From Subtercola boreus (GTDB taxonomy: Bacteria; Actinomycetota; Actinomycetes; Actinomycetales; Microbacteriaceae): DNA of 64,000 nt. The translations under genes and the position numbers were made by a program. Positions 1 through 64,000 of the stretch are shown here, one piece after another; positions within the stretch are counted from its first letter, which is position 1; each line of letters starts with the position of its first letter. The notes below the pieces were generated by a model. It had not been told where the DNA came from. It did no database searches and saw only the letters and a program-made list of their open reading frames with translations. Location of the stretch: contig NZ_VFOO01000001.1 of NCBI RefSeq assembly GCF_006716115.1, forward strand, positions 2,232,001-2,296,000. The letters are read 5' to 3'.

Positions 1-130
1 GGTCACCGGTCGGGGCTGCGCTCGCTGCCCCGGGCAGGATGCTGGTGCCGCCGCCGTCATCCGAGCATCCGCTCAGTGCCAGCGCCACGGTCACCGCTGC
101 GGCTGCGAACAGCGCTGCTTTCTTTTTCAT
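1..130 (-). CDS. Lipoprotein, probable transporter substrate-binding protein (partial)
   Basis: Only the first 43 codons are visible; the gene runs off the left edge. The start ATG at 130 has a GAGGAG Shine-Dalgarno six bases upstream. The product begins with MKKK, a hydrophobic stretch and the lipobox LALSGC (Cys about residue 22), followed by a Ser/Gly/Asp-rich linker, so it is a lipid-anchored extracytoplasmic protein. It lies directly downstream of the flavin oxidoreductase at 212-1282 on the same strand, which suggests one operon. A solute-binding lipoprotein of an ABC importer for that enzyme's substrate is the likeliest role, but this rests on context; only the lipoprotein signal is seen. 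Confidence 0.75.
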   Translation of the reverse strand, partial: MKKKAALFAAAAVTVALALSGCSDDGGGTSILPGAASAAPTGD

Positions 131-211
131 CGGATTCTCCTCATTGAGAGTGGTGCAGGGTTGTCTTGCGGAGTGCTGTGCTGTGCTGTGCTGCTGTGCG
201 CCGACCTGCGT

Positions 212-1282
212 CTATGCAGGGTCGACGATCTTCGGCGTCACTTCTGCGGCGAAGCGTGCCAGCGACTCGCGCCACGGGCTGGGGTCGGCGGTGTAGTCGT
301 AGTCGGTGATGAGAAGAGTGCCGATGCCGCCCACGTTGTCGACAAAGCTCTGGATCTTCTCGGTGACGGTCTCGGGGCTGCCGACGAGCCAGACATTGTC
401 GACGAGGTAGTCGAGGTCGACATCGGATGCCTCGACATCGAGGCCCTTGACGATCCACTCGGTGAGACCGGCGGCCTGGTAGATCGGCAGGATCCGCTCC
501 GCCCAGACCTTCGCCAGGGTTCCGTTCAGGGCCTGCTCACGGGCCTCCTTGTCGGTGTCGGCGATGTACAGCTCCCGGCAGACGCGCACCTTGCTGCGTT
601 CTGCTGTGCGGCCGGCCTCGCGGGCGGAGGTGTCATACGTCTCCCAATGGTTCTTCAGGAGCTCGTCTCCCGCATAGAAAGAGATGGGCGAATACCCTCG
701 CGCACCAGCCAACTTGACCGATTTCGAGTTCGGGCTGAGGCTCGTCATCGCGATGTCGATGTGGCCACCCCACGGGCGCACGTCCCGGAGCGATCCGGCG
801 GGCTCGTCCTCGGGGAACCCGGCGCGGAAGTACTTGCCCTCGAACTGAAACGGCTTGGCCTCCCAGATGCGCTCCATGATTCCGATGGCCTCCTCCTGCA
901 TGGCCGCGTTCTCAGACAGGTCGGTGTGGCCGTGCACGAGTCCGTCGTTCGGGAACGCACCAGGCCCGATTCCGAGCATGTAACGTCCCTGCAGCACATT
1001 GCTGAGGAAGGCCGTCTGGATGGCCAGCGTCGCCGGGTTGTGGTACGGCAGCAGGTGGGCGCCCGGGGCGAGCATGATGTTCGTGGTCTCCCGCGCGGCC
1101 GCCGCAATGACCAGCTCCGGGCTCGGGATCTCTTCCAGCGTCACGGTGGAGTGCTCAGCGATCCAGTATTCGTGAAAACCTGCCTTGTCGGCGAAGATGG
1201 CCTGATCGACGGCCCAGTCGAAGCTTCGGCGCGGCGTGTTCGGCGCGAGCATGTACGGCGACTGAAAGATTCCGGACTTCAT
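212..1282 (-). CDS. LLM-class flavin-dependent oxidoreductase
   Basis: 356-aa bacterial-luciferase-family TIM-barrel protein that would use FMNH2 (or F420H2) for monooxygenation or reduction of a small organic substrate. The N-terminus (MKSGIFQSPYM), the WIAEHS motif near residue 40, the APGAHLLPYHNPATLA segment and the GIGPGAFPND loop are typical of the group close to alkanal/limonene monooxygenases. The ATG at 1282 follows AAAGGAG at good spacing; an upstream in-frame extension has no support. It is transcribed divergently from a second LLM protein plus a MaoC hydratase, and the downstream lipoprotein gene suggests linked uptake. The substrate cannot be read from the sequence. The family call is firm. 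Confidence 0.88.
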   Translation of the reverse strand: MKSGIFQSPYMLAPNTPRRSFDWAVDQAIFADKAGFHEYWIAEHSTVTLEEIPSPELVIAAAARETTNIMLAPGAHLLPYHNPATLAIQTAFLSNVLQGRYMLGIGPGAFPNDGLVHGHTDLSENAAMQEEAIGIMERIWEAKPFQFEGKYFRAGFPEDEPAGSLRDVRPWGGHIDIAMTSLSPNSKSVKLAGARGYSPISFYAGDELLKNHWETYDTSAREAGRTAERSKVRVCRELYIADTDKEAREQALNGTLAKVWAERILPIYQAAGLTEWIVKGLDVEASDVDLDYLVDNVWLVGSPETVTEKIQSFVDNVGGIGTLLITDYDYTADPSPWRESLARFAAEVTPKIVDPA

Positions 1283-1354
1283 TGTGGCTCCTTTGCCAAC
1301 GTGATGCTCGGGCGACGGGGGAGAGAACTTTCCCGATGCACGTCTGATAAACAA

Positions 1355-1443
1355 CCAACTGATCGTTTGATTGGATACTACGACAAACCCTTCGCCGCCC
1401 TCAAGAGTAAAGACACTATCGTTGTAAGCAACCATCCAATTGG
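1355..1443. promoter_or_regulatory. Divergent intergenic region with two CCAA...TTGG dyads
   Basis: The 225-bp gap between the divergent oxidoreductase genes is much richer in A/T than its flanks. It holds two partial dyads: one at 1355-1374 bounded by CCAA and TTGG, and one around the perfect palindrome CCAATTGG at 1436-1443, flanked by AACCA and TGGTT. Such paired boxes suit a repressor or activator controlling both operons. No regulator gene lies beside them and no convincing -35/-10 pair was found. Confidence 0.35.
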
Positions 1444-1507
1444 TTGACTTTAACGCTTCTCAGGTCGAAGCTGGCTGCCACATCATTCATCACACAAAGG
1501 CGTGACC

Positions 1508-2497
1508 ATGAAGATCTCCTGCGCATTCGGACCCTCACGAACAACTCCCGGTGACATCAGGCTGGCCGAAGAGCTCGGCTACGACGGAGCATGGATCTAC
1601 GACTCCCCCGCCGTCTACCTCGACCCGTGGATGACGCTCGCCCTGGCGGCGTCGCTCACAGAACGGATCGATCTCGGCGTCGGGATGCTGACTCCGGCGC
1701 TGCGCCACCCCCTTGTCACCGCCTCTGCGATGGCGACGGCCTACGAACTGGCGCCCGGCCGCATCGTCATCGGCGTCGGAGCGGGCGCGAGCTCGCGCTG
1801 GCTGCTGGACGAGAAACCCATGCGCTGGGCCGAGATCGGCGACTACCTCGGAACGCTCAAGGCACTCCTCCGCGGGGAGGTCGCCGAGTGGAACGGTCAT
1901 GTGCTGCAGATGAAGCACCCGGACGGCTGGGGGCCGGAACGGCCGATCCACATTCCCGTCCTCGTGGGGGCAGAGGGACCCAAAGGGCTTGCGGTCGCAC
2001 GAGAGCACGGCGACGGCGTCTCGACCTTCGTGCAGACGGCCCCGCAGGAGTTCGATTGGATCATGCGCCTCGTCTTCGGCACCGAACTCGAACCGGGCGA
2101 AGACCTCGACTCCGACCGCATCCACGAGGCGGTCGGACCGATCGCCGGGCTCGGCTACCATGCCGCCTACGCCTGGTCGGGCCGGGACGCCGTGCTGGGC
2201 CTGCCCAACGGCGAGGCGTGGATCGAAGCCGTCGAGGCCATCCCGGAGCGCGAACGGCACCTGTTCGTGCACGCCGGGCACGGCGTCGTGGTGAACGACA
2301 TCGATGAGGGCATCGTGCCCCGGGAGGTCGCCGTCGCCGGAACCTGGGTGGGGAGCGCAGACGAGATACGCCGCCACATCGAAGACCTGGCCGATGTCGG
2401 CGTCACAGAAGTCACCTACCAGCCCGGCGGGCCGGACCTCGCGCGCGAGCTCGAGACGTTCGCCGCCCTCGCAAAGGAATTCCAATCGACGACGTGA
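1508..2497 (+). CDS. LLM-class / F420-type flavin oxidoreductase
   Basis: 329-aa luciferase-like protein resembling the 5,10-methylenetetrahydromethanopterin reductase (F420-dependent) branch. It starts MKISCAFGPSRTTPGDIRLAEELGYDGAWIYDS, has the IDLGVGMLTPALRHPLVTASAMAT segment that packs against the cofactor, and GRIVIGVGAGASSRW near residue 90. The ATG at 1508 is preceded by AAAGG at seven bases; a GTG two codons upstream lies too close to that site. The stop overlaps the start of the MaoC gene (GTGA), so the two are translationally coupled. The pair reads as part of a degradation pathway in which an oxidised intermediate is then hydrated. F420 versus FMN use is not decidable here. Confidence 0.85.
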   Translation: MKISCAFGPSRTTPGDIRLAEELGYDGAWIYDSPAVYLDPWMTLALAASLTERIDLGVGMLTPALRHPLVTASAMATAYELAPGRIVIGVGAGASSRWLLDEKPMRWAEIGDYLGTLKALLRGEVAEWNGHVLQMKHPDGWGPERPIHIPVLVGAEGPKGLAVAREHGDGVSTFVQTAPQEFDWIMRLVFGTELEPGEDLDSDRIHEAVGPIAGLGYHAAYAWSGRDAVLGLPNGEAWIEAVEAIPERERHLFVHAGHGVVVNDIDEGIVPREVAVAGTWVGSADEIRRHIEDLADVGVTEVTYQPGGPDLARELETFAALAKEFQSTT

Positions 2498-2967
2498 CCA
2501 CGCCCCGCGGATTGACGGCAGAAGACCTCACCATCGGAGAACGCACGGACATCGGGAGCTACACCCCCTCGATGGCCGAGATCATCCAGTTCGCCGAGCA
2601 GTGGGATCCACAGCTCTTCCACATCGACGTCGAGGTCGCTGAGGCCGGTTACTTCGGCGGGATCATCGGCAGCGGACTCCACTCCCTGTCGATCTTCCAG
2701 CGGCTGTCTGTGCTGAACCTCTACCGGGAATGGGAGGTCATTGCCGGGCGGAGGATCCACGACATCCAGTTCACGACGCCCCTCCGCCCCGGTGTCACCG
2801 TGCAGGGATCCGTCACCGTCGAGGCCGTCGTCGCAACGCACCCCGAGCGCGCCCTGGTGACGACCCGGGGTGAGCTCCACACGGCTGACGGGGGCTCGAT
2901 CCTCACGATCGTCGCCGACTCCTACGTCAGGCGCCGTCAGGCGGCGCCGGCACCACTGGGGCGTTGA
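2494..2967 (+). CDS. MaoC-family (R)-hydratase/dehydratase
   Basis: 157-aa single hot-dog-fold protein of the MaoC/R-specific enoyl-CoA hydratase family. The catalytic region reads FAEQWDPQLFHID, giving the conserved Asp and His, followed by YFGGIIGSGLHSLSI, which matches the hydratase-2 signature. Start is GTG at 2494, overlapping the upstream oxidoreductase stop by four bases. It probably adds water to, or removes it from, a CoA-bound or similar unsaturated intermediate produced by its partner. The C-terminus ends in a short Arg/Ala/Pro tail. No acyl-CoA ligase or dehydrogenase is nearby, so the pathway is incomplete in this window. Confidence 0.85.
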   Translation: MTTPRGLTAEDLTIGERTDIGSYTPSMAEIIQFAEQWDPQLFHIDVEVAEAGYFGGIIGSGLHSLSIFQRLSVLNLYREWEVIAGRRIHDIQFTTPLRPGVTVQGSVTVEAVVATHPERALVTTRGELHTADGGSILTIVADSYVRRRQAAPAPLGR

Positions 2968-3329
2968 GTGCCAACGCCCCACGAGCAGACATCCCGACCC
3001 GACGGCATCAGAACAGCGCGACGGACAGCGCACATCGACACGCCCAGCCCGTGTCGGCATCCGGGGCGCGCTGACCGCACCGAGAAGGCTGACCGCACCG
3101 TGCGCGATCGCCGGGCACAGATCCGGATCGGGAGACTGGCTCATTCGCTCTCCACCGCCGGGCAGCGCAAGCTCGCTCGGCGATGAGCGGGCTTGTTCGT
3201 CAGGTCGTCTCGGACTCCCCCTTCTGGGGGTTGCGACGCCAAGACAAAGGCAACATTCTCGCACTAGAGAATATCGGGCCTCGTCCCGGCTCGAAGTGCA
3301 AACACGTGGCCTCTATCGTCGGCGGGGAA
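2968..3329. other. Gap without a supported gene
   Basis: 362 bases between the MaoC gene and the lipoprotein at 3330. Open frames cross it but none has a ribosome-binding site, domain or coding signature. A short CCCCC-TTCT-GGGGG hairpin sits at 3217-3230. Base composition falls from high GC to lower GC at about 3240, marking the left edge of the compositionally atypical segment. Confidence 0.6.
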
Positions 3330-5294
3330 ATGAGCAGACGCTTCACGATGACCTTGATGGCATTGGTTTTTGTCCTGCCCATCGCCGGGTGCTCAGCTTC
3401 AGGCTTTGGAGCTTTGCCAACCGTTGACCAAATCAGTAGCCAGCTACCCAGCGCGTCCCCACTACCGCCAGCATATTCACCCATTCCAGCCAACCAGGTC
3501 TCCCCGAGCAACGTGTGTACGCAAGCCCAGGCCCTGACTGACTCCGGCCGCCCAGATCTGGCCCTCGCTCTGATCGCGTCATACCGTGGCTCAATTCCGA
3601 CTCCGTCACCGACCGCCTCTGAACGGGGAAACCCCCCTCAATCCGACGACGATTCACAGTGCGAAGCCGAGCGTTTGAGCGCGCTCGCTGCTTCCGGCCA
3701 GCTTCAGGGCCACGACCAAACCTCAGACAGCCAGCCCCTGGCGTTCAAGAGCGCCTGGGACTTATTCGTTCTGCAGTACGTAGTGCCGTCGCAACAACCC
3801 CTGCTCGTAGCGAGTTTGACTCTTCTTGCTTTTCTGATCCTCGCTCGTTTGCTGGTTTTTGCGATAAAGCTTCCGCTTCGATGGCTGAAAGATCGTGTCA
3901 CCCGCACACTCGCCGGAACCGTTGGGCTCATAGTCATGATCGCTAGCGCGATCACGTTCACGCTTGCACTTGGACTCTCCAATTTCATAACAGCGTCGAT
4001 CGTGCTCGTGGCCGGAGTGGTTGGGGCATTCTGTTTTGCCACAGCAATGGGAAGCCGCTTAAGGCTCCTAATAGACGTCAGCTCGGAGGGCGCACCCGAC
4101 GCGTCGGAGAGTGCACACATCGTGGCGCTGATTGCTGATCTCGGCGCCGCTCCCGCAAGAGGTCTCGAAGCTCCGGTTGGATCAGACGTCACAGCACTGA
4201 AAGACACGGCACTCTCTGTGCCTTCGGCGAACGCGTTTGTCAACGTGGTGATGTGGATCCTCAATACTCTTTTCACGACCACACCATGGCATGTAACTGT
4301 GGACATTGGTAAGGATGCAGACGTTTCCGTATTGCTGACGAGAAATACGCGTGCTCGTGCCGCATTCATCATCTCGGCAGACCGAATCATGCCTCCAGAC
4401 GAAAACCGCCCGGTAGGTCAGGCCAACGCCCTGGCAGACCATCTGTTGGCATTCGTCGCGTCAGCAATCATCGTGACATTGGCGGAGGACTACCGGGGTT
4501 TCGAAGGATTGGGCGGTGCTCGAAACTGGCAAAGCGTAGGACTCCAGTACGTCGCCAGTGTCAACTACCTCGATAAGCCTGATATCCAGGAGGCGCTGCT
4601 GACGAGGGCGCTGGATCTGGACCCGGGCAACCTACCGGCAGACGTCATCTATCAGTTTGATAGGTATGAGGGAACTCACACTCTGGCTGACATGTCGACT
4701 TACCGCGAATGGCTGAAGGCCCAGATCGAGAAAGTGCGCATCGGTCCAAAGTGGTACAAGCATGTTCCTCACGGTCAACGAGACCTATACCGCAGGATGT
4801 TGCTGAACATACTTGTGCAGAGCCTGAATCTCCAGTCGATGACGTCGGGCAACGAGAAAAACATACTCATAGTTGAAGCGCAGGACGAGGCGAAAGCTTT
4901 GCGCCGTGCCTTGACGACGCGACTCAACGTGACGACCCCCCTCACTGTGAGAATGCGTCCAGCAGCTGGACTGATGTACGCGAAAGCACGCCCATCACCC
5001 TTCGACATCGGACAACCCCCTAAAACCGACCACAGGACTACGACTAGATGGCTGCGAGAAGCTCTTCTCATCTCGTCGCCGAACACCGCTTACAACGCTG
5101 CGTGCTTTTACGCTGAGCTATGGAATGCGACGTTATCGGTTGAGGAAGAGGAATACCTGGAATCAAGAATTCGCGGCCGCTTCGATCTCATTGCGCAACG
5201 GAGCAACCTGATGAAGAGCGCTCAGACCGATCCGACCTTCGCGACGATTCGCAATGATTCTCGTTTCAGAGATCTCTTTGATCAATCTGCTTGA
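3330..5294 (+). CDS. Unknown lipoprotein/membrane protein, atypical composition
   Basis: 654-aa protein I do not recognise. Residues 1-21 form a lipoprotein signal (MSRRF...VLPIAGC, Cys21). A Pro/Ser-rich region follows to about residue 150, then hydrophobic segments near 155-180, 194-214 and 217-242, and a soluble C-terminal part of about 410 residues. The stretch near 400-435 (ALLTRALDLDPGN) and the end (DPTFATIRNDSRFRDLF) look like TPR-type helical repeats. The ATG at 3330 is preferred because the signal peptide begins there; a GGGG sits just upstream. An earlier in-frame start at 3183 would bury the signal. GC is visibly lower than in every neighbour, so horizontal acquisition is likely. 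The gene is monocistronic, followed by a strong terminator and tRNA-Glu. Confidence 0.75.
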   Translation: MSRRFTMTLMALVFVLPIAGCSASGFGALPTVDQISSQLPSASPLPPAYSPIPANQVSPSNVCTQAQALTDSGRPDLALALIASYRGSIPTPSPTASERGNPPQSDDDSQCEAERLSALAASGQLQGHDQTSDSQPLAFKSAWDLFVLQYVVPSQQPLLVASLTLLAFLILARLLVFAIKLPLRWLKDRVTRTLAGTVGLIVMIASAITFTLALGLSNFITASIVLVAGVVGAFCFATAMGSRLRLLIDVSSEGAPDASESAHIVALIADLGAAPARGLEAPVGSDVTALKDTALSVPSANAFVNVVMWILNTLFTTTPWHVTVDIGKDADVSVLLTRNTRARAAFIISADRIMPPDENRPVGQANALADHLLAFVASAIIVTLAEDYRGFEGLGGARNWQSVGLQYVASVNYLDKPDIQEALLTRALDLDPGNLPADVIYQFDRYEGTHTLADMSTYREWLKAQIEKVRIGPKWYKHVPHGQRDLYRRMLLNILVQSLNLQSMTSGNEKNILIVEAQDEAKALRRALTTRLNVTTPLTVRMRPAAGLMYAKARPSPFDIGQPPKTDHRTTTRWLREALLISSPNTAYNAACFYAELWNATLSVEEEEYLESRIRGRFDLIAQRSNLMKSAQTDPTFATIRNDSRFRDLFDQSA

Positions 5295-5350
5295 CGAAGC
5301 TAAGAAGTCGCATGCTGCAAAGGCAGTACATGGCGCCGACGTAGAGTGAC

Positions 5351-5394
5351 AAAAGCCCCCGAGCCTGTGACGTACAGGAACTCGGGGGGCTTTC
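5351..5394. terminator. Bidirectional rho-independent-type terminator
   Basis: AAAGCCCCCGAG and CTCGGGGGGCTTT pair across an inner CCTGT/ACAGG stem. T-runs occur on both sides, so it can end both the 654-aa lipoprotein transcript (+) and the tRNA-Glu transcript (-). Confidence 0.8.
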
Positions 5395-5404
5395 AATCGT
5401 GTTG

Positions 5405-5477
5405 TGACCCCAACCGGATTCGAACCGGTGTTACCGCCGTGAGAGGGCGATGTCCTAGGCCGCTAAACGATGGGGCC
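5405..5477 (-). tRNA. tRNA-Glu (anticodon CTC)
   Basis: 73-nt cloverleaf on the minus strand. The acceptor GGCCCCA pairs with TGGGGTC (one G-T), the T-arm reads GGTTCGAATCC, and the anticodon loop CTCTCAC carries CTC at 5441-5443. The discriminator is A; CCA is not encoded. It reads Glu GAG codons, the dominant Glu codon in this GC-rich DNA. Confidence 0.96.
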
Positions 5478-5552
5478 GAATAGACAACTCAATGAGTATG
5501 CCATACGTTCAGGGTGGCTGCCAATTCGGCGCCGTTCGGCGAGGGAGTCGGC

Positions 5553-6002
5553 ATGCGCATCCACCATTCGAGACTCCTCCGAACCGCTCTGATCGTCGCC
5601 GTGGCCGGGCTTGCTGTGACCGGATGCACGTTCACTGGCAGTTCTGACGGCGACAACGGCCGCACGGGCGGGCAGACCGGCGACCAGGGCGGGAACGGCA
5701 ACGCCGGCGGCAACAACGCCGTCATCGCCCCGGTCATCGCCGACCTCGCGTCGATCGACGGATCGACGGTCACGGTTCCGCTCGACAACGTGGTGGTGCT
5801 CGAGAGCGGGGATGTGAAGGTGACCGTCTGGACGGGGTCGGTCTCCGACCCGAAAGTGGCGGAGTTCGTCGCCGGGAAGGATGACGGCAGCGCGACGTTC
5901 AATCCGGGCATCCAACCGCTCGCGGTCGGCGGAACGAGCGTGAGCGTGACCGACTCCGACACGGGCGAGGTGCTGACCTTCGACCTCGAGGTCACGCCGT
6001 AG
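5553..6002 (+). CDS. Small secreted lipoprotein of unknown function
   Basis: 149-aa lipoprotein. The ATG at 5553 has GAGGGAG five bases upstream, which decides the start over an in-frame ATG at 5514. The signal peptide MRIHHSRLLRTALIVAVAG ends in the lipobox LAVTGC. A Gly/Asn/Asp-rich low-complexity linker of about 30 residues follows, then a compact beta-rich domain (about 60-149) with alternating Val/Thr/Asp segments such as DGSTVTVPLDNVVVLESGDVKVTVW. That pattern fits an immunoglobulin-like sandwich, but no family is recognised. It is convergent with the CitMHS gene, and no partner is evident. Confidence 0.8.
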   Translation: MRIHHSRLLRTALIVAVAGLAVTGCTFTGSSDGDNGRTGGQTGDQGGNGNAGGNNAVIAPVIADLASIDGSTVTVPLDNVVVLESGDVKVTVWTGSVSDPKVAEFVAGKDDGSATFNPGIQPLAVGGTSVSVTDSDTGEVLTFDLEVTP

Positions 6003-6035
6003 GAGGCCGGACACCGCCAGCGAGGCCAGCGCCGA

Positions 6036-7508
6036 TCAGGCCGACCATGGGATCGCAGCGAACAGCACCCCGACGAACAGCATTGCCAGCGACACGACGA
6101 CCGCCCGCCAGAGCACCTTCTTGTGGTGGTCGCCGAGGTTCACGTTCGCGAGCGAGACGAGCAGCAGGATGGCCGGCACGAGCGGGCTCTGCAGGTGCAC
6201 CGGCTGGCCGACGACGGATGCCCGGGCCATCTCGACGGGCGAGATGCCGAAGTTCGCGGCGCTCTCGGTGAGCACGGGCAGGATGCCGAAGTAGAACGCG
6301 TCGTTGCTCATGAAGAAGGTCATCGGAATGCTGAGCACGCCGGTGATGACGGCCAGCGAGCCGCCGATCGAGGAGGGGATGATCGAGACGAGCCAGGTGG
6401 CCATGGCGTCGACCATGCCGGTTCCGCTCAGCACGCCGATGAGCACGGCAGCGGCCAGCACCATCGAGATGACGGCCACGATGCTGGAGGCGTGCGCGAC
6501 GATGCGGTCGGACTGCTGCTTCAGCTTCGGGAAGTTGACGATCAGGGCCACGGCCGAGCCGACCATGAACACGTAGGCCAGGGGCACCAGGTCGAGCACC
6601 AGGAGCACCAGCACGACGCCGGTCAGGGCGAGGTTGAACCAGAACAGCTTCGGCCGGAGGGTCGCTCGGTTCGGGTCGAGCATCGTGTCGGTGAGGTTCA
6701 CCGGGGCATCCTGCAGCACCTTCACGGTACCGGTGAGGGTGGAGGTGACGCCGACGCCGGAGCCCGCGCCGCCGCCGTTGCCGCCCTGCGCACCGCCGAA
6801 CGCCGCGAGGCCCCGGAGCCCGCGGGCCCGGCCGAAGAGGCCGCTGCCGGGTGTGGCAGCAGGCTTGCTGCCGTTGCCGTCGTAGGCCGCGACCGCCGCG
6901 AGCCGGTTGCGCTCCCCCACGCCGAGGAACCAGGCGAACGCCAGCACGATCAGCAGACCGACGATCAGGGAGGGCACCAGCGGCACGAAGATGTCGGTCG
7001 GCGAGACGCCCAGCGCGGCTGCGGCGCGGGCGGTCGGGCCTCCCCACGGCACGATGTTCAGAGTGCCGTTCGCCAGTCCCGCCACGCAGGTCAGCACGAC
7101 GGGGCTCATGCCGAGCTTGAGGTAGAGCGGCAGCATGGCCGCCGTGGTGATGATGAAGGTCGTCGAGCCGTCGCCGTCGAGCGACACGGCCCCGGCGAGC
7201 ACGGCCGTGCCGACGACGATCTTGGCCGGGTCGCCGCCGGCCAGCTTCTGGATGCCCCGCACCAGCGGGTCGAAGAGCCCGACGTCGATCATCAGCCCGA
7301 AGTAGATGATGGCGAACATCAGCAGCGCGACGGTAGGCGCGAGGTCCTTGAGCGAGTCCATCACCATGTCGCCGATACCGAGGCCGGCGCCGGCGAACAG
7401 GCCGAAGATGGTGGGAACGGTGATGAGGGCGACCGCTGGGGTGAGCCGTTTGGTCATGATGAGCACCATGAAGACGATCACCATGGCGAATCCGAGGAAG
7501 ACGAGCAT
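6036..7508 (-). CDS. CitMHS-family citrate/carboxylate-cation:H+ symporter
   Basis: 490-aa polytopic membrane protein of the CitMHS family, which imports citrate complexed with Mg2+ or Ca2+ in exchange for protons. MLVFLGFAMVIVFMVLIM opens the first segment. The family motifs SLDGDGSTTFIITTAAMLPLY (about residues 120-140) and GTLNIVPWGGPTARAAAALGV are intact, with a hydrophilic central loop before the second half. ATG 7508 has AAAGGAG at six bases. It is divergent from the CitA/CitB-type sensor-regulator pair at 7629-10162, and the 34-bp inverted repeat between them is the probable control site. The exact substrate (citrate or another tricarboxylate) is inferred from family and context. Confidence 0.9.
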   Translation of the reverse strand: MLVFLGFAMVIVFMVLIMTKRLTPAVALITVPTIFGLFAGAGLGIGDMVMDSLKDLAPTVALLMFAIIYFGLMIDVGLFDPLVRGIQKLAGGDPAKIVVGTAVLAGAVSLDGDGSTTFIITTAAMLPLYLKLGMSPVVLTCVAGLANGTLNIVPWGGPTARAAAALGVSPTDIFVPLVPSLIVGLLIVLAFAWFLGVGERNRLAAVAAYDGNGSKPAATPGSGLFGRARGLRGLAAFGGAQGGNGGGAGSGVGVTSTLTGTVKVLQDAPVNLTDTMLDPNRATLRPKLFWFNLALTGVVLVLLVLDLVPLAYVFMVGSAVALIVNFPKLKQQSDRIVAHASSIVAVISMVLAAAVLIGVLSGTGMVDAMATWLVSIIPSSIGGSLAVITGVLSIPMTFFMSNDAFYFGILPVLTESAANFGISPVEMARASVVGQPVHLQSPLVPAILLLVSLANVNLGDHHKKVLWRAVVVSLAMLFVGVLFAAIPWSA

Positions 7509-7581
7509 CCGTGACTCCTTTGTCGTTGGGAATCTGAAACTATTTCCGATCGGATGCACGACCACCGTTTTGTCACATTCC

Positions 7582-7615
7582 TGCGCAGAAGTGGTCAAAA
7601 GAATGGTTCTGCGCA
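7582..7615. promoter_or_regulatory. 34-bp inverted repeat, probable response-regulator operator
   Basis: TGCGCAGAA at 7582-7590 and its exact reverse complement TTCTGCGCA at 7607-7615 are separated by 16 bases. The repeat lies between the transporter and the two-component genes, just upstream of the kinase -10 element. A dimeric CitB-type regulator bound here could act on both directions. Confidence 0.6.
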
Positions 7616-7616
7616 T

Positions 7617-7622
7617 TATTCT
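7617..7622 (+). promoter_or_regulatory. -10 element TATTCT for the sensor kinase
   Basis: Six bases separate TATTCT from the kinase ATG at 7629 and no ribosome-binding site is present, so transcription probably starts at or next to the start codon. Confidence 0.6.
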
Positions 7623-7628
7623 CATGAG

Positions 7629-9497
7629 ATGGCCCGATTCCTTCGACGCCGGCCTCCTTTCGCCCGGCACACCTTCGCCCGGCAGATGCTGCTCGTGCAG
7701 GTGGGCGTCGTCGTGGCTGTGGTCGTGCTGATCACGGTGACCTGCGGCGTGATCGCCACGCTCTCCAGCCGCGACAACGCGCAGCAGACGGCGCTCGGCA
7801 TCGCGCGCAGCACCGCCTCGGACGCCGAACTCATCGCCGCCGTCGACACCGAGTCACAGCAACCCGGGATGCCCGACCGCACCACCATCGAACGCGGGGC
7901 CGTGCAGTCGATCGCCGAGTCGGTGCGGCTCCGCACGGGCGCGCTCTTCGTTGTGGTGACGGATGACCGGGGACTCCGCCTGGCACATCCCAACCCACTC
8001 CTGCTCGGCGAGCGGGTCAGCACCGACCCGAGTGCGGCCCTTGCGGGCGAGGAGTCGACGTCGTGGCAGGCCGGCACGCTCGGCGACTCGGCCCGGGCGA
8101 AGGTGCCGGTGCGCACTGCAGACGGCCGGATCGTCGGTGAGGTGAGCGTCGGAATCGGCGCGGACAGCGTCTTCCGCGCCAGCGTCGCCGATGTGACGGC
8201 CATCGCCGTGGCTGCGGCGATCGCGCTGGCCATCGGCGCCACCGCCTCGATCCTGCTCAGCCGGAGACTCCGCCGGCAGACCCTGGGCCTCCAGCCCTCC
8301 GAGCTCGCAGGAATGGTGCTCGACCAGTCTGCGGTGATCAGCGGAATCGGCGAGGGCGTGGTGGGGATCACCGCGGGCGGTGTCGTCTCGGTGTGCAACG
8401 GCCGGGCATCCACTCTGCTGCAGCTGACCGATGCCGTCGGGCGCCCGTTCGACGACCTCGACCTGCCCGGGGAGCTGCGGGCGGCCGTTCGCGCGAGGCA
8501 GCTGCCGGCTTCGCCGGCGGGTTCCCGAACGCGGCCACGGCGCGTTCCCACCGATGCCGGGCAACAGCAGGGCGAGTCGACAGAGCTCCGCCTCGCCGTC
8601 GACGATCGACTGCTCTACCTCGACGTGGCCCGGGTCAGCCGCGCCGAGGTCGCGCTCGGCGTCGTCGTGGTCGTGCGCGACGAGACCGACCTCGCGTCGC
8701 TCAGCCAGCGCCTGGAAGTCGTCGAAGCGTCGTCGCGGGCGCTGCGGGTGCAGCGGCACGAGTTCTCGAACCGCCTGCACGTCATCTCGGGGCTGATCGA
8801 GGCGGGGCGGCCGGGCGATGCGCGCGACTACCTCAGCACGGTTCTGGATCGCGGTTCCCCCGACCGTCCGTTCGCCGATGCCGACCTCCTGACGGAGCCG
8901 TTTCTCCGAGCCTTTCTGGGCGCGAAGGCGATCGAGGCCGCCGAACGCGGCGTCAGCCTCCGCATCGGCCCGGAGACCGCGGTCGGCTCGACGCTGTCGC
9001 GCCCCGAGAAAGCGACCACGGTGCTCGGCAACCTCGTCGACAACGCCATCACCGCCGCCGCGCTCTCGGCCCGCGAGCCCCGGTGGGTGCAGGTCGACGC
9101 GCTCGACGACGGGCGCGACCTGCACCTCGTCGTGAGCGACTCCGGCGACGGACTCGGGGACGATGCGGTGCGGATGCTCTTCCAGCCGGTGGCGCACGAG
9201 CGAGGTCACGGTGGCGGCGGCGGTGCTCTCGGCGGCGGCGGCGCCGGTGGTGTCGCCGACGGAGGGGCCGGGCCGGTGCACGGCCTCGGCGTGGGGCTGC
9301 CCCTCATCCGCGACCTCGCCCGACGGAACGGGGGTGACGTCTGGCTCGCCACGGCGCACTCCTCCGACGCGGGCGCGGTGTTCTGCGCGCGGCTCGTCGA
9401 GGTGCTGAGCGGTGCCGCCGGGCATCGTGGCGACGGGCACGGCGCCGACGCGCATCCACACCCCGCCGGGCATCCACAACCGAAGGACGACGAATGA
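7629..9497 (+). CDS. CitA/DcuS-type sensor histidine kinase
   Basis: 622-aa membrane sensor. An N-terminal membrane helix (about 17-42) is followed by an extracytoplasmic PAS-like ligand domain with ALFVVVTDDRGLRLAHPN, typical of citrate/C4-dicarboxylate sensors. A second helix lies near 187-212, then a cytoplasmic PAS region, a SpoB-type dimerisation helix RHEFSNRLHVISGL (phospho-His near 377) and an HATPase_c domain with the N-box NLVDNAITAA. A Gly-rich stretch interrupts the ATP lid near 520-540. The last four bases overlap the response regulator (ATGA), so the pair is co-translated. With the divergent CitMHS transporter this forms a carboxylate-sensing uptake circuit. Confidence 0.9.
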   Translation: MARFLRRRPPFARHTFARQMLLVQVGVVVAVVVLITVTCGVIATLSSRDNAQQTALGIARSTASDAELIAAVDTESQQPGMPDRTTIERGAVQSIAESVRLRTGALFVVVTDDRGLRLAHPNPLLLGERVSTDPSAALAGEESTSWQAGTLGDSARAKVPVRTADGRIVGEVSVGIGADSVFRASVADVTAIAVAAAIALAIGATASILLSRRLRRQTLGLQPSELAGMVLDQSAVISGIGEGVVGITAGGVVSVCNGRASTLLQLTDAVGRPFDDLDLPGELRAAVRARQLPASPAGSRTRPRRVPTDAGQQQGESTELRLAVDDRLLYLDVARVSRAEVALGVVVVVRDETDLASLSQRLEVVEASSRALRVQRHEFSNRLHVISGLIEAGRPGDARDYLSTVLDRGSPDRPFADADLLTEPFLRAFLGAKAIEAAERGVSLRIGPETAVGSTLSRPEKATTVLGNLVDNAITAAALSAREPRWVQVDALDDGRDLHLVVSDSGDGLGDDAVRMLFQPVAHERGHGGGGGALGGGGAGGVADGGAGPVHGLGVGLPLIRDLARRNGGDVWLATAHSSDAGAVFCARLVEVLSGAAGHRGDGHGADAHPHPAGHPQPKDDE

Positions 9498-10162
9498 CCG
9501 ACCTCACCGTGCTCGTCATCGACGACGACTTCCACATCGCCGACCTGCACGCCCACCTGGTGGCCGAGACCCCGGGGTTCCGCTCGATCGGAACCGTGGG
9601 AACCGCCCGCGGAGCCCTCTCGGTGATCGAGTCGACCGCCCCCGACCTCGTGCTGCTCGACGCCTACCTGCCCGACGGCAGCGGAATGGAACTGATCAGG
9701 CGCATCCCCTCCGACGTCATCGCCATCACCGCAGCGAACGACCCCTCGATGGTGCGGCAGGCCATCCGCGCGGGAGCTTTCGGCTACCTCATCAAGCCGT
9801 TCGAGCGGCGGCTGCTCAGCGAGCTGCTGCTCTCGTACGCGGCCTACGCCGAGGCCGCGAGCTCCGATCGCCCCCTCGACCAGCGGGGCGTCGACCGGCT
9901 GTTCGGGCTGCTGCGCCCGGGCACGAAGGCGCGGGCGCGCACCGCCACCGAGCAGGCGGTGCTGACCTGCGTCGCAGAATCGGGCACGGAGCTCTCCGCT
10001 CCGGAGATCGCCGAACGGATCGGTGTCTCGCGTGCGACAGCGCAGCGCTACCTCGGCGCGCTCGCCACAGAGCGCCTCATCGTGGTGCAGCTGAAGTACG
10101 GCAGCACGGGACGGCCGGAACACCGCTACCAGTTGGCTGCCGCGCAGGGCCACCGGCCCTGA
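9494..10162 (+). CDS. CitB/DcuR-type response regulator
   Basis: 222-aa two-component regulator. The receiver domain has acidic-pocket residues IDDD at 9-12, phospho-acceptor Asp56 in LVLLDAYLPDGSGM, and a conserved Lys in LIKPFERR. A linker of about 35 residues leads to a C-terminal helix-turn-helix, EIAERIGVSRATAQRYLGALA, of the kind used by citrate/dicarboxylate regulators. Its start overlaps the kinase stop. It likely binds the 34-bp repeat at 7582-7615 and controls the CitMHS symporter, and perhaps its own operon. Confidence 0.92.
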   Translation: MTDLTVLVIDDDFHIADLHAHLVAETPGFRSIGTVGTARGALSVIESTAPDLVLLDAYLPDGSGMELIRRIPSDVIAITAANDPSMVRQAIRAGAFGYLIKPFERRLLSELLLSYAAYAEAASSDRPLDQRGVDRLFGLLRPGTKARARTATEQAVLTCVAESGTELSAPEIAERIGVSRATAQRYLGALATERLIVVQLKYGSTGRPEHRYQLAAAQGHRP

Positions 10163-10179
10163 CGCCCGGGCGCATCCGG

Positions 10180-10185
10180 TAGCGT
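10180..10185 (+). promoter_or_regulatory. -10 element TAGCGT upstream of the DoxX gene
   Basis: TAGCGT ends five bases before ATG 10191, with no Shine-Dalgarno in between. Leaderless expression is likely, separate from the two-component operon. Confidence 0.5.
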
Positions 10186-10190
10186 GAAGT

Positions 10191-10781
10191 ATGCCCACCT
10201 CCTCCCCCACCCCGGCCGCCGTCATCGCCCAGACCGTCTTCCGCGTCGGGCTCGGCGCCGTCCTGGTCGCTCATGGCTCGCAGAAACTCTTCGGCTGGTT
10301 CGGCGGCGGCGGAGTCGAAGGAACGGCCAAGGGCATGCACTCGATGGGCTTCCGCCCGGGACGACGGAACGCTGTCCTGGCGGGCCTCGGCGAGGCAGGC
10401 GCGGGAGCCGCTCTCGCGCTTGGGCTCGCGACCCCCGCCGCTGGCGCTGCCGCCGCGACCACGATGGGCGTCGCCGCGAGCGTGCACGTGCCCAACGGCT
10501 TCTTCGCGACCAAGGGAGGCCTCGAGTACCCCGCTGTGCTCGCGCTCGCTGCGGCCGCCTTCAGCCAGGCCGGCCCCGGGCCCGTCTCACTCGACGCCGC
10601 GACGCGCAACGTCTTCAACCGGCCCTGGATGCGCGTGGTCGCCCTGCTCGCCATCCCGGTCGCCATCGGGTCGCAGGTGTACCTCCGCCGGAAGGAGCTC
10701 GCGGCCGACGCCGCAGCCTCCGACGAACTCGACTCGGTCGGGGATGCCGCCGCTCTGGCCACGCCCGACAAGGCCGAGTAG
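10191..10781 (+). CDS. DoxX-family membrane protein
   Basis: 196-aa membrane protein with about four hydrophobic segments. The N-terminal VFRVGLGAVLVAHGSQKLFGWFGGGG is the DoxX hallmark, followed by GFRPGRRNAVLAGLGEAGAGAALALGL. Family members are small quinol-linked or redox-stress membrane proteins whose reaction is mostly unproven. The C-terminal 25 residues are hydrophilic and cytoplasmic. The EVE-domain gene begins only six bases downstream, suggesting co-expression. Confidence 0.85.
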   Translation: MPTSSPTPAAVIAQTVFRVGLGAVLVAHGSQKLFGWFGGGGVEGTAKGMHSMGFRPGRRNAVLAGLGEAGAGAALALGLATPAAGAAAATTMGVAASVHVPNGFFATKGGLEYPAVLALAAAAFSQAGPGPVSLDAATRNVFNRPWMRVVALLAIPVAIGSQVYLRRKELAADAAASDELDSVGDAAALATPDKAE

Positions 10782-10787
10782 CCGCGC

Positions 10788-11234
10788 ATGCCTGACCGCG
10801 GCACTCCGCGCGAGCCGCGGTTCTGGATCAACACCGTGAGCCTCGACCATGTGCTGAGCGCGGTGCAGCAGGGCTTCACGCAGGCCGATCATGGAGCGAA
10901 CACGAGGCTTCGACAGTTGGCGCCGGGCGACGGGATGATCTTCTATTCCCCCCGCACCGAGCTCCGTGGCGGGGATCCGGTGCAGCAGTTCACGGCCATC
11001 GCCGAGGTGACAGGCGACGAGCCGTACCAGGTGACCGTGAGCGAGGAGTTCCGGCCATGGCGGCTGGCGGTGCGGTTCCGCACCTGCACGCCGGCCGACG
11101 CGAAGCCGCTGGTCGGCGGGCTGTCGTTCATCGCCGACCCGGCGCGCTGGGGCTACCCGTTCCGGAGGGGACTGTTCCCGGTGCCCGAAGCCGACTTCGA
11201 GACCATCGCCCGCGCGCTCGCCGCCGGGCCCTGA
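10788..11234 (+). CDS. EVE (PUA-like) domain protein
   Basis: 148-aa EVE-domain protein. FWINTVSLDHVLSAVQQGFTQADHG, LAPGDGMIFYSPRTE, the FTAIAEVTG strand and the WGYPFRRGLFPV ending fit the PUA-superfamily fold that binds modified bases in RNA or DNA. In bacteria such proteins occur alone or fused in restriction and defence proteins, but no defence gene is adjacent here. The start ATG lies six bases after the DoxX stop, so translation is probably coupled. Its ligand is unknown. Confidence 0.82.
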   Translation: MPDRGTPREPRFWINTVSLDHVLSAVQQGFTQADHGANTRLRQLAPGDGMIFYSPRTELRGGDPVQQFTAIAEVTGDEPYQVTVSEEFRPWRLAVRFRTCTPADAKPLVGGLSFIADPARWGYPFRRGLFPVPEADFETIARALAAGP

Positions 11235-11259
11235 GTCGGGTCGCGGGCGGGCCGACGCG

Positions 11260-12168
11260 CTACGCCAGCACGCGCAGCGCGCCGGGGCGCACCGACACCG
11301 TCACAGGGAGCGGCCCGACCCGCTCGCCGTCGGCGTACGCCACGATGTCGCCCGAGTCGACGGCGACCGTCACGGACGAGACCCGCGACAGCGACACGAC
11401 CGGCAGTCCGGCGTGCGTCCCCTTGAAGACCTTCGGGAACAACCTCAGGAAGCGGAACCGCGAGAGCGGCGCCACGATGAACAGGTCGAGCCGGCCGTCG
11501 TCGAGCTGGGCATCCGGAGCGATCAGCATTCCGCCGCCGATCGAGCGGTTGTTCGCGACCGCCAGCAGCACAGAGTCGACCGTGCGCGTCTCGCCGTCCA
11601 CCACGAGCGTGTAGCGCCGGGAGCGCAGCCGCAACAGCTCCACGAGCAGCGCGATCGTGTAGCGGGAGGCACCGCGCGGGCGTTTCATGCGGTTCGCCCG
11701 CTCGTTCACCCGCGCGTCGAAGCCGGCGGAGAGCGCGGAGGCGAACCAGAGCTCGCCGCCCGCGTGGCTGAGGTAACCGAGGTCGATCGTGCGCGGCTCC
11801 CGCGTCAACGCGGCTCGGAGCGCAGCCAGGGCGGCGTCGAACTCGAAGGGGATGCCGAGCCCCAGCGCCGAGTCGTTTCCGGTTCCGGTGGGCACGATGC
11901 CGAGCGGCGTTGCGGTGCCGCCGACGAGGTTCACGCCGAGGCTCACCATTCCGTCGCCGCCGACGACGATCAGGGCGTCCGGATGATCGGCGAGCGCCGC
12001 GCGGGCCGCCACCGTCAGCTCCTCGAAGCTCTGTGCCCGCAACTCGGTGATGTCGTGGCCGTCGCGCCGCAGTTCCTCCACGACGCGCGCGCCGAGGCCG
12101 CTCGTGCTTCCGAACGACGCTGTCGGGTTGATCGCGACCACGAGTCGCCGGCTCTGGGATTCGGACAC
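11260..12168 (-). CDS. Diacylglycerol/lipid kinase
   Basis: 302-aa soluble DAGK-catalytic-domain protein. LVVAINPTAS opens the fold, VVGGDGMVSLGVN (about residues 65-77) is the GGDG nucleotide loop, and GIVPTGTGNDSALGLG is the second signature. Such enzymes phosphorylate diacylglycerol or related lipids at the membrane. GTG 12168 is chosen because GATAAT stands six bases upstream (leaderless layout). An in-frame ATG at 12195 lies upstream of that -10 element and would be outside the transcript. It is convergent with the EVE gene. Confidence 0.88.
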   Translation of the reverse strand: MSESQSRRLVVAINPTASFGSTSGLGARVVEELRRDGHDITELRAQSFEELTVAARAALADHPDALIVVGGDGMVSLGVNLVGGTATPLGIVPTGTGNDSALGLGIPFEFDAALAALRAALTREPRTIDLGYLSHAGGELWFASALSAGFDARVNERANRMKRPRGASRYTIALLVELLRLRSRRYTLVVDGETRTVDSVLLAVANNRSIGGGMLIAPDAQLDDGRLDLFIVAPLSRFRFLRLFPKVFKGTHAGLPVVSLSRVSSVTVAVDSGDIVAYADGERVGPLPVTVSVRPGALRVLA

Positions 12169-12174
12169 CCCCCG

Positions 12175-12180
12175 ATTATC
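12175..12180 (-). promoter_or_regulatory. -10 element GATAAT for the lipid kinase
   Basis: Near-consensus -10, six bases before GTG 12168 on the minus strand; it decides the start codon of the kinase. Confidence 0.6.
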
Positions 12181-12277
12181 GCCCACCCCGGGCATCCGTA
12201 CCGCCGATCCGCGGACGACGCGCCAGCCGTCGCGCCCCGACTTGCAGCGGCGCCGCCGGAGGTGTTGGCTACGGATC

Positions 12278-12913
12278 ATGAGACTCACGAAGCTGGAACA
12301 CGCCACCCTTGTCCTCGAGAAGTCCGGCCGACGGCTGGTCGTCGATCCCGGCGGGTTCACCGCCCCGCTCGCCGACGCGTCGAACACCGTGGCCATCGTG
12401 ATCACCCACGAGCACGGCGACCACTGGAGCCCCGACCAGCTGAACCGGATCCTCTCGCTGAACCCGGGCATCCCGGTGTTCGCGCCGTCGGGCGTCGCGG
12501 CGGCCGCAACCGACTTCGACATCACGGTCGTGAAGGCCGGCGACGAGGTCACCGTGGAACCGTTCACACTCCGGTTCTTCGGTGAGAAGCACGCCGTCAT
12601 CCACGAGACGCTGCCGGTCGTCGACAACGTCGGCGTGCTCATCAACGACACGCTGTACTACCCGGGCGACTCGTACACGGTGCCCGGTGTCGACGTCGAC
12701 GTGCTCGCCGCACCGATCGGCGCACCGTGGCTGAAGATCGGCGACGCGATGGACTTCGTGCTCGAGGTGGCCCCGAAGCGCGCCTTCCCGACGCACGAGA
12801 TGACGCTGTCGGCGGCCGGCAAGGGCATCGGCGGCGAACGCCTGCAGTGGGCGACCGAGCAGGGCGGCGGCGAGTACTTCCCGCTCACCCCCGGCGACAC
12901 GCTCGACCTGTAG
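12278..12913 (+). CDS. MBL-fold metallo-hydrolase
   Basis: 211-aa metallo-beta-lactamase-fold protein. The metal site THEHGDHW (about residues 45-52) is intact, the third His is in GEKHAVIHE, the bridging Asp is in YYPGDSYT, and a final His is in FPTHEM. It resembles the UlaG/YtnP-like single-domain hydrolases; the substrate is unknown. No close ribosome-binding site is seen (GGAGG lies about 16 bases upstream). It is divergent from the lipid kinase. Confidence 0.87.
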   Translation: MRLTKLEHATLVLEKSGRRLVVDPGGFTAPLADASNTVAIVITHEHGDHWSPDQLNRILSLNPGIPVFAPSGVAAAATDFDITVVKAGDEVTVEPFTLRFFGEKHAVIHETLPVVDNVGVLINDTLYYPGDSYTVPGVDVDVLAAPIGAPWLKIGDAMDFVLEVAPKRAFPTHEMTLSAAGKGIGGERLQWATEQGGGEYFPLTPGDTLDL

Positions 12914-12997
12914 GGCACCGGGCGGCCGTGGGGCACCGGGGGGCACCGGGGGGCTCCAGGGCACCGGATGTCGCGGCGGGCGTTCACCCCGAACCGC

Positions 12998-13003
12998 TAG
13001 GGT
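12998..13003 (+). promoter_or_regulatory. -10 element TAGGGT for the 107-aa membrane protein
   Basis: TAGGGT, six bases, then GTG 13010; no ribosome-binding site. This supports the GTG as the true start. Confidence 0.55.
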
Positions 13004-13009
13004 CTCTGC

Positions 13010-13333
13010 GTGACCCCCGCCGCCGCATCCGTTCTCGTCTTCGTGCTCTGCCTCGCCGTGTTGGCGCCGCTCGCGGTGCTCGGCTACCGGCAGACCCGGC
13101 GCGCGATCGCCGCCACCGACCCGCGCCTCGGCTCGAACTTCTTCGCCGGGGTGGCTTTTCTCTTCGCCTTCCTCGCGTCGCCGATCGGTATCCTGTTCGC
13201 GCACCTGTCGCTCCGCCAGATCGCACGCACGGGGGCCTCCGGCGTGGGCCTTGCGATCGCGGGGTTCTACATCTCCTATACGCTGACCGTCGTACAGCTT
13301 GCGCTGCTGCTCGGGATCTCGCTCGCGACGTGA
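13010..13333 (+). CDS. Small DUF4190-like membrane protein
   Basis: 107-aa protein with three hydrophobic segments (about 5-25, 42-66 and 80-104). The central part, FASPIGILFAHLSLRQIARTGASGVGLAIAGFYISY, matches the DUF4190 pattern of small actinobacterial membrane proteins, whose function is not established. The upstream 100 bases are a GGGGCACCGG-type low-complexity stretch. It is followed 65 bases later by the META lipoprotein on the same strand. Confidence 0.75.
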   Translation: MTPAAASVLVFVLCLAVLAPLAVLGYRQTRRAIAATDPRLGSNFFAGVAFLFAFLASPIGILFAHLSLRQIARTGASGVGLAIAGFYISYTLTVVQLALLLGISLAT

Positions 13334-13398
13334 CGGAAGCCCGGCCATCCGGCGCCGTGGTTGAGTATCGTGGAAGCTGACCGAAACGAAAGAGAACT

Positions 13399-14235
13399 GT
13401 GCCGACCATCCGAATGATCGCTGTGGCGGCCGCGGGCATCGTCGCCCTCGCGCTGGCAGGGTGTTCGTCTGCCGCGCCGCCGGCTCCGGATGCTCCGCAG
13501 TACACCCCCGCATCGACCAGTACCCTCCCCGGCACCTGGATCGTCGCCGACACCTACTCGTCGCCCGACCAGCCCTTCCTGGCCTTCGAGCGGGACGGCA
13601 CGTGGACGGGCTCCGACGGCTGCAACGACGCCGCCGGCACCTGGTCGATGGACACGGCGGGCGTGCTCACCACCACCTCCGGCCCGCAGACGCAGATCTA
13701 CTGCGACGGCACGCACCTCCCGCTCTTCCTGATCGACTCCGCCTCCGCCCGCTTCGACGGCACCGACCTCACGCTGGTGGGGCACGATGGCGACGAGCTG
13801 GCGAAGGTGCACAAGCGCGTCATGACCGAGAAGGCCGTCGCTCGGGGCACCAGCGTGGTCGTCGGTCTCTGGACGAACGTGGAACCGGGCCGCGACCGCC
13901 TGCTGCGGCTGACGATGAATGACGACGGCACCGTGGAGGGCAACGACGGCTGCAACAACTTCACGACGACCTGGCGGTTCGCAGAAGACGGTTCGGTCTC
14001 GTTCGGCAAGCTCGCGATCCTGGGCCGCTCCTGCGAAGGCGTCGTGACCTGGCTGAACCTCGCCTCCTCGGCGGTGCTCGACGGCACCACCATGGTGATC
14101 CGGTCGATGTACGGCGCCCAGCTCGGCACTCTGACCTACCTGCAGGCCCTGCCGGGATCGACTGCCGACCCTCTCGGCGGGGCGACGGCAACGCCCGTAC
14201 CGACAGCCGCTCCCACGCCCACAACCACTCCCTGA
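13399..14235 (+). CDS. META-domain lipoprotein with two repeats
   Basis: 278-aa lipoprotein. The signal peptide MPTIRMIAVAAAGIVALA leads to the lipobox LALAGC. Two META-like domains follow, each built around the same turn: DGTWTGSDGCNDAAGTW (about residues 65-81) and DGTVEGNDGCNNFTTTW (about 175-191). Each is followed by a Cys-containing strand (IYCDG, RSCEG). META domains occur in secreted heat-shock protein HslJ-type proteins and have no settled enzymatic role. The last 25 residues are Thr/Pro/Ala-rich. GTG at 13399 is the only start consistent with the signal peptide. Confidence 0.87.
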   Translation: MPTIRMIAVAAAGIVALALAGCSSAAPPAPDAPQYTPASTSTLPGTWIVADTYSSPDQPFLAFERDGTWTGSDGCNDAAGTWSMDTAGVLTTTSGPQTQIYCDGTHLPLFLIDSASARFDGTDLTLVGHDGDELAKVHKRVMTEKAVARGTSVVVGLWTNVEPGRDRLLRLTMNDDGTVEGNDGCNNFTTTWRFAEDGSVSFGKLAILGRSCEGVVTWLNLASSAVLDGTTMVIRSMYGAQLGTLTYLQALPGSTADPLGGATATPVPTAAPTPTTTP

Positions 14236-14246
14236 CCCCCCGCGCA

Positions 14247-14275
14247 TTGAGTTGTGCGGAAAGGCAAGGTAGGGT
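14247..14275 (+). promoter_or_regulatory. Promoter TTGAGT-N17-TAGGGT
   Basis: TTGAGT at 14247-14252 and TAGGGT at 14270-14275 are 17 bases apart, a good housekeeping-sigma match. They stand 36 bases upstream of the secreted transglycosylase start. Confidence 0.65.
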
Positions 14276-14311
14276 CGTTACGCATTCGTGATCGAAACAG
14301 AGGACAACTGG

Positions 14312-14995
14312 ATGAGTTTGCTGAACGGAAACGTGCGTCGCCGCCTTGTGCAGGCCCTCGCCGTGAGTTGCGCACTGGGCCTTGCCGGCACGGTCGCCAT
14401 CCCCTTCGCAAACGCCTCCACCATGAAGAACGCCTCGTTCGCCTTCACGCCCACCCAGAACGCGATGGCCGTGGGCCAGAGCTTCGACGGGCAGTCGGCC
14501 GGAGCCATCGTCGCCCAGCGTGACGACTACGTCGCCACCGACCCGGCCGTGCTTGCTGCGCAGAAGGCCGCTGCTGCCGCCAAGGCAGCCGCTGACCTTG
14601 CTGCGAAGACTGCCGCCCAGAATGCCGCAGCCTCCTCCTCGTCTTCCTCGTCATCGTCAGGTTCGGGTGCTCCTGCCGCCGCGACACCGAACCCCGGTTC
14701 GGCCCAGGCCATCGCCAAGGCGATGCTCGCCGACCGCGGCATGGGCGACGACCAGTACTCCTGCCTCGTCTCCCTCTGGAACCGAGAGTCGGGATGGCGC
14801 GTGAACGCCTACAACGCCGGATCGGGCGCCACGGGCATCCCGCAGGCCCTCCCCGGCAGCAAGATGGCCAGTGCGGGTGCCGACTGGGCAACCAACCCGG
14901 CTACGCAGATCACCTGGGGACTGGGCTACATCGCGGGTCGCTACGGCACGCCGTGCGGCGCCTGGGCTCACAGCCAGTCAGCCGGCTGGTACTAG
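14312..14995 (+). CDS. Secreted lytic-transglycosylase-like protein
   Basis: 227-aa exported protein. AGAGGA eight bases upstream selects ATG 14312. The signal peptide (MSLLNGNVRRRLVQALAVSCALGLAG) ends near ANA-S at about residue 36. An Ala-rich, lysine-containing helix and a run of nine serines form a linker. The C-terminal 95 residues form a compact transglycosylase-type domain: YSCLVSLWNRESGWRVNAYN with the probable catalytic Glu, then ATGIPQALPGSKMA and a final GAWAHSQSAGWY. Two Cys (YSC, TPC) may form a disulfide. Proteins of this type remodel peptidoglycan in actinobacteria. Confidence 0.85.
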   Translation: MSLLNGNVRRRLVQALAVSCALGLAGTVAIPFANASTMKNASFAFTPTQNAMAVGQSFDGQSAGAIVAQRDDYVATDPAVLAAQKAAAAAKAAADLAAKTAAQNAAASSSSSSSSSGSGAPAAATPNPGSAQAIAKAMLADRGMGDDQYSCLVSLWNRESGWRVNAYNAGSGATGIPQALPGSKMASAGADWATNPATQITWGLGYIAGRYGTPCGAWAHSQSAGWY

Positions 14996-15035
14996 GCCTC
15001 AGGCCCGACCGGCGCCAGTTCTGACCGACGTCAGG

Positions 15036-15083
15036 CCTGACCGGCCTCAGTCCTGACCGGCCTCAGTCCTGACCGGCCTCAGT
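15036..15083 (+). repeat. Three exact 16-bp tandem repeats
   Basis: CCTGACCGGCCTCAGT is repeated three times without change, preceded by degenerate copies from about 15000. The third copy contains the stop codon (15079-15081) of the minus-strand phosphatase gene. Confidence 0.9.
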
Positions 15084-15741
15084 CGCCGAGCGCGTCGGCC
15101 GTCGGGTCCGGAGCGGTTGCATCCTCGAGATCGGCGCCGCCCATCGGCTCGCCGGCCCAGTACGTCGCCGCCCAGCCGTCGGCGGGTGAGCCCTCCAGCA
15201 CCACGACTGCGGTGTTGTGGAGCGGATGGCTGCGGCTGAACTCCGGGTCGATGTTCTCTGCGGCGTAGGAGCTCCACGCGCGGATCGCCGCGCCGTGGCT
15301 GAACACCGCAACAGTGGAGTCCGGATGCTCGGCAGCGATCGTCTCGATGGCCGCCGTGTAGCGGCGGTAGAACTCGTGGCCGTCCTCGCCGCCCGGGATC
15401 CGCCCGTCGAGGCTCGTCCACCACGAGAAGATGGTGCTCATGTAGATTCCGATGGCCTCTTCGTCGCTCCGCTGCTCGAGGTCGCCTGAGGTGACCTCCT
15501 CGAGCCCGTCGATCTGCTGCGCCACGAGCCCCCGCTCGTTCGCGAGCGGCAGTGCGGTCTCATGCGTGCGTTTCATCGTCGACACGTAGATGGCCGCCAG
15601 GCGTTCGCCCGACAGCGCTTCGGGAATCGCCGCAGCCTGCTTCTGCCCAAGGGCGGTCAGTCCAGGCCCCGGCACGATGGCACCGATGGCCCCGTTCAGA
15701 TTGTCGATGGTCTGGCCGTGTCTGATCAGTAGAAGTCGCAT
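15079..15741 (-). CDS. Histidine phosphatase family protein
   Basis: 220-aa phosphoglycerate-mutase-like phosphatase. MRLLLIRHGQT supplies the phospho-acceptor His and the RHG motif. TMKRTHETA carries the second conserved Arg, an acidic residue comes from the LEEVTSGDLE region, and VFSHGAAIR is the C-terminal His motif. It probably hydrolyses a small phosphoester, though the substrate cannot be assigned. ATG 15741 is preferred over GTG 15747 because TAAACT stands seven bases upstream. The stop codon lies inside a tandem repeat. Confidence 0.88.
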   Translation of the reverse strand: MRLLLIRHGQTIDNLNGAIGAIVPGPGLTALGQKQAAAIPEALSGERLAAIYVSTMKRTHETALPLANERGLVAQQIDGLEEVTSGDLEQRSDEEAIGIYMSTIFSWWTSLDGRIPGGEDGHEFYRRYTAAIETIAAEHPDSTVAVFSHGAAIRAWSSYAAENIDPEFSRSHPLHNTAVVVLEGSPADGWAATYWAGEPMGGADLEDATAPDPTADALGD

Positions 15742-15748
15742 CCCCACC

Positions 15749-15754
15749 AGTTTA
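15749..15754 (-). promoter_or_regulatory. -10 element TAAACT for the histidine phosphatase
   Basis: TAAACT, seven bases, ATG 15741 on the minus strand, leaving at most a base or so of leader. Confidence 0.5.
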
Positions 15755-15822
15755 CGAGATGCCGTACTTCGGGAGGACTGCCCGGCAGGACCGCGAGTTC
15801 GTGCGGGTGCGCGCGGGTTTCC

Positions 15823-16770
15823 TTACAGGACGATCAGCTCAGTGCCGCCGGGCTGGTGCTCAGACAGCGTTTCGCTGCGGAGCATGACGTCGTCATAGGT
15901 GTTCCAGTAGTAGCTCCCCGTGCGCGACGAGAAGAGCCCCGTGTAGATGGTCTTCTCGAACTCACCCGAGCCCATCTTCGCCGCGCCATCCACCATGGCC
16001 ACTTGCTGCAGGGTGTGGAAGGCACGGCTCACGTTCTCCTCTTCGCTTGCCTTCTCGGGGTAGTGCGCGTTGACGTAGGTCGCGCGCACGAACCGCGACG
16101 GCGAGTAGTAGTCGCCGGGAACGCCGCGCATGTGCGACCCCGAGCCGAACGGGGTCAGGCGCGCTCGGCCGATCACACTCTCCTCGGGGAACTCGGGTGA
16201 GGTGTTGAGGTAGTTGCGCAGGTTCTCGTGGTGCCAGGCGAAGCCGGGTTGATTCGCCAGAACGTCGACGTCGTCATCGAAGATGTGCAGTCCGTCCGCC
16301 GTGTGCTCCACGACGATTGCCCGGGTCTTGTCGCCGATGATCCAGTGCAACAGGGAGCTCGGGTACTTCTCATTGATCGGCCGGTCGACGATCACCACGT
16401 TTCTGAGCGCCGCCTCGGCCTCGTCGACGCTACTGAACTGTGAGGCGACCCAGAGCGGGAACTCGAACGCGGCGACGTTCGTTGCGCCGTCGACGGGCTC
16501 CGACGCATACTGGGCGTATCCCGGAAAGTTCAGCCCCGCGACCGCCAGGCCGGCGTCGTTGCCGCAGTCGAAGTAGAGGGGCGTGCCCTCCTCCACGATG
16601 CCCATGCCGATGACGGCATGAGGGATGCTGGCCACGGCCCCGAACGGCGACGGGGCAGCGAAACCGGTGGGAGTGATGACGACTCCTTCACCGTATCCGG
16701 AGGTCCAGTCGAGATTGCGCGCCAGGTACAGGTGGCCGCTTCCGTCGGAGAATCTGATCGCTGTGCACAT
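15823..16770 (-). CDS. Linear amide C-N hydrolase (choloylglycine hydrolase/penicillin V acylase family)
   Basis: 315-aa Ntn-hydrolase. After Met removal Cys2 is the N-terminal nucleophile. Arg18 and Asp21 in LARNLDW sit exactly where the family has them, and RFVRATYV carries the conserved C-terminal Arg. ATG 16770 follows GGGGAGGG seven bases upstream, which fixes the Cys2 position. Members cleave bile-salt amides, penicillin V or acyl-homoserine lactones. No signal peptide is present, so action is cytoplasmic. For a free-living actinobacterium, signal or beta-lactam acylation seems likelier than bile-salt use, but that is inference. Confidence 0.88.
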   Translation of the reverse strand: MCTAIRFSDGSGHLYLARNLDWTSGYGEGVVITPTGFAAPSPFGAVASIPHAVIGMGIVEEGTPLYFDCGNDAGLAVAGLNFPGYAQYASEPVDGATNVAAFEFPLWVASQFSSVDEAEAALRNVVIVDRPINEKYPSSLLHWIIGDKTRAIVVEHTADGLHIFDDDVDVLANQPGFAWHHENLRNYLNTSPEFPEESVIGRARLTPFGSGSHMRGVPGDYYSPSRFVRATYVNAHYPEKASEEENVSRAFHTLQQVAMVDGAAKMGSGEFEKTIYTGLFSSRTGSYYWNTYDDVMLRSETLSEHQPGGTELIVL

Positions 16771-16909
16771 GAGATACCCTCCCCTGCGATCCGCTCCATC
16801 GCGGTGCCGCATGCCACAGTATGCTCTCCGCGCCAGCTGAAAACCAGAGTCTTCGGCGTCTGGTGCGCTGATCCGTCCCGATCTGATGCGAGCATCGACC
16901 ACAAACGAA

Positions 16910-16932
16910 AAGGCCCCGGAATCCGGGGCCTT
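16910..16932 (-). terminator. Terminator of tRNA-Gln
   Basis: AAGGCCCCGGA and TCCGGGGCCTT form an 11-bp stem, followed on the minus strand by TTTTCGTTT, directly after the tRNA 3' end. Confidence 0.85.
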
Positions 16933-16936
16933 ATTG

Positions 16937-17008
16937 CTGGGGTACCTGGACTCGAACCAAGAACAAAAGAATCAGAATCTTCCGTGTTGCCAATTACACC
17001 ATACCCCA
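16937..17008 (-). tRNA. tRNA-Gln (anticodon CTG)
   Basis: 72-nt cloverleaf. The acceptor TGGGGTA pairs with TACCCCA, the D-arm is GTGTAATTGGCAACAC, the T-arm is TTGGTTCGAGTCCAGG, and the anticodon loop TTCTGAT has CTG at 16973-16975. The T1-A72 pair is characteristic of tRNA-Gln. CCA is not encoded. Confidence 0.95.
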
Positions 17009-17100
17009 AGGGCGTGACCCCACGATCTCGGGCCGACGGTCTACTTTAGCCCACGTTCGGGCTCTGCCCAAACCGGGGGGCCGCGACATCCACCGGCCGG

Positions 17101-17517
17101 TCACTCCCCGGCGATGTTCACCAGCCAGTTCACGCCGAAACGGTCGGCGCACATGCCGAACTGGTCGCCCCAGGGCGCCTTCATCAGCGGCACGGTCACG
17201 CTGCCGCCGTTGCCCGAGAGCGCCTCCCAGAAGGCGGTGAGCTCGGCCTCGTCGGACGGTCCACCGCTCAGCGACACGGAGATGGTGTCACCGGGGTTGT
17301 ACGACATCCTGCCGGGGGTGTCGGAGGCCATCAGGTTCAGCCCGCCGGGAGTCGTCAGCTGGGAGTGCATGACCAGGTCGACCTCGGCCGGATCCTCGCT
17401 CGCGTGCATCTCCCCGAAGGTGCTCCGGATGATCTCCCCACCGAAAACGCTCTGGTAGAAGTCGAGCGCCGCACGGGCGTCGCCCCTGAAGCCGAGGTAC
17501 GGGTTGAGAATGGTCAC
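17101..17517 (-). CDS. PhnB-like VOC-family protein
   Basis: 138-aa member of the glyoxalase/bleomycin-resistance superfamily, closest in pattern to PhnB-like proteins: LNPYLGFRGDARAALDFYQSVFGGEI at the start, VMHSQL in the middle and the typical ending WGDQFGMCADRFGVNWLVNI. Metal-binding potential is uncertain, and many relatives have no known reaction. GTG 17517 has AGGAG eight bases upstream; earlier in-frame codons are GC-rich read-through. The 284 bases beyond the start are extremely C-rich low-complexity DNA with no gene. Confidence 0.85.
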   Translation of the reverse strand: MTILNPYLGFRGDARAALDFYQSVFGGEIIRSTFGEMHASEDPAEVDLVMHSQLTTPGGLNLMASDTPGRMSYNPGDTISVSLSGGPSDEAELTAFWEALSGNGGSVTVPLMKAPWGDQFGMCADRFGVNWLVNIAGE

Positions 17518-17801
17518 GGCGGGTCTCCTGTCGGGTGGCGGGCTCCCCCGGGCCTCGCGACCATTGTGGCGGAGGCGCGCCCCCGCGGCAAGAGGCGCTG
17601 CTCCCCGCCGCGCCCGCCCCGGCCCGCCCCCGCGCGCCCGGCCGCGCCCGCCCCGCCGCACCCCCGCCCGCCCCGCCGCGCCCGGGCGCTACGAACGGGC
17701 GAGGATCAGCTGACGCGGCCGCCTATACGGTGCCGTGCCGGCCCACCTTCGTCGATTCGTGCGGGAGTTGGCGGGGCGGCAGCTTGCGGAGGGGCGTGCG
17801 G

Positions 17802-19280
17802 CTAGAGCACGCCGATGAGGTGGCGGTTGATCGTCGCGGCGACCCGGGCACCGTCGCCGGCCGCGACCACGAGCTGTTGCGCGCCGGGCGGGGTCGAGTC
17901 CCCGGCCGCGAAGACGCCCGGAACCGAGGTGCGGCCGAGCGCATCCGTCACGAGGAGGGCGTCGTCGTCAGTGTCGACGCCGAGGAGGGCGCCGTAGTCG
18001 AGCGCCGGCGTCCACACCGGGCGGAGGAAGCCTCCGCTCCGCAGGATGACGGTCCCGTCCGTGAGTGCGACGCCAGTCATCCCGGTGCGATCACCTTCGA
18101 TGCTCGCGATCGGGCGTCGCTCGACGCCGATTCCCCGGGCATCCAGAGCCGCTTCGTCGTGCGCGGTGAGCTCGGCGACCCCGTTCGTGAACACGATCAG
18201 GTCGTTCGACCACTGCGAGAGCAGCAGCGCGCGCTCGGCGAGGTCGTCGGTCTCGCCGATGAGGGCAAGCGGCTCGTCGGACTTCTCGTACCCGTCGCAC
18301 TCGGTGCAGCTGTGCAGATCGGTGCCGTAGAAGGTGCGGATGCCCGGCAGGGCGGGAAGCGTCTCGGTGAGGCCGGTGGCGATGAGCACGGCGCGGGTCG
18401 TGGCGGTGCGGTCACCCGATCCGCGGATGCCCTTCGAGCGCACGACGAAGAGCTCGCCGGCGGGGGCAGGGCGGACGGCGGGGGTGGCCGGGGTGGCGGC
18501 GGTGGCGGCGTTGGCGGCGGGCTCCGTTGCGGTGGCGGGGGGCTCCTCGACGCGCTCGATGCCCGTGACGAGGGCCTGGTGGAAGGTGGCCTCGGGGTAG
18601 TGCTCGAATTCCTCGCGGCCGAGCTTCCGGAGTTCGAGCGGCGAGACGCCGTCGCGCGTCAGGAAACCGTGCGACTTCAGCGTGGCCGAGTGGCGCGGAC
18701 GGTTGCTGTCGAGCATCAGCACGCGTCGCCGGGCGCGCACGAGGTTCAGCCCGGCACTCAGGCCCGCGGGGCCGGCGCCGATGATGACCACGTCGAAGAC
18801 GTCGTCCGGATCGGGTGCGCCCGCTGCCCGGCCGTTCGGCGAGGGCGACGTACCTCCGGCTCTGGATGCCCGTTCCGGCAGCAGCCCCGACGCCGGTCCG
18901 TGCCGGCGGGCGCTCTTTGCCGGCCCGAAGGTGATGACGGGCGCCTTTGCGGGCGGTTCGGCGGGGGCATCGGCGGCTGTCGCGGACTCCGGCGCGGCCG
19001 CGGATGTGGCCGTTGCGGACACCGACGCGGCCGCGGACTCGGTGGAAGGCGCGTCAGCGGTGGTCGCGCCAGCCGGCGCCACGTCTGTCGGCGTCGTATC
19101 TGCCGGCGCCACGTCTGTCGGCGCCGCGTCAGCCGGCGCCGCGTCAGCCGGCGCCGCGTCAGCCGGCGCCGCGGGGTCCTGGGCGGCGGCAGCCGCGCGG
19201 GCGCGGGCGGCCGCGAGCGCGGCGGAGGTCATGTCACCGACGGCGGCCGCGACCGCGTCGGAACGGATCAGTCGTCCCAT
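17802..19280 (-). CDS. Thioredoxin-reductase-like flavoprotein with long disordered N-terminus
   Basis: 492-aa FAD/NAD(P)-binding oxidoreductase. Residues 1 to about 150 are a low-complexity Ala/Pro/Asp/Thr tail with APADA-type repeats. The flavin domain begins with VFDVVIIGAGPAGLSAGLNL near 160. A TrxR-like CTECDGYE motif lies near 325, and TSVPGVFAAGDST near 455 is the second FAD motif. A further Ala/Thr/Pro insert sits near 240-273. The catalytic-site spacing CxxC is kept, but with Thr-Glu inside, so disulfide chemistry is likely. Only two bases separate it from the gltX stop, so it is co-transcribed with gltX. Normal family length is about 310-330. Confidence 0.85.
   Translation of the reverse strand: MGRLIRSDAVAAAVGDMTSAALAAARARAAAAAQDPAAPADAAPADAAPADAAPTDVAPADTTPTDVAPAGATTADAPSTESAAASVSATATSAAAPESATAADAPAEPPAKAPVITFGPAKSARRHGPASGLLPERASRAGGTSPSPNGRAAGAPDPDDVFDVVIIGAGPAGLSAGLNLVRARRRVLMLDSNRPRHSATLKSHGFLTRDGVSPLELRKLGREEFEHYPEATFHQALVTGIERVEEPPATATEPAANAATAATPATPAVRPAPAGELFVVRSKGIRGSGDRTATTRAVLIATGLTETLPALPGIRTFYGTDLHSCTECDGYEKSDEPLALIGETDDLAERALLLSQWSNDLIVFTNGVAELTAHDEAALDARGIGVERRPIASIEGDRTGMTGVALTDGTVILRSGGFLRPVWTPALDYGALLGVDTDDDALLVTDALGRTSVPGVFAAGDSTPPGAQQLVVAAGDGARVAATINRHLIGVL
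19062..19171 (+). repeat. 15-bp coding tandem repeat
   Basis: GCGTCAGCCGGCGCC occurs three times exactly, with about four degenerate copies beside it. It encodes the APADA pentapeptides of the flavoprotein tail and keeps frame, so copy number can change without frameshift. Confidence 0.85.
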
Positions 19281-19282
19281 CG

Positions 19283-20872
19283 TTACGAGGTCGGCCCCGC
19301 AGCATCCGGAGCCGACGGCGAACCAGCCGCAGCATCCGAGCCCGCGGTACCAGCGCCCGCGTGCAGCGCCGCCAGGCGTGCGAGGCGCGCGACCGTCTCC
19401 GCCCTGCCGAGGATCTGCATCGACTCGAACAGCGGCGGCGAGATCTTCCGCCCGGAGAGCGCGACCCGCAGCGGGCCGTAGGCGACGCGGGGCTTCAGCC
19501 CGAGTCCCTCGATCAGGGCGGCGGCGAGGTCGTCCTTGATGCGCTCGTGGGTGAACTCCGAGAGCTCGATCAGCTCGAGCGCGCCGACGGCCGCAGCGAG
19601 GATGACGCCAGTGTTCTCGGGCAGCGTGGCCAGGGCATCCGCCTGGTAGTCGACCTCGTCGGCCGTCTGGAAGAGGAACCCGAGCATCGCGGGCGCCTCG
19701 CCGAGCAGCGCCATGCGCTCCTGCACGAGCGGGGCGGCCTCGGCGAGGGTGGCGAGCTGGTCATCCGTCGCTGGCAGCGTCAGGATGCCCGCTGTCTCCA
19801 GGTACGGGAGGGTTCGCCGCGCGAAGTCGTCGACCGCGAGGAGCCGGATGTGGTCGCCGTTGATCGACTCGGCCTTCTTCAGGTCGAACCGTGCCGGGTT
19901 CGGGTTCACGTTCACGACGTCGAAGGCGGCGACCATCTCGTCGATCGAGAACACGTCGCGGTCGTGGGTGAGCGACCAGCCGAGCAGCGCCAGGTAGTTG
20001 ACGAGGCCCTCGGGGATGAACCCGCGGTCGCGGTGGTGGAACAGGTTCGCCTCGGGGTCGCGCTTGCTGAGCTTCTTGTTGCCCTCGCCCATCACATAGG
20101 GCAGGTGCCCGAAGCGCGGGATGAACGTGGTGACGCCGATCTCGACCAGTGCGGAATACAGCGCGATCTGACGGGGTGTGGAGGAGAGGAGGTCTTCGCC
20201 CCGCAGCACGTGCGTCACACCCATCAGCGCATCGTCGACCGGGTTCACGAAGGTGTAGAGGGGCGCGCCGTTGGGGCGCACGACCACGAAGTCGACGAAG
20301 GATCCGGCGGGGAAGGTGATCTCGCCGCGCACCAGGTCATCGAAGCTGAGATCGCTGTCGGGAACGCGCAGACGTAAGGCCGGCAGGCGCCCCTCGTCGC
20401 GGAACGACTGCCGCTGGTCATCCGTCAGCGATCGGTCGAAGTTGTCGTAACCGAGCTGCTTCGGGCGGCCGGCCGCCTCATTGCGGGCGTCGATCTCCTC
20501 GGCGGTGGAGTAGCTCTCGTAGAGGTGACCGCTGGCCTTCAGCTTCTCGATGAGGTCGAGGTAGATGCTGGTGCGCTCGGACTGGCGGTAGGGGCCGTGC
20601 GGGCCGCCGACGTCGATGCCCTCGTCCCAGTCGATCCGCAGCCAGCGGAGGGCGTCGAGCAGCTGCCCGTAGCTCTCTTCGGAGTCACGGGCGGCGTCGG
20701 TGTCCTCGATGCGGAAGACCATCTTCCCGCCGTTGTGCCGCGCATACGCCCAGTTGAAGAGGGCGGTGCGGATCAGCCCGACGTGCGGGGTGCCGGTCGG
20801 CGAGGGGCAGAACCGCACGCGGATGTCGCTGCCGGTGGCCGTAGAGAAAGGGGGGAGCTCTGTGGATGACAT
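19283..20872 (-). CDS. gltX: Glutamate-tRNA ligase
   Basis: 529-aa class I aminoacyl-tRNA synthetase that charges tRNA-Glu, and in actinobacteria usually tRNA-Gln before transamidation. The HIGH-type motif is [14 protein letters not shown] (near residue 20), FRIEDTD binds the substrate, and the KMSKS-type loop is KKLSKRD (near 260). Length is normal, with an Ala/Gly/Ser-rich C-terminal extension of about 30 residues. TACAAT lies ten bases upstream of ATG 20872. The flavoprotein gene follows after two bases. tRNA-Glu and tRNA-Gln genes both occur in this window. Confidence 0.97.
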
Positions 20873-20882
20873 ACTGCCGCCA

Positions 20883-20888
20883 ATTGTA
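20883..20888 (-). promoter_or_regulatory. -10 element TACAAT for gltX
   Basis: TACAAT on the minus strand, ten bases before ATG 20872, giving a leader of only a few bases. Confidence 0.55.
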
Positions 20889-20953
20889 CGACGCCCGGGA
20901 AGGCGGCGCTGAGGGTGGGTGCGGTCCGGGGCGCCGGCGCCCGGGGGCGACGC

Positions 20954-20972
20954 CCGGGGGCGGCGCCCCCGG
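20954..20972 (-). terminator. Hairpin after the TetR gene
   Basis: Perfect stem CCGGGGGC / GCCCCCGG with a 3-base loop, four bases past the TetR stop. It lacks a T-run but sits in a stretch of repeated GCCCGGGGGC units. Confidence 0.55.
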
Positions 20973-20976
20973 TCGG

Positions 20977-21630
20977 TCAGAGCCCGCGTTCGACCATGTC
21001 GAGCACGCGCACGGTCGCGCCGTCGATCATCTGCGCGCTGAGGCCACGGAGCGGGCCGTCGATCACGAGCATCCCGAGTCCGTGCACGGCAGACCACGCG
21101 TAGAACTCGGCGTTCGCGCGCCGTTCGGGCGGGAGGATGCCCGCCTCGGCCCACGCGTCGAGCGCCGCGCCGAGGATCTGGAACGGGGTGCGCCCCGCCG
21201 CCCCTGCCTTGGCGGCATCGAAGCTGTTGGCGAGGTGGTCGGGCACCGAGAAGGCGGTGCGGAACAGTCCGGGTTCGTCGCGGGCGAAGGCGAGGTAGCC
21301 GGTACCGACCGCGCGGAGTGTGGCCCGGGCATCCGTCGCCGCATCGCCGGTGCCGCGCGCGCCGGTGACCGCGCTCACCTCGGCCTCCATCGCGTCGGCC
21401 GCGCGCGCCTGGGCGACGTCGGAGACAGCCCGGAGCAGGGCGCCCCTGTCGGCGAAGTGACGGTACGCGGCGTTGGGCGTCACCCCGGCGCGGCGGGTCG
21501 CCTCGCGCAGCACGACGGCATCGGGGCCTCCCGCCTCGGCCATCTCGACCCCGGCGGCGAGCAGAGCGCCCCGCAGGTCTCCGTGGCGGTAGGTCGTTCG
21601 GCCGGGTGGCACCTCCAGCTGACCACTCAT
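20977..21630 (-). CDS. TetR-family transcriptional regulator
   Basis: 217-aa repressor. The N-terminal HTH is [18 protein letters not shown] with the recognition part [25 protein letters not shown] (about residues 40-65). The larger C-terminal half is a TetR_C ligand-binding region with [23 protein letters not shown] 21630 has GGGAG seven bases upstream. It is divergent from the VOC-family gene at 21709 across a 78-bp gap, so that gene is its most likely target, together with itself. The inducer is unknown. Confidence 0.9.
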
Positions 21631-21708
21631 CGGCCACTCCCCTAGACAACACCACGTTCGCGTGCAATTGTTGACATTGTACACATGCAGATTGAGCGAA
21701 GGAGCACA
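21631..21708. promoter_or_regulatory. TetR/VOC divergent control region
   Basis: This short gap is A/T-rich. It contains TACAAT on the minus strand (within TGTGTACAATG), the TTGACA hexamer at 21671-21676 on the plus strand, and a loose dyad GTGCA...TACAC around them. It is a plausible TetR operator overlapping both promoters; exact half-sites are not clear. Confidence 0.4.
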
Positions 21709-22086
21709 ATGTTCACCACGACAGGCGCGTTCAGTGGATTCTCCGTCGACGACATTCCCGCAGCACGCAGATTCTACGGCGAAACCCTCGGACTCACGGT
21801 GACCGACAACGAGATGGGTTTCATCGAGCTGCACCTGCCGAGCGGCGGCACCGTGCTCGCCTACCCCAAGCCGAACCACGAGCCGGCGTCGTACACGATG
21901 CTGAACTTCCCCGTCGAGAACATCGATACGGCGGTGGATGACCTGCGGAGCCGCGGCGTCGACACCAACATCTACGCGGGGGGCGGCATGCCTGTGGACG
22001 AGAAGGGCATCATGCGGGGCAACGGGCCCGACATCGCGTGGTTCCGCGACCCGGCGGGCAACGTGATCGCGGTCATCCAGGTCTGA
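21709..22086 (+). CDS. VOC-family (glyoxalase-like) protein
   Basis: 125-aa vicinal-oxygen-chelate fold protein: [22 protein letters not shown] at the start, [38 protein letters not shown], and the ending [20 protein letters not shown] 21709 with GGAG five bases upstream is preferred to ATG 21685. It is divergent from the TetR regulator, which suggests inducible detoxification or degradation of a small compound. Metal ligands cannot be assigned with confidence. Confidence 0.88.
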
Positions 22087-22190
22087 CGCTCTGGCAGCGC
22101 CGGGCCGCCATACAGCGGGTACTCTTCACTGTCGGTCGTGCGTGCGAGACTGCCGCGAAGACGTAGCGACCCGGACCGAGGAGGTGTGAC

Positions 22191-23828
22191 ATGGGTGCCC
22201 TGACCCAGGCGCGGGCCCTCCGCCCCTTCCGGGTTCCGCAGTACCGGCTGCTCGTGGCGGCCCTCACGTTCTCGCTCTTCGGCTCGGGCATGTGGCTCGT
22301 CGCGGTCGTCTGGCAGGTCATCGCGCTCGGCGGCGGGCCGACCGACCTGTCCCTGGTGGCAGCCGGGGCGAGCGTGGGGCTGGTCGCAGCGGTGCTCGTC
22401 GGCGGAGTTGCAGCCGATCGCGTGCCGCAGCGCGCCATCCTGATCTCGACCGAGTCCGTCAAGACGGCCACCGTCGCCGTCGTCGCCGCGCTCGCCCTCA
22501 GCGGGACCCTGTCCCTCTGGCACCTGGTCGTCGCCTCGACGCTGCTCGGGGTGGTCGACGGCTTCTTCTACCCGGCGTACTCGGCCCTGTTGCCGTCAGT
22601 GCTGCCACCGGATGACCTGCTCGCCGCGAACGGAGTCGAGGGCATGCTGCGGCCGGCCCTGATGTCCGCAGCGGGTCCAGCCGTGGCGAGCGCGGCCATC
22701 GCGGCCCTCTCCCCCGGGCTGGCGTTCGCGCTCGTGGCGGTGTCGCAGGCGGTCGGGGTGGGGGTGCTCGTCGCGATGCGCCGGGCGAACGCGGTGGGGG
22801 TGGCGTCGTCGGCGTCGGCGGGTACCGTGGCAGTCCCGGCAGGGGCGAGGGCGTCGGCGTCGCCGTCGTCGGGTGCCGTGGCGGCCCCGGGTGGGGCCAG
22901 GGAGGCGGCGGGTACCGTGGCGGTCCCGGGTCGGGCTGGGGCGTCGGTGGAAGCCGGAGTAGCCCAGGCTACGGCGGGTGGCACGGAGGTCGCCGGCACG
23001 ACGGAAGACGTCTGCGCGGCGGGGCTCGCCAGCACGGCGGTCAGCGCCGGCTCGGATGCAGGCGCCGGCACGGGGGCCAGCACGGCAGGAGTCACCGGTG
23101 CGGCGGACGGCAAGGGCGAGCGGTCCGCGCATCCACTCCGCGGAGCGTTCGGTGACCTCGTCGGCGGGTTCCGCTACATGGTGACCACCCCGTGGCTGCT
23201 GGCCACGCTGCTGTTCGCGAGCCTGCTCGTGCTCGTCGTCATGGGGCCCATCGAGGTTCTGTTGCCCTTCGCCGTACGCGACCAGACGGGCGGCGGAGCG
23301 GGCTCGTTCGCGCTGGTGCTCACCGCGTACGGGGTGGGCGGCATCCTCGGCTCCCTCACCGTCGCCTCGCTGCGGCTCCCCCGCCGCTACCTGACGATCA
23401 TGACGTTGCTCTGGGGTGCAGGCGTCATCCCGCTCGCTGTCGTCGGCTTCTCCAGCGAGCTGTGGATGATGATCGTGGCCCTGTTCGTCGTCGGCTTCAC
23501 CTTCTCGGCCGCCACCGTGATCTGGGGCACCCTCCTGCAACGCCGGGTGCCGAGCCACATGCTCGGCCGGGTCTCGAGCCTCGACTTCTTCGTGTCGCTG
23601 CTCTTCATGCCGATCTCGATGGCATTCGCAGGTCCCATCGGGGAAGCCGTCGGCCTGCAGCCTGCCTTCCTCGTGGCGGGACTCGCCCCGGTGTTCCTCG
23701 CCGTCATCGCGATCGTGGCGGCGCGGATGCCACGCGACGAGGTCGCGCACCCCCTCGACGACTACGCGGGCGGCGAACTCACCCCGCCCGCGGCCACGGC
23801 CACGCCCGCTCCCGCCCTCGACCGCTAG
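22191..23828 (+). CDS. MFS transporter with expanded central loop
   Basis: 545-aa major-facilitator exporter of the MFS_3 (enterobactin/macrolide exporter-like) type. FRVPQYRLLVAALTFSLFGSGMWLVAVVWQV is the first helix pair, the conserved GVAADRVPQR loop follows helix 2, and the second half starts at GAFGDLVGGFRYM. Between helices 6 and 7, residues about 203-312 are a low-complexity Ala/Gly/Val/Ser/Thr stretch encoded by GC-rich near-repeats; relatives have a much shorter loop there. GAGGAGG seven bases upstream supports ATG 22191. Substrate unknown; drug or siderophore export is usual for the group. Confidence 0.87.
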   Translation: MGALTQARALRPFRVPQYRLLVAALTFSLFGSGMWLVAVVWQVIALGGGPTDLSLVAAGASVGLVAAVLVGGVAADRVPQRAILISTESVKTATVAVVAALALSGTLSLWHLVVASTLLGVVDGFFYPAYSALLPSVLPPDDLLAANGVEGMLRPALMSAAGPAVASAAIAALSPGLAFALVAVSQAVGVGVLVAMRRANAVGVASSASAGTVAVPAGARASASPSSGAVAAPGGAREAAGTVAVPGRAGASVEAGVAQATAGGTEVAGTTEDVCAAGLASTAVSAGSDAGAGTGASTAGVTGAADGKGERSAHPLRGAFGDLVGGFRYMVTTPWLLATLLFASLLVLVVMGPIEVLLPFAVRDQTGGGAGSFALVLTAYGVGGILGSLTVASLRLPRRYLTIMTLLWGAGVIPLAVVGFSSELWMMIVALFVVGFTFSAATVIWGTLLQRRVPSHMLGRVSSLDFFVSLLFMPISMAFAGPIGEAVGLQPAFLVAGLAPVFLAVIAIVAARMPRDEVAHPLDDYAGGELTPPAATATPAPALDR

Positions 23829-23879
23829 TCGAGCGCCGCTCCCACCCCGCCCCCTCGCGGCCCTCGCGCCATCCGACCC

Positions 23880-24024
23880 GGATTGTCGCTTCCGCGCCTG
23901 CCTCGCGCCCCGTGCGTCTCTCGCCATCCGCCGCACCGCAGCGGCGCTCCCCCGCCACCCCTACCGCGCTATCCGCCGCGGATTGTCGCTTCCGCGCATG
24001 CGCGCGCAGGCGCGAAAGCGACAA
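23880..24024. repeat. GGATTGTCGCTTCCGCGC repeats with inverted partner
   Basis: GGATTGTCGCTTCCGCGC occurs at 23880-23897 and again at 23980-23997. An inverted arm GCGCGAAAGCGACAA at 24010-24024 pairs with the second copy over 15 positions with one mismatch. The copies are preceded by ATCCGACCC and ATCCGCCGC, resembling the centres of the palindromes at 24901-24964 and 29658-29719. The rest of the gap 23829-24110 holds no gene. Confidence 0.7.
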
Positions 24025-24110
24025 AGGGGCACGGGAACCACCTTCGCGGCGATGCCTACGGCACGCGAGCCGCGGCCGCGCTGGCGGAACCCGGCGCGGC
24101 CCGCGCCCGC

Positions 24111-24869
24111 TCAGCGAGCGCGGTTGGAGAGCGTGCCGAGGCCCGCGATAGAGATGTCGACCGTCTGGCCGGAGCTGAACGGCGAGACGCCCGCGGGCGT
24201 TCCCGTCAGGATCACGTCGCCGGGCAGCAGGGTGAACGCCCGCGAAGCGTAGGCGACGATCTCGGGAATCGTGAAGATCATCTCCGAGAGATTGCCCTCC
24301 TGCCGGAGCTCCCCGTCGACCCGGGCCTCGATGAGGGCATCGCGCCAGTCGAACTCGGTCTCGATGTACGGTCCGAGCGGGCAGAACGTGTCGAACCCCT
24401 TTGCCCTGGCCCACTGCCCGTCGAGCTTCTGCAGGTCACGCGCCGTCACGTCGTTCGCGATCGTGTAGCCGAAGATCACGTCGGCGTAGTCTTCCGCCCG
24501 CACGTTCTTCGCCACGCTGCCGATCACGATCGCCAGCTCCGCCTCGTGCTCCACCTGCCGGCTGTCGGGTGGCAGAACGATCGCGTCTCCCGTTCCGATC
24601 ACCGACGTGTTCGGCTTGAGGAACAGCAGCGGCCGCTCGGGCACCACCCCACCCATCTCCGCAGCATGGTCGGCATAATTCTTGCCGACCGCCACCACTT
24701 TGGAACGCGGGATGACCGGGGCCAGCAGTTTCACCGAGGCGAGCCCAACGCGCTCCTCGGTCGTGACGAACCCCTGGAACATCGGGTCGCCCTGCAGCAC
24801 CACGATCTCGTCACCGTCGATGATGCCGTACTGGGGATCTTCGCCTGAGCTGAATCGCGCTATCTTCAC
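24111..24869 (-). CDS. Fumarylacetoacetate hydrolase family protein
   Basis: 252-aa FAH-fold enzyme. VVAVGKNYADHAAEMG is the typical start of the catalytic domain. Metal ligands come from VEHEAELAIVIG (two Glu) and GYTIANDVTARDLQ (Asp), and the ending GDVILTGTPAGVSPF is diagnostic. Members are hydrolases, isomerases or decarboxylases of 2-oxo/1,3-dicarbonyl acids such as fumarylpyruvate or oxaloacetate. It is a conserved neighbour of gltX and ilvE/leuB in actinobacteria. GTG 24869 has TAGGGT six bases upstream. The exact substrate is undetermined. Confidence 0.92.
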   Translation of the reverse strand: MKIARFSSGEDPQYGIIDGDEIVVLQGDPMFQGFVTTEERVGLASVKLLAPVIPRSKVVAVGKNYADHAAEMGGVVPERPLLFLKPNTSVIGTGDAIVLPPDSRQVEHEAELAIVIGSVAKNVRAEDYADVIFGYTIANDVTARDLQKLDGQWARAKGFDTFCPLGPYIETEFDWRDALIEARVDGELRQEGNLSEMIFTIPEIVAYASRAFTLLPGDVILTGTPAGVSPFSSGQTVDISIAGLGTLSNRAR

Positions 24870-24875
24870 GCATCA

Positions 24876-24881
24876 ACCCTA
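24876..24881 (-). promoter_or_regulatory. -10 element TAGGGT for the FAH-family gene
   Basis: TAGGGT-TGATGC-GTG on the minus strand. It lies between the start codon and the palindrome at 24901-24964, so the gene has its own promoter after ilvE. Confidence 0.6.
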
Positions 24882-24900
24882 CTCGCGCGACATCCACCGC

Positions 24901-24964
24901 CCATCGAGTGGGCGCTTTGGGCCCCATCCGACCGGATTTGGGGCCCAAACTGCCCACTCGATGG
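24901..24964. repeat. Intergenic palindrome, copy A
   Basis: 64-bp inverted repeat with 25-base arms (23 of 25 paired) starting CCATCGAGTGGGC and ending GCCCACTCGATGG. Both arms carry GGGCCCC cores, and the 14-base centre contains the smaller palindrome ATCCGACCGGAT. It lies 22 bases past the ilvE stop and before the FAH promoter. Confidence 0.92.
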
Positions 24965-24986
24965 AGGTGGGCCGGCGGGGCGGGGG

Positions 24987-26093
24987 TCAGGCGTCGAGGC
25001 GGGTCAGCCAGTTGTGCGTGTCGGGGATGCGGCCGTACTGGATGTCGGTCAGCTCCTGCCGGAGCGACATCGTGAGCTCACCGGCGGGGGCGTCCGCCGA
25101 ACCGAGCGCAAAGTCGTCGGCGAGCAGCTGGGCGACGGGCGTGATGACCGCCGCGGTGCCGCAGGCGAACACTTCGACGATGTCACCGGATGCCGAACCG
25201 GCCTTCCACTCCTCGATCTCCACCTTGCGGATCTCCACGTTGTGTCCGCGGTCGCGCGCCAGCGTCATGATGCTGTCGCGCGTGATGCCCGAGAGGATGC
25301 TGTCGGATTCGGGGGTGACCAGCGTGCCGTCCTTGTAGACGAGGAAGAGGTTCATGCCGCCGAGCTCTTCGAGATACTTGCCCTCCTGCGAGTCGAGGAA
25401 AAGCACCTGCGCGCAGCCCTTCTCGTAGGCGAGCTCCTGCGGCAGGAGCGATGAGGCGTAGTTGCCGCCCGTCTTGGCGGCGCCCATCCCGCCCCGGCCG
25501 GCGCGGTTGTAGTCGGTCGAGAGCCAGATGTTGACAGGCGACACACCATTGGAGAAGTAGGCGCCGGCGGGCGAAGCGATGAGGTAGTAGCCGACCTTCT
25601 GCGCCGAGCGCACACCGAGGAAGCTCTCGGTGGCGAACATGAAGGGCCGGAGGTAGAGGCTCGTCTCGGGCGCGTCGGGCACCCAGGAACCGTCGACCGC
25701 GACGAGCTGCCGGAGCGATTCGATGAAGTCCTCGGTCGACAGTTCGGGCAGCGCGAGCCGCTGGGCCGAGCGCTGCAGGCGGGCCGCATTCGCCTCGGGG
25801 CGGAAGGTGTGGATCGACCCGTCGGCGTGCCTATACGCCTTCAGCCCCTCGAAGATCTCCTGTGCGTAGTGCAGCACGGAGGCCGCGGGGTCGAGCGAGA
25901 TAGGTCCGTACGGCAGCACCTGGGCGTCGTGCCAGCCGCCGTCGAGCGTCCACTCGACGGAGACCATGTGGTCGGTGAAGTGCTTGCCGAAACCGGGGTC
26001 GGCGAGGATCGCCTCGCGCTCGGCCTCGGCACGGGCATCCGTCGACGGGGTGAGCGAGAACGAGAGCGGGAAGGATGTGGCGGTGCTGGTCAT
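24987..26093 (-). CDS. ilvE: Branched-chain amino acid aminotransferase
   Basis: 368-aa fold-type IV PLP enzyme for the last step of valine, leucine and isoleucine synthesis (and first step of breakdown), using glutamate. [18 protein letters not shown] is typical near residue 75, the PLP lysine lies in [14 protein letters not shown], and [17 protein letters not shown] and [12 protein letters not shown] are conserved. The last part, [14 protein letters not shown], holds the cofactor-phosphate contacts. Its ATG overlaps the leuB stop by four bases (ATGA), so leuB-ilvE form an operon. It is followed by palindrome copy A. Confidence 0.97.
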
Positions 26094-27178
26094 GATGGTG
26101 TCTCCTCGGAAACGAGCTCGGAGCTGAGCAGAGTGACGATGGCGTCGCCGACCTCGGCGGTTGTGCGGCTGCCGGAGGCGGCGGTTCGGCCGGCGAGGTC
26201 GCCGGTGACGGCGGTGCGGATCCTCGTCGCCGCCTCAGGCAGACCCTGCTGGTCGAGGAGGAGGGCGACGGAGAGGATCGCGGCTGTCGGGTCGGCGATC
26301 TGCTGGCCTGCGATGTCGGGAGCGGAACCGTGAACCGGCTCGAACATGCTGGGGAAGGCGCCCGTCGGGTTGATGTTTCCCGAGGAGGCCAAGCCGATGC
26401 CACCGCTGATTGCGCCGGCCAGATCGGTCAGGATGTCGCCGAAGAGGTTGTCCGTGACGATGATGTCAAACTTAGCAGGGTTCGTCACGAAGAAGATCGT
26501 CGCGGCATCCACGTGCAGGTAGTCGACGGCCACGTCGGGGTACTCGGTGGCCACGGCGTTGACCGTGCGCATCCAGAGGTTGCCACTGAAGACGAGCACG
26601 TTGTTCTTGTGCACCAGCGTGAGCTTCTTGCGCGGCCTGCTGTTCGCCAGGTCGAAGGCGAATCTCACGACGCGTTCGACACCGAAGGCGGTGTTGACCG
26701 ATACTTCGTTCGCGATCTCATGCGGGGTGCCGACACGGATCGCGCCGCCGTTGCCGACGTACGGGCCCTCTGTACCCTCACGCACGACGACGAAGTCGAC
26801 CTCCCCGGGGTTCGCGAGCGGACTCGTGACACCGGGGAAGATCGTGGTCGGCCGCAGGTTGACGTAGTGGTCGAGAGCGAAACGCAGTTTCAACAGCAGC
26901 CCGCGCTCGATGTTCGCGTCTTTCAGGCGCGGGTCGCCGGGCACCCCGCCGACGGCTCCGAGCAGGATCGCGTCGTGCGAGGCGATCGACGCGAGGTCGT
27001 CGTCGGTCAGCACGTCACCGGTGGCGAGGAATCGCGCCGCGCCGAGCTCGAACGGCGTCTTCTCGAACGTCACGTCGGCGCCCGGAGCGACCGCGTCGAG
27101 CACCTTCAGCGCCTCGGCGACGACCTCGGGGCCGATCCCGTCCCCGGGAATGACGGCAAGACGAATGACGCGAGACAT
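26090..27178 (-). CDS. leuB: 3-isopropylmalate dehydrogenase
   Basis: 362-aa NAD+-dependent beta-decarboxylating dehydrogenase of leucine synthesis. [19 protein letters not shown] opens the protein, [16 protein letters not shown] supplies substrate arginines, and [34 protein letters not shown] holds the metal-binding Asp residues. [14 protein letters not shown] binds the cofactor. ATG 27178 has GGAG six bases upstream. Coupled to ilvE. Normal length for the actinobacterial form. Confidence 0.97.
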
Positions 27179-27250
27179 GGCGGCTCCAGCACTGGATCGG
27201 GATTGTTCCCTCCACAGTACAACCCGCCGCTCACGGCTGGCGCGCCGCCA

Positions 27251-27313
27251 GATCGAGTGGGCAGAAGGGGCCCGAAAGCAGGGTCTTTTGGGGCCCGAAC
27301 TGCCCACTCGATC
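27251..27313. repeat. Intergenic palindrome, copy B
   Basis: 63-bp inverted repeat: GATCGAGTGGGCAG at 27251-27264 pairs perfectly with CTGCCCACTCGATC at 27300-27313. The inner GGGGCCCGAAAG and CTTTTGGGGCCC arms pair with small bulges. It lies upstream of leuB and past the MFS stop, and the 80 bases to its right are G-rich low-complexity DNA. Confidence 0.9.
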
Positions 27314-27395
27314 ACGTGGCGAGGAGCCGGGGGGCGGGGGGTGGGGAGCCGGGGGGGGGCGCGGGGCGGGGCGGAGGGCGGGGAGCCGGCGGGGG

Positions 27396-28961
27396 CTAGC
27401 CGCGGGCCTTGCGGAGGGTGACGAGCGCGAGCACGGTGGCCGCCACCATCAGGGCCGCACCGATGCCACTGGTCACGACCACTCCGCTGTCGAAGGCCTC
27501 GCGGGCCGAGTGCAGCAGCGCCTGGCCGAGGCTGTACGGCAGATCCCCGGCCACGCTCACCGCGCCGCCGAGGGTCTCCGTCGAGGCCGAGGCCTGCGAC
27601 TCGGAGAGTCCGACCGGCAGCACCAGGCTCGACCGGTAGAAGGCGGTGAGGATGCTCCCCAGCACGGCGGTGCCGAGCACCGCACCGAGCTCGTAGGCGG
27701 TCTCGGAGACAGCGGAGGCCGCCCCGGCCTTGTGCTCCGGAACCACGGAGATGATCAGGTCGTTCGAGATCGTCTCGGCCGCCCCGATCCCGATGGCGAG
27801 CACGACGAACGCGATCGTGAGGGTGGCCGCCGTTGCGCTCTGGCCGGTGAGCATCACGATGGTGTACGCGATCGCGGAGAGCACGAGGCCGCCCGCCACG
27901 ACGATGTTCGGACGTACCCAGCGCACCAGCGGAACGACGGCGAGGCCCGCCACGACCATCACGATGAGGCCGGGGACGAGGGCGAGCGCAGCATCCATCG
28001 GCTGCATCGCCAGCACCAGCTGAAGGTGCTGCGAGACGAAGAACAGGAAGCCGACGAGCGCGATGACGCTGAGCAGATTCACCAGCACTGCACCGCTGAA
28101 GGCGCCCACCCGGAACAGCCGCATGTCGAGCATGGGGTTCGGCGAGGCCAGCTGGCGGCGCACGAACAGGATGCCCGCCAGCACGCTGAGCGCGAGCAGA
28201 CCGAGATCGCTCCAGGCCGCACCCTCCGTCGCGACCGACTTGATGGCGAAGACCACAGGCACGAGCATCACCATGGAAAGGCCGATGCTGATGAAGTCGA
28301 GGCGGCCGGGGTTCGGATCCTTCGACTCGGGGATGAGGAACGGGCCGAGCACCAGCAGCGGGATCAGCACGGGCACGGCGATGAGGAACACGCTGCCCCA
28401 CCAGAAGTGCTGCAGCAGCACCCCGCCGACGATCGGGCCGAGAGCCGCACCCGCGGCGAAGCCGGCCGACCAGATGGCGATCGCCAGGCGGCGCTGGCGG
28501 CGGTCCGCGAAGATACTGCGGAGAAGCGACAGGGTCGACGGCATCAGCATCGCACCGAAGAACGCGAGGGCGCCGCGGCAGGCGATGAGAGCCTCCGCGG
28601 TCGGTGCGAACGCCGCGACGATGGAGAGCAGGCCGAAGCCGGTGGCACCGATCATGAGCAGCTTGCGACGGCCGACACGGTCACCGAGGTTGCCCATCGC
28701 GACCAGGAGGCCGGCGAGCACGAGCGGGTAGGTGTCGATGATCCAGAGCTGGGCGGTGGCCGTCGGCTGCAGGGTCTCGGAGATAATCGGCAGGGCGAAG
28801 CTCAGCACGGTGTTGTCGACGGAGATGAGCAGCACCGGCAGCATGAGCACGGCGAGGGCGAGCCAGCCGCGGGGCCCGACGCGCAGGTCGGTGGGTTCGG
28901 CTGCGCCGAGGACCTTGCCGGAGTGGCTGGGAAGGGTGATGGGGCGGGTGTAGCTGGTCAT
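27396..28961 (-). CDS. DHA2-type MFS multidrug exporter
   Basis: 521-aa, about 14-helix drug:H+ antiporter. [21 protein letters not shown] in helix 1 is the DHA2 (EmrB/QacA) signature, [16 protein letters not shown] is the motif-A loop, and [24 protein letters not shown] is motif C. ATG 28961 lies 65 bases downstream of a strong -10 (29026-29031). The divergent TetR gene at 29072 and an operator placed between -35 and -10 make this an inducible efflux unit. Substrate unknown; QacA-like cationic drugs are typical of the family. Confidence 0.93.
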
Positions 28962-29025
28962 GATTCGTTTCTGGCTGAAGGCTGTGCCCGGGCATCCAGA
29001 GTCGGAGCGTTCGGGTTGTGCTCTC

Positions 29026-29054
29026 AGTATACCGTCCAGCCGGTACAGTGGCAA
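29026..29054 (-). promoter_or_regulatory. MFS promoter TTGCCA-N17-TATACT
   Basis: On the minus strand TTGCCA (29054-29049) and TATACT (29031-29026) are separated by exactly 17 bases, close to the housekeeping-sigma consensus, driving the exporter at 27396-28961. Confidence 0.75.
29028..29047. promoter_or_regulatory. TetR operator dyad between -35 and -10
   Basis: TATACCG and CGGTACA form a near-perfect dyad (one mismatch, 6-base spacer) in the spacer of the exporter promoter. A bound repressor would block polymerase. It also lies just upstream of the -10 of the divergent tetR gene, allowing autoregulation. Confidence 0.65.
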
Positions 29055-29059
29055 GCCGA

Positions 29060-29065
29060 TACGAT
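29060..29065 (+). promoter_or_regulatory. -10 element TACGAT for the tetR gene
   Basis: TACGAT, six bases, ATG 29072. The transcript is probably leaderless. Confidence 0.55.
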
Positions 29066-29071
29066 AGGGCT

Positions 29072-29626
29072 ATGACTTCAGTGCCAGCCCGTGACCGGGT
29101 GCTCGATGCGTTCGAGAGCATCCTGATCTCGCAGGGCGAACGGGCGGCGACGCTCGAGGCGACAGCGACAGAGGCCGGGGTGAGCAAGGGCGGGCTGCTC
29201 TACCACTTCGGATCGAAGGATGCGCTGGTCGAGGGGCTGCTGGCACGGCTGGTGGAGCTCGTCGATGTCGACGTCGAGCGCATCCGCACGGCGGAGACCG
29301 GGCCGATCGACTACTTCCTCCGGAGCTCACTGAACCTCGAAAGCGACCTCGACCGCGCGATCATCGCCACGACACGCCTGGCACAGGGGTCGCACCCGCA
29401 GGCCCGCGACGCGCTCAAGGCGATGCAGGTGGCCTGGTTCGACGTGATCGTCGAGGTGGTGGGCGACAGGGCCCTCGCCCGCACCATCATGCTGATCGGT
29501 GACGGGCTGTACTACAACTCGGCGCTGCTGCCCGGCGGGCTCGGCGAGCTCGATCCGAAGAGCGACGACATGGACGAGGTCATCGCTCTCGTCAACACCC
29601 TCGTGGCGGCCCGCGCCCGCGCCTGA
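29072..29626 (+). CDS. TetR-family repressor of the divergent exporter
   Basis: 184-aa regulator. The HTH spans about residues 10-55: RVLDAFESILISQGERAATLEATATEAGVSKGGLLYHFGSKDALVEGLL, with the recognition helix at SKGGLLYHF. The C-terminal region resembles TetR_C_37-type ligand domains (DRAIIATTRLAQGSHPQARDALKAM). It probably represses the DHA2 exporter through the dyad at 29028-29047. ATG 29072 is chosen over ATG 29018 because TACGAT lies in between. It is followed by palindrome copy C. Confidence 0.9.
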   Translation: MTSVPARDRVLDAFESILISQGERAATLEATATEAGVSKGGLLYHFGSKDALVEGLLARLVELVDVDVERIRTAETGPIDYFLRSSLNLESDLDRAIIATTRLAQGSHPQARDALKAMQVAWFDVIVEVVGDRALARTIMLIGDGLYYNSALLPGGLGELDPKSDDMDEVIALVNTLVAARARA

Positions 29627-29657
29627 CCCCTCACCCGCCCGGCTCCCGCCGAGGCGG

Positions 29658-29719
29658 CAACGAGTGGGCAGTTTGGGCCCCAAATCCGCGGACATAGGGC
29701 CCAAACTGCCCACTCGTTG
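29658..29719. repeat. Intergenic palindrome, copy C
   Basis: 62-bp element with perfect 23-base arms (29658-29680 and 29697-29719) that include GAGTGGGCAGTTTGGGCCC. The 16-base loop is centred on the perfect palindrome TCCGCGGA. It sits between the convergent tetR and serA genes. A 32-bp imperfect duplication (GGGTCGCTGGC...GCCGGGGCC) follows at about 29720-29791. Confidence 0.95.
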
Positions 29720-29795
29720 GGTCGCTGGCGCGCCGGGGCTCGCCGGGGCCCCAGTCGTCGGGTCGCTGGCTCGCCAGGGCCCGCCGGGGCCGGGG

Positions 29796-31385
29796 TCAGT
29801 CGGTGATGTCGATCTCGGTCAGCACGTCGGCCGCGATGGCGGCGCGCACGCGCTCGATGAGCTCCTCGGGGGCCGGCGAGTCGATCGTCAGCACGCTGAG
29901 GGCCTTGCCGCCCGCGGCCGTGCGGGCGATCTGCATGCCGGCGATGTTGATGGATGCGTCGCCGAACTCCTTGCCGTAGACCGCGACGATGCCGGGGCGG
30001 TCGTCGTAGATCATCACGAGGAGGTGCTCCGCGAACGGAACCTCGACGTCGTACCCGTTGATCTCGACGATCTTCTCGATCTGCTTGGTGCCGGTGAGCG
30101 TGCCCGAGACCGAGATCTGCGATCCGTCGCTCAGGGCGCCTGTGAGCGAGATGACGTTGCGGTACTCCTCGGAGACCGCATCGGTGATCAGCCGCACGGT
30201 CACCCCGCGCTGCTCGGCGAGCAACGGCGCGTTCACGTACGACACGGTCTCGCTGACCACGTTGGTGAAGATGCCCTTGAGTGCGGCGAGCTTCAGCACG
30301 CTCACGTCGAAGGCGGCGATCTCGCCACGGATGACGACGTCCACCGAGGTGAGCGGGCTGCCCGCGAGCCCCGCGAACACCTGGCCGAGCTTCTCGACGA
30401 GTGCGATGCCCGGTCGCACCGAAGGGTCGATCACTCCGCCGGCGACGTTCACGGCATCCGGAACCAGCTCACCCGAGAGCGCGAGACGCACGGACTTGGC
30501 GACAGAGACGCCCGCCTTCTCCTGCGCCTCGTCGGTCGACGCGCCGAGGTGAGGCGTGACGACGACGTTCTCGAGGCCGAGCAGCTTGTGGTCGGTGGGC
30601 GGCTCGCTGACGAACACGTCGAGACCGGCACCCGCGATCACACCGGAGGTCAGCGCGCGGAACAGCGCGTCTTCGTCGATGAGCCCGCCGCGCGCGACGT
30701 TCACGATGTAGGCGGTCGGCTTCATCAGGGCGAGCTGCTCGTCGGAGATCATCCCGGTGGTCTCGGGCGTCTTCGGCATGTGGATCGTGATGAAGTCGCT
30801 CTGGGCGAGCAGTTCATCCAGAGTCAGCAGGGTCACGCCGAGCTGCTGCGCTCGGGCCGACGTGATGTAGGGGTCGTAGGCGACCACATTCGTGCCGAAC
30901 GCCTGCATGCGGGCCGTGATGAGCGCGCCGATGCGCCCGAGGCCGATGATGCCGACCGTCTTCTCGTAGACCTCGGTGCCGGTGTACTTCGACCGCTTCC
31001 ACTGCCCCTGGGCGAGCGCACTGTGCGCCGCGGGAATGTGGCGGGCGAGGCTCAGGATGTGGCCGACCGTCAGTTCGGCGGCCGAGATGATGTTCGACGT
31101 GGGGGCGTTGACGACCATCACACCGGCACTGGTCGCGGCCTTGATGTCGACGTTGTCGAGGCCGACGCCCGCGCGGGCGATGACCTTCAGTTTCGGCGCG
31201 GCCGCGATGGCCTCCTGGTCGACCTTGGTCGCCGAGCGCACGAGGATCGCGTCTGCCGTGGCGAGCGCCGACAGCAGGGCCGGGCGGTCGGTGCCGTCGA
31301 CGTTGACCACGTCGAAGTCAGGGCCGAGGGCCTCGACGGTGGCAGGGGAAAGTTCTTCTGCGATCAGCACGACCGGTTTTGACAC
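29796..31385 (-). CDS. serA: D-3-phosphoglycerate dehydrogenase
   Basis: 529-aa enzyme for the first step of serine synthesis (3-phosphoglycerate to 3-phosphohydroxypyruvate, NAD+). The NAD-binding loop is VGIIGLGRIGALIT near residue 145, catalytic Arg is in NVARGGLIDE, Glu in VFVSEPP, and His in VVTPHLGAST. The long form is complete: an intervening domain about 315-450 and a C-terminal ACT domain (HLLVMIYDDRPGIVAVYGKEFGDASINIAGMQIAR) for serine feedback. GTG 31385 has AAGGA eight bases upstream. It stands alone in its transcription unit, downstream of the ilv operon. Confidence 0.97.
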   Translation of the reverse strand: MSKPVVLIAEELSPATVEALGPDFDVVNVDGTDRPALLSALATADAILVRSATKVDQEAIAAAPKLKVIARAGVGLDNVDIKAATSAGVMVVNAPTSNIISAAELTVGHILSLARHIPAAHSALAQGQWKRSKYTGTEVYEKTVGIIGLGRIGALITARMQAFGTNVVAYDPYITSARAQQLGVTLLTLDELLAQSDFITIHMPKTPETTGMISDEQLALMKPTAYIVNVARGGLIDEDALFRALTSGVIAGAGLDVFVSEPPTDHKLLGLENVVVTPHLGASTDEAQEKAGVSVAKSVRLALSGELVPDAVNVAGGVIDPSVRPGIALVEKLGQVFAGLAGSPLTSVDVVIRGEIAAFDVSVLKLAALKGIFTNVVSETVSYVNAPLLAEQRGVTVRLITDAVSEEYRNVISLTGALSDGSQISVSGTLTGTKQIEKIVEINGYDVEVPFAEHLLVMIYDDRPGIVAVYGKEFGDASINIAGMQIARTAAGGKALSVLTIDSPAPEELIERVRAAIAADVLTEIDITD

Positions 31386-31468
31386 GAAGGGATTCCTTAC
31401 GATGAAGCGCCGGCGGCGGGCTCGCGGGCGACGTAGCCCCTCAACTTTAGTGCCTGCAGAATGGGAGC

Positions 31469-31867
31469 ATGGAATCAGGGACTCAGAGCGTCATACACCT
31501 CGTCGTGACGATCGCACTGGCGGCCGTGTTCCTGCTGATGGGGGTGAACCATTTCGTTCCGTCGTCGGTGCGCACGATGGCCGCGATGATCCCGCCGGCG
31601 CTGCGGAGGCCGGGCATCCTGAACCCCCGGAACCTCGTGTACCTGACCGGGCTCTGCGAGGTGGCCGGGGGCATCGGGCTGCTGGTGCCCGCGCTGCGGC
31701 TGCCGGCGGCGGTGGCGCTGGTCGTTTTCCTGGTGGCGGTGTTCCCGGCGAACGCGTACGCGGCGGGGCAGCGGGAACGGTTCGGGGCGCTGGCGATCCC
31801 GCTGGTGCCGCGGGCCATCGGGCAGGTGGTGCTGATCGCGCTGGTGCTGTTCGCCGGGCTGGGCTGA
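31469..31867 (+). CDS. Small DoxX-like membrane protein
   Basis: 132-aa protein with four hydrophobic segments: LVVTIALAAVFLLMGVNHFVP, LVYLTGLCEVAGGIGLLVPAL, AAVALVVFLVAVFPANAYA and AIGQVVLIALVLFAGLG. The GVNHF start and the TGLCEVAGGIGLL motif match DoxX-like small membrane proteins. GGGAG just before ATG 31469 serves as ribosome-binding site. It is divergent from serA; no functional tie is visible. Confidence 0.82.
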   Translation: MESGTQSVIHLVVTIALAAVFLLMGVNHFVPSSVRTMAAMIPPALRRPGILNPRNLVYLTGLCEVAGGIGLLVPALRLPAAVALVVFLVAVFPANAYAAGQRERFGALAIPLVPRAIGQVVLIALVLFAGLG

Positions 31868-31884
31868 CGGGCGGTGCTGTCGCG

Positions 31885-31948
31885 GGCGGGTTCCGGGTGC
31901 CCGGGGCCGGCGTTGCAGGCGGGTTCCGGATGCTCGGGGGCCGGCGTT
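31885..31948 (+). repeat. 30-bp imperfect direct duplication
   Basis: GGCGGGTTCCGG followed by TGCCCGGGG and CCGGCGTT occurs at 31885-31914 and again, with three changes, at 31918-31948, between two convergent gene ends. Confidence 0.8.
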
Positions 31949-31956
31949 CAGCGGGG

Positions 31957-32385
31957 TCAGATGACGAACGGCACGATGCTGCGGTAGAGGCTCTGCAGGT
32001 CGAGGGTGAACACCGCCACGACGGCGAAGCCGACGAGGAACACCAGCAACGCCGAGCCGGCCCGCAGCCGCCGGGTGCCCCAGAGGATGAGCGCATAGAC
32101 GAGGATCGGCACGACGATCAGCCCGACGAGGGTGAAGACGGCGTTTCCGGGCATGGCGACGTCCACGCTGGCGAAGGACTGGCTGAGTCCGATCAGGTTC
32201 GACAGGCCCTGGAAGGCGTCGAGGGCGTAGAGGAACGCGAAGACGATGGCGACGATCCAGCCGGCGCGGCCGCGCACACGCTTGGCGGGCCGCTCGGCTC
32301 GCCCGGCCCGGGTCTGCTTGGCGGAACGCGCCGGCTTGGCGGGCCGCTCCGACTTCGCGGACGGAGGCAGTGCTTCGGAGGTCAC
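31957..32385 (-). CDS. Membrane protein with basic N-terminal tail
   Basis: 142-aa protein of unknown function. Residues 1-45 are Ala/Pro/Lys/Arg-rich (AKSERPAKPARSAKQTRAGRAER) and must be cytoplasmic. Three membrane helices follow (about 48-65, 80-105 and 115-135). GTG 32385 starts two bases after the stop of the upstream gene, so the two are translationally coupled. The partner has a long acidic/Thr-Ala tail, opposite in charge to this one, which could suggest interaction, but that is speculation. Confidence 0.72.
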   Translation of the reverse strand: MTSEALPPSAKSERPAKPARSAKQTRAGRAERPAKRVRGRAGWIVAIVFAFLYALDAFQGLSNLIGLSQSFASVDVAMPGNAVFTLVGLIVVPILVYALILWGTRRLRAGSALLVFLVGFAVVAVFTLDLQSLYRSIVPFVI

Positions 32386-32387
32386 GA

Positions 32388-33098
32388 TCAGTATCCCGTC
32401 AGAAAGGGCCACGGCAGCAGAACGACGACGCCGATGAGGAGCCAGACCACCCGTACGGGCACCCGTCGTTTCGCGCCGACCAGCAGCGTCACGATGAACC
32501 AGAGCGCGGGCGCGGCGATCGCGAGCACGCCCTGGGCGTTCTGCACGATGCCGGCCAGCGAGGAGTCGGCCACCGGAGTGCGGATGAACGTCACCAACCA
32601 GCCCACGGTGTAGAGCAGGAAGATTCCGCCGAAGACACCGAACGCGATGAGCCCGGCGGAGCTGAGCGGCGCGGCTTCCTTCTCGGCGTCGGCGAGGTCG
32701 CGTTCGGCGGCCGCGTCTTCGGCGATGTCTGCCTCCTCCTCGACCGTCGGGGTGGCATTGGCGGTTGCGGAGGTTGCAGCGGCAGCCGTGCCGGTGGCGG
32801 TGGCCGTGGTGGTGGCGGCTGCCGAGGTGGCTGCGGCTGTTGCCGAGCTGGCCGACGGCGGTGTGGATGTCGCGGCGGTACCCGGTGCGACGGGGGTGGG
32901 TGCGACGGCGTCCGCGGGGGTCGCGGCCGGGGCCTGGGGCGGCAGAGGCAGCGCGGGTGCCGCGGAGCTGAACGCGTCGACGACCGGAACGTCTTCTTCG
33001 AGATCGTCCTCGTCGAGGGCGGCGGGGTGGGCGGCAGCGTACGTCGGGTCGTTCTCGTCGCCCCAGCTGAGGGCGTCGTCGTCGGGATCGCGTGCCAT
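32388..33098 (-). CDS. Membrane protein with acidic, Ala/Thr-rich N-terminal tail
   Basis: 236-aa protein of unknown function. Residues 1-150 are cytoplasmic and low-complexity: an acidic start (MARDPDDDALSWGDENDPTY), a Pro/Ala stretch, an Ala/Thr run, then an acidic patch EEEADIAEDAAAERDLADAEKE. Three membrane helices follow (LIAFGVFGGIFLLYTVGWLV, LAIAAPALWFIVTLLV, VVWLLIGVVVLLPWPFL). ATG 33098 has TATTCT six bases upstream. It forms a two-gene unit with the following membrane protein. Confidence 0.78.
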   Translation of the reverse strand: MARDPDDDALSWGDENDPTYAAAHPAALDEDDLEEDVPVVDAFSSAAPALPLPPQAPAATPADAVAPTPVAPGTAATSTPPSASSATAAATSAAATTTATATGTAAAATSATANATPTVEEEADIAEDAAAERDLADAEKEAAPLSSAGLIAFGVFGGIFLLYTVGWLVTFIRTPVADSSLAGIVQNAQGVLAIAAPALWFIVTLLVGAKRRVPVRVVWLLIGVVVLLPWPFLTGY

Positions 33099-33104
33099 GG
33101 CTAC

Positions 33105-33110
33105 AGAATA
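33105..33110 (-). promoter_or_regulatory. -10 element TATTCT for the membrane-protein pair
   Basis: TATTCT-GTAGCC-ATG on the minus strand; no ribosome-binding site. Confidence 0.58.
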
Positions 33111-33205
33111 CCGGCCCCGCCCCTCGCGGCCGGCCCGCGACACCGCGCCGCACCTGCCGCCGCGCACCCCGATGGACACCCGTGGCCGGGGCCGGTCCGG
33201 TTCAG

Positions 33206-33211
33206 TACGAT
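33206..33211 (+). promoter_or_regulatory. -10 element TACGAT for the 125-aa protein
   Basis: TACGAT-GACGAC-ATG 33218. It has the same hexamer and spacing as the tetR gene at 29072. Confidence 0.55.
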
Positions 33212-33217
33212 GACGAC

Positions 33218-33595
33218 ATGAGCGCTGTGGACTACTTCATCACGGGCGACCACGACGCGTCCCGCCAGGTGCTGGCCGACGCGCTGCGGTCACAGGGGTT
33301 CGAGCTGGCGTCGTCGCCGCTCGGAGGCTGGGACGTGACGCGGGGCAACGCCACGACGACGGCCCTGCTCGGGGCGTTCGCCGGACGCGAGAAGCAGCGC
33401 CTCGAGTACCGCATGGAGTTCTTCGAGCAGGATGGCCAACTGATCGCGCGCCTCGGCCGGTCATCCGGAGCCGGGATGCTCGGCGGAGCCATCGGCGTGG
33501 CCCGCTCCGCCGACGTCTTCGCCGAACTCGACCAGGCCGTCGGCACGGCACTCACGAACGCCGGCACCCTCGCGAACGCGGTGCACCACCCCTGA
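33218..33595 (+). CDS. Conserved-looking small soluble protein, function unknown
   Basis: 125-aa protein with no signal peptide or membrane helix. It has an alpha/beta pattern: DYFITGDHDASRQVLADALRSQGFEL (helix-strand), GWDVTRGNATTTALLGAFAGREKQRLEYRMEFFEQDGQLIARLGR, then a Gly/Ala segment SGAGMLGGAIGVARSADVFAELDQAV. I do not recognise the family. The start is set by TACGAT six bases upstream. It converges on ilvC, with a shared terminator. Confidence 0.75.
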   Translation: MSAVDYFITGDHDASRQVLADALRSQGFELASSPLGGWDVTRGNATTTALLGAFAGREKQRLEYRMEFFEQDGQLIARLGRSSGAGMLGGAIGVARSADVFAELDQAVGTALTNAGTLANAVHHP

Positions 33596-33672
33596 CCCGT
33601 GGATGCCCGGCCCCCCGCAGCGCCGCAGAAGACGCACTGGGCGGAGGTCGCCGCGCCCGGTCCGGAAACGAC

Positions 33673-33705
33673 GGATGCCCCGCCACACAGAGTGGCGGGG
33701 CATCC
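33673..33705. terminator. Bidirectional terminator after ilvC
   Basis: GGATGCCCCGCCAC (33673-33686) and GTGGCGGGGCATCC (33692-33705) form a perfect 14-bp stem with a 5-base loop between convergent gene ends. The minus-strand side continues into a TCGTTT tail. Confidence 0.85.
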
Positions 33706-33792
33706 GGAGCCGTTCAAACGGACGCACCTCAGCGAACACGACCCCCGCAGGGCCCGCGTCCCGCCTCAGCGACGTCCGTTCGCACCGAAGGG

Positions 33793-34824
<1,032 letters not shown>

Positions 34825-34873
34825 CTAGCTCCTTGTTTGTTGACGGGTACAGCGAAAAGAAGGGGGGAAGGTG

Positions 34874-35380
34874 TCAATTTTTGTAGACGCGCTCGGTGAT
34901 CGACTTGCTGCCACGGCCGATCGCGAGGAGGCCCGACTGGGCCATCTCCTTGATGCCGTACGGCTCGAGCACCCGGAGGAACGCGTTCGTCTTGCCGCTG
35001 TCGCCGGTGACCTCGATGACGAGGGCGTCGGTCGCGACATCCACGACCCGCGCACGGAACAGCGTGACGGCTTCGAGCACCTGCGACCGGGTGGAGTTGT
35101 CGACCTTGACCTTGATGAGCAGGTGTTCCCGCTGCACGGACTGGTTCGGGTCGAGTTCGACGATCTTGATCACATTGACGAGCTTGTTGAGCTGCTTGGT
35201 GACCTGCTCGAGCGGCAGTTCTTCGACGTCGACGACGACAGTGATGCGGGAGAGACCCTCGATCTCGCTCGCACCGACCGCCAGCGACTCGATGTTGAAG
35301 CCGCGGCGGGCGAACAGCCCGGCGACGCGGGTCAGCAACCCTGGCTTGTCTTCGACAAGCAGGGACAGGACGTGGCTCAC
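34874..35380 (-). CDS. ilvN: Acetolactate synthase small (regulatory) subunit
   Basis: 168-aa regulatory subunit that activates the catalytic subunit and confers valine feedback. The ACT domain at residues 1-75 has HVLSLLVEDKPGLLTRVAGLFARRGFNIESLAVG. The C-terminal domain ends in LAIGRGSKSITERVYKN. GTG 35380 has AGGAG eight bases upstream and lies four bases after the ilvB stop, so the two subunits are made together. Confidence 0.97.
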   Translation of the reverse strand: MSHVLSLLVEDKPGLLTRVAGLFARRGFNIESLAVGASEIEGLSRITVVVDVEELPLEQVTKQLNKLVNVIKIVELDPNQSVQREHLLIKVKVDNSTRSQVLEAVTLFRARVVDVATDALVIEVTGDSGKTNAFLRVLEPYGIKEMAQSGLLAIGRGSKSITERVYKN

Positions 35381-35384
35381 GGGT

Positions 35385-37220
35385 CTACTCCTCTTCCCAC
35401 TCGGGGGCGTGCTCGCGGGCGTACTGCACCGACGAGTTGCCGACTCCCTGGGGAACCATCGGCCAGACCATCGAGTCGCGGCTGACCACGAAGTCGATGA
35501 CCACAGGCCGGTCGTTGGTCTCGATCGCCAGCTTGATCGCTGCGTCGACATCTTCTTTCTTCGTGACCCGGATGCCGAGGGCACCGTAGGCGTCGGCCAG
35601 CTTCACGAAGTCCGGGATCATGACGGTGCCGTCGCCCGTGTTCAGGTCGGTGAACGAGTGGCGGCCGTCGTAGAAGAGGGACTGCCACTGGCGCACCATG
35701 CCGAGCGAGGAGTTGTTGATGATCGCGACCTTGATCGGGATGTTGTTGATCGTGCAGGTCGCGAGTTCCTGGTTGGTCATCTGGAAGCAGCCGTCGCCGT
35801 CGATCGCCCAGACCGTGCGGTCGGGGTTCGCGACCTTGGCACCCATGGCCGCGGGCACGCCGTAGCCCATCGTGCCGGCACCGCCCGAGTTCAGCCAGGC
35901 GTTGGGGCGTTCGTATTTGATGAACTGAGCCGCCCACATCTGGTGCTGCCCGACGCCCGAGGCGAAGACACCCTCCGGCCCGGTGATCTGGCCGATGCGC
36001 TCGATGACGTACTGCGGTGCGAGCAGGCCGTCGTCGGGCTCGTCGTAGCCGAGCGGGTACTGCACCTTCAGGTCGTTGAGGCGTGCCCACCACTCGGAGA
36101 TGTCCGGATCGCCGGCACCCACCTCGGCGGCGGTCGCAACGGCGTCGGCGTAGGCGGCCGTGAGGTCGATGATCACGTCGCGGGCGTCACCCACGATCGG
36201 CACGTCGGCGAGACGGATCTTGGAGATCTCCGCAGGGTCGATGTCGACGTGCACAACCTTGGCGCCCGGCGCGAACTCGCTCACCTTGCCGGTGACACGG
36301 TCGTCGAACCGCGCTCCGAGCGAGATCAGCAGGTCGCTCTCCTGGAGCGCCAGCACCGCGGGAACGGTGCCGTGCATGCCGGGCATCCCGAGCGCCTGCG
36401 GGTGCGAGTCGGGGAACGCCCCCCGCGCCATCAGCGTGGTGACGACCGGCGCACCGGTGAGTTCGGCGAGCTTCAGCAGTTCTGCCGATGCGGATGCCCG
36501 GATCACTCCGCCTCCGACGTAGAACACGGGGCGCTTCGCAACCGCCAGGAGCGCGGCGGCGGCCTGGATCTGCTTGCCGTGCGCCTTCAGCACGGGGCGG
36601 TATCCGGGCAGCTCGACCTTCGACGGCCAGACGAACGGCGCGGAGTTCTGCTGCGCGTCTTTTGTGATGTCGACGAGCACGGGGCCGGGGCGGCCGGTCG
36701 AGGCGATGAGGTAGGCCGCGGCGAGGGTCTCGGGGATGTCCTCCGCCCGGCGCACGAGGAAGGAGTGCTTCGTGATCGGCATCGTGATGCCGACGATGTC
36801 GACCTCCTGGAAGCCGTCGGTGCCGATCAGGTGCGAGAAGATCTGGCCGGTGATGAACAGGGTCGGAACCGAGTCCATGTAGGCGTCGGCGATCGCGGTC
36901 ACGAGGTTCGTGGCGCCGGGGCCCGAGGTCGCGATGGCGACGCCGACCTTTCCGGTCGAGGAGGCGTACCCCTCGGCGGCGTGGCCGGCACCCTGCTCGT
37001 GGCGCACGAGGATGTGACGGATGGCGGTCGACGCCATCAGCTCGTCGTAGAACGGGATGATCGCCCCGCCCGGCAGTCCGAAGACGTCTTTCACCCCCAG
37101 CTTCTCGAGCGAGCGGAGGATGGCGCCCGAGCCGGTGAGGATCTCGGGGGCGGGTTGCGACGCCGGCGGCCTCGCAGGCGAGCGGAGGCTGGACGGCACG
37201 GGAAGTGATTCCGTGGACAT
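35385..37220 (-). CDS. ilvB: Acetolactate synthase large (catalytic) subunit
   Basis: 611-aa ThDP-dependent enzyme. [17 protein letters not shown] and the catalytic Glu in [13 protein letters not shown] lie in the N-terminal Pyr domain. The central FAD-binding domain has [15 protein letters not shown]. The C-terminal PP domain has the ThDP/Mg motif [30 protein letters not shown] 25-residue Ser/Pro/Ala-rich N-terminal extension precedes the fold. ATG 37220 has AAAGGA about nine bases upstream. It lies 70 bases downstream of ilvD; no leader peptide or T-box is apparent in that gap. Confidence 0.98.
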
Positions 37221-37290
37221 AAGAGGGGATCCTTTGACGATGGTGACCGGCCCGTGCGCCGAGAGCTTCGGCTGGGCCGGACGGAGGTGC

Positions 37291-38985
37291 CTACCCGGTG
37301 ATCGCGCCTTCTGCAGCAGAGTGCACGAGCTTCGAGTATTTGGCCAGGACGCCACGGGTATAGCGCGGGGGGAGCGGAGCCCAGCCGTCACGGCGGGCTG
37401 CGAGCTCAGCGGGTTCGACGAGTAGGTCGAGCGAGCGAGCTGCGATATCGACCCGAATCAGATCACCATCGCGCACGAAGGCGATCGGACCTGCGTCGAC
37501 CGCTTCGGGTGCTATGTGGCCGATACACAGGCCGGTTGTGCCGCCTGAGAATCTGCCGTCTGTCAAGAGTAGTACATCTTTGCCGAGCCCGGCGCCCTTG
37601 ATGGCCGCGGTGATCGCGAGCATCTCCCGCATGCCGGGCCCACCCTTCGGGCCTTCGTAGCGGATGACGACCACGTCGCCGTGCTGGATCTCACCGTTGG
37701 TGAGGGCATCCATCGCCGCGCGCTCCCGCTCGAAGACCTTCGCAGGGCCCTCGAACACCGAAGCGTCGAAGCCCGCCGTCTTCACGACGCCGCCCTCGGG
37801 TGCGAGCGTGCCCTTCAGCACGGTGAGGCCGCCGGTCGGGTGGATCGGATTGTCGAGCGTGCGGAGCACCTTGCCGTCGAGTGCGGGCGGGTCGATCTCC
37901 GCGAGGTTCTCGGCGAGGGTCTTGCCCGTGACCGTGAGCGCATCGCCGTGCAGCAGTCCGGCATCCAGCAGCGCCTTCATCAGCACCGGCAGGCCGCCGC
38001 GCCGGTCGAGGTCGTTCATCACGTACTGACCGAACGGCTTCATGTCGGCGAGGTGCGGGATGGTGTCGCCGATGCGGTTGAAGTCGTCGATCGTCAGGTC
38101 GACCTCGGCCTCGTAGGCGATCGCGAGCAGGTGCAGGATGACGTTGGTCGATCCGCCGAGGGCCATGGCGACGGCGATGGCGTTCTCGAACGCGTCTTTG
38201 GTGAGGATGTCGCGGGTGGTGATGCCGAGGCGCAGCATGTTCACGACGGCCTCACCCGAACGGTGAGCGAAGTAGTCGCGGCGGCGGTCGGCGCTGGCCG
38301 GGGAGGCCGAACCGGGCAGGCTCATGCCGAGCGCCTCGGCCACGGAGGCCATCGTGTTGGCGGTGTACATGCCGCCGCAGGCGCCCTCGCCCGGGGCGAA
38401 GGCGCACTCGATGCGCTTGGCGTCCTCGACGCTCATCGTGCCGGCCTTGACACCGCCGACCGCCTCGAACGAGTCGATGATCGTGATGTCCTTCTCGGTA
38501 CCGTCGCTGAGCTTCACCCAGCCCGGCGCGATCGAGCCCGCGTAGAGGAACACGCTGGCCAGGTCGAGGCGGGCAGCGGCCATCAGCATGCCGGGCAGCG
38601 ACTTGTCGCAGCCGGCCAGCAGCACGGAGCCGTCGAGGCGCTCGGCCTGCATGACGGTCTCGACGCTGTCGGCGATGACCTCGCGCGAGACGAGCGAGAA
38701 GTGCATGCCCTCATGGCCCATCGAGATGCCGTCGGAGACGGAGATGGTGCCGAACTGCAGGGGGTAGCCGCCACCCGAGTGCACACCCTCCTTCGAGGCC
38801 TGGGCCAGCCTGTCGAGGGACAGGTTGCAGGGGGTGATCTCGTTCCATGAGCTCGCAATGCCGATCTGCGGCTTGTCCCAGTCGGCGTCGCCCATGCCGA
38901 CCGCACGGAGCATTCCGCGTGAGGTTGTGGCTTCGATTCCGTCGGTGACGACGCGCGAACGCGGCTTCATGTCTATTTCGGGCAT
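37291..38985 (-). CDS. ilvD: Dihydroxy-acid dehydratase
   Basis: 564-aa Fe-S dehydratase of valine/isoleucine synthesis. Cluster ligands lie in [32 protein letters not shown] and the early [17 protein letters not shown]. The C-terminal [21 protein letters not shown] is the family signature. It is the first gene of the ilv operon and has its own leaderless-type promoter. Length and motifs are normal. Confidence 0.98.
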
Positions 38986-38991
38986 GTTACG

Positions 38992-38997
38992 AGTTTA
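38992..38997 (-). promoter_or_regulatory. -10 element TAAACT for the ilv operon
   Basis: TAAACT-CGTAAC-ATG 38985. No -35 is recognised. The absence of a leader argues against attenuation control at this promoter. Confidence 0.6.
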
Positions 38998-39030
38998 GAA
39001 CCACAGAAGGGCACTTTCTTCGCCCACGGC

Positions 39031-40026
39031 CTAGCCGTTCTGCGCCAGGGCCTCACCGATGCCGTCGACCAGGGCTTCGATCTCGTCGGGCCCGAGCACA
39101 GGGCCCGCGGCGACCGTCAGATCGGTGCCGAGCAGCACCGCGGCGGGAAGCAGGTCGATGCCGAGCGCCCGGCGGAGGCCGCGTGCCCCGTAGAAGGCTT
39201 CGGCGGCAACCTCCGGGTGGGCGTCCCGGAGTTCCCGGGGCGTGGCCGAGGTCGCGATCCGCACCGCCACCGCGGGTTCGAGCGTGGCCGTCCACTCCGG
39301 GAGGCGGCCCAGCACGAGGCTGCAGGGGTGGCAGTCCGCCTGCACGAAGAGCAGCAGCAGGGCGCGGCCGTCGGACAGGTGCCGGATGCGCCGGACCTCC
39401 CCCTCAGGGGTGACGAGCTCTTCGTCGGAGGCGTCGAAGCCGGTGGCGTCGGGTCCCGTGGCGTCGTCGGCTCCGGATGCCCGGCGGGGCTGCCCGGCCG
39501 GGGAATGCCCGCGGAACCAGAGCAGCGCGAACGCCGCGGCCCCCGCCGTGAGGGTGACCAGCCAGGTGACCGACTGCCGGTCGAGCCCCCTGACCTCGGC
39601 GACGAAACCGTCGGTCCCGCTGACGCCGAGGGCGACGAGCACCGCTGCAGCGGTCAGCGCGAGGTTGCGGAGCACGGTCATCCAGCCGACCGGCTCCCGG
39701 CTCCGGGCGCCGAAACAGTTGCAGTGCACGTCGTCGGGTCGGAGCGCTGCGCGCCAGACGAGCACGGTGAGGGCGGCGAAGAACAGGGCGGCGACCCAGC
39801 CGGCGGCCAGTGCCCCCCAGCCCGGCAGGGCGAGCAGCGCCACTCCGAGAGCGATCTCGAGCCAGGGCTGCCAGGCGGCGAACCAGCCCAGCCGGCCTGC
39901 GAACGGCACCCGCAGGTCGACCATGCTGGCCGCAGTGTTCGTGCGATCACCGATCTTCAGAACACCACTCAGCAGCAGCACCCCGGCGAGCACCACCGGC
40001 AGAGCTGCGAGCGCACCGGGATCCAT
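39031..40026 (-). CDS. MauE-type membrane protein fused to a thioredoxin-like domain
   Basis: 331-aa protein in two parts. Residues 1 to about 175 are a four-helix membrane domain of the MauE/DoxX type, with LAGVLLLSGVLKIGDR at the start and the paired-Cys motif VHCNCFGARSR near 100. Residues about 205-331 are a thioredoxin-like fold with a CHPC motif (LLLFVQADCHPCSLVLG, near 233) and an ending LLPAAVLLGTDLTVAAGP. MauE was named for methylamine dehydrogenase maturation, but MauE-like proteins elsewhere act in electron transfer to periplasmic disulfides. The fusion suggests a membrane-driven thiol-disulfide relay. Confidence 0.85.
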   Translation of the reverse strand: MDPGALAALPVVLAGVLLLSGVLKIGDRTNTAASMVDLRVPFAGRLGWFAAWQPWLEIALGVALLALPGWGALAAGWVAALFFAALTVLVWRAALRPDDVHCNCFGARSREPVGWMTVLRNLALTAAAVLVALGVSGTDGFVAEVRGLDRQSVTWLVTLTAGAAAFALLWFRGHSPAGQPRRASGADDATGPDATGFDASDEELVTPEGEVRRIRHLSDGRALLLLFVQADCHPCSLVLGRLPEWTATLEPAVAVRIATSATPRELRDAHPEVAAEAFYGARGLRRALGIDLLPAAVLLGTDLTVAAGPVLGPDEIEALVDGIGEALAQNG

Positions 40027-40032
40027 ACCGCC

Positions 40033-40038
40033 AGTATC
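40033..40038 (-). promoter_or_regulatory. -10 element GATACT for the MauE fusion
   Basis: GATACT-GGCGGT-ATG 40026 on the minus strand. The intervening GGCGGT is too close to the ATG to serve as a ribosome-binding site. Confidence 0.55.
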
Positions 40039-40063
40039 GCGGATCAGGAGGCAGGAACTGAGG

Positions 40064-40858
40064 TCAGGCCTTCGAACGGAGGTCCGCCAGCAGCGCCAGC
40101 ACCCCGGCGACCTCGCGCGGATCCGCCACCCGGAACTCGGCGATGGTCTTGCCGGGGCCGCTCTTCAGCCCGACGTCGCGGGAGCCCAGCACGGCGAACG
40201 CATCCTCATCGGTCACGTCGTCGCCCGCGTACAACACTGCCGTTGCCTTCGCGTACTCCTTCAGGTGCAGGAGCGCCTCGCCCTTCGTGGCACTGCGCAC
40301 GGAGAACTCGAGCACGTTCTTGCCCTCGCGCACCGTCAGCCCGGCGATCTCCGCGCGGGTCTCGCTGAGGGCCTGCAGGTGGGCGATCCGCGAATCCCGT
40401 TCCGTCGCGAGCCGGGTGTGCAGGGCGAACCCGGCCGGCTTCGGCTCGATCCAGACCTGGTCGAGCCCGGCCGCGACATCCTCCAGGAGTTCGCTCAGAA
40501 CGTCGACCTGCTCGAGCTCCGCCGTGTCGAGGTTCACGGTCGCGTCAGGGGTGTCGAGCCGGAACTCGACGCCGTGCGAGCCGACCAGCAGCACGGAGTC
40601 CGGCAGGTTCGCGACGTGTTCGAGGCTGTCCATGGCGCGGCCCGAGATGAGGGCGACCCGCGTGCCGGGCAGGGCGAGGAGCTTCAGCACGGCGGCACGG
40701 GCCTCCGGCAGCGCGCGGGCGTGCTGGGGATCATCCACTTCGGGAGCGAGCGTGCCGTCGAAGTCGAGCGCGACGAGCAACTGTTCCGTGGCGGCGAGCT
40801 CTGTCAGCTTCGCGACCAGCGCCTGGGCTTCGTCGACCTCGTCGAGGATGTCGCTCAC
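40064..40858 (-). CDS. otsB: Trehalose-6-phosphate phosphatase
   Basis: 264-aa HAD-superfamily phosphatase that makes trehalose from trehalose 6-phosphate. The nucleophile motif is LLVALDFDGTLAP (Asp near 32), motif II is VALISGRAMDSL, and the metal-binding motif is AVLYAGDDVTDEDAF near 215. VGSHGVEF and EPKPAGFALHTR belong to the cap. GTG 40858 overlaps the otsA stop (GTGA), so synthase and phosphatase are co-translated. Confidence 0.96.
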   Translation of the reverse strand: MSDILDEVDEAQALVAKLTELAATEQLLVALDFDGTLAPEVDDPQHARALPEARAAVLKLLALPGTRVALISGRAMDSLEHVANLPDSVLLVGSHGVEFRLDTPDATVNLDTAELEQVDVLSELLEDVAAGLDQVWIEPKPAGFALHTRLATERDSRIAHLQALSETRAEIAGLTVREGKNVLEFSVRSATKGEALLHLKEYAKATAVLYAGDDVTDEDAFAVLGSRDVGLKSGPGKTIAEFRVADPREVAGVLALLADLRSKA

Positions 40859-42429
40859 TGCTGCGGGTCACCGGCCTCGGTGTCGACCGGCGCGGCCTGC
40901 GCCTCCGGCTCGGCCTGCGCATCTGCCGCCTCCGACGCTTCATTCGCACTCTGGGCGTGCGTCAGGGCGGCCAGTTCGTCGAGGAACGACTTCGACCAGC
41001 GCGCGACGTCATATTCGATCACGCGCTTGCGGAGGGCCCGCATGCGGCGCGAACGCTCGCTCTGCGGCATCGCGATCGCCCGCACGATGGCTTCTTTCAG
41101 ACCCTCGATGTCGTGCGGGTTGACGAGCAGCGCCTGTTTGAGTTCATCGGCAGCTCCCGCGAACTCGCTGAGCACCAGCACGCCATCGTTGTCGAAGCGG
41201 GAGGCGACGTACTCCTTGGCGACCAGGTTCATGCCGTCGCGGAGGGCCGTCACGAGCATGATGTCGGCCGCGAGGTAGAGAGCCGCCATCTCCTCGCGCG
41301 GGCGACCCTGGTGCAGGTAGCTGATCGCCGAGTGGCTGATGGTCGAGAAGTCGCCGTTGATGCGGCCGACCGTGAGCTCGATCTCGTCGCGGAGCTGCAT
41401 GTACGTCTTGACGCGTTCGCGGCTCGGGCTCGCAACCTGGATCAGGCTGGCATGCCCGACGTCGATCTTGCCGTCTTCGAGCAGTTCGCCGTACGCCTTC
41501 AGCCGGTGGCCGATGCCCTTCGTGTAGTCCAGCCGGTCGACGCCGAGCATGACGACATCGGGGTCGCCGAGCTCGTGCCGGATCTCCGCGGCGCGGGCCT
41601 GGATGTCGGGCCGATGGGCGAGCTCGATGAAGCTCTCGGTGTCGATGGAGATCGGGAAGGCGCGGGCCGTCACGGTGCGCACCTGCTGTCCGCGGCGGGA
41701 GACCCGGGTGCGGTGCGGTCGGCCGTCGACCTCGGCGGCATCCTCGATCGGAACCTCGATGGTGGTGCCCTTGGTGGTGAACCCGAGGAGCCGGCGCACC
41801 GCGCGGCTGAAGTTGCCGGCATCCGCCACCCGCTGGAAGCCGATCACGTCAGCGCCGAGCAGGCCTTCGATGATCTGTGTGCGCCACGGCAGCTGCGAGA
41901 AGATGCCATATGCCGGAAACGGAATGTGGTTGAAGAAGCCGATGACGAGGTCTGGCCTGATCTCCCGGAGCATCTTCGGAACCAGCTGCAGCTGATAGTC
42001 CTGCACCCAGACCGTCGCACCCTGGGCTGCGTTCGCCGCCGCCGAGTCGGCGAAGCGCTGGTTCACCTCGAGGTACGAGTCCCACCAGTCCCGGTGGTAC
42101 GTGGGAGGCGCGATCACGTCGTGGTAGAGCGGCCAGAGCGTGTCGTTCGAAAAACCCTCGTAGTAGAGCTCGACCTCCTCGGCGCTGAGCGCAACCGGAA
42201 CGATCGAGATACCGTCGTGCTCGAATGGCTCGGAACGATCATCCGGAACCCCGGCCCAGCCGACCCAGGCGCCCTCGCTCGCCCGCATGATCGGTTCGAG
42301 TGCCGTCACGAGGCCACCCGGCGACCCGCGCCAGCTCTCGGAACCGTCGTCGGCGATCACCTTGTCGACCGGGAGTCTGTTGGAGACGACAACAAGGTCG
42401 TACTGGCCTGTACTCGGTTTCGAAGACAT
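40855..42429 (-). CDS. otsA: Trehalose-6-phosphate synthase
   Basis: 524-aa GT20 glycosyltransferase joining UDP- (or GDP-/ADP-) glucose to glucose 6-phosphate. Motifs are VVSNRLPV, SWRGSPGGLVTAL, WVQDYQLQLVPKMLR, FFNHIPFPAYGIFSQLPWR, GVDRLDYTKGIGHRLKAY and ALRDGMNLVAKEY. The last 45 residues are an Ala/Glu/Asp-rich tail. A TACCGT hexamer stands eight bases before ATG 42429, close to leaderless spacing. It forms an operon with otsB for osmotic and desiccation protection. Confidence 0.97.
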   Translation of the reverse strand: MSSKPSTGQYDLVVVSNRLPVDKVIADDGSESWRGSPGGLVTALEPIMRASEGAWVGWAGVPDDRSEPFEHDGISIVPVALSAEEVELYYEGFSNDTLWPLYHDVIAPPTYHRDWWDSYLEVNQRFADSAAANAAQGATVWVQDYQLQLVPKMLREIRPDLVIGFFNHIPFPAYGIFSQLPWRTQIIEGLLGADVIGFQRVADAGNFSRAVRRLLGFTTKGTTIEVPIEDAAEVDGRPHRTRVSRRGQQVRTVTARAFPISIDTESFIELAHRPDIQARAAEIRHELGDPDVVMLGVDRLDYTKGIGHRLKAYGELLEDGKIDVGHASLIQVASPSRERVKTYMQLRDEIELTVGRINGDFSTISHSAISYLHQGRPREEMAALYLAADIMLVTALRDGMNLVAKEYVASRFDNDGVLVLSEFAGAADELKQALLVNPHDIEGLKEAIVRAIAMPQSERSRRMRALRKRVIEYDVARWSKSFLDELAALTHAQSANEASEAADAQAEPEAQAAPVDTEAGDPQQ

Positions 42430-42501
42430 CACCCACCACGGTACCAGCAGAGCCTGATGCGCGGATGGGACAGATTCCACCCGTCGTTCACATCGGCGGA
42501 C

Positions 42502-42507
42502 TATCGT
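42502..42507 (+). promoter_or_regulatory. -10 element TATCGT for the TIM-barrel gene
   Basis: TATCGT, seven bases, ATG 42515. A second ATG follows immediately, so the first is favoured by spacing. Confidence 0.5.
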
Positions 42508-42514
42508 CACACCC

Positions 42515-43393
42515 ATGATGCGTATCGGCATGAGCACTTCGTGCGTCTATCCGCTCGGAGTCGAAGAGGGCTTCCGCTATGCCAGCATGGCGGGCTACGA
42601 CGGCGTCGAAGTCATGGTGACGAGGGATGAGGTGACCCAGTCGGCCGAGACGCTGCTCGCCCTCTGCGAGAAGTACGGGATGCCGATCCTCTCGATCCAC
42701 GCTCCGGTGCTGCTGCTCACGCACTTCGTCTGGGGGCGGGACCCCCAGGTCAAGCTCGAGAAGTCGGCCGACCTCGCGAAAGCGGTCGGGGCCACGGCGG
42801 TGGTGGTGCATCCGCCGTTCCGCTGGCAGTCGGGCTACGCCGAGAACTTCCTCCGCATCGTGCAGGAGACCACCGACACCTACGGGGTGGAGATCGCGGT
42901 CGAGAACATGTTCCCGTGGAAGGTGAAGGGGTCGAGCCTCAAGGCATACTCCCCCGGTTGGGACCCCGTGGTGATGGACTGCGCGGCCGTCACGCTCGAC
43001 TTCTCGCACGCCGCCCTGTCGGGTCGCGACTCGCTCGAGATGGCGGAGGCCCTGGGGCCCCGGCTCCGGCACGTGCACCTCTGCGACGGATCGGGTTCGC
43101 TCGACGAGGGCCGTGTCTTCGACGAGCACCTTCTGCCGGGGTACGGCGGCCAGCCGGTGCGCGAGGTGCTCGCCCACCTCGCCGCGAACGACTGGGACGG
43201 CAGCGTCGTGGCCGAGGTCAACACCCGGAAGGCCAAGACAGAGGAAGAACGGCTGCGCCTGCTGAAGGAGACGCTCGCCTTCGGCCGCCAGACCGAATGG
43301 GAGCAGACACCCCTGCCGCTGAAGAAGCGCACACAGAAGAAGGCTGCGAAGAAGGCTGTCAAGGCTGCGGCGAGGGAAGCCTCGAACAAGTAG
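42515..43393 (+). CDS. Sugar phosphate isomerase/epimerase (xylose-isomerase-like TIM barrel) with Lys-rich tail
   Basis: 292-aa AP-endonuclease-2/xylose-isomerase-like barrel. MRIGMSTSCVYPLGVEEGFRYASMAGYDGVEVM begins the fold. Metal-site candidates are HPPF, EIAVENMFP, LDFSHAAL and HVHLCDGSG. The last 25 residues (KKRTQKKAAKKAVKAAAREASNK) are a lysine/alanine-rich tail like those of histone H1-like or RNA-binding actinobacterial proteins, unusual for this family. Function may be sugar isomerisation or myo-inositol-type metabolism; unresolved. Confidence 0.85.
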   Translation: MMRIGMSTSCVYPLGVEEGFRYASMAGYDGVEVMVTRDEVTQSAETLLALCEKYGMPILSIHAPVLLLTHFVWGRDPQVKLEKSADLAKAVGATAVVVHPPFRWQSGYAENFLRIVQETTDTYGVEIAVENMFPWKVKGSSLKAYSPGWDPVVMDCAAVTLDFSHAALSGRDSLEMAEALGPRLRHVHLCDGSGSLDEGRVFDEHLLPGYGGQPVREVLAHLAANDWDGSVVAEVNTRKAKTEEERLRLLKETLAFGRQTEWEQTPLPLKKRTQKKAAKKAVKAAAREASNK

Positions 43394-43396
43394 GTT
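43391..43396 (+). promoter_or_regulatory. -10 element TAGGTT overlapping the upstream stop codon
   Basis: TAGGTT begins with the TAG stop of the barrel gene and ends six bases before ATG 43403, so the small gene can be transcribed on its own. Confidence 0.45.
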
Positions 43397-43402
43397 GGTG
43401 TC

Positions 43403-43597
43403 ATGCGCAAGTTCATCTTCAACAGCAGCATCATCGGCGCGATCGCCAGCGGTTTCGCCGTGATCCAGACCACTCGCCGCGGCCCCCGTGACTGGCGCCT
43501 CGTGCTCATGTGGGCCAGCTGGGCCCTGACCGTGGCACTCGCCGTCGGCAGCGTGCAGCAGGATGACCGCGAAGCGCGCGAGCTGAACGAGAAGTAG
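43403..43597 (+). CDS. Small single-pass membrane protein
   Basis: 64-aa protein with a basic start (MRKFIFNSSIIGAIASGFAVIQTTRRGPRDWR), a hydrophobic segment LVLMWASWALTVALAVGSV (about 33-51) and an acidic end (QQDDREARELNEK). The frame begins nine bases after the barrel gene and has a leaderless-type -10. The amino-acid pattern is coherent and membrane-like, which supports a real gene. Function unknown. Confidence 0.68.
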   Translation: MRKFIFNSSIIGAIASGFAVIQTTRRGPRDWRLVLMWASWALTVALAVGSVQQDDREARELNEK

Positions 43598-43633
43598 GTC
43601 GGGTCGGCCGATCCCTGTGGAGCGGCCCCCAGC

Positions 43634-44434
43634 TCAGCGGTTCGCCGCGTAGTCGCGGGCAGCGTCGACCAGTCCGGCGAACAGGCTGAGGTCCTCCGGC
43701 GTCTGTTCCGGGTGCCACTGCACGCCGAGTGCGAAAGCGGTGCCGTCGACCTCGAGCGCCTCGACAATGCGATCACCGGTAGCGGCCACCACCCGGAGCC
43801 CCTCGCCCAGTCGGTCGACCGCCTGGTGGTGGTAGACCGGCACGTCGAGGGTGAGCGGGGCCGCCGGGTTGGCCGGACTCGCCGTCGTCTCCGGAGTCGC
43901 CAGCGTCTCCGGCGTGACCGGATGCCCGGCCGCCGCCATGAGACCGGCGAGCTTCGACGTGGGGTCGATGTCCACCACGACCGACCCGAAACGAGCATCT
44001 CCGGGCTGGTAGCGCGCGTCGCCGACGATGTCGGGCAGATGCTGGTGAAGGGTGCCGCCGAGGGCGACGTTCAGCAGCTGTGCACCACGGCAGATGCCGA
44101 GGAACGGGATGCCGCGTTCCAGCGCGGAGGTCAGCAGCGCCGTCTCCCAGGCGTCACGGTCGGGCCGGGGCGCGTCGGTCTCGCTGTGGGGTTCCTGGCC
44201 GTAGCGGCCGGGTGCGACATCCATGCCGCCGGTGACGATCAGGCCGTCGAGGCCGTCGAGCACGCGGCCGGCGACCGCCGTATCCACGGGCTGCGGCGGC
44301 AGCAGCACGGCGATGCCGCCCGCGCGGTTCACGGCGTCGAAGTAGACGTGCGGGAGGAACGCCGCAGGCACGTCCCAGATGCCCGATTTCGCCTGTTCGA
44401 GGTAGGTCGTGAGGCCGATGACAGGCAGAGGCAT
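43634..44434 (-). CDS. Class I glutamine amidotransferase-like (PuuD-type) hydrolase
   Basis: 266-aa gamma-glutamyl hydrolase-like protein. The nucleophile Cys lies in IPFLGICRGAQLLNVALGGTLHQHL (near 115), the catalytic His-x-Glu is in LGVQWHPEQTPED (near 245), and GLIVTGGMDVAPGRYGQE matches the peptidase C26 group. Relatives cleave gamma-glutamyl-GABA in putrescine breakdown; no puu genes are nearby, so the substrate stays open. A Thr/Pro/Ala insert of about 20 residues lies near 180. Confidence 0.88.
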   Translation of the reverse strand: MPLPVIGLTTYLEQAKSGIWDVPAAFLPHVYFDAVNRAGGIAVLLPPQPVDTAVAGRVLDGLDGLIVTGGMDVAPGRYGQEPHSETDAPRPDRDAWETALLTSALERGIPFLGICRGAQLLNVALGGTLHQHLPDIVGDARYQPGDARFGSVVVDIDPTSKLAGLMAAAGHPVTPETLATPETTASPANPAAPLTLDVPVYHHQAVDRLGEGLRVVAATGDRIVEALEVDGTAFALGVQWHPEQTPEDLSLFAGLVDAARDYAANR

Positions 44435-44440
44435 GCGACC

Positions 44441-44446
44441 AGTTTA
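44441..44446 (-). promoter_or_regulatory. -10 element TAAACT for the amidotransferase
   Basis: TAAACT-GGTCGC-ATG 44434 on the minus strand. Confidence 0.58.
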
Positions 44447-44535
44447 TCGAGACGGGCGGGGCCGCTCCGGCGTGTCAGGACGGCGATGTCGGTCGCATGA
44501 TACACACTGGCAGGAACGGTGCGTGAGAAGGGCTC

Positions 44536-45231
44536 ATGATGATTGGTTGGCGACGTAAGGCTCGGGCGGAACGAGCGCGTCTTGAGATGCTCGAGAACCC
44601 GATGTCGGCGGAACACCTGTACGAGCTCGTGAACCAGACCCTGCTGGCGAACTTCGGGCCACTGGGGTCCTATGCCATCCTGCGTCGTGCCCAGGGTGAC
44701 AGCGACGACATCTTCCACACCATGCTCGCGTCGTCGGTCGCCCATGACATCGTCGGCGCCCTGGTCAACCGCAATGCAGTTCCGCTGCTGCCGGCCGCCC
44801 CCGTCGGTGGTTCGTTCGTGGCCGCGACGTCGGCGTTCACCGCGACTCGCGCGCTGCCCGCCGAGCCGCTCGTGGCCCCGGCGGAGGCTGCTGCGCCCGT
44901 TCGCATCGGAACCCACGCCGCGGTGGCCCTCGCCGCAGCGCCCGATGCTGCTCTGGATGTCGCGGCAGTGGATGTCGCGGCAGCGGTTTCCGCATCCGCG
45001 CCCGCCGACGCTGCAACCGCCGCACCCGAGGCCGCAGCCGCCCCGGTTGATGTCACCCCCGTTGATGTCACCCCGGTCGATGCCACCCCCGCACCGCTGG
45101 CGCCCGTCGTGGCCGTTCCGGTCTCGGCCGACCTCGCCGCCGCTCTCACGGTGCTCGACGAGACCGGCGAGATCGCCCTTCCGGCCCCCGTCGCCGCCAC
45201 GCGCAGCCACCTCGTCGAAGCCGGCCGCTGA
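44536..45231 (+). CDS. Unknown protein with Ala/Pro/Val-rich tail
   Basis: 231-aa protein. Residues 1-75 look folded and helical (WRRKARAERARLEMLENPMSAEHLYELVNQTLLANFGPLGSYAILRR, then IFHTMLASSVAHDIVGALV). The remaining 150 residues are low-complexity Ala/Pro/Val with a repeated PVDVTPVDVTPVDATP unit. No signal or membrane helix is present. AAGGG stands upstream of the paired ATGs at 44536 and 44539. No family is recognised, and a 383-codon open frame on the other strand is only its shadow. Confidence 0.68.
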   Translation: MMIGWRRKARAERARLEMLENPMSAEHLYELVNQTLLANFGPLGSYAILRRAQGDSDDIFHTMLASSVAHDIVGALVNRNAVPLLPAAPVGGSFVAATSAFTATRALPAEPLVAPAEAAAPVRIGTHAAVALAAAPDAALDVAAVDVAAAVSASAPADAATAAPEAAAAPVDVTPVDVTPVDATPAPLAPVVAVPVSADLAAALTVLDETGEIALPAPVAATRSHLVEAGR

Positions 45232-45238
45232 CCCACCC

Positions 45239-45365
45239 CGTCTGAACCTGGTCGTCTGAACCCGTTCCGTCTGAACCCGGTCAATTGAACCCGTTCCGTC
45301 CGAACCCGTTCGTCCAAACCAGGTCGTCTGAACCCGATCATCTGAACCGGTCAGCTGAAACCGGT
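45239..45365 (+). repeat. Degenerate 13-15 bp tandem repeat
   Basis: About nine successive variants of CGTCTGAACCCGGT fill the gap between two convergent genes. GAACC with a following GGTTC-like complement recurs, so single strands could fold into serial small hairpins. Confidence 0.85.
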
Positions 45366-45404
45366 CGGCTCCTGCCACGGCAGGGCCGAGCGGGTTCGGA
45401 GGCG

Positions 45405-46778
45405 TCAGATCCGCGGCCAGAAGGCCGGGCCGGACGTGCCGGCGCGGTAGTCGTCGATCGGGACCTCGTCGTGCTGCCATGCCTCCACGACGGGTGCCAC
45501 GATCCGCCAGCCCTCCACCGCGGAGTCGCCCCGCACCGACAGCGACGAGTCCCCGTCGAGGATGCCCGCGAGAACCTCCCGGTAGGCCAGCAGCTGTCCG
45601 TCGCCGAAGTGCGCGTCGAGGCTGATCCGCTCCAGTTCGTAGGGGTCCCCGGGGCCGTTGACGTTGATCTCGAGTGACATCTCATCCGGTGCCAGGTACA
45701 CGCGGAGCACCGTGGGATCGTTGTGCCCCTTCAGCCCCACCGGCAGCTGCCGGGCTGGACGGAAGGTGATCACGATCTCACGCCGCCGCTCCGCCAGCGC
45801 CTTGCCCGAACGGAGCGTGAACGGGATGCCCGCCCACCGCCACGTGTTGACCTCGAACGTCACCTCGGCGAGCGTCTCCGTCTCGCGGCTCGGGTCGACG
45901 CCACTCTCGTCCGCGTACGACGGCAGCTGCCGCCCCTGCACTTCGCCCGCGGTGTACCGGGCCCGCCGCGATGCCGCGATCGGGTCGCCCTGCCAGACCT
46001 GTGTCGCCCGCAGCACGAGCTGTTTCGCATCCCGCAGGTCGGTCGAGCGGAGCGTCGACGGCGGCTCCATGGCCACGACCGCCATCACCTGCAGAAGATG
46101 GCTCTGGATCATGTCGACCAGCGCCCCCGCCTTGTCGTAGTAGCGCGCGCGACCCTCGAGGGCGAGCTGCTCGTCGTAGATGATCTCGATCTTCTCGATG
46201 TGTTCGGCATTCCAGACCGGCTCGAAGATACGGTTCGCGAACCGCAGACCGAGCAGGTTCAGCACTGTCGACCGGCCGAGGAAGTGGTCGACCCGGTGGA
46301 TCTGCTCCTCGGGCACCAGCTTCAGCAGCAGTTCGTTCAGAGCGATCGCGCTCTTCTCGTCGGTGCCGAAGGGCTTCTCGAGGGCGAGGGTGAGCCCCTC
46401 GGGACGATTCACCGACTGCAGCGCCTCGCAGGCGGCTGCCGCGACGGCCGGCGGCAGCGCGAAGTAGATCGCCGGCACGCCGTCGCTCGCATCGAGCAGC
46501 TTCTGCAGGTCATCCGGTTTCGTGACGTCGGCCTGGTAGTAGTGCGAATCCTTCAGGATGCCCGCAACCGTGTCGCCGGAGGCGTTCACCTCGGCGAACG
46601 AGGTGGCGAGCACCTTCCGCCAGTCGTCGTCGGTCCAGGCTTCGACACCCGCGCCGATGAGGGTCAACGTGCGGTCAGGTTCCGAGGTGAGCAGCTGCGC
46701 GAGACCCGGCAGCAGCAGCCTGGCCGAGAGGTCTCCGGATGCTCCGAGAATGACGAGGGTGCCGATCGACTGACTCAT
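45405..46778 (-). CDS. zwf: Glucose-6-phosphate dehydrogenase paralogue
   Basis: 457-aa G6PD-family enzyme. The N-terminal GTLVILGASGDLSARLLLPGL binds NADP+, ALEKPFGTDEKSA is the EKP motif, and the substrate motif is HRVDHFLGRSTVLNLLGLRFANRIFEPVWN. The usual RIDHYLGK has Arg in place of the Lys after Gly, and the later N-H-L-L-Q appears as MIQSHLLQ with the His kept. It is shorter than the common actinobacterial enzyme (about 510 aa) and not next to opcA, tal or tkt. It is probably a second, diverged G6PD; activity and coenzyme choice are uncertain. Confidence 0.85.
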   Translation of the reverse strand: MSQSIGTLVILGASGDLSARLLLPGLAQLLTSEPDRTLTLIGAGVEAWTDDDWRKVLATSFAEVNASGDTVAGILKDSHYYQADVTKPDDLQKLLDASDGVPAIYFALPPAVAAAACEALQSVNRPEGLTLALEKPFGTDEKSAIALNELLLKLVPEEQIHRVDHFLGRSTVLNLLGLRFANRIFEPVWNAEHIEKIEIIYDEQLALEGRARYYDKAGALVDMIQSHLLQVMAVVAMEPPSTLRSTDLRDAKQLVLRATQVWQGDPIAASRRARYTAGEVQGRQLPSYADESGVDPSRETETLAEVTFEVNTWRWAGIPFTLRSGKALAERRREIVITFRPARQLPVGLKGHNDPTVLRVYLAPDEMSLEINVNGPGDPYELERISLDAHFGDGQLLAYREVLAGILDGDSSLSVRGDSAVEGWRIVAPVVEAWQHDEVPIDDYRAGTSGPAFWPRI

Positions 46779-46784
46779 GTGCTC

Positions 46785-46790
46785 ACCCTA
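46785..46790 (-). promoter_or_regulatory. -10 element TAGGGT for the zwf paralogue
   Basis: TAGGGT-GAGCAC-ATG 46778 on the minus strand. Confidence 0.6.
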
Positions 46791-46888
46791 GATCACGGCG
46801 CGGCGATGGCGCGTGAGGCGGCCCGGGATCGGTGGGGAGAGAGTGGCCCGGGCGTGGCCGGGCGGTGAGGTCCGTCGGGCTCGGCGGG

Positions 46889-47788
46889 TCAGGCCGTGGG
46901 ATCCGCCGGAGCAGGGTCGGCCGGGGCGGCGACGATCGGAGAGGGGTCGGATGTCGGATCGGTGGGTGCCGGGCTGGCAGAGGCCGGGTCGGTGGGGGTG
47001 GGGTCTGCCGGGGCGGGGTCAGCCGGGGCGGGGTCGGCCGGGGCGGGGTCTGCCGGAGCAGGGTCTGCCGGAGCAGGGTCTGCGGGAGAAGGGTCGGTCT
47101 GCACGGGATCCGTCGGAACGGTCGGCGCGGGGTCGATCGGGGCAGGGACGCCGGGGGCCGGATCGATGGGGGCAGGGACGCCGGGGAGAGGGTCAGAGGG
47201 CACAGGCTCTGAGGGAGCCGGGTCCGAGGGCACAGGATCGGCCGGAACCGGATCAGAGGGGACGGGATCTGCCGGAACCGGGTCCGACGGGGCGGGGACT
47301 GACGAGGCAGGGTCGGCTGTGACCGGCGCGGGGTCTGCCGCGGCGGGAGCGGCAGGTTCTCCGGAATCCCCTGAGCCCATCACCCCCGCACCGCCCACCG
47401 ATCCACCGCCGCTGTCACCATTGCCGCTGCCGCCGCTGAAGTCGATCGTGGAGAACCCGAACGGAGCTCCCGATGCGGAGTCGGCGGCCGCGTCATCCTG
47501 GGCAGCACTCGCATCGGCTTGGGCCGCGACATCCGGAACCGCAGCCGACAGCGCCGACGCCGCGACCTCCGCCACAGGCGCCGCCGCGGCCGTCGACGGG
47601 GTCTCTGCGGGCGTGGTGGCCGGCGCCCCGACAGCCAGCGGGTGCGGCGCCGTGCGATCGAGCGCCAGGCCGCTGAGGGCCGCCGTTCCCACTGCAGCGA
47701 CGAGGAGGCAGGCGAACACCGGAACACTCCGCGGGATGCGGCGGCGGGCGCGGCGCAACTTCGTCGCCACTCCCCCGAGGATTCCCAT
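46889..47788 (-). CDS. Membrane-anchored Pro-Ala-Asp repeat protein
   Basis: 299-aa protein. Residues 1-23 are basic (KLRRARRRIPRS) and a single helix follows (VFACLLVAAVGTAALSGLAL), giving a signal anchor. The exported part is an Ala/Thr/Pro linker, a Gly/Ser patch near 110-140, then about 150 residues of repeats: first PSDPVPADPV, then PADPAPADPA. Such rigid Pro-rich arms span or decorate the actinobacterial cell wall. There is no sortase signal, enzyme domain or Cys. Function unknown. Confidence 0.78.
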   Translation of the reverse strand: MGILGGVATKLRRARRRIPRSVPVFACLLVAAVGTAALSGLALDRTAPHPLAVGAPATTPAETPSTAAAAPVAEVAASALSAAVPDVAAQADASAAQDDAAADSASGAPFGFSTIDFSGGSGNGDSGGGSVGGAGVMGSGDSGEPAAPAAADPAPVTADPASSVPAPSDPVPADPVPSDPVPADPVPSDPAPSEPVPSDPLPGVPAPIDPAPGVPAPIDPAPTVPTDPVQTDPSPADPAPADPAPADPAPADPAPADPAPADPTPTDPASASPAPTDPTSDPSPIVAAPADPAPADPTA

Positions 47789-47794
47789 GGCTGG

Positions 47795-47800
47795 AGCCTA
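47795..47800 (-). promoter_or_regulatory. -10 element TAGGCT for the Pro-Ala-Asp protein
   Basis: TAGGCT-CCAGCC-ATG 47788; same hexamer and spacing as pdtaS at 52718. Confidence 0.55.
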
Positions 47801-47861
47801 CGTCGCGGAGGCCGAACCGGCCAGAGACGAACCCCGCAGAGCCGAAGAGTTTACCCAGGCG

Positions 47862-49313
47862 TTACGCAGGGATCGTGTTCGTGCCCGCCAGTGCCGCGTA
47901 CCAGTGCGCGCTGTCCTTCGGCAGACGCTCGAGCGTGTCGTAGTCGACGCGCACGATGCCGAACCGTTTGGAGTAGCCGAGGCTCCACTCGAAGTTGTCC
48001 ATCAGCGACCAGACGAAGTAGCCGCGGAGGTCCACTCCGGCTTCGATCGCCCGGTGGGCCGCGGTGATGTGCCGGCGCAGGTAGTCGGTGCGCTCGACGT
48101 CGTGCACCGCGCCATCCGTCACCGTGTCGGCGAAGGCCGCGCCGTTCTCGGTGATCATCAAGGCCTGGTCGGGGAACTCGTCGCGGAGCGACACGAGCAG
48201 GTCGAGGAGCCCGGACGGGTCGATGTTCCAGCCCATCTCGGTGTACGGCCCCGGCTGCACCAGGAACTCGATGCGATCGGCTCCGGGCCAGGGTGACCCG
48301 CCGACGTTCTGGTGTCCGTCGGCGTTCTCCCGCGGGCTCACGCCGTCCCACACCTGCACGGTCACCGTCGAGTAGTAGTTCACACCGAGCACGTCGATCG
48401 GCTGGTTGATGGTGACGAGGTCGCCGGGTTCGACGAACGACCAGTCGGTCACGTCTTTGGTGTCGTCGAGGAGGTCTTCGGGGTACGCGCCCTTCAGCAG
48501 CGGCCCGGTGAAGGCACGGTTCGCGAGGGCGCTGACCTGCCGCGCCGCCTCCGCGCCCGTGGGGCCCGCGCCGCGGATGCTGTGGAGGTTCAACGTGATC
48601 GAGAACTGCGGGTCGTTCGTCACGACCTCACGGAGCGCGAGCACGGCGAGCCCGTGGGCGAGGTTCAGATGGTGCACCGCCTTCAGCGCGCCCTCCGCCG
48701 ACATGATGCCCGGGGCGTGCGCGCCGGACCCGTAGCCGAGGTACGCCGAGCACCACGGTTCGTTCATGGTGGTCCAGGTGTGCACGCGGTCGCCGAACGC
48801 GTCGCCGACGATGCGCGCATAGTCGGCGAAGGCGAGGGCGGTGGATCGCGACATCCACCCGCCCTCGTCTTCGAGGGCCTGCGGCAGGTCCCAGTGGTAC
48901 AGGGTCGCGACGGGCTTGATGCCGCGCGCGATCAGGCCGTCGATGAGGCGGCCGTAGAAGTCCAGGCCGGCCTGGTTCGCGGGGCCGCGGCCGGTCGGCT
49001 GGATGCGCGGCCAGGCGATGGAGAAGCGGTACGCCTGCAGGTTCAGCGACGCCATCAGGTCGAGGTCTTCTTCGAGCCGGTGGTAGTGGTCGTCGGCGAC
49101 GTCGCCGGTGTCCCCGTTCAGGACTTTGCCGGGGGTCTTGCTGAAGGTGTCCCAGATGGACGGGCCGCGGCCGTCTTCGTCGAATGCCCCCTCGATCTGG
49201 TACGACGCGGTCGCGGATCCGAAGGTGAAATCGGCCGGGAACTGCAGCCCGCTGTCGCGGTAGTCGGCGTTTCCGATGGTCGGGGGCAGGTTGGTGGGAG
49301 CGCTCTCAGTCAC
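47862..49313 (-). CDS. GH1 beta-glucosidase
   Basis: 483-aa family-1 glycoside hydrolase. [29 protein letters not shown] is the N-terminal signature, the acid/base Glu is in [18 protein letters not shown] (near 180), and the nucleophile Glu is in [12 protein letters not shown] (near 390). Near the end, [27 protein letters not shown] completes the barrel. Cytoplasmic, for hydrolysis of beta-glucosides or cellobiose. The gene is monocistronic; no sugar transporter is adjacent. Confidence 0.96.
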
Positions 49314-49319
49314 GGGACC

Positions 49320-49325
49320 AAACTA
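49320..49325 (-). promoter_or_regulatory. -10 element TAGTTT for the beta-glucosidase
   Basis: TAGTTT-GGTCCC-GTG 49313. It starts three bases past the stop of the 42-aa protein upstream. Confidence 0.5.
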
Positions 49326-49327
49326 CC

Positions 49328-49456
49328 TCATCGCACGGAGGCGATGACAACCAGCACGGTGGTGGCAGCGGTGAGGAGCGAGAGGCCGCCGACGGTCAGC
49401 GCCCGCTTCAGGCCGGCGTGGGGATCGGTCGCGCGGAGGATCTCTGTCTGTGTCAT
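49328..49456 (-). CDS. 42-aa membrane micropeptide
   Basis: Short gene with a strong ribosome-binding site (AAAGGAG six bases before ATG 49456). The product starts MTQTEILRATDPHAGLKRAL and ends in a single hydrophobic helix LTVGGLSLLTAATTVLVVIASVR. The signal-grade Shine-Dalgarno, the coherent membrane segment and a TATAGT -10 upstream (49505-49510) make it credible despite its size. It is too short for standard ORF cut-offs. Function unknown. Confidence 0.7.
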   Translation of the reverse strand: MTQTEILRATDPHAGLKRALTVGGLSLLTAATTVLVVIASVR

Positions 49457-49504
49457 AGCGGTCTCCTTTGACCGTCGGGGTGCCTCTGAAATGGCAGCGA
49501 TCCC

Positions 49505-49510
49505 ACTATA
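49505..49510 (-). promoter_or_regulatory. -10 element TATAGT for the micropeptide
   Basis: TATAGT on the minus strand, about 48 bases before ATG 49456. No matching -35 is seen. Confidence 0.4.
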
Positions 49511-49569
49511 GAACGATCATGCCGAGCGGTGGTGCTTCCCACCCGGGTGTCGGAGCAGTCAGGAGATGG

Positions 49570-49642
<73 letters not shown>

Positions 49643-49759
49643 ATGGCTGGCCGGTGTGAACCCGGCCGAGGATAAACACTAGCATGAGTCTGGCGGGCCT
49701 GCGAACGGGGCCCGTGACGATGAGTACGACGACGAATACGACGACGAGAGAGACGCACC

Positions 49760-50242
49760 GTGAGCGACACTTCAGAACGACTGACAGCCGGCCTCGAGGC
49801 TCCCGACTTCACGCTGCAGGACGAGAACGGGGCGGATGTCTCGCTCTCCGGTCACCGCGGCGAGAAAGTCGTCGTCTACTTCTACCCGGCGGCGAACACC
49901 CCGGGCTGCACGACCGAGGCCTGCGACTTCCGCGACAACATCAACTCGTTGAAGAGCGCGGGCTACCAGGTGCTCGGAGTCTCGAAGGACTCCCCCGACG
50001 TGCTCAAGGGGTTCGCCGAGGCGCAGGGGCTCAACTTCCCGCTGCTCTCCGACCCCGACCTCGCCGTGCACAAGGCCTACGGCGCTTATGGCGAGAAGTC
50101 GCTGTACGGCAAGACCGTCACGGGCGTGATCCGCTCGACGTTCGTGATCGACGAGGAGGGTGCCGTCAGTCTGCCGCTCTACAACGTCAAGGCGACGGGG
50201 CACGTCGCGTCACTCGGCAAGAAGCTGAAGATCGACGCCTGA
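49760..50242 (+). CDS. bcp: Thioredoxin-dependent peroxiredoxin (BCP/PrxQ)
   Basis: 160-aa peroxiredoxin that reduces H2O2 and organic peroxides. APDFTLQDENGADVSLSGHRGEKVVVYFYPAANTPGCTTEACDFRD contains the peroxidatic Cys and, five residues on, the resolving Cys, as in atypical 2-Cys PrxQ. The ending TFVIDEEGAV is typical. GTG 49760 follows a GAGAGA-type site. A TAAACA-like -10 near 49674 would give a leader of about 75 bases. It lies next to tRNA-Lys on the other strand. Confidence 0.95.
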   Translation: MSDTSERLTAGLEAPDFTLQDENGADVSLSGHRGEKVVVYFYPAANTPGCTTEACDFRDNINSLKSAGYQVLGVSKDSPDVLKGFAEAQGLNFPLLSDPDLAVHKAYGAYGEKSLYGKTVTGVIRSTFVIDEEGAVSLPLYNVKATGHVASLGKKLKIDA

Positions 50243-50259
50243 AGCACGACGCGGGCGGC

Positions 50260-50700
50260 TCAGACCTCGCGACGGGTGGCTGCCACGACAGAGGGTGACA
50301 TCAGCAGCCCGATGCCGAGCAGCGACACCACCAGCACCGGCCATCCGTCGACGACATCGAGCAGCAACCCCTGGAAGATGCAGATCGCGACGATGACCTG
50401 CAACACCTGCCAGGTGAGCACGGCTCCGCGGGTCCACCCGCGCATCCGCACGAGGCAGACGCCGATGGCCAGCACCCAGACGCCCGCGGCGAGCACGATC
50501 ACGATGAGAGCGACGGCCGTGGCGTACGACTCCGGTTCCTCGAGGCTCAGTTGGGCGATCAACCAGGCGCCGATGCCGAGCACGACGAGGGCCTCGGCGA
50601 ACACCAGAACGGTGAGCAGGACGAGGAGCACGGGGCGTCGGAAAGGGGGCTCCGGATGCTCGGTCGGGCCGGTTCCGTGCACGTCAGCCTGATCGTCCAT
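50260..50700 (-). CDS. Four-helix membrane protein
   Basis: 146-aa protein of unknown function. A hydrophilic N-terminus (MDDQADVHGTGPTEHPEPPFRR) precedes four helices: VLLVLLTVLVFAEALVVLGIGAWLIA, AVALIVIVLAAGVWVLAIGVCLV, TWQVLQVIVAICIFQGLLLDVV and WPVLVVSLLGIGLLM. GGAG lies five bases before ATG 50700. It matches the pattern of conserved actinobacterial small membrane proteins near whiB1, but no named family is recognised. Confidence 0.8.
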   Translation of the reverse strand: MDDQADVHGTGPTEHPEPPFRRPVLLVLLTVLVFAEALVVLGIGAWLIAQLSLEEPESYATAVALIVIVLAAGVWVLAIGVCLVRMRGWTRGAVLTWQVLQVIVAICIFQGLLLDVVDGWPVLVVSLLGIGLLMSPSVVAATRREV

Positions 50701-50942
50701 TATCTCCACAACCCAGAAAATCCTTGATTTGCCACTACCAGTATGCGACCATATTTGAGGTCGATTGTTGCTCACAATGTCGTGGGGGTGCGACGTGAGA
50801 GTAATCCCTATGCACCCGATGCTGGTCTTGATGTTTCCTGTTTCCACACAGGCAGAACGTCGTTTCCCGCTGCTCGTCGTCTGAACCCGAATCTTAGGTC
50901 GCTCGACCGAGGCATACGCATTACCCCAAAGGAGTACCCCGC

Positions 50943-51191
50943 ATGGATTGGCGCGACAAGGCCGCCTGCCTGACTGCAGACCCCGAGCTCTTCTTCCCCG
51001 TCGGCAACACCGGCCCGGCAGTAGACCAGATCGACAAGGCGAAAGCCGTCTGCGCCCGATGCTCCGTCACCGAGGTCTGTCTGCAGTACGCCCTCGAGAC
51101 CGGCCAAGACTCCGGCGTCTGGGGTGGTCTCAGCGAAGACGAGCGCCGCGCCCTCAAGCGCCGCGCCGCCCGCGCCCGCCGCGCCTCGTAG
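50943..51191 (+). CDS. whiB1: WhiB-family iron-sulfur transcription factor (WhiB1/WblE type)
   Basis: 82-aa Wbl protein. Cys9, Cys37, Cys40 and Cys46 (CARC plus flanking Cys) bind the [4Fe-4S] cluster, and GVWGG with the basic tail LKRRAARARRAS follows. MDWRDKAACLTADPELFFPVGN closely matches mycobacterial WhiB1, an essential NO-sensing partner of the primary sigma factor. AAAGGAG stands before ATG 50943. The divergent-partner arrangement with a PdtaS-type kinase next door is the same as in Mycobacterium (Rv3219/Rv3220c). Confidence 0.95.
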   Translation: MDWRDKAACLTADPELFFPVGNTGPAVDQIDKAKAVCARCSVTEVCLQYALETGQDSGVWGGLSEDERRALKRRAARARRAS

Positions 51192-51224
51192 TCGCCCGCC
51201 TGACGCTGGCCGCGCCTCGCGCGG

Positions 51225-52718
51225 TCAGCGCTTCTTCAGCCAGCGGAACGGAATCTCGATCGTCACGACCGTGCCGCTCCCGACCATGGTGTGCCAGTCG
51301 ATGGTTCCGCCCAGTTCGCCCTGGATGAGGGTGCGAACGATTTGAGTGCCGAGCCCCGAACCGACCTTGCCTTCCGGCAGACCGGATCCGGTGTCCCGCA
51401 CTTCGACCGTGAGCGTCTCCTCGGAGTGCGAGGCAACGATCTCGACCTGGCCCTCCTGGCCGGCGAGACCGTGTTCGACGGCGTTGGTGACGAGTTCCGT
51501 GAGCGCGAGCGCGAGCGGGGTGGCATACTCGCTCGGCAGCACGCCGAAGCTTCCGCTGAACTTCGGATGCACGGTCGTGTTGTGAGCCGAGGCGACCTCG
51601 GTGACGAGCATCAGCACCCGCTCGAACACCACGTCGAAGTCGACCTTCTGGCTGAGACCCTCGGAGAGCGTGTCGTGCACCACAGCGATGGCGGCAACCC
51701 GGCGCATGGCCTGGGACAGAGCATCCTTCGCGTCATCGGAATGGGTGCGGCGGGCCTGGATGCGGAGCAGCGACGCCACGGTCTGGAGGTTGTTCTTCAC
51801 CCGGTGGTGGATCTCGCGGATCGTCGCGTCCTTGGTGATCAGTTCGCGCTCGTCATGGCGCAGCTCTGAGACGTCGCGGCAGAGCACGATGGCGCCGAAT
51901 CGCTGCCCACGGGTGCGGAGCGGGATCGCCCTGAGCGACACCGTCACGCCCTTCGCATCGATGTCGGTGCGCCAGGGCGCCCGCCCGGTGACCACCAGCG
52001 GGAGGGACTCATCGACGACCAGCGTTCCGTTCAGGAGCTGTGTCGTCACCTCGGCCAGCGACTGGCCCTCGAGCTCTTCGCTGAACCCCATCCGGTTGAA
52101 AGCCGACAGTCCGTTCGGGCTCGCGAACGTCACGATGCCGTCGGCGTCGAGCCGGATGAGGCCGTCGGGGGCCCGGGGTGCGCCGCGCCGCGGACCCGTC
52201 GGTGCGCCGAGGTCGGGGAAGTCACCCGCCGCGATCATCGCGAACAAATCGTTGGCGCACTCGTTGAAGGTGAGCTCCTGGCGGCTCGGGGTGCGCGCCT
52301 CGCTGAGGTTCGTGTGGCGGGTGACCACGGCGATCGGGTGGTCGGTGGTCTTCATGTCGGTCTGCGAGAGGCGGCGGAGCACCGGTACGGCCCGCACGCG
52401 GGTCGGGGTCTCCTCGTACCAGTCCGGCGCGGCAGTGTCGACGATCTGGGCGCTCTCGAACGCGTCGGTGACCTGCTTCCGCCACTCGGCCTTGACCGCC
52501 TGGCCCACGAAATCGCGGTAGAAGAGGGTGGCCGAGCTGGATGGCCGGGCGTGCGCCACCGCGACGAAGCTGCCGTCCTTCGACGGAACCCACAGCACGA
52601 TGTCGGCGAAGGCCAGGTCGGCGAGAAGCTGCCAGTCTCCGACGAGGAGATGGAGCCACTCGACGTCGGCTTCGGTGGAATTGCCCTGCGCGAGGACGAG
52701 ATCGCTCAATGTTGACAC
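51225..52718 (-). CDS. pdtaS: Sensor histidine kinase PdtaS
   Basis: 497-aa soluble kinase. An N-terminal GAF-like domain (about 1-160) is followed by a PAS domain (about 185-290; GLIRLDADGIVTFASPNGLSAFNRMGF). Next come a HisKA_2 helix with phospho-His in TIREIHHRVKNNLQTVASLLRIQARR and an HATPase with ALTELVTNAVEHGL and DTGSGLPEGKVGSGLGTQIV. No membrane helix is present, as in PdtaS, which phosphorylates the ANTAR antiterminator PdtaR. That regulator is not in this window. GTG 52718 has TAGGCT six bases upstream. Confidence 0.94.
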   Translation of the reverse strand: MSTLSDLVLAQGNSTEADVEWLHLLVGDWQLLADLAFADIVLWVPSKDGSFVAVAHARPSSSATLFYRDFVGQAVKAEWRKQVTDAFESAQIVDTAAPDWYEETPTRVRAVPVLRRLSQTDMKTTDHPIAVVTRHTNLSEARTPSRQELTFNECANDLFAMIAAGDFPDLGAPTGPRRGAPRAPDGLIRLDADGIVTFASPNGLSAFNRMGFSEELEGQSLAEVTTQLLNGTLVVDESLPLVVTGRAPWRTDIDAKGVTVSLRAIPLRTRGQRFGAIVLCRDVSELRHDERELITKDATIREIHHRVKNNLQTVASLLRIQARRTHSDDAKDALSQAMRRVAAIAVVHDTLSEGLSQKVDFDVVFERVLMLVTEVASAHNTTVHPKFSGSFGVLPSEYATPLALALTELVTNAVEHGLAGQEGQVEIVASHSEETLTVEVRDTGSGLPEGKVGSGLGTQIVRTLIQGELGGTIDWHTMVGSGTVVTIEIPFRWLKKR

Positions 52719-52724
52719 GTGCCT

Positions 52725-52730
52725 AGCCTA
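52725..52730 (-). promoter_or_regulatory. -10 element TAGGCT for pdtaS
   Basis: TAGGCT-AGGCAC-GTG 52718 on the minus strand; supports the GTG start. Confidence 0.58.
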
Positions 52731-52950
52731 CGGCTCCCCGGCTGAGCGTCCTGCAGGCACCAATCTTCTCCCCCACAGGCGGGCCCGCCGACGCTTTCTT
52801 TCCACAGAGCAAGGGCCGCTCTGGACACCTGTCAGTTCCCCTGCTTTCATGACAACACCCGAACCTGATGAATATTCAGTCGCCGCGGCTTCCCCCAGCA
52901 CACCCAGCTGTCGTGGGCCGATCGGCCAGATCCCACCGGAGCCTCACACC

Positions 52951-53397
52951 ATGATCCTGTTCCCCTCCGTCGTCGACATCGCCGACCACGACCAGCCGTC
53001 ACTCGACGCACCGCGCAACGAACCGCACGGCGTGGAGCCCCGCGTGAGTGAGCCACACGACACGGAACCGCAGGGCATCCTCGAGAGCCTGACTCTCAGC
53101 GTCCTGGAGGTGCTGGCCGGGGTACGAGACCTCGACCAGATGGCGCGGTGGGTGTCCGAAGACGTCTACCGCCACCTGATGCAGCGCGTTGTGCTGTCGG
53201 CGCGTGCCCGCCAGGTGAAGGGTGAACGTTTCATCCGGCCCACGTTTACCATCGGCAGGACGGTGCACAGCGAACCGGCCCCCGGAATCATCGAGGGTGT
53301 CGTGATCGTGCACGGCAAGGCACGCACCCGGGCCGTGGCGCTTCGCCTCGAACGGCTCGAGTCGCGGTGGCGCGCGAGCGCGATCAACGTGCTCTGA
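52951..53397 (+). CDS. Rv3235-type (DUF6459) conserved protein
   Basis: 148-aa protein. The N-terminal 45 residues are Pro/Glu/His-rich and unstructured. The conserved domain starts at LESLTLSVLEVLAGVRDLDQMARWVSEDVYRHLMQRVVLSARAR and ends with PGIIEGVVIVHGKARTRAVALRLERLESRWRASAINVL. This matches the actinobacterial family found beside secA1, with no known function. ATG 52951 has CGGAG nine bases upstream; an in-frame ATG at 52849 lacks a ribosome-binding site but cannot be excluded. It converges on secA across a repeat-rich gap. Confidence 0.8.
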   Translation: MILFPSVVDIADHDQPSLDAPRNEPHGVEPRVSEPHDTEPQGILESLTLSVLEVLAGVRDLDQMARWVSEDVYRHLMQRVVLSARARQVKGERFIRPTFTIGRTVHSEPAPGIIEGVVIVHGKARTRAVALRLERLESRWRASAINVL

Positions 53398-53435
53398 CCG
53401 GCTTGGGCGCCCCGCGCCCCGCGCCCGGGCGCCTG

Positions 53436-53590
53436 CCCCGTAGCCGAGCCGCGGCAAGGTCCGGTCCCCGGCTCGACGGCAGCGCCGCCGCCGGCCCGTG
53501 GCCGAGCCGCGCCCCGGGCCCCGTAGACGAGCCGCGGCAGGGTCCGGTCGCCGGCTCGACGGCAGCGCCGCCGCCGGTCCGCGGCCGAGC
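53436..53590 (+). repeat. 71-bp direct duplication, 83-bp period
   Basis: CCCCGTAGCCGAGCCGCGGC at 53436 starts a block that recurs from 53519 with a handful of changes. Both copies contain GGCTCGACGGCAGCGCCGCC. Confidence 0.85.
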
Positions 53591-53986
53591 GGCCCCCCAC
53601 GGATCACCGGATCGGCGGCCTCAACCCGATCCTCGGCCGATAGCTCGACGGATACGACCAGGGTCGCCCGTTCGTCGAACCCACGGCACAAACACCTGCG
53701 CGGCGTTCCGCTGGCCACTTGCCGTTGGCGCCAGACGGAGCTGGCACCCGACGACGGCTCCGCTGGCGGCGGGCGGGCGATTGGGGGCGGGCTGCTGGCG
53801 ATTGGCGGCGGTCTGCCGGCGGTGGGCGGCGGGCGACCGGCTGCTGGCGGCGAGCGATGGGCGGCGGGCTGCTGGCGGTGGGCTGCACGCTGCGGGCAGG
53901 CCGCGGGCGACCTCGGGTCCGCGTACGCCTGAAGCCCCGAGCTCGCGGAGCGCCGAGCTAGCAGAGGGCCGGGCGCCCGGAACGAC

Positions 53987-54025
53987 GGAACCCCGCCGGC
54001 GCGGATGACGCGGGCGGGGTTCCGG
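53987..54025 (-). terminator. secA terminator hairpin
   Basis: CGGAACCCCGCC (53987-53998) and GGCGGGGTTCCG (54014-54025) form a perfect 12-bp stem with a 15-base loop, 55 bases past the secA stop. There is no T-run. Confidence 0.65.
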
Positions 54026-54079
54026 GTGGGCGACGCGGTTGCGTCGGCCGGGGTTCCGGCTGAGCGGCGCGGGTTGCCG

Positions 54080-56938
<2,859 letters not shown>

Positions 56939-56978
56939 GTTGAATCTCCTACCGAACCAGCCATGATCCAGCCGGTAA

Positions 56979-56984
56979 TCATAG
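56979..56984 (-). promoter_or_regulatory. Possible -10 element TATGAT for secA
   Basis: TATGAT on the minus strand in an A/T-rich patch, about 40 bases before GTG 56938; the expected -35 position is not conserved. Confidence 0.35.
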
Positions 56985-57079
56985 CAATACTAGTTGTCGT
57001 ACCTGAGGGTCTGTATAACGAACGCTGGGGGCGCAGCGCCGCAGCGCCACACCCCCGGAGTTCTTCGTCTCTTCCGAGT

Positions 57080-57811
57080 CTACGAGAGAACCCTCTCCGC
57101 CTCGCGGGCATCCGCGACGAGCGGCGACGCGCTGTCGTCGAGCCCGATCACTCCGTAGTCCCAGCCCTTCCGGCGGTAGACCACGCTCGGGCGGTTGGTC
57201 TCCGAGTCGATGAACAGGTAGAAGTCGTGCCCGACGAGTTCCATCAGGTAGAGCGCATCGTCGACCGTCATCGGGGCTGCCGCGAAGACCTTCTTGCGGA
57301 TGACCACCGGCGACCAGGCTTCGTCCGCTCCGTCGGCACCCTCTGCTTCCGGCGCGGATGTCGTGTGGTCTCCCCCGGACTCCGGAACCGTCTGCACCGC
57401 ACCGGTGCTGACCTGGGCGAGAACGTCGGCCTCGGCGGGTTTCAGGTCGGTGAGGTTGAAGTCGGTGATCGACGCCTCCCTGAGGGAGACCGGACGATGT
57501 TGCCCGCGGTGCACCTTCTTGCGGTCCTTCGCTCGGCGGATTCGTTCGAGGAGCTTGGCGATGGCGAGGTCGAAGGCCACGTACTTGTCGCTTCCCGCGC
57601 TCTCCGCACGCACGATCGGGCCCGGTCCGATGAGGGTCAGTTCCACGCGGTCGTCTCCGCCGGAGGTGTTCGCCGAGCTGTGGCGGCAGACCTTGATCTC
57701 GAGGGCGAGTGCGCGATCGGCGAGGTGGGCGACTTTGTCGGCCTTCTCTGTCGCGTAGCTCCGGAACCGGTCGGTGATCCCTAGGTTGCGGCCCGTGATG
57801 TTGATCTCCAT
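57080..57811 (-). CDS. hpf: Long ribosome hibernation promoting factor
   Basis: 243-aa long-form HPF that dimerises 70S ribosomes into 100S particles. The N-terminal S30AE domain (MEINITGRNLGITDRFRSYATEKADKVAHL ... AFDLAIAKLLERIRRAKDR) is joined by a charged linker of about 70 residues to the C-terminal dimerisation domain VIRKKVFAAAPMTVDDALYLMELVGHDFYLFIDSETNRPSVVYRRKGWDYGVIGL. AGGAG before ATG 57811. Conserved order comF-hpf-secA. Confidence 0.97.
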   Translation of the reverse strand: MEINITGRNLGITDRFRSYATEKADKVAHLADRALALEIKVCRHSSANTSGGDDRVELTLIGPGPIVRAESAGSDKYVAFDLAIAKLLERIRRAKDRKKVHRGQHRPVSLREASITDFNLTDLKPAEADVLAQVSTGAVQTVPESGGDHTTSAPEAEGADGADEAWSPVVIRKKVFAAAPMTVDDALYLMELVGHDFYLFIDSETNRPSVVYRRKGWDYGVIGLDDSASPLVADAREAERVLS

Positions 57812-57915
57812 GGCAATCTCCTGGTCTCAAAAAGACGCGCCGCCCTGGGACCAAAGCGAGTTCTTCCGCGCCTTTTCCCCCACCGTAGTCGCGTCGGACA
57901 CCCCGTGTCATCCGT

Positions 57916-58710
57916 TCACCGCAACTGCCCCGCTCGTTCACCCGCAGGTCGCACGGCGGATGCCCCGTGGTGCTTCGGCGTGTGGGCGAGGGTTGCCGCG
58001 CCCCACACCGTGGCTCCGGCGGATTCCAGCGCCCTGCGGCATTCCAGGAGCGTCGAACCGGTCGTGACGACGTCATCGATGAGGAGGAAGTTCCGCCCGT
58101 CGAGGGCGCCTGTGAGCTTGCTCCGAACTGTGAGGGATCCGCTGAGGTTGACCCGTCGCGCGTCGACGCCCAGCCCGGCCTGGTCGGCGGTGGGCCGCGC
58201 CACCCGCAGCGTCTGGGAGAGCCTCAGCCCGCTCCGCGCACGGGTGGCCAGCAGCACGACCGGGTGGTAGCCGCGTCGCCGGAAGGCGACGCGGGACGAC
58301 GGCGCGACGGTGAGTTCGAGGCCTGTGCCCGGAGGAAGGGATCCGAGCAGGGCACTCCGGGCATCCAGAACCGCCGGCTCGAGCACGCGGGCCAGCGACC
58401 GTGTCACATCGGTTCGCCCCGACTCCTTGAAGGCGGAGAGTGCTGTGCTGACGATGCCTCCATAGGGAACGCTCGCCCAGACCCGGAGCGGCCGCTCACC
58501 CGGCACCTCGATCACGAGAGCCTCAGTGCGGGAGCCGTCCGCGGCCGGTGGCCCCATGGCCTCACAGCACACCGGGCAGACCGGGTGGTCGCGCGCTCCG
58601 CAGCCGACGCACTCGGTCGGCAGCAGCACAGCGAGCGCGCCGCCCAGCGCGGCTACGAGGGCGAGCCGGGCAGCGGCGGCCAGTGACAGAAAGGATGTGG
58701 GAAAGGTCAT
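57916..58710 (-). CDS. comF: ComF-family phosphoribosyltransferase-like protein
   Basis: 264-aa ComF/GntX-type protein. A hydrophobic start (SFLSLAAAARLALVAALGG) is followed by a zinc-finger-like CVGCGARDHPVCPVCCEAM (about 33-52). The PRTase fold has VPYGGIVSTALSAFKESGR and the PRPP loop FLLIDDVVTTGSTLLECRRAL near 215. In naturally competent bacteria ComF acts in DNA uptake or recombination, but in actinobacteria the role is unproven. It lies between lpqB and hpf on the same strand. Confidence 0.92.
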   Translation of the reverse strand: MTFPTSFLSLAAAARLALVAALGGALAVLLPTECVGCGARDHPVCPVCCEAMGPPAADGSRTEALVIEVPGERPLRVWASVPYGGIVSTALSAFKESGRTDVTRSLARVLEPAVLDARSALLGSLPPGTGLELTVAPSSRVAFRRRGYHPVVLLATRARSGLRLSQTLRVARPTADQAGLGVDARRVNLSGSLTVRSKLTGALDGRNFLLIDDVVTTGSTLLECRRALESAGATVWGAATLAHTPKHHGASAVRPAGERAGQLR

Positions 58711-58818
58711 GCCCGCAACTCTCGTCGCCGGCAGAGCCCGCAGGGGATGGTGACCACGATCTGTGCACAGGATGCCTCTCCCCCGGGATGTGGAGGAGAA
58801 GACCGCGCCGATCCCGGC

Positions 58819-60495
58819 TCAGGTCTGGGTCGCCAGCAGCGACACCGCCTTGGCCGTCGTCTGCCAGCCGCTTCCGCGCTGCTGCTGCAGCTCTCCCGTG
58901 GAGGTGAGCAGCCAGAGCCCGCTCACATCGTTCGAACCGGAGAGCGAAGCGGCCTTCACCGGGATGCCGAGTGTTGAGCTCATGCCGCCGATCTCCTGCA
59001 GCACCACCCGGTCGTCTCCGCCCGCCGTCACCGTCAGCGAGGCCACACTCGACGCGTCGACCCAGGTGGCGTCGAGCGGTGTACCCGAACCCGACGCCAG
59101 CGTCACCGGGTCACCCAGCCGCTCCGGCGCACCGGCCGAGTTGCGGATGACCGCCGCGACCATGAGCCGCGGAAGACCGTCGGTCACGGTGAACGCCAGA
59201 ACCCGGGTGCCGTCCCGCGAGACATCCAGTGACACGATGCTCGACGCACCATCCCAGTCGACGGCCACCGGATGCACGGTGCCGTCGCTCCCGTAGGCCT
59301 GGACAGCATTGGGGGCACTCACCGGCACGGTCCAGACATACCCGGACGGGTCAAGCGTAGGTGCCAGCAGCCCCTCGCGACTGTCGACCAGAACCCCCGG
59401 ATTGTCGCCCGACTGCACGGCGTAGACCCCGGTTGCCGTGCCGACTGCGAGCACGTTCGCCGACGACGTCACCGAGAGCGGCGCGAGGGCCTGCACCTTG
59501 TCGCTCAGGCCCGCGAGAGGGACAAGCGCGCTGCTGGTCAGGTAGCCGAAGGCGCCCGCCTGAAGGACGAGCGGTTTCGGGTCGACCCGGGGAGCGAAGA
59601 TCGGGCTCGCCGCGGCCGGAATCGTGAGCGGGCTCTGGTTGACCGTGATCGCGACGGCCGCGACCGACGCCACGGAGCCGAGCGAGGTGTCGAGCTGCGC
59701 CTGCATCCGCTGCTGGGCCTCGGGGGTCTGGGTGAGAACCTGGTTCGAGAGGTCGACGTTGGCCTTACCAGAGGAGACCACGACCGACGACGTCTCCGTG
59801 CCGTCCGGGAAGGCGGTGACCACCGCGCCCTGGCCGAGCCACGGTGCCGGCCCCGCGAGGAGCGCCTTCACCACGCGCGTGCCGGTCGTCTCGTCTTTGG
59901 GGAACCACCGCACATCCGGAACGAGGTACGTGTACGTCGGGTCGTAGAAGTAGAGGGAGTGCGAGCTGAAGACCTGGCTGAACCGGCTCTGTTCCAGGAT
60001 GATGCCGGGATCGGCCATGTTGATGCGCCACTGCCCGTCCTCCTGGGTGAACTGGAACGGGATCGTCACGGACGACGTCGAGGTGTTCTCGACGTACTCA
60101 CCCGTACCGTCGACCTCCGCCTGGGGCGTCACGCTGACGCTCATGGCGGTGTCCGTCTCGCCGGGGTTGAAGGCGAGTTGTCCCGCATCGATCAGAACGC
60201 CGGCGTTCGGATCCCACTGCTTCTGGAAGCCCTTCGAGAGGAAACTCCTTGCAACCGCATAGTCGTTCTGCGGGCTCGCCGCAGCCTGGAGGAAGCCGTT
60301 CAGGATCTGCGTCTGGTTCGCGTCGGGAACGGGACCCGGCGGCAGCAGGATCACGTCGATGTCCTCGGGCGCTGAGCTCGCCGGCTGGGCGTGCACGCCA
60401 CCGCTGTCGGGGATGCCCGTGCAGCCCGCCAGCGTGAGAACGGCGGCCACGGCCACAGCCAGCACAGCGGTGGCCCGGAGGCGAGCCGCCCTCAC
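58819..60495 (-). CDS. lpqB: Lipoprotein LpqB
   Basis: 558-aa lipoprotein that modulates the MtrB sensor. The signal RAARLRATAVLAVAVAAVL ends at the lipobox LTLAGC. The N-terminal half carries the LpqB/GerMN region (NQTQILNGFLQAAASPQNDYAVARSFL; VRWFPKDETTGTRVVKALLAGPAPWLG). The C-terminal half is a beta-propeller-like region with repeated Gly/Asp-turn strands such as SLDVSRDGTRVLAFTV. GTG 60495 overlaps the mtrB stop (GTGA). Confidence 0.95.
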   Translation of the reverse strand: MRAARLRATAVLAVAVAAVLTLAGCTGIPDSGGVHAQPASSAPEDIDVILLPPGPVPDANQTQILNGFLQAAASPQNDYAVARSFLSKGFQKQWDPNAGVLIDAGQLAFNPGETDTAMSVSVTPQAEVDGTGEYVENTSTSSVTIPFQFTQEDGQWRINMADPGIILEQSRFSQVFSSHSLYFYDPTYTYLVPDVRWFPKDETTGTRVVKALLAGPAPWLGQGAVVTAFPDGTETSSVVVSSGKANVDLSNQVLTQTPEAQQRMQAQLDTSLGSVASVAAVAITVNQSPLTIPAAASPIFAPRVDPKPLVLQAGAFGYLTSSALVPLAGLSDKVQALAPLSVTSSANVLAVGTATGVYAVQSGDNPGVLVDSREGLLAPTLDPSGYVWTVPVSAPNAVQAYGSDGTVHPVAVDWDGASSIVSLDVSRDGTRVLAFTVTDGLPRLMVAAVIRNSAGAPERLGDPVTLASGSGTPLDATWVDASSVASLTVTAGGDDRVVLQEIGGMSSTLGIPVKAASLSGSNDVSGLWLLTSTGELQQQRGSGWQTTAKAVSLLATQT

Positions 60496-62141
60496 GAGAG
60501 TTCCCCGATGGCCTGGCCCGCGTCATCCGGCGGCAGGGGCAGCGGCGATGTGCCCGCGGTGTGGCCGTGGATGCGCGGCAGCGTCAGACGGAAGCAGCTG
60601 CCGGCACTGCTCGCCGACCACACCTCGAGCGCGCCCCGGTGGAGGGTCGCGTCTTCGAGCGAGATCGCGAGGCCGAGGCCGGTGCCACCGATGGTGCGCT
60701 TCCGCGACGGATCCGCGCGCCAGAAGCGTTCGAACACGCGGTCGGCCTCCTCCGGGCTCATGCCGATGCCGTAGTCGCGCACCGCGACGGCGATGGACGA
60801 GATGTTGCTGTCGACCGAGACCACGATGGGCCGCCCTTCGCCGTGTTCGATCGCGTTGCCGAGCAGGTTGGTGAGGATGCGGCGGATCCGGCTCACGTCG
60901 AGCTCGACCTCGACGTAGCCGCCGGGCGCGAACACCCGGATCTCGGACCCGGCGCTGGCGGCGAGCGGCTGCATCTGGTCGACCGCGTCCTCGGTCAGCC
61001 GCACGAGGTTGGTGGACTCGACGTTCAGGTCGGCGGAACCGGCGTCGAACCGGCTGATCTCGAGCAGGTCGCCGAGCAGCATTTCGAAGCGCACCGTCTG
61101 GGTGTGCAGCAGTTCTGCCGTGCGGCCGATCGCGGGTTCGAACGTGTCGCGCTGGTCGTAGAGCATGTCTCCGGCCAGCCGGATCGTCGTGAGCGGCGTG
61201 CGGAGTTCGTGCGAGACATCCGAGACGAAACGCTGCTGCAGCTGGGAGAGTTCGGCGAGCTGGGTGATCTGGCCCTGCATACTGTCGGCCATTCCGTTGA
61301 ACGAGCGGGCGAGGGTCGCGAGGATGTCGTCGCCCTTCTCCGGGATGCGCACCTCCAGCCGGCCCGCGGCGAGCTGCTCACTCGTCTCGGCCGTGATCCG
61401 GATCGGCTCGATCACCAGCCGCACGATCACCCAGGCGACCACAGCGATGAGGAGGGTCAGGAGGAGGCCGGCGATCCAGAGCGTCTGCTGCACGAAGCCC
61501 AGCGTCTGGTTGGCGTCTGCGAGGTTGTAGCCGAGGTAGAGCTGGTACTCGCCGGCGCTCGGGATGGTGAGGGGCGTTCCGACGATCAGGCCGGGATCCG
61601 TGCCCCCGGTGCTGTTCGGCAGCGACACCGACTGCCAGTACTGGTTCTGGCTGCCGGCGCCTGCGGTGACCTCGCCCTTCAGCGCGTCGGAGATGAGGCC
61701 CTTCGCGTTCAGCGCAGGGCTCGCGAAGGGCAGGAACGACGTGGTGCCCTGGTCGTTGCCGGGAGCGGTCAGGATGGCGATCAGCCGGGACGACGACGAC
61801 GACGTGATCTTCGACTGGGCCGAGTTGAGCAGCGTGCTCACCGACGTCTCCGAGGTCGAGTCGGAGGCGTCGAAGATCGTCTGCGCGGCCTGCGCGGCCT
61901 GATTCGAGTCGGCCAGCACCTGGTTCAGGCGCGAGTGGAAGAGGTCGTTGCCGATACTGACCGAGGTGTAGATGCCCGCCCCGAGGAGGGCGATCGTGGT
62001 CAGGGCGATGGTGATGACGATGGTGCGGAACTGCAACGACTGGCGCCAGGCACCCCGCAACTGCCGGGGCCAGGCGCGCCACTCCCTGGCGAGGAAGGGC
62101 CCGATGCGGCTCCGGCCCAGCCGGGCATCCGCACTCGTCAC
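60492..62141 (-). CDS. mtrB: Sensor histidine kinase MtrB
   Basis: 549-aa membrane kinase. Helix 1 (TIVITIALTTIALLGAGIYTSV, about 35-56) and helix 2 (LWIAGLLLTLLIAVVAWVIVRLVI) bracket an extracellular domain. Then come HAMP, the H-box RFVSDVSHELRTPLTTIRLAGDML, and an HATPase with NLLGNAIEHGE, DYGIGMSPEEADRVFERFWRADPSRKRTIGGTGLGLAIS. GTG 62141 is chosen because GGAG lies eight bases upstream and it starts 16 bases after mtrA; an in-frame GTG at 62189 would overlap mtrA. It controls cell-wall and division genes with MtrA. Confidence 0.96.
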   Translation of the reverse strand: MTSADARLGRSRIGPFLAREWRAWPRQLRGAWRQSLQFRTIVITIALTTIALLGAGIYTSVSIGNDLFHSRLNQVLADSNQAAQAAQTIFDASDSTSETSVSTLLNSAQSKITSSSSSRLIAILTAPGNDQGTTSFLPFASPALNAKGLISDALKGEVTAGAGSQNQYWQSVSLPNSTGGTDPGLIVGTPLTIPSAGEYQLYLGYNLADANQTLGFVQQTLWIAGLLLTLLIAVVAWVIVRLVIEPIRITAETSEQLAAGRLEVRIPEKGDDILATLARSFNGMADSMQGQITQLAELSQLQQRFVSDVSHELRTPLTTIRLAGDMLYDQRDTFEPAIGRTAELLHTQTVRFEMLLGDLLEISRFDAGSADLNVESTNLVRLTEDAVDQMQPLAASAGSEIRVFAPGGYVEVELDVSRIRRILTNLLGNAIEHGEGRPIVVSVDSNISSIAVAVRDYGIGMSPEEADRVFERFWRADPSRKRTIGGTGLGLAISLEDATLHRGALEVWSASSAGSCFRLTLPRIHGHTAGTSPLPLPPDDAGQAIGELS

Positions 62142-62157
62142 GCCACGCGCTCCACTC

Positions 62158-62844
62158 TCAGATGACGGCGCCGGCCCGGTAGCCGACACCCCGAACGGTC
62201 ATGACGATGCGCGGGTTGTCGGGGTCTTCTTCGACCTTCGCCCGCAGGCGCTGCACATGCACGTTCACGAGCCGCGTGTCGGCCTTGTAGTGGTAGCCCC
62301 AGACCTGTTCGAGCAGCATCTCCCGCGTGAAGACCTGCTGGGGCTTCGACGACAGGGCGTGCAGCAGGTCGAATTCGAGGGGGGTGAGGTTGATGCGGCC
62401 GGCTCCACGTCGCACCTCGTGCCCCTCGATGTCGAGTTCGAGGTCGCCGATGCGGAGGAGCCCGCTGGAGGGCGCGGTGGCGGGCGTCTGCCTCAGCCGG
62501 GTGCGGATGCGCGCCACCAGCTCCTTCGGATTGAACGGCTTCACGATGTAGTCGTCGGCGCCCGATTCGAGGCCCTTCACCACGTCCATCGTGTCGGACT
62601 TCGCGGTCAGCATGATGATCGGGGTACCGGACTCGGCACGGATCTGCGCGCACACCTCGATGCCGTCGAGCCCCGGGAGCATGAGGTCGAGCAGCACCAG
62701 TTCGGGCTTCGCCTCCTGGAAGGCGGCGAGCGCCTCGGAGCCGTCGGCGCAGAAGATCGGGTCGAAACCCTCGGCCCGCAGAACGATGCCGATCATCTCG
62801 GCGAGAGCGGGATCGTCATCGACCACCAGTATGCGAGCATCCAT
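62158..62844 (-). CDS. mtrA: Response regulator MtrA
   Basis: 228-aa OmpR-family regulator, the near-universal actinobacterial MtrA. The receiver has acidic residues DDD at 9-11, phospho-acceptor Asp53 in LVLLDLMLPGLDGIEV, and Lys in DDYIVKPFNPKELVARI. The winged helix includes LTPLEFDLLHALSSKPQQVFTREMLLEQVWGYHYKADTRLVNVHVQRLRAKVE. It starts the mtrA-mtrB-lpqB operon. TACTCT lies seven bases upstream of ATG 62844. Confidence 0.98.
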   Translation of the reverse strand: MDARILVVDDDPALAEMIGIVLRAEGFDPIFCADGSEALAAFQEAKPELVLLDLMLPGLDGIEVCAQIRAESGTPIIMLTAKSDTMDVVKGLESGADDYIVKPFNPKELVARIRTRLRQTPATAPSSGLLRIGDLELDIEGHEVRRGAGRINLTPLEFDLLHALSSKPQQVFTREMLLEQVWGYHYKADTRLVNVHVQRLRAKVEEDPDNPRIVMTVRGVGYRAGAVI

Positions 62845-62851
62845 AGCACCC

Positions 62852-62857
62852 AGAGTA
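62852..62857 (-). promoter_or_regulatory. -10 element TACTCT for mtrA
   Basis: TACTCT-GGGTGCT-ATG 62844 on the minus strand, just beyond the terminator at 62868-62903. Confidence 0.5.
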
Positions 62858-62867
62858 CTGGAGCGTG

Positions 62868-62903
62868 CCCGGAGGGGGCTGCGAGCAGGCAGTCCCCTCC
62901 GGG
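62868..62903 (-). terminator. Hairpin after the Ig-like repeat protein
   Basis: CCCGGAGGGG and CCCCTCCGGG form a perfect 10-bp stem with a 16-base loop. It lies 33 bases past the stop of the Ig-like gene and insulates the mtrA promoter. Confidence 0.65.
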
Positions 62904-62936
62904 CATCCGGTGTCATTCCCGGCCGGCCACGGCGGG

Positions 62937-64000
62937 CTAAGGGATGACCGTGGCGGTCGGTGCCGAGGTCTTCGTCACACTCTGGTATCCCGACTTGCTG
63001 CCCGTCACCGTGACGCTGATCGCATGGCCCGAATCGTTCGTGGTCAGCGAGCGGGTGGAGGCGGTGGAACCGGCGATCGCGACACCGTCGCGGAGCCACT
63101 GGTAGGTGAACGTGACGGGCGAGGGGCCCCAGATTCCCGTCTTCGCCGTCAGGGTCGAGCCCACCTTCGCCGTCCCGGCGACCGACGGGGTGCCGGAGGT
63201 GACCGGCGCCGCGGCCACGGCCGGGGTGACCGCCGATGTCGATGCCACGGAGGTGTACCCCAGCTTCGTTCCGGTGACGGTGACCTTGATGGTCTTGCCG
63301 AGCTGCGCCTGGGTCAGCACGAACGTCGACCCTGTCGCACCGGTGATGTTCGCACCGGATGCCTTCCACTGGTAGGCGAACGTCACGGGTGCCGGACCCC
63401 AGCCGCTGAGGTCCACCGACAGCGTCTGTCCGACGGTGGACGTGCCGACGATCACCGGGGTGGTGCTGGTGATCGTGCCGGCGACGACCTTCCCGGTCGC
63501 GGCACTGGTCTGGCTGGAAGACGCGTAGCCGGTCTTCGAGCCGATGACCGTCACTGTGATGCTCTTACCCACGAGGGAACCATCGACGATATAGGTCGAC
63601 TGCGTCGCACCGGAGATCGTCGCGCCGTTCGCGCTCCAGACATACGCGAGGCTCACGGGGCTGGGGCCCCAGGTTCCCGGCGTTGCGGTGAGCGTCTCAC
63701 CCGTGCGGGCGGTTCCGGCGACGGTGGGCGTCGCCGTCGTGAGCGTGCCCGGGGCGGCCACCGTACCGGCCGAGGTCGCCGAGACAGTGGCGTAACCGGA
63801 CTTGGATCCGGTGACACGCACGGAGATCGTCTTCCCGGCATCTAACGTGCTGATGGTTCGGGTCACGGCAGTCGCGCCGCTGATCACCGCCCCGTCCCGC
63901 AGCCACTGGTAGGTGAAAGTGACGGGGGCGGGACTCCAGGTTCCGGGGACCGCTGTGACCACGGAGCCGACCTTCACCGTGCCGGTGATTGTCGGAGTGC
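62937..64000 (-). CDS. Ig-like tandem-repeat surface protein (partial, C-terminus)
   Basis: The last 354 codons are visible; the coding frame continues past the right edge without a start, so the GTG at 63977 is internal. Four repeats of about 88-90 residues are present, each with TPxVxGTxxVGxTL at the start, GxWGPxPVTFxYQW (Trp-Gln/Trp) in the middle, and VTVTGSKxGYxS near the end. The pattern is an immunoglobulin-like beta sandwich common in secreted actinobacterial adhesins and autolysin-linked proteins. The protein ends right after the last repeat (SAPTATVIP), with no LPxTG or membrane anchor. The number of further repeats is unknown. Confidence 0.88.
   Translation of the reverse strand, partial: TPTITGTVKVGSVVTAVPGTWSPAPVTFTYQWLRDGAVISGATAVTRTISTLDAGKTISVRVTGSKSGYATVSATSAGTVAAPGTLTTATPTVAGTARTGETLTATPGTWGPSPVSLAYVWSANGATISGATQSTYIVDGSLVGKSITVTVIGSKTGYASSSQTSAATGKVVAGTITSTTPVIVGTSTVGQTLSVDLSGWGPAPVTFAYQWKASGANITGATGSTFVLTQAQLGKTIKVTVTGTKLGYTSVASTSAVTPAVAAAPVTSGTPSVAGTAKVGSTLTAKTGIWGPSPVTFTYQWLRDGVAIAGSTASTRSLTTNDSGHAISVTVTGSKSGYQSVTKTSAPTATVIP

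Follow-up and report, generated by a model that had tools for sequence, protein, structure and literature searches.

U-less palindromes at gene 3′ ends of Subtercola: probable bidirectional hairpins whose arms are alike within a species

Three palindromes between genes

The window analysed here is a stretch of 64,000 nucleotides at 2.23–2.30 Mb within the 4.21-Mb genome of Subtercola boreus. It contains three long palindromes, which an earlier note on this DNA had placed strictly between genes, at operon ends. Their coordinates hold, all three sit at gene 3′ ends (Table 1), and their occurrence is far above chance: a 19-nt arm with up to three mismatches finds six matches in the window, while 0.02 are expected.

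The third copy indeed has the perfect arm pair that had been described for it, with a length of 23 bp. The arms of copy 1 show two mismatches (GC vs AG) and those of copy 2 a mismatch of three bases (AGAAGGG vs AGTTCGG). The window copies are predicted to fold at −50 to −61 kcal/mol; over six RNA folds the values extend to −62 kcal/mol, with z-scores of −7.9 to −11.6. A small ATCCGnCGGA motif, which the earlier note had seen in the loops, is missing from copy 2 and is no trait of the family among the copies of this genome. An Rfam scan of the window at gathering score returned three tRNAs only, the palindromes matching no curated model, and a terminator scan of positions 22000–32000 found nothing at the three palindromes.

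Table 1 Palindromes and neighbouring genes in the window.
Feature	Coordinates	Strand	Remarks
Palindrome copy 1	24901..24964	.	between ilvE (~24 bp past stop) and FAH-hydrolase gene; tandem
Palindrome copy 2	27251..27313	.	between MFS gene 3′ end and leuB; tandem
Palindrome copy 3	29658..29719	.	between TetR and serA genes; convergent
FAH hydrolase family gene, neighbour of copy 1	24111..24869	-	PF01557
ilvE, branched-chain aminotransferase; 3′ end at copy 1	24987..26093	-	TIGR01123
leuB-type 3-isopropylmalate dehydrogenase	26090..27178	-	NF002898
MFS exporter gene; 3′ end at copy 2	27396..28961	-	PF07690; ORF start possible up to 29054
TetR-family regulator gene; 3′ end at copy 3	29018..29626	+	PF00440; start by codon-usage gene caller 29099
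serA, phosphoglycerate dehydrogenase; 3′ end at copy 3, other side	29796..31385	-	TIGR01327

A genome-wide family with uniform arms

When the 19-nt arm was searched in the whole genome, as the earlier note had proposed, further copies appeared: 52 forward and 53 reverse matches, whereas the reversed control gave 0 and 1. A covariance model of these arms, built from 51 copies, identified 54 sites, each on both strands and with E-values no higher than 3.2e-4; one further match is doubtful. The palindrome core of about 54 bp reads ATC GAGTGGGC RR TTTGGGCCC, followed by a 16-nt loop and then the complement. Of 53 loops, 49 have this length and the other four have 17 nt. Across 51 separate sites the arms are uniform and the loops are not. 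The sites include doublets and one triplet. The 51 paired palindromes account for every one of the 100 arm matches listed (of 105), so that among these no gene framed by arms was seen in our genome.

Rfam and the literature searches, to which subscription papers were mostly out of reach, yielded no description of such a family. Within these sources the claim of an undescribed, genome-wide family of structured, T-less elements at 3′ ends is borne out.

Location at gene ends

Based on gene calls from a codon-usage caller trained on the window rather than on annotation, 30 of 51 sites are convergent, 21 tandem and none divergent. This is the arrangement expected of a bidirectional 3′-end hairpin, which would lie where convergent genes meet or downstream of a single gene. 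No site lies within a called gene, although three reach into called gene ends, one of them by 25 nt and the other two by 1 nt. The loci read were selected for sites and so give no genome-wide rates. Among their gaps measuring 75 bp or longer, a site is present in 26 of 41 between convergent genes, in 19 of 88 between tandem genes and in none of 55 between divergent genes; this amounts to 45 gaps with a site and 139 without (15 convergent, 69 tandem, 55 divergent). The palindromes of the Subtercola relative G003 show the same bias (n=35), with 21 convergent, 13 tandem and one without a gene-orientation call. The hairpin starts at a median of 30 nt from the stop codon (72 distances), and at tandem sites a median of 84 nt separates it from the next gene. 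Since six other convergent gaps of at least 60 bp in the window hold no palindrome, it is not the general terminator.

The flanks have a distinct composition. The stretch upstream of the hairpin contains 61–64% C and 14–16% G, compared to 40–48% C and 31–32% G after stop codons without a site. The transcript is thus C-rich and G-poor ahead of the hairpin and G-rich past it, and tandem sites behave likewise. A T-tail, reported missing from the window copies, is absent throughout: at 0 of 53 sites do 8 nt on either strand contain five or more T. A strong GC-rich hairpin is predicted soon after the stop codon, as in an intrinsic terminator, but without a U-tract the sites fall short of classical intrinsic termination.

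Conservation and change in related species

Are these sites shared with relatives? Counting on the side of our genome only loci that hold palindromes, 28 of 35 palindromes read in G003, 8 of 9 in G002 and 3 of 4 in G007 lie at the same gene end as an own site, although two of the 28 assignments in G003 (L229, L230) have wide brackets. The G003 sample represents 35 of about 46 sites (92 model matches over two strands). Of the remaining palindromes in the relatives, five have no matching own locus in the sample, three match at one flank, and one, the second of a doublet, has no own copy.

Where a shared site had several own copies as counterparts, it was dropped from the divergence estimates (3 of 28 in G003, 1 of 8 in G002). 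Over 25 one-to-one pairs with G003 the arms differ by 10.6%, a value lowered by the use of a model of our own arms to find the G003 copies, and the loops by 54.7% (equal-length loops only). The flanks are about 50% different, which is overstated by the ungapped comparison. With the closer relative G002 (seven pairs) arms and loops differ by 11.8% and 35%, so the contrast is smaller than with G003.

The arm changes in G003 are mostly confined to three columns. At one of these, our genome has T in 90 of 106 arms, whereas G003 has C in 53 of 70 and T in 14 of 70; at 12 of 25 shared sites the pair is T/T here and C/C in G003. Similarly, the RR dinucleotide is AG in 56 of 106 own arms and 62 of 70 arms in G003. 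Base-composition drift was considered as a source of the T/C difference and rejected, as the GC contents of the loci read are nearly equal (0.693 here and 0.689 in G003). Judged from the sequences compared, the arm change between the species is concerted at many separate sites.

Six own sites were also traced in relatives by their flanking DNA without an arm model, which revealed a palindrome at five of them in G003 and at two in G002. Empty sites, including the four of six in G002, carry no remnant. Copies 2 and 3 of the window are both present in G003 and absent from G002. Copy 1 is absent from G002, G003 and G007, and because the gap at the ilvE end measures 117 bp here but 14–16 nt in these three genomes (stop codon included), it was likely gained in the lineage of our genome. 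In G001 this gap spans 62 nt and has no palindrome. That each related species retains a hairpin sequence of its own suggests selected gene-end signals and not transposon leftovers.

Pairing and covariation

The earlier note had argued that compensatory changes preserve the hairpin, and this holds in part. Within our genome the argument from the outermost bases is weak: whole-structure pairing over 51 copies amounts to 86.3%, compared to 86.0% with shuffled partners, and 120 of 500 shuffles score as high. The arms are conserved as sequence here, with whole-stem pairing not above shuffles. Pairing is kept in the rarer changes and in distant relatives. In four genomes with 101 sites in total, we counted 18 matched two-sided arm changes outside the three variable columns, whereas shuffles gave a mean of 3.4 and a maximum of 11. 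The RR dinucleotides of a site's two arms agree in 27 cases in our genome vs 19.2 when shuffled (p 0.0085); in G003 this agreement is not above shuffles (p 0.31).

A set of 25 family sequences, which came from structure-model matches so that their selection favoured pairing, gave a covariation score of 0.751 vs 0.183, reached by 0 of 500 shuffles, and all 25 base pairs show two-sided change. The family alignment A2 comprises 21 of the 24 loci L123–L146, with several rows from one genus; L134, L136 and L141 were excluded, the last having no long palindrome on inspection.

Similar palindromes in Subtercola and beyond

Other Subtercola genomes hold palindromes of similar size with different arms: G001 and G006; G004 and G010; G011; G005 and G008. 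In two cases different arms occupy the same gene end (our genome, G003, G011 and G001; our genome, G003 and G006). These cases account for 3 of the 22 loci tested (20 distinct), the other 19 being without a two-sided match to a palindrome locus of our genome or G003.

A second arm type, GTCGGAGCACAGC, was seen in G006 and G009, in both where ilvE ends. Allowing one mismatch on both strands, it is counted 43 times in G009 vs 15 for the reversed control, 28 vs 19 in G004, 28 vs 18 in G010, 27 vs 20 in G006 and 26 vs 18 in G002. The other seven genomes are at about control level or lower, with 16 vs 15 in our own, and we regard this candidate arm type as a lead.

The first covariance model has matches in 59 of 398 Microbacteriaceae genomes, from 25 of 85 genera. 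A broad model, R2, built from the 25 family sequences, matches in all 12 Subtercola genomes; of genomes drawn from the order it matches in 104 of 396, and of those from the class in 50 of 296, the own family being included in both. Outside Subtercola, 50 of 58 inspected loci end in GAG/CTC and span 54–57 bp; R2 itself favours such ends, which occur in most of its training rows, and the span of the matches is partly ascertained. Because base pairs and the GAG/CTC end dominate this model, matches outside Microbacteriaceae are taken as the same kind of palindrome, common descent being unproven. The set of other Microbacteriaceae loci whose arms have diverged numbers 28, of which 24 belong to other genera; three of the 28 were called divergent and one was called inside a gene, so either the 3′-end rule is looser or the gene caller less reliable in other genera.

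Comparison to known systems

In Haemophilus, DNA-uptake signals are paired to form terminators. As far as the accessible text of the reports goes, such terminators (PMC2267715, PMC1590033) resemble our palindromes in being sequence-constrained inverted repeats at gene ends. A use of single arms as uptake signals was rejected for our genome, where the 100 arm matches listed (of 105) show none outside palindromes. Surveys of 3′-end stem-loop families and inverted repeats (PMC1590033, PMC2267715, PMC13155455) likewise describe a preference of stem-loops for 3′ ends and convergent gaps and, near terminators, arms more conserved than spacers. The Subtercola family and concerted arm evolution were not found in the accessible portions of these surveys.

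A close parallel in a high-GC actinobacterium comes from Streptomyces clavuligerus, for which structured transcript ends lacking U were mapped, together with bidirectional ends with longer stems (PMC8269248). These share with our sites stable stems without a U-tract, and there the ends are used on both strands; unlike the Subtercola set, no genome-wide repeat family sharing an arm sequence appears in the part of that account available to us (PMC8269248).

REP and REPIN elements with their RAYT transposases are also short extragenic palindromes in many copies with species-specific types, according to the accessible sections of PMC3116915 and PMC3733652. In contrast to them, the Subtercola sites are shared between species, have constrained arms and a core of about 54 bp, and show neither GTAG (0 of 53 sites) nor a RAYT: Y1_Tnp (PF01797) was not found in our genome and in only 3 of 398 Microbacteriaceae genomes by a search that matched in 5 of 14 control genomes. 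CGTC-tagged REPs, in the accessible description, are palindromic repeats without a dedicated transposase as well, and are named for five phyla that do not include Actinobacteria (PMC3733652). In our genome, however, CGTC is near only 4 of 106 ends (two left and two right of 53 sites).

Origin and function

What do these palindromes do? We consider it fairly probable that they are bidirectional, U-less hairpins acting at the RNA level at 3′ ends, in termination or 3′-end protection, that they are under selection and that their arms are homogenised within species. The observations behind this reading are position, predicted hairpin strength, the missing T-tail, arm conservation in place and covariation of distant copies. 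Transcribed just after a stop codon, the palindrome would fold into a long hairpin, which would terminate or shield the transcript in the absence of a U-tail, either by stopping RNA polymerase or by blocking 3′ exonucleases, possibly with Rho. Rho entry sites are C-rich and G-poor, and an involvement of Rho is possible because the stretch ahead of the hairpin has this composition. As the palindrome is symmetric, one hairpin could serve both genes of a convergent pair. Moreover, something would have to read or homogenise the arm sequence to keep arms alike genome-wide, since orthologous sites differ together at the same arm position, species by species.

This 3′-end function leaves the uniform arms and their species-wide shift unexplained, so a putative arm-reading factor or conversion confined to the arms is needed in addition; a sequence-reading factor is plausible. 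It also has to face arms whose sequence is conserved beyond pairing, more than a plain terminator would require, C-rich and G-rich flanks at tandem sites as well, where Rho would have to enter on one side only, and sites that can be empty without remnant. Nevertheless, among the options of the earlier note an mRNA 3′-end function fits best, while a RAYT-driven REP/BIME element and a currently mobile unit are not supported.

Could the arms rather be the target of a sequence-specific DNA- or RNA-binding factor, making the palindromes a roadblock terminator or an insulator between transcription units whose arm variants co-evolve with the factor? Uniform arms around variable loops of nearly constant length would fit, as would the two-sided T/C shift at shared sites with base-composition drift set aside, and the different arms that Subtercola species place at the same two gene ends. 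But two-sided compensation points to pairing, which a reader of duplex DNA does not need, and none of the 51 sites is divergent, where promoters lie; we find it rather doubtful. Ectopic gene conversion or template switching among copies might instead homogenise them, with mild selection on function only. This would explain why the same columns differ species-wide, and palindromes can be corrected by template switching. It is quite improbable in our view, as two 20-bp arms would be copied at many sites while the 16-bp loop between them is left untouched.

A non-autonomous mobile element of REP-, REPIN- or MITE-like type, spread once and tolerated only at gene ends, would account for many uniform copies, species-specific arm types, doublets and a triplet, clean empty sites and the apparent gain of copy 1. 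The tests for mobility speak against it. Besides the missing transposase and tags, flanking direct repeats at 53 sites are near chance (4 nt, 2 vs 1.8 in shuffles; 5 nt, 1 vs 0.2; 6 nt, 1 vs 0.1), the arms are constrained in place while the loops drift, and no gene is framed by arms among the matches listed. The loops of different copies also form 27 alike pairs vs 16.8 when shuffled (maximum 33), no significant excess, and copying can therefore not be traced through them. We judge this origin unlikely; mobilisation by a RAYT in particular is rejected, with no Y1 transposase, no GTAG and no general target duplications found, and current mobility is at odds with the sharing of sites with G003. 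Two further ideas were dropped. Nested insertion into older terminator stems is not backed by left–right flank pairing, which is not site-specific (p 0.12 here, 0.96 in G003), and for spread via phage or plasmid there is a single weak, partial match to phage (E 6) and none to plasmids.

A broader version would extend bidirectional gene-end hairpins to the class Actinomycetes, with a putative lineage-specific trans-acting factor reading the arm 'code', that is, a factor-dependent terminator or insulator whose recognition sequence switches. We put this forward tentatively and hold it to be less than likely. If it were true, dozens of sites per genome would rewrite their arms together and in place, with the palindrome core of about 54–57 bp kept.

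Significance

Transcript ends of high-GC actinobacteria are poorly explained, and many have no U-tract. The bidirectional 3′-end hairpins we favour for Subtercola would add a set of gene-end hairpins that can be recognised by sequence and whose arms evolve in concert within species. Natural experiments are at hand, with the same gene end carrying the element, lacking it or bearing other arms, and these may serve to test how such transcripts end and if a dedicated factor recognises the hairpin.

Gaps in the main family and further palindrome types

The sites of the main family, the long gene-end palindromes of Subtercola boreus, are absent from some parts of its genome. In the genome-wide site set, no copy falls within two long stretches of the first contig, one at 158-630 kb and the other from 3.88 Mb up to where the contig ends, and the second contig holds 0 sites.

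Palindromes with other arms occur in this genome and in other Subtercola genomes (table).

Palindromes of other types in Subtercola (L numbers are single loci, with coordinates counted within the locus)
Arms	Genome	Position	Description
TTGTCGCTTCCGCGC	S. boreus	window 23983-24024	second type
TTGTCGCTTCCGCGC	S. boreus	L032:4728-4793	second type
TCGAAACCCCGAAA	S. boreus	L058:1181-1239	59 bp
TCGAAACCCCGAAA	G003	L226:7354-7412	59 bp
GTCGGAGCACAGC	G009	L152:2631-2685	ilvE gene end
GTCGGAGCACAGC	G006	L157/L243	ilvE gene end

At the ilvE gene end, two of the other genomes carry a different palindrome; among the matches listed, GTCGGAGCACAGC-type arms also gave several 55-bp paired matches in G006 and G004. 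In G005 (L154), part of the space separating ilvE from the FAH-hydrolase gene is taken up by a tandem array with a unit of about 55-60 bp.

Beyond these genomes, recurrent palindromes with CGAGCAGACGCAAA-like arms were observed in three genomes of one genus, in family f22 of another order (L331, L333, L324). In a literature listing, 12-mers from these palindromes match 9 papers, 5 of which concern Mycobacterium.
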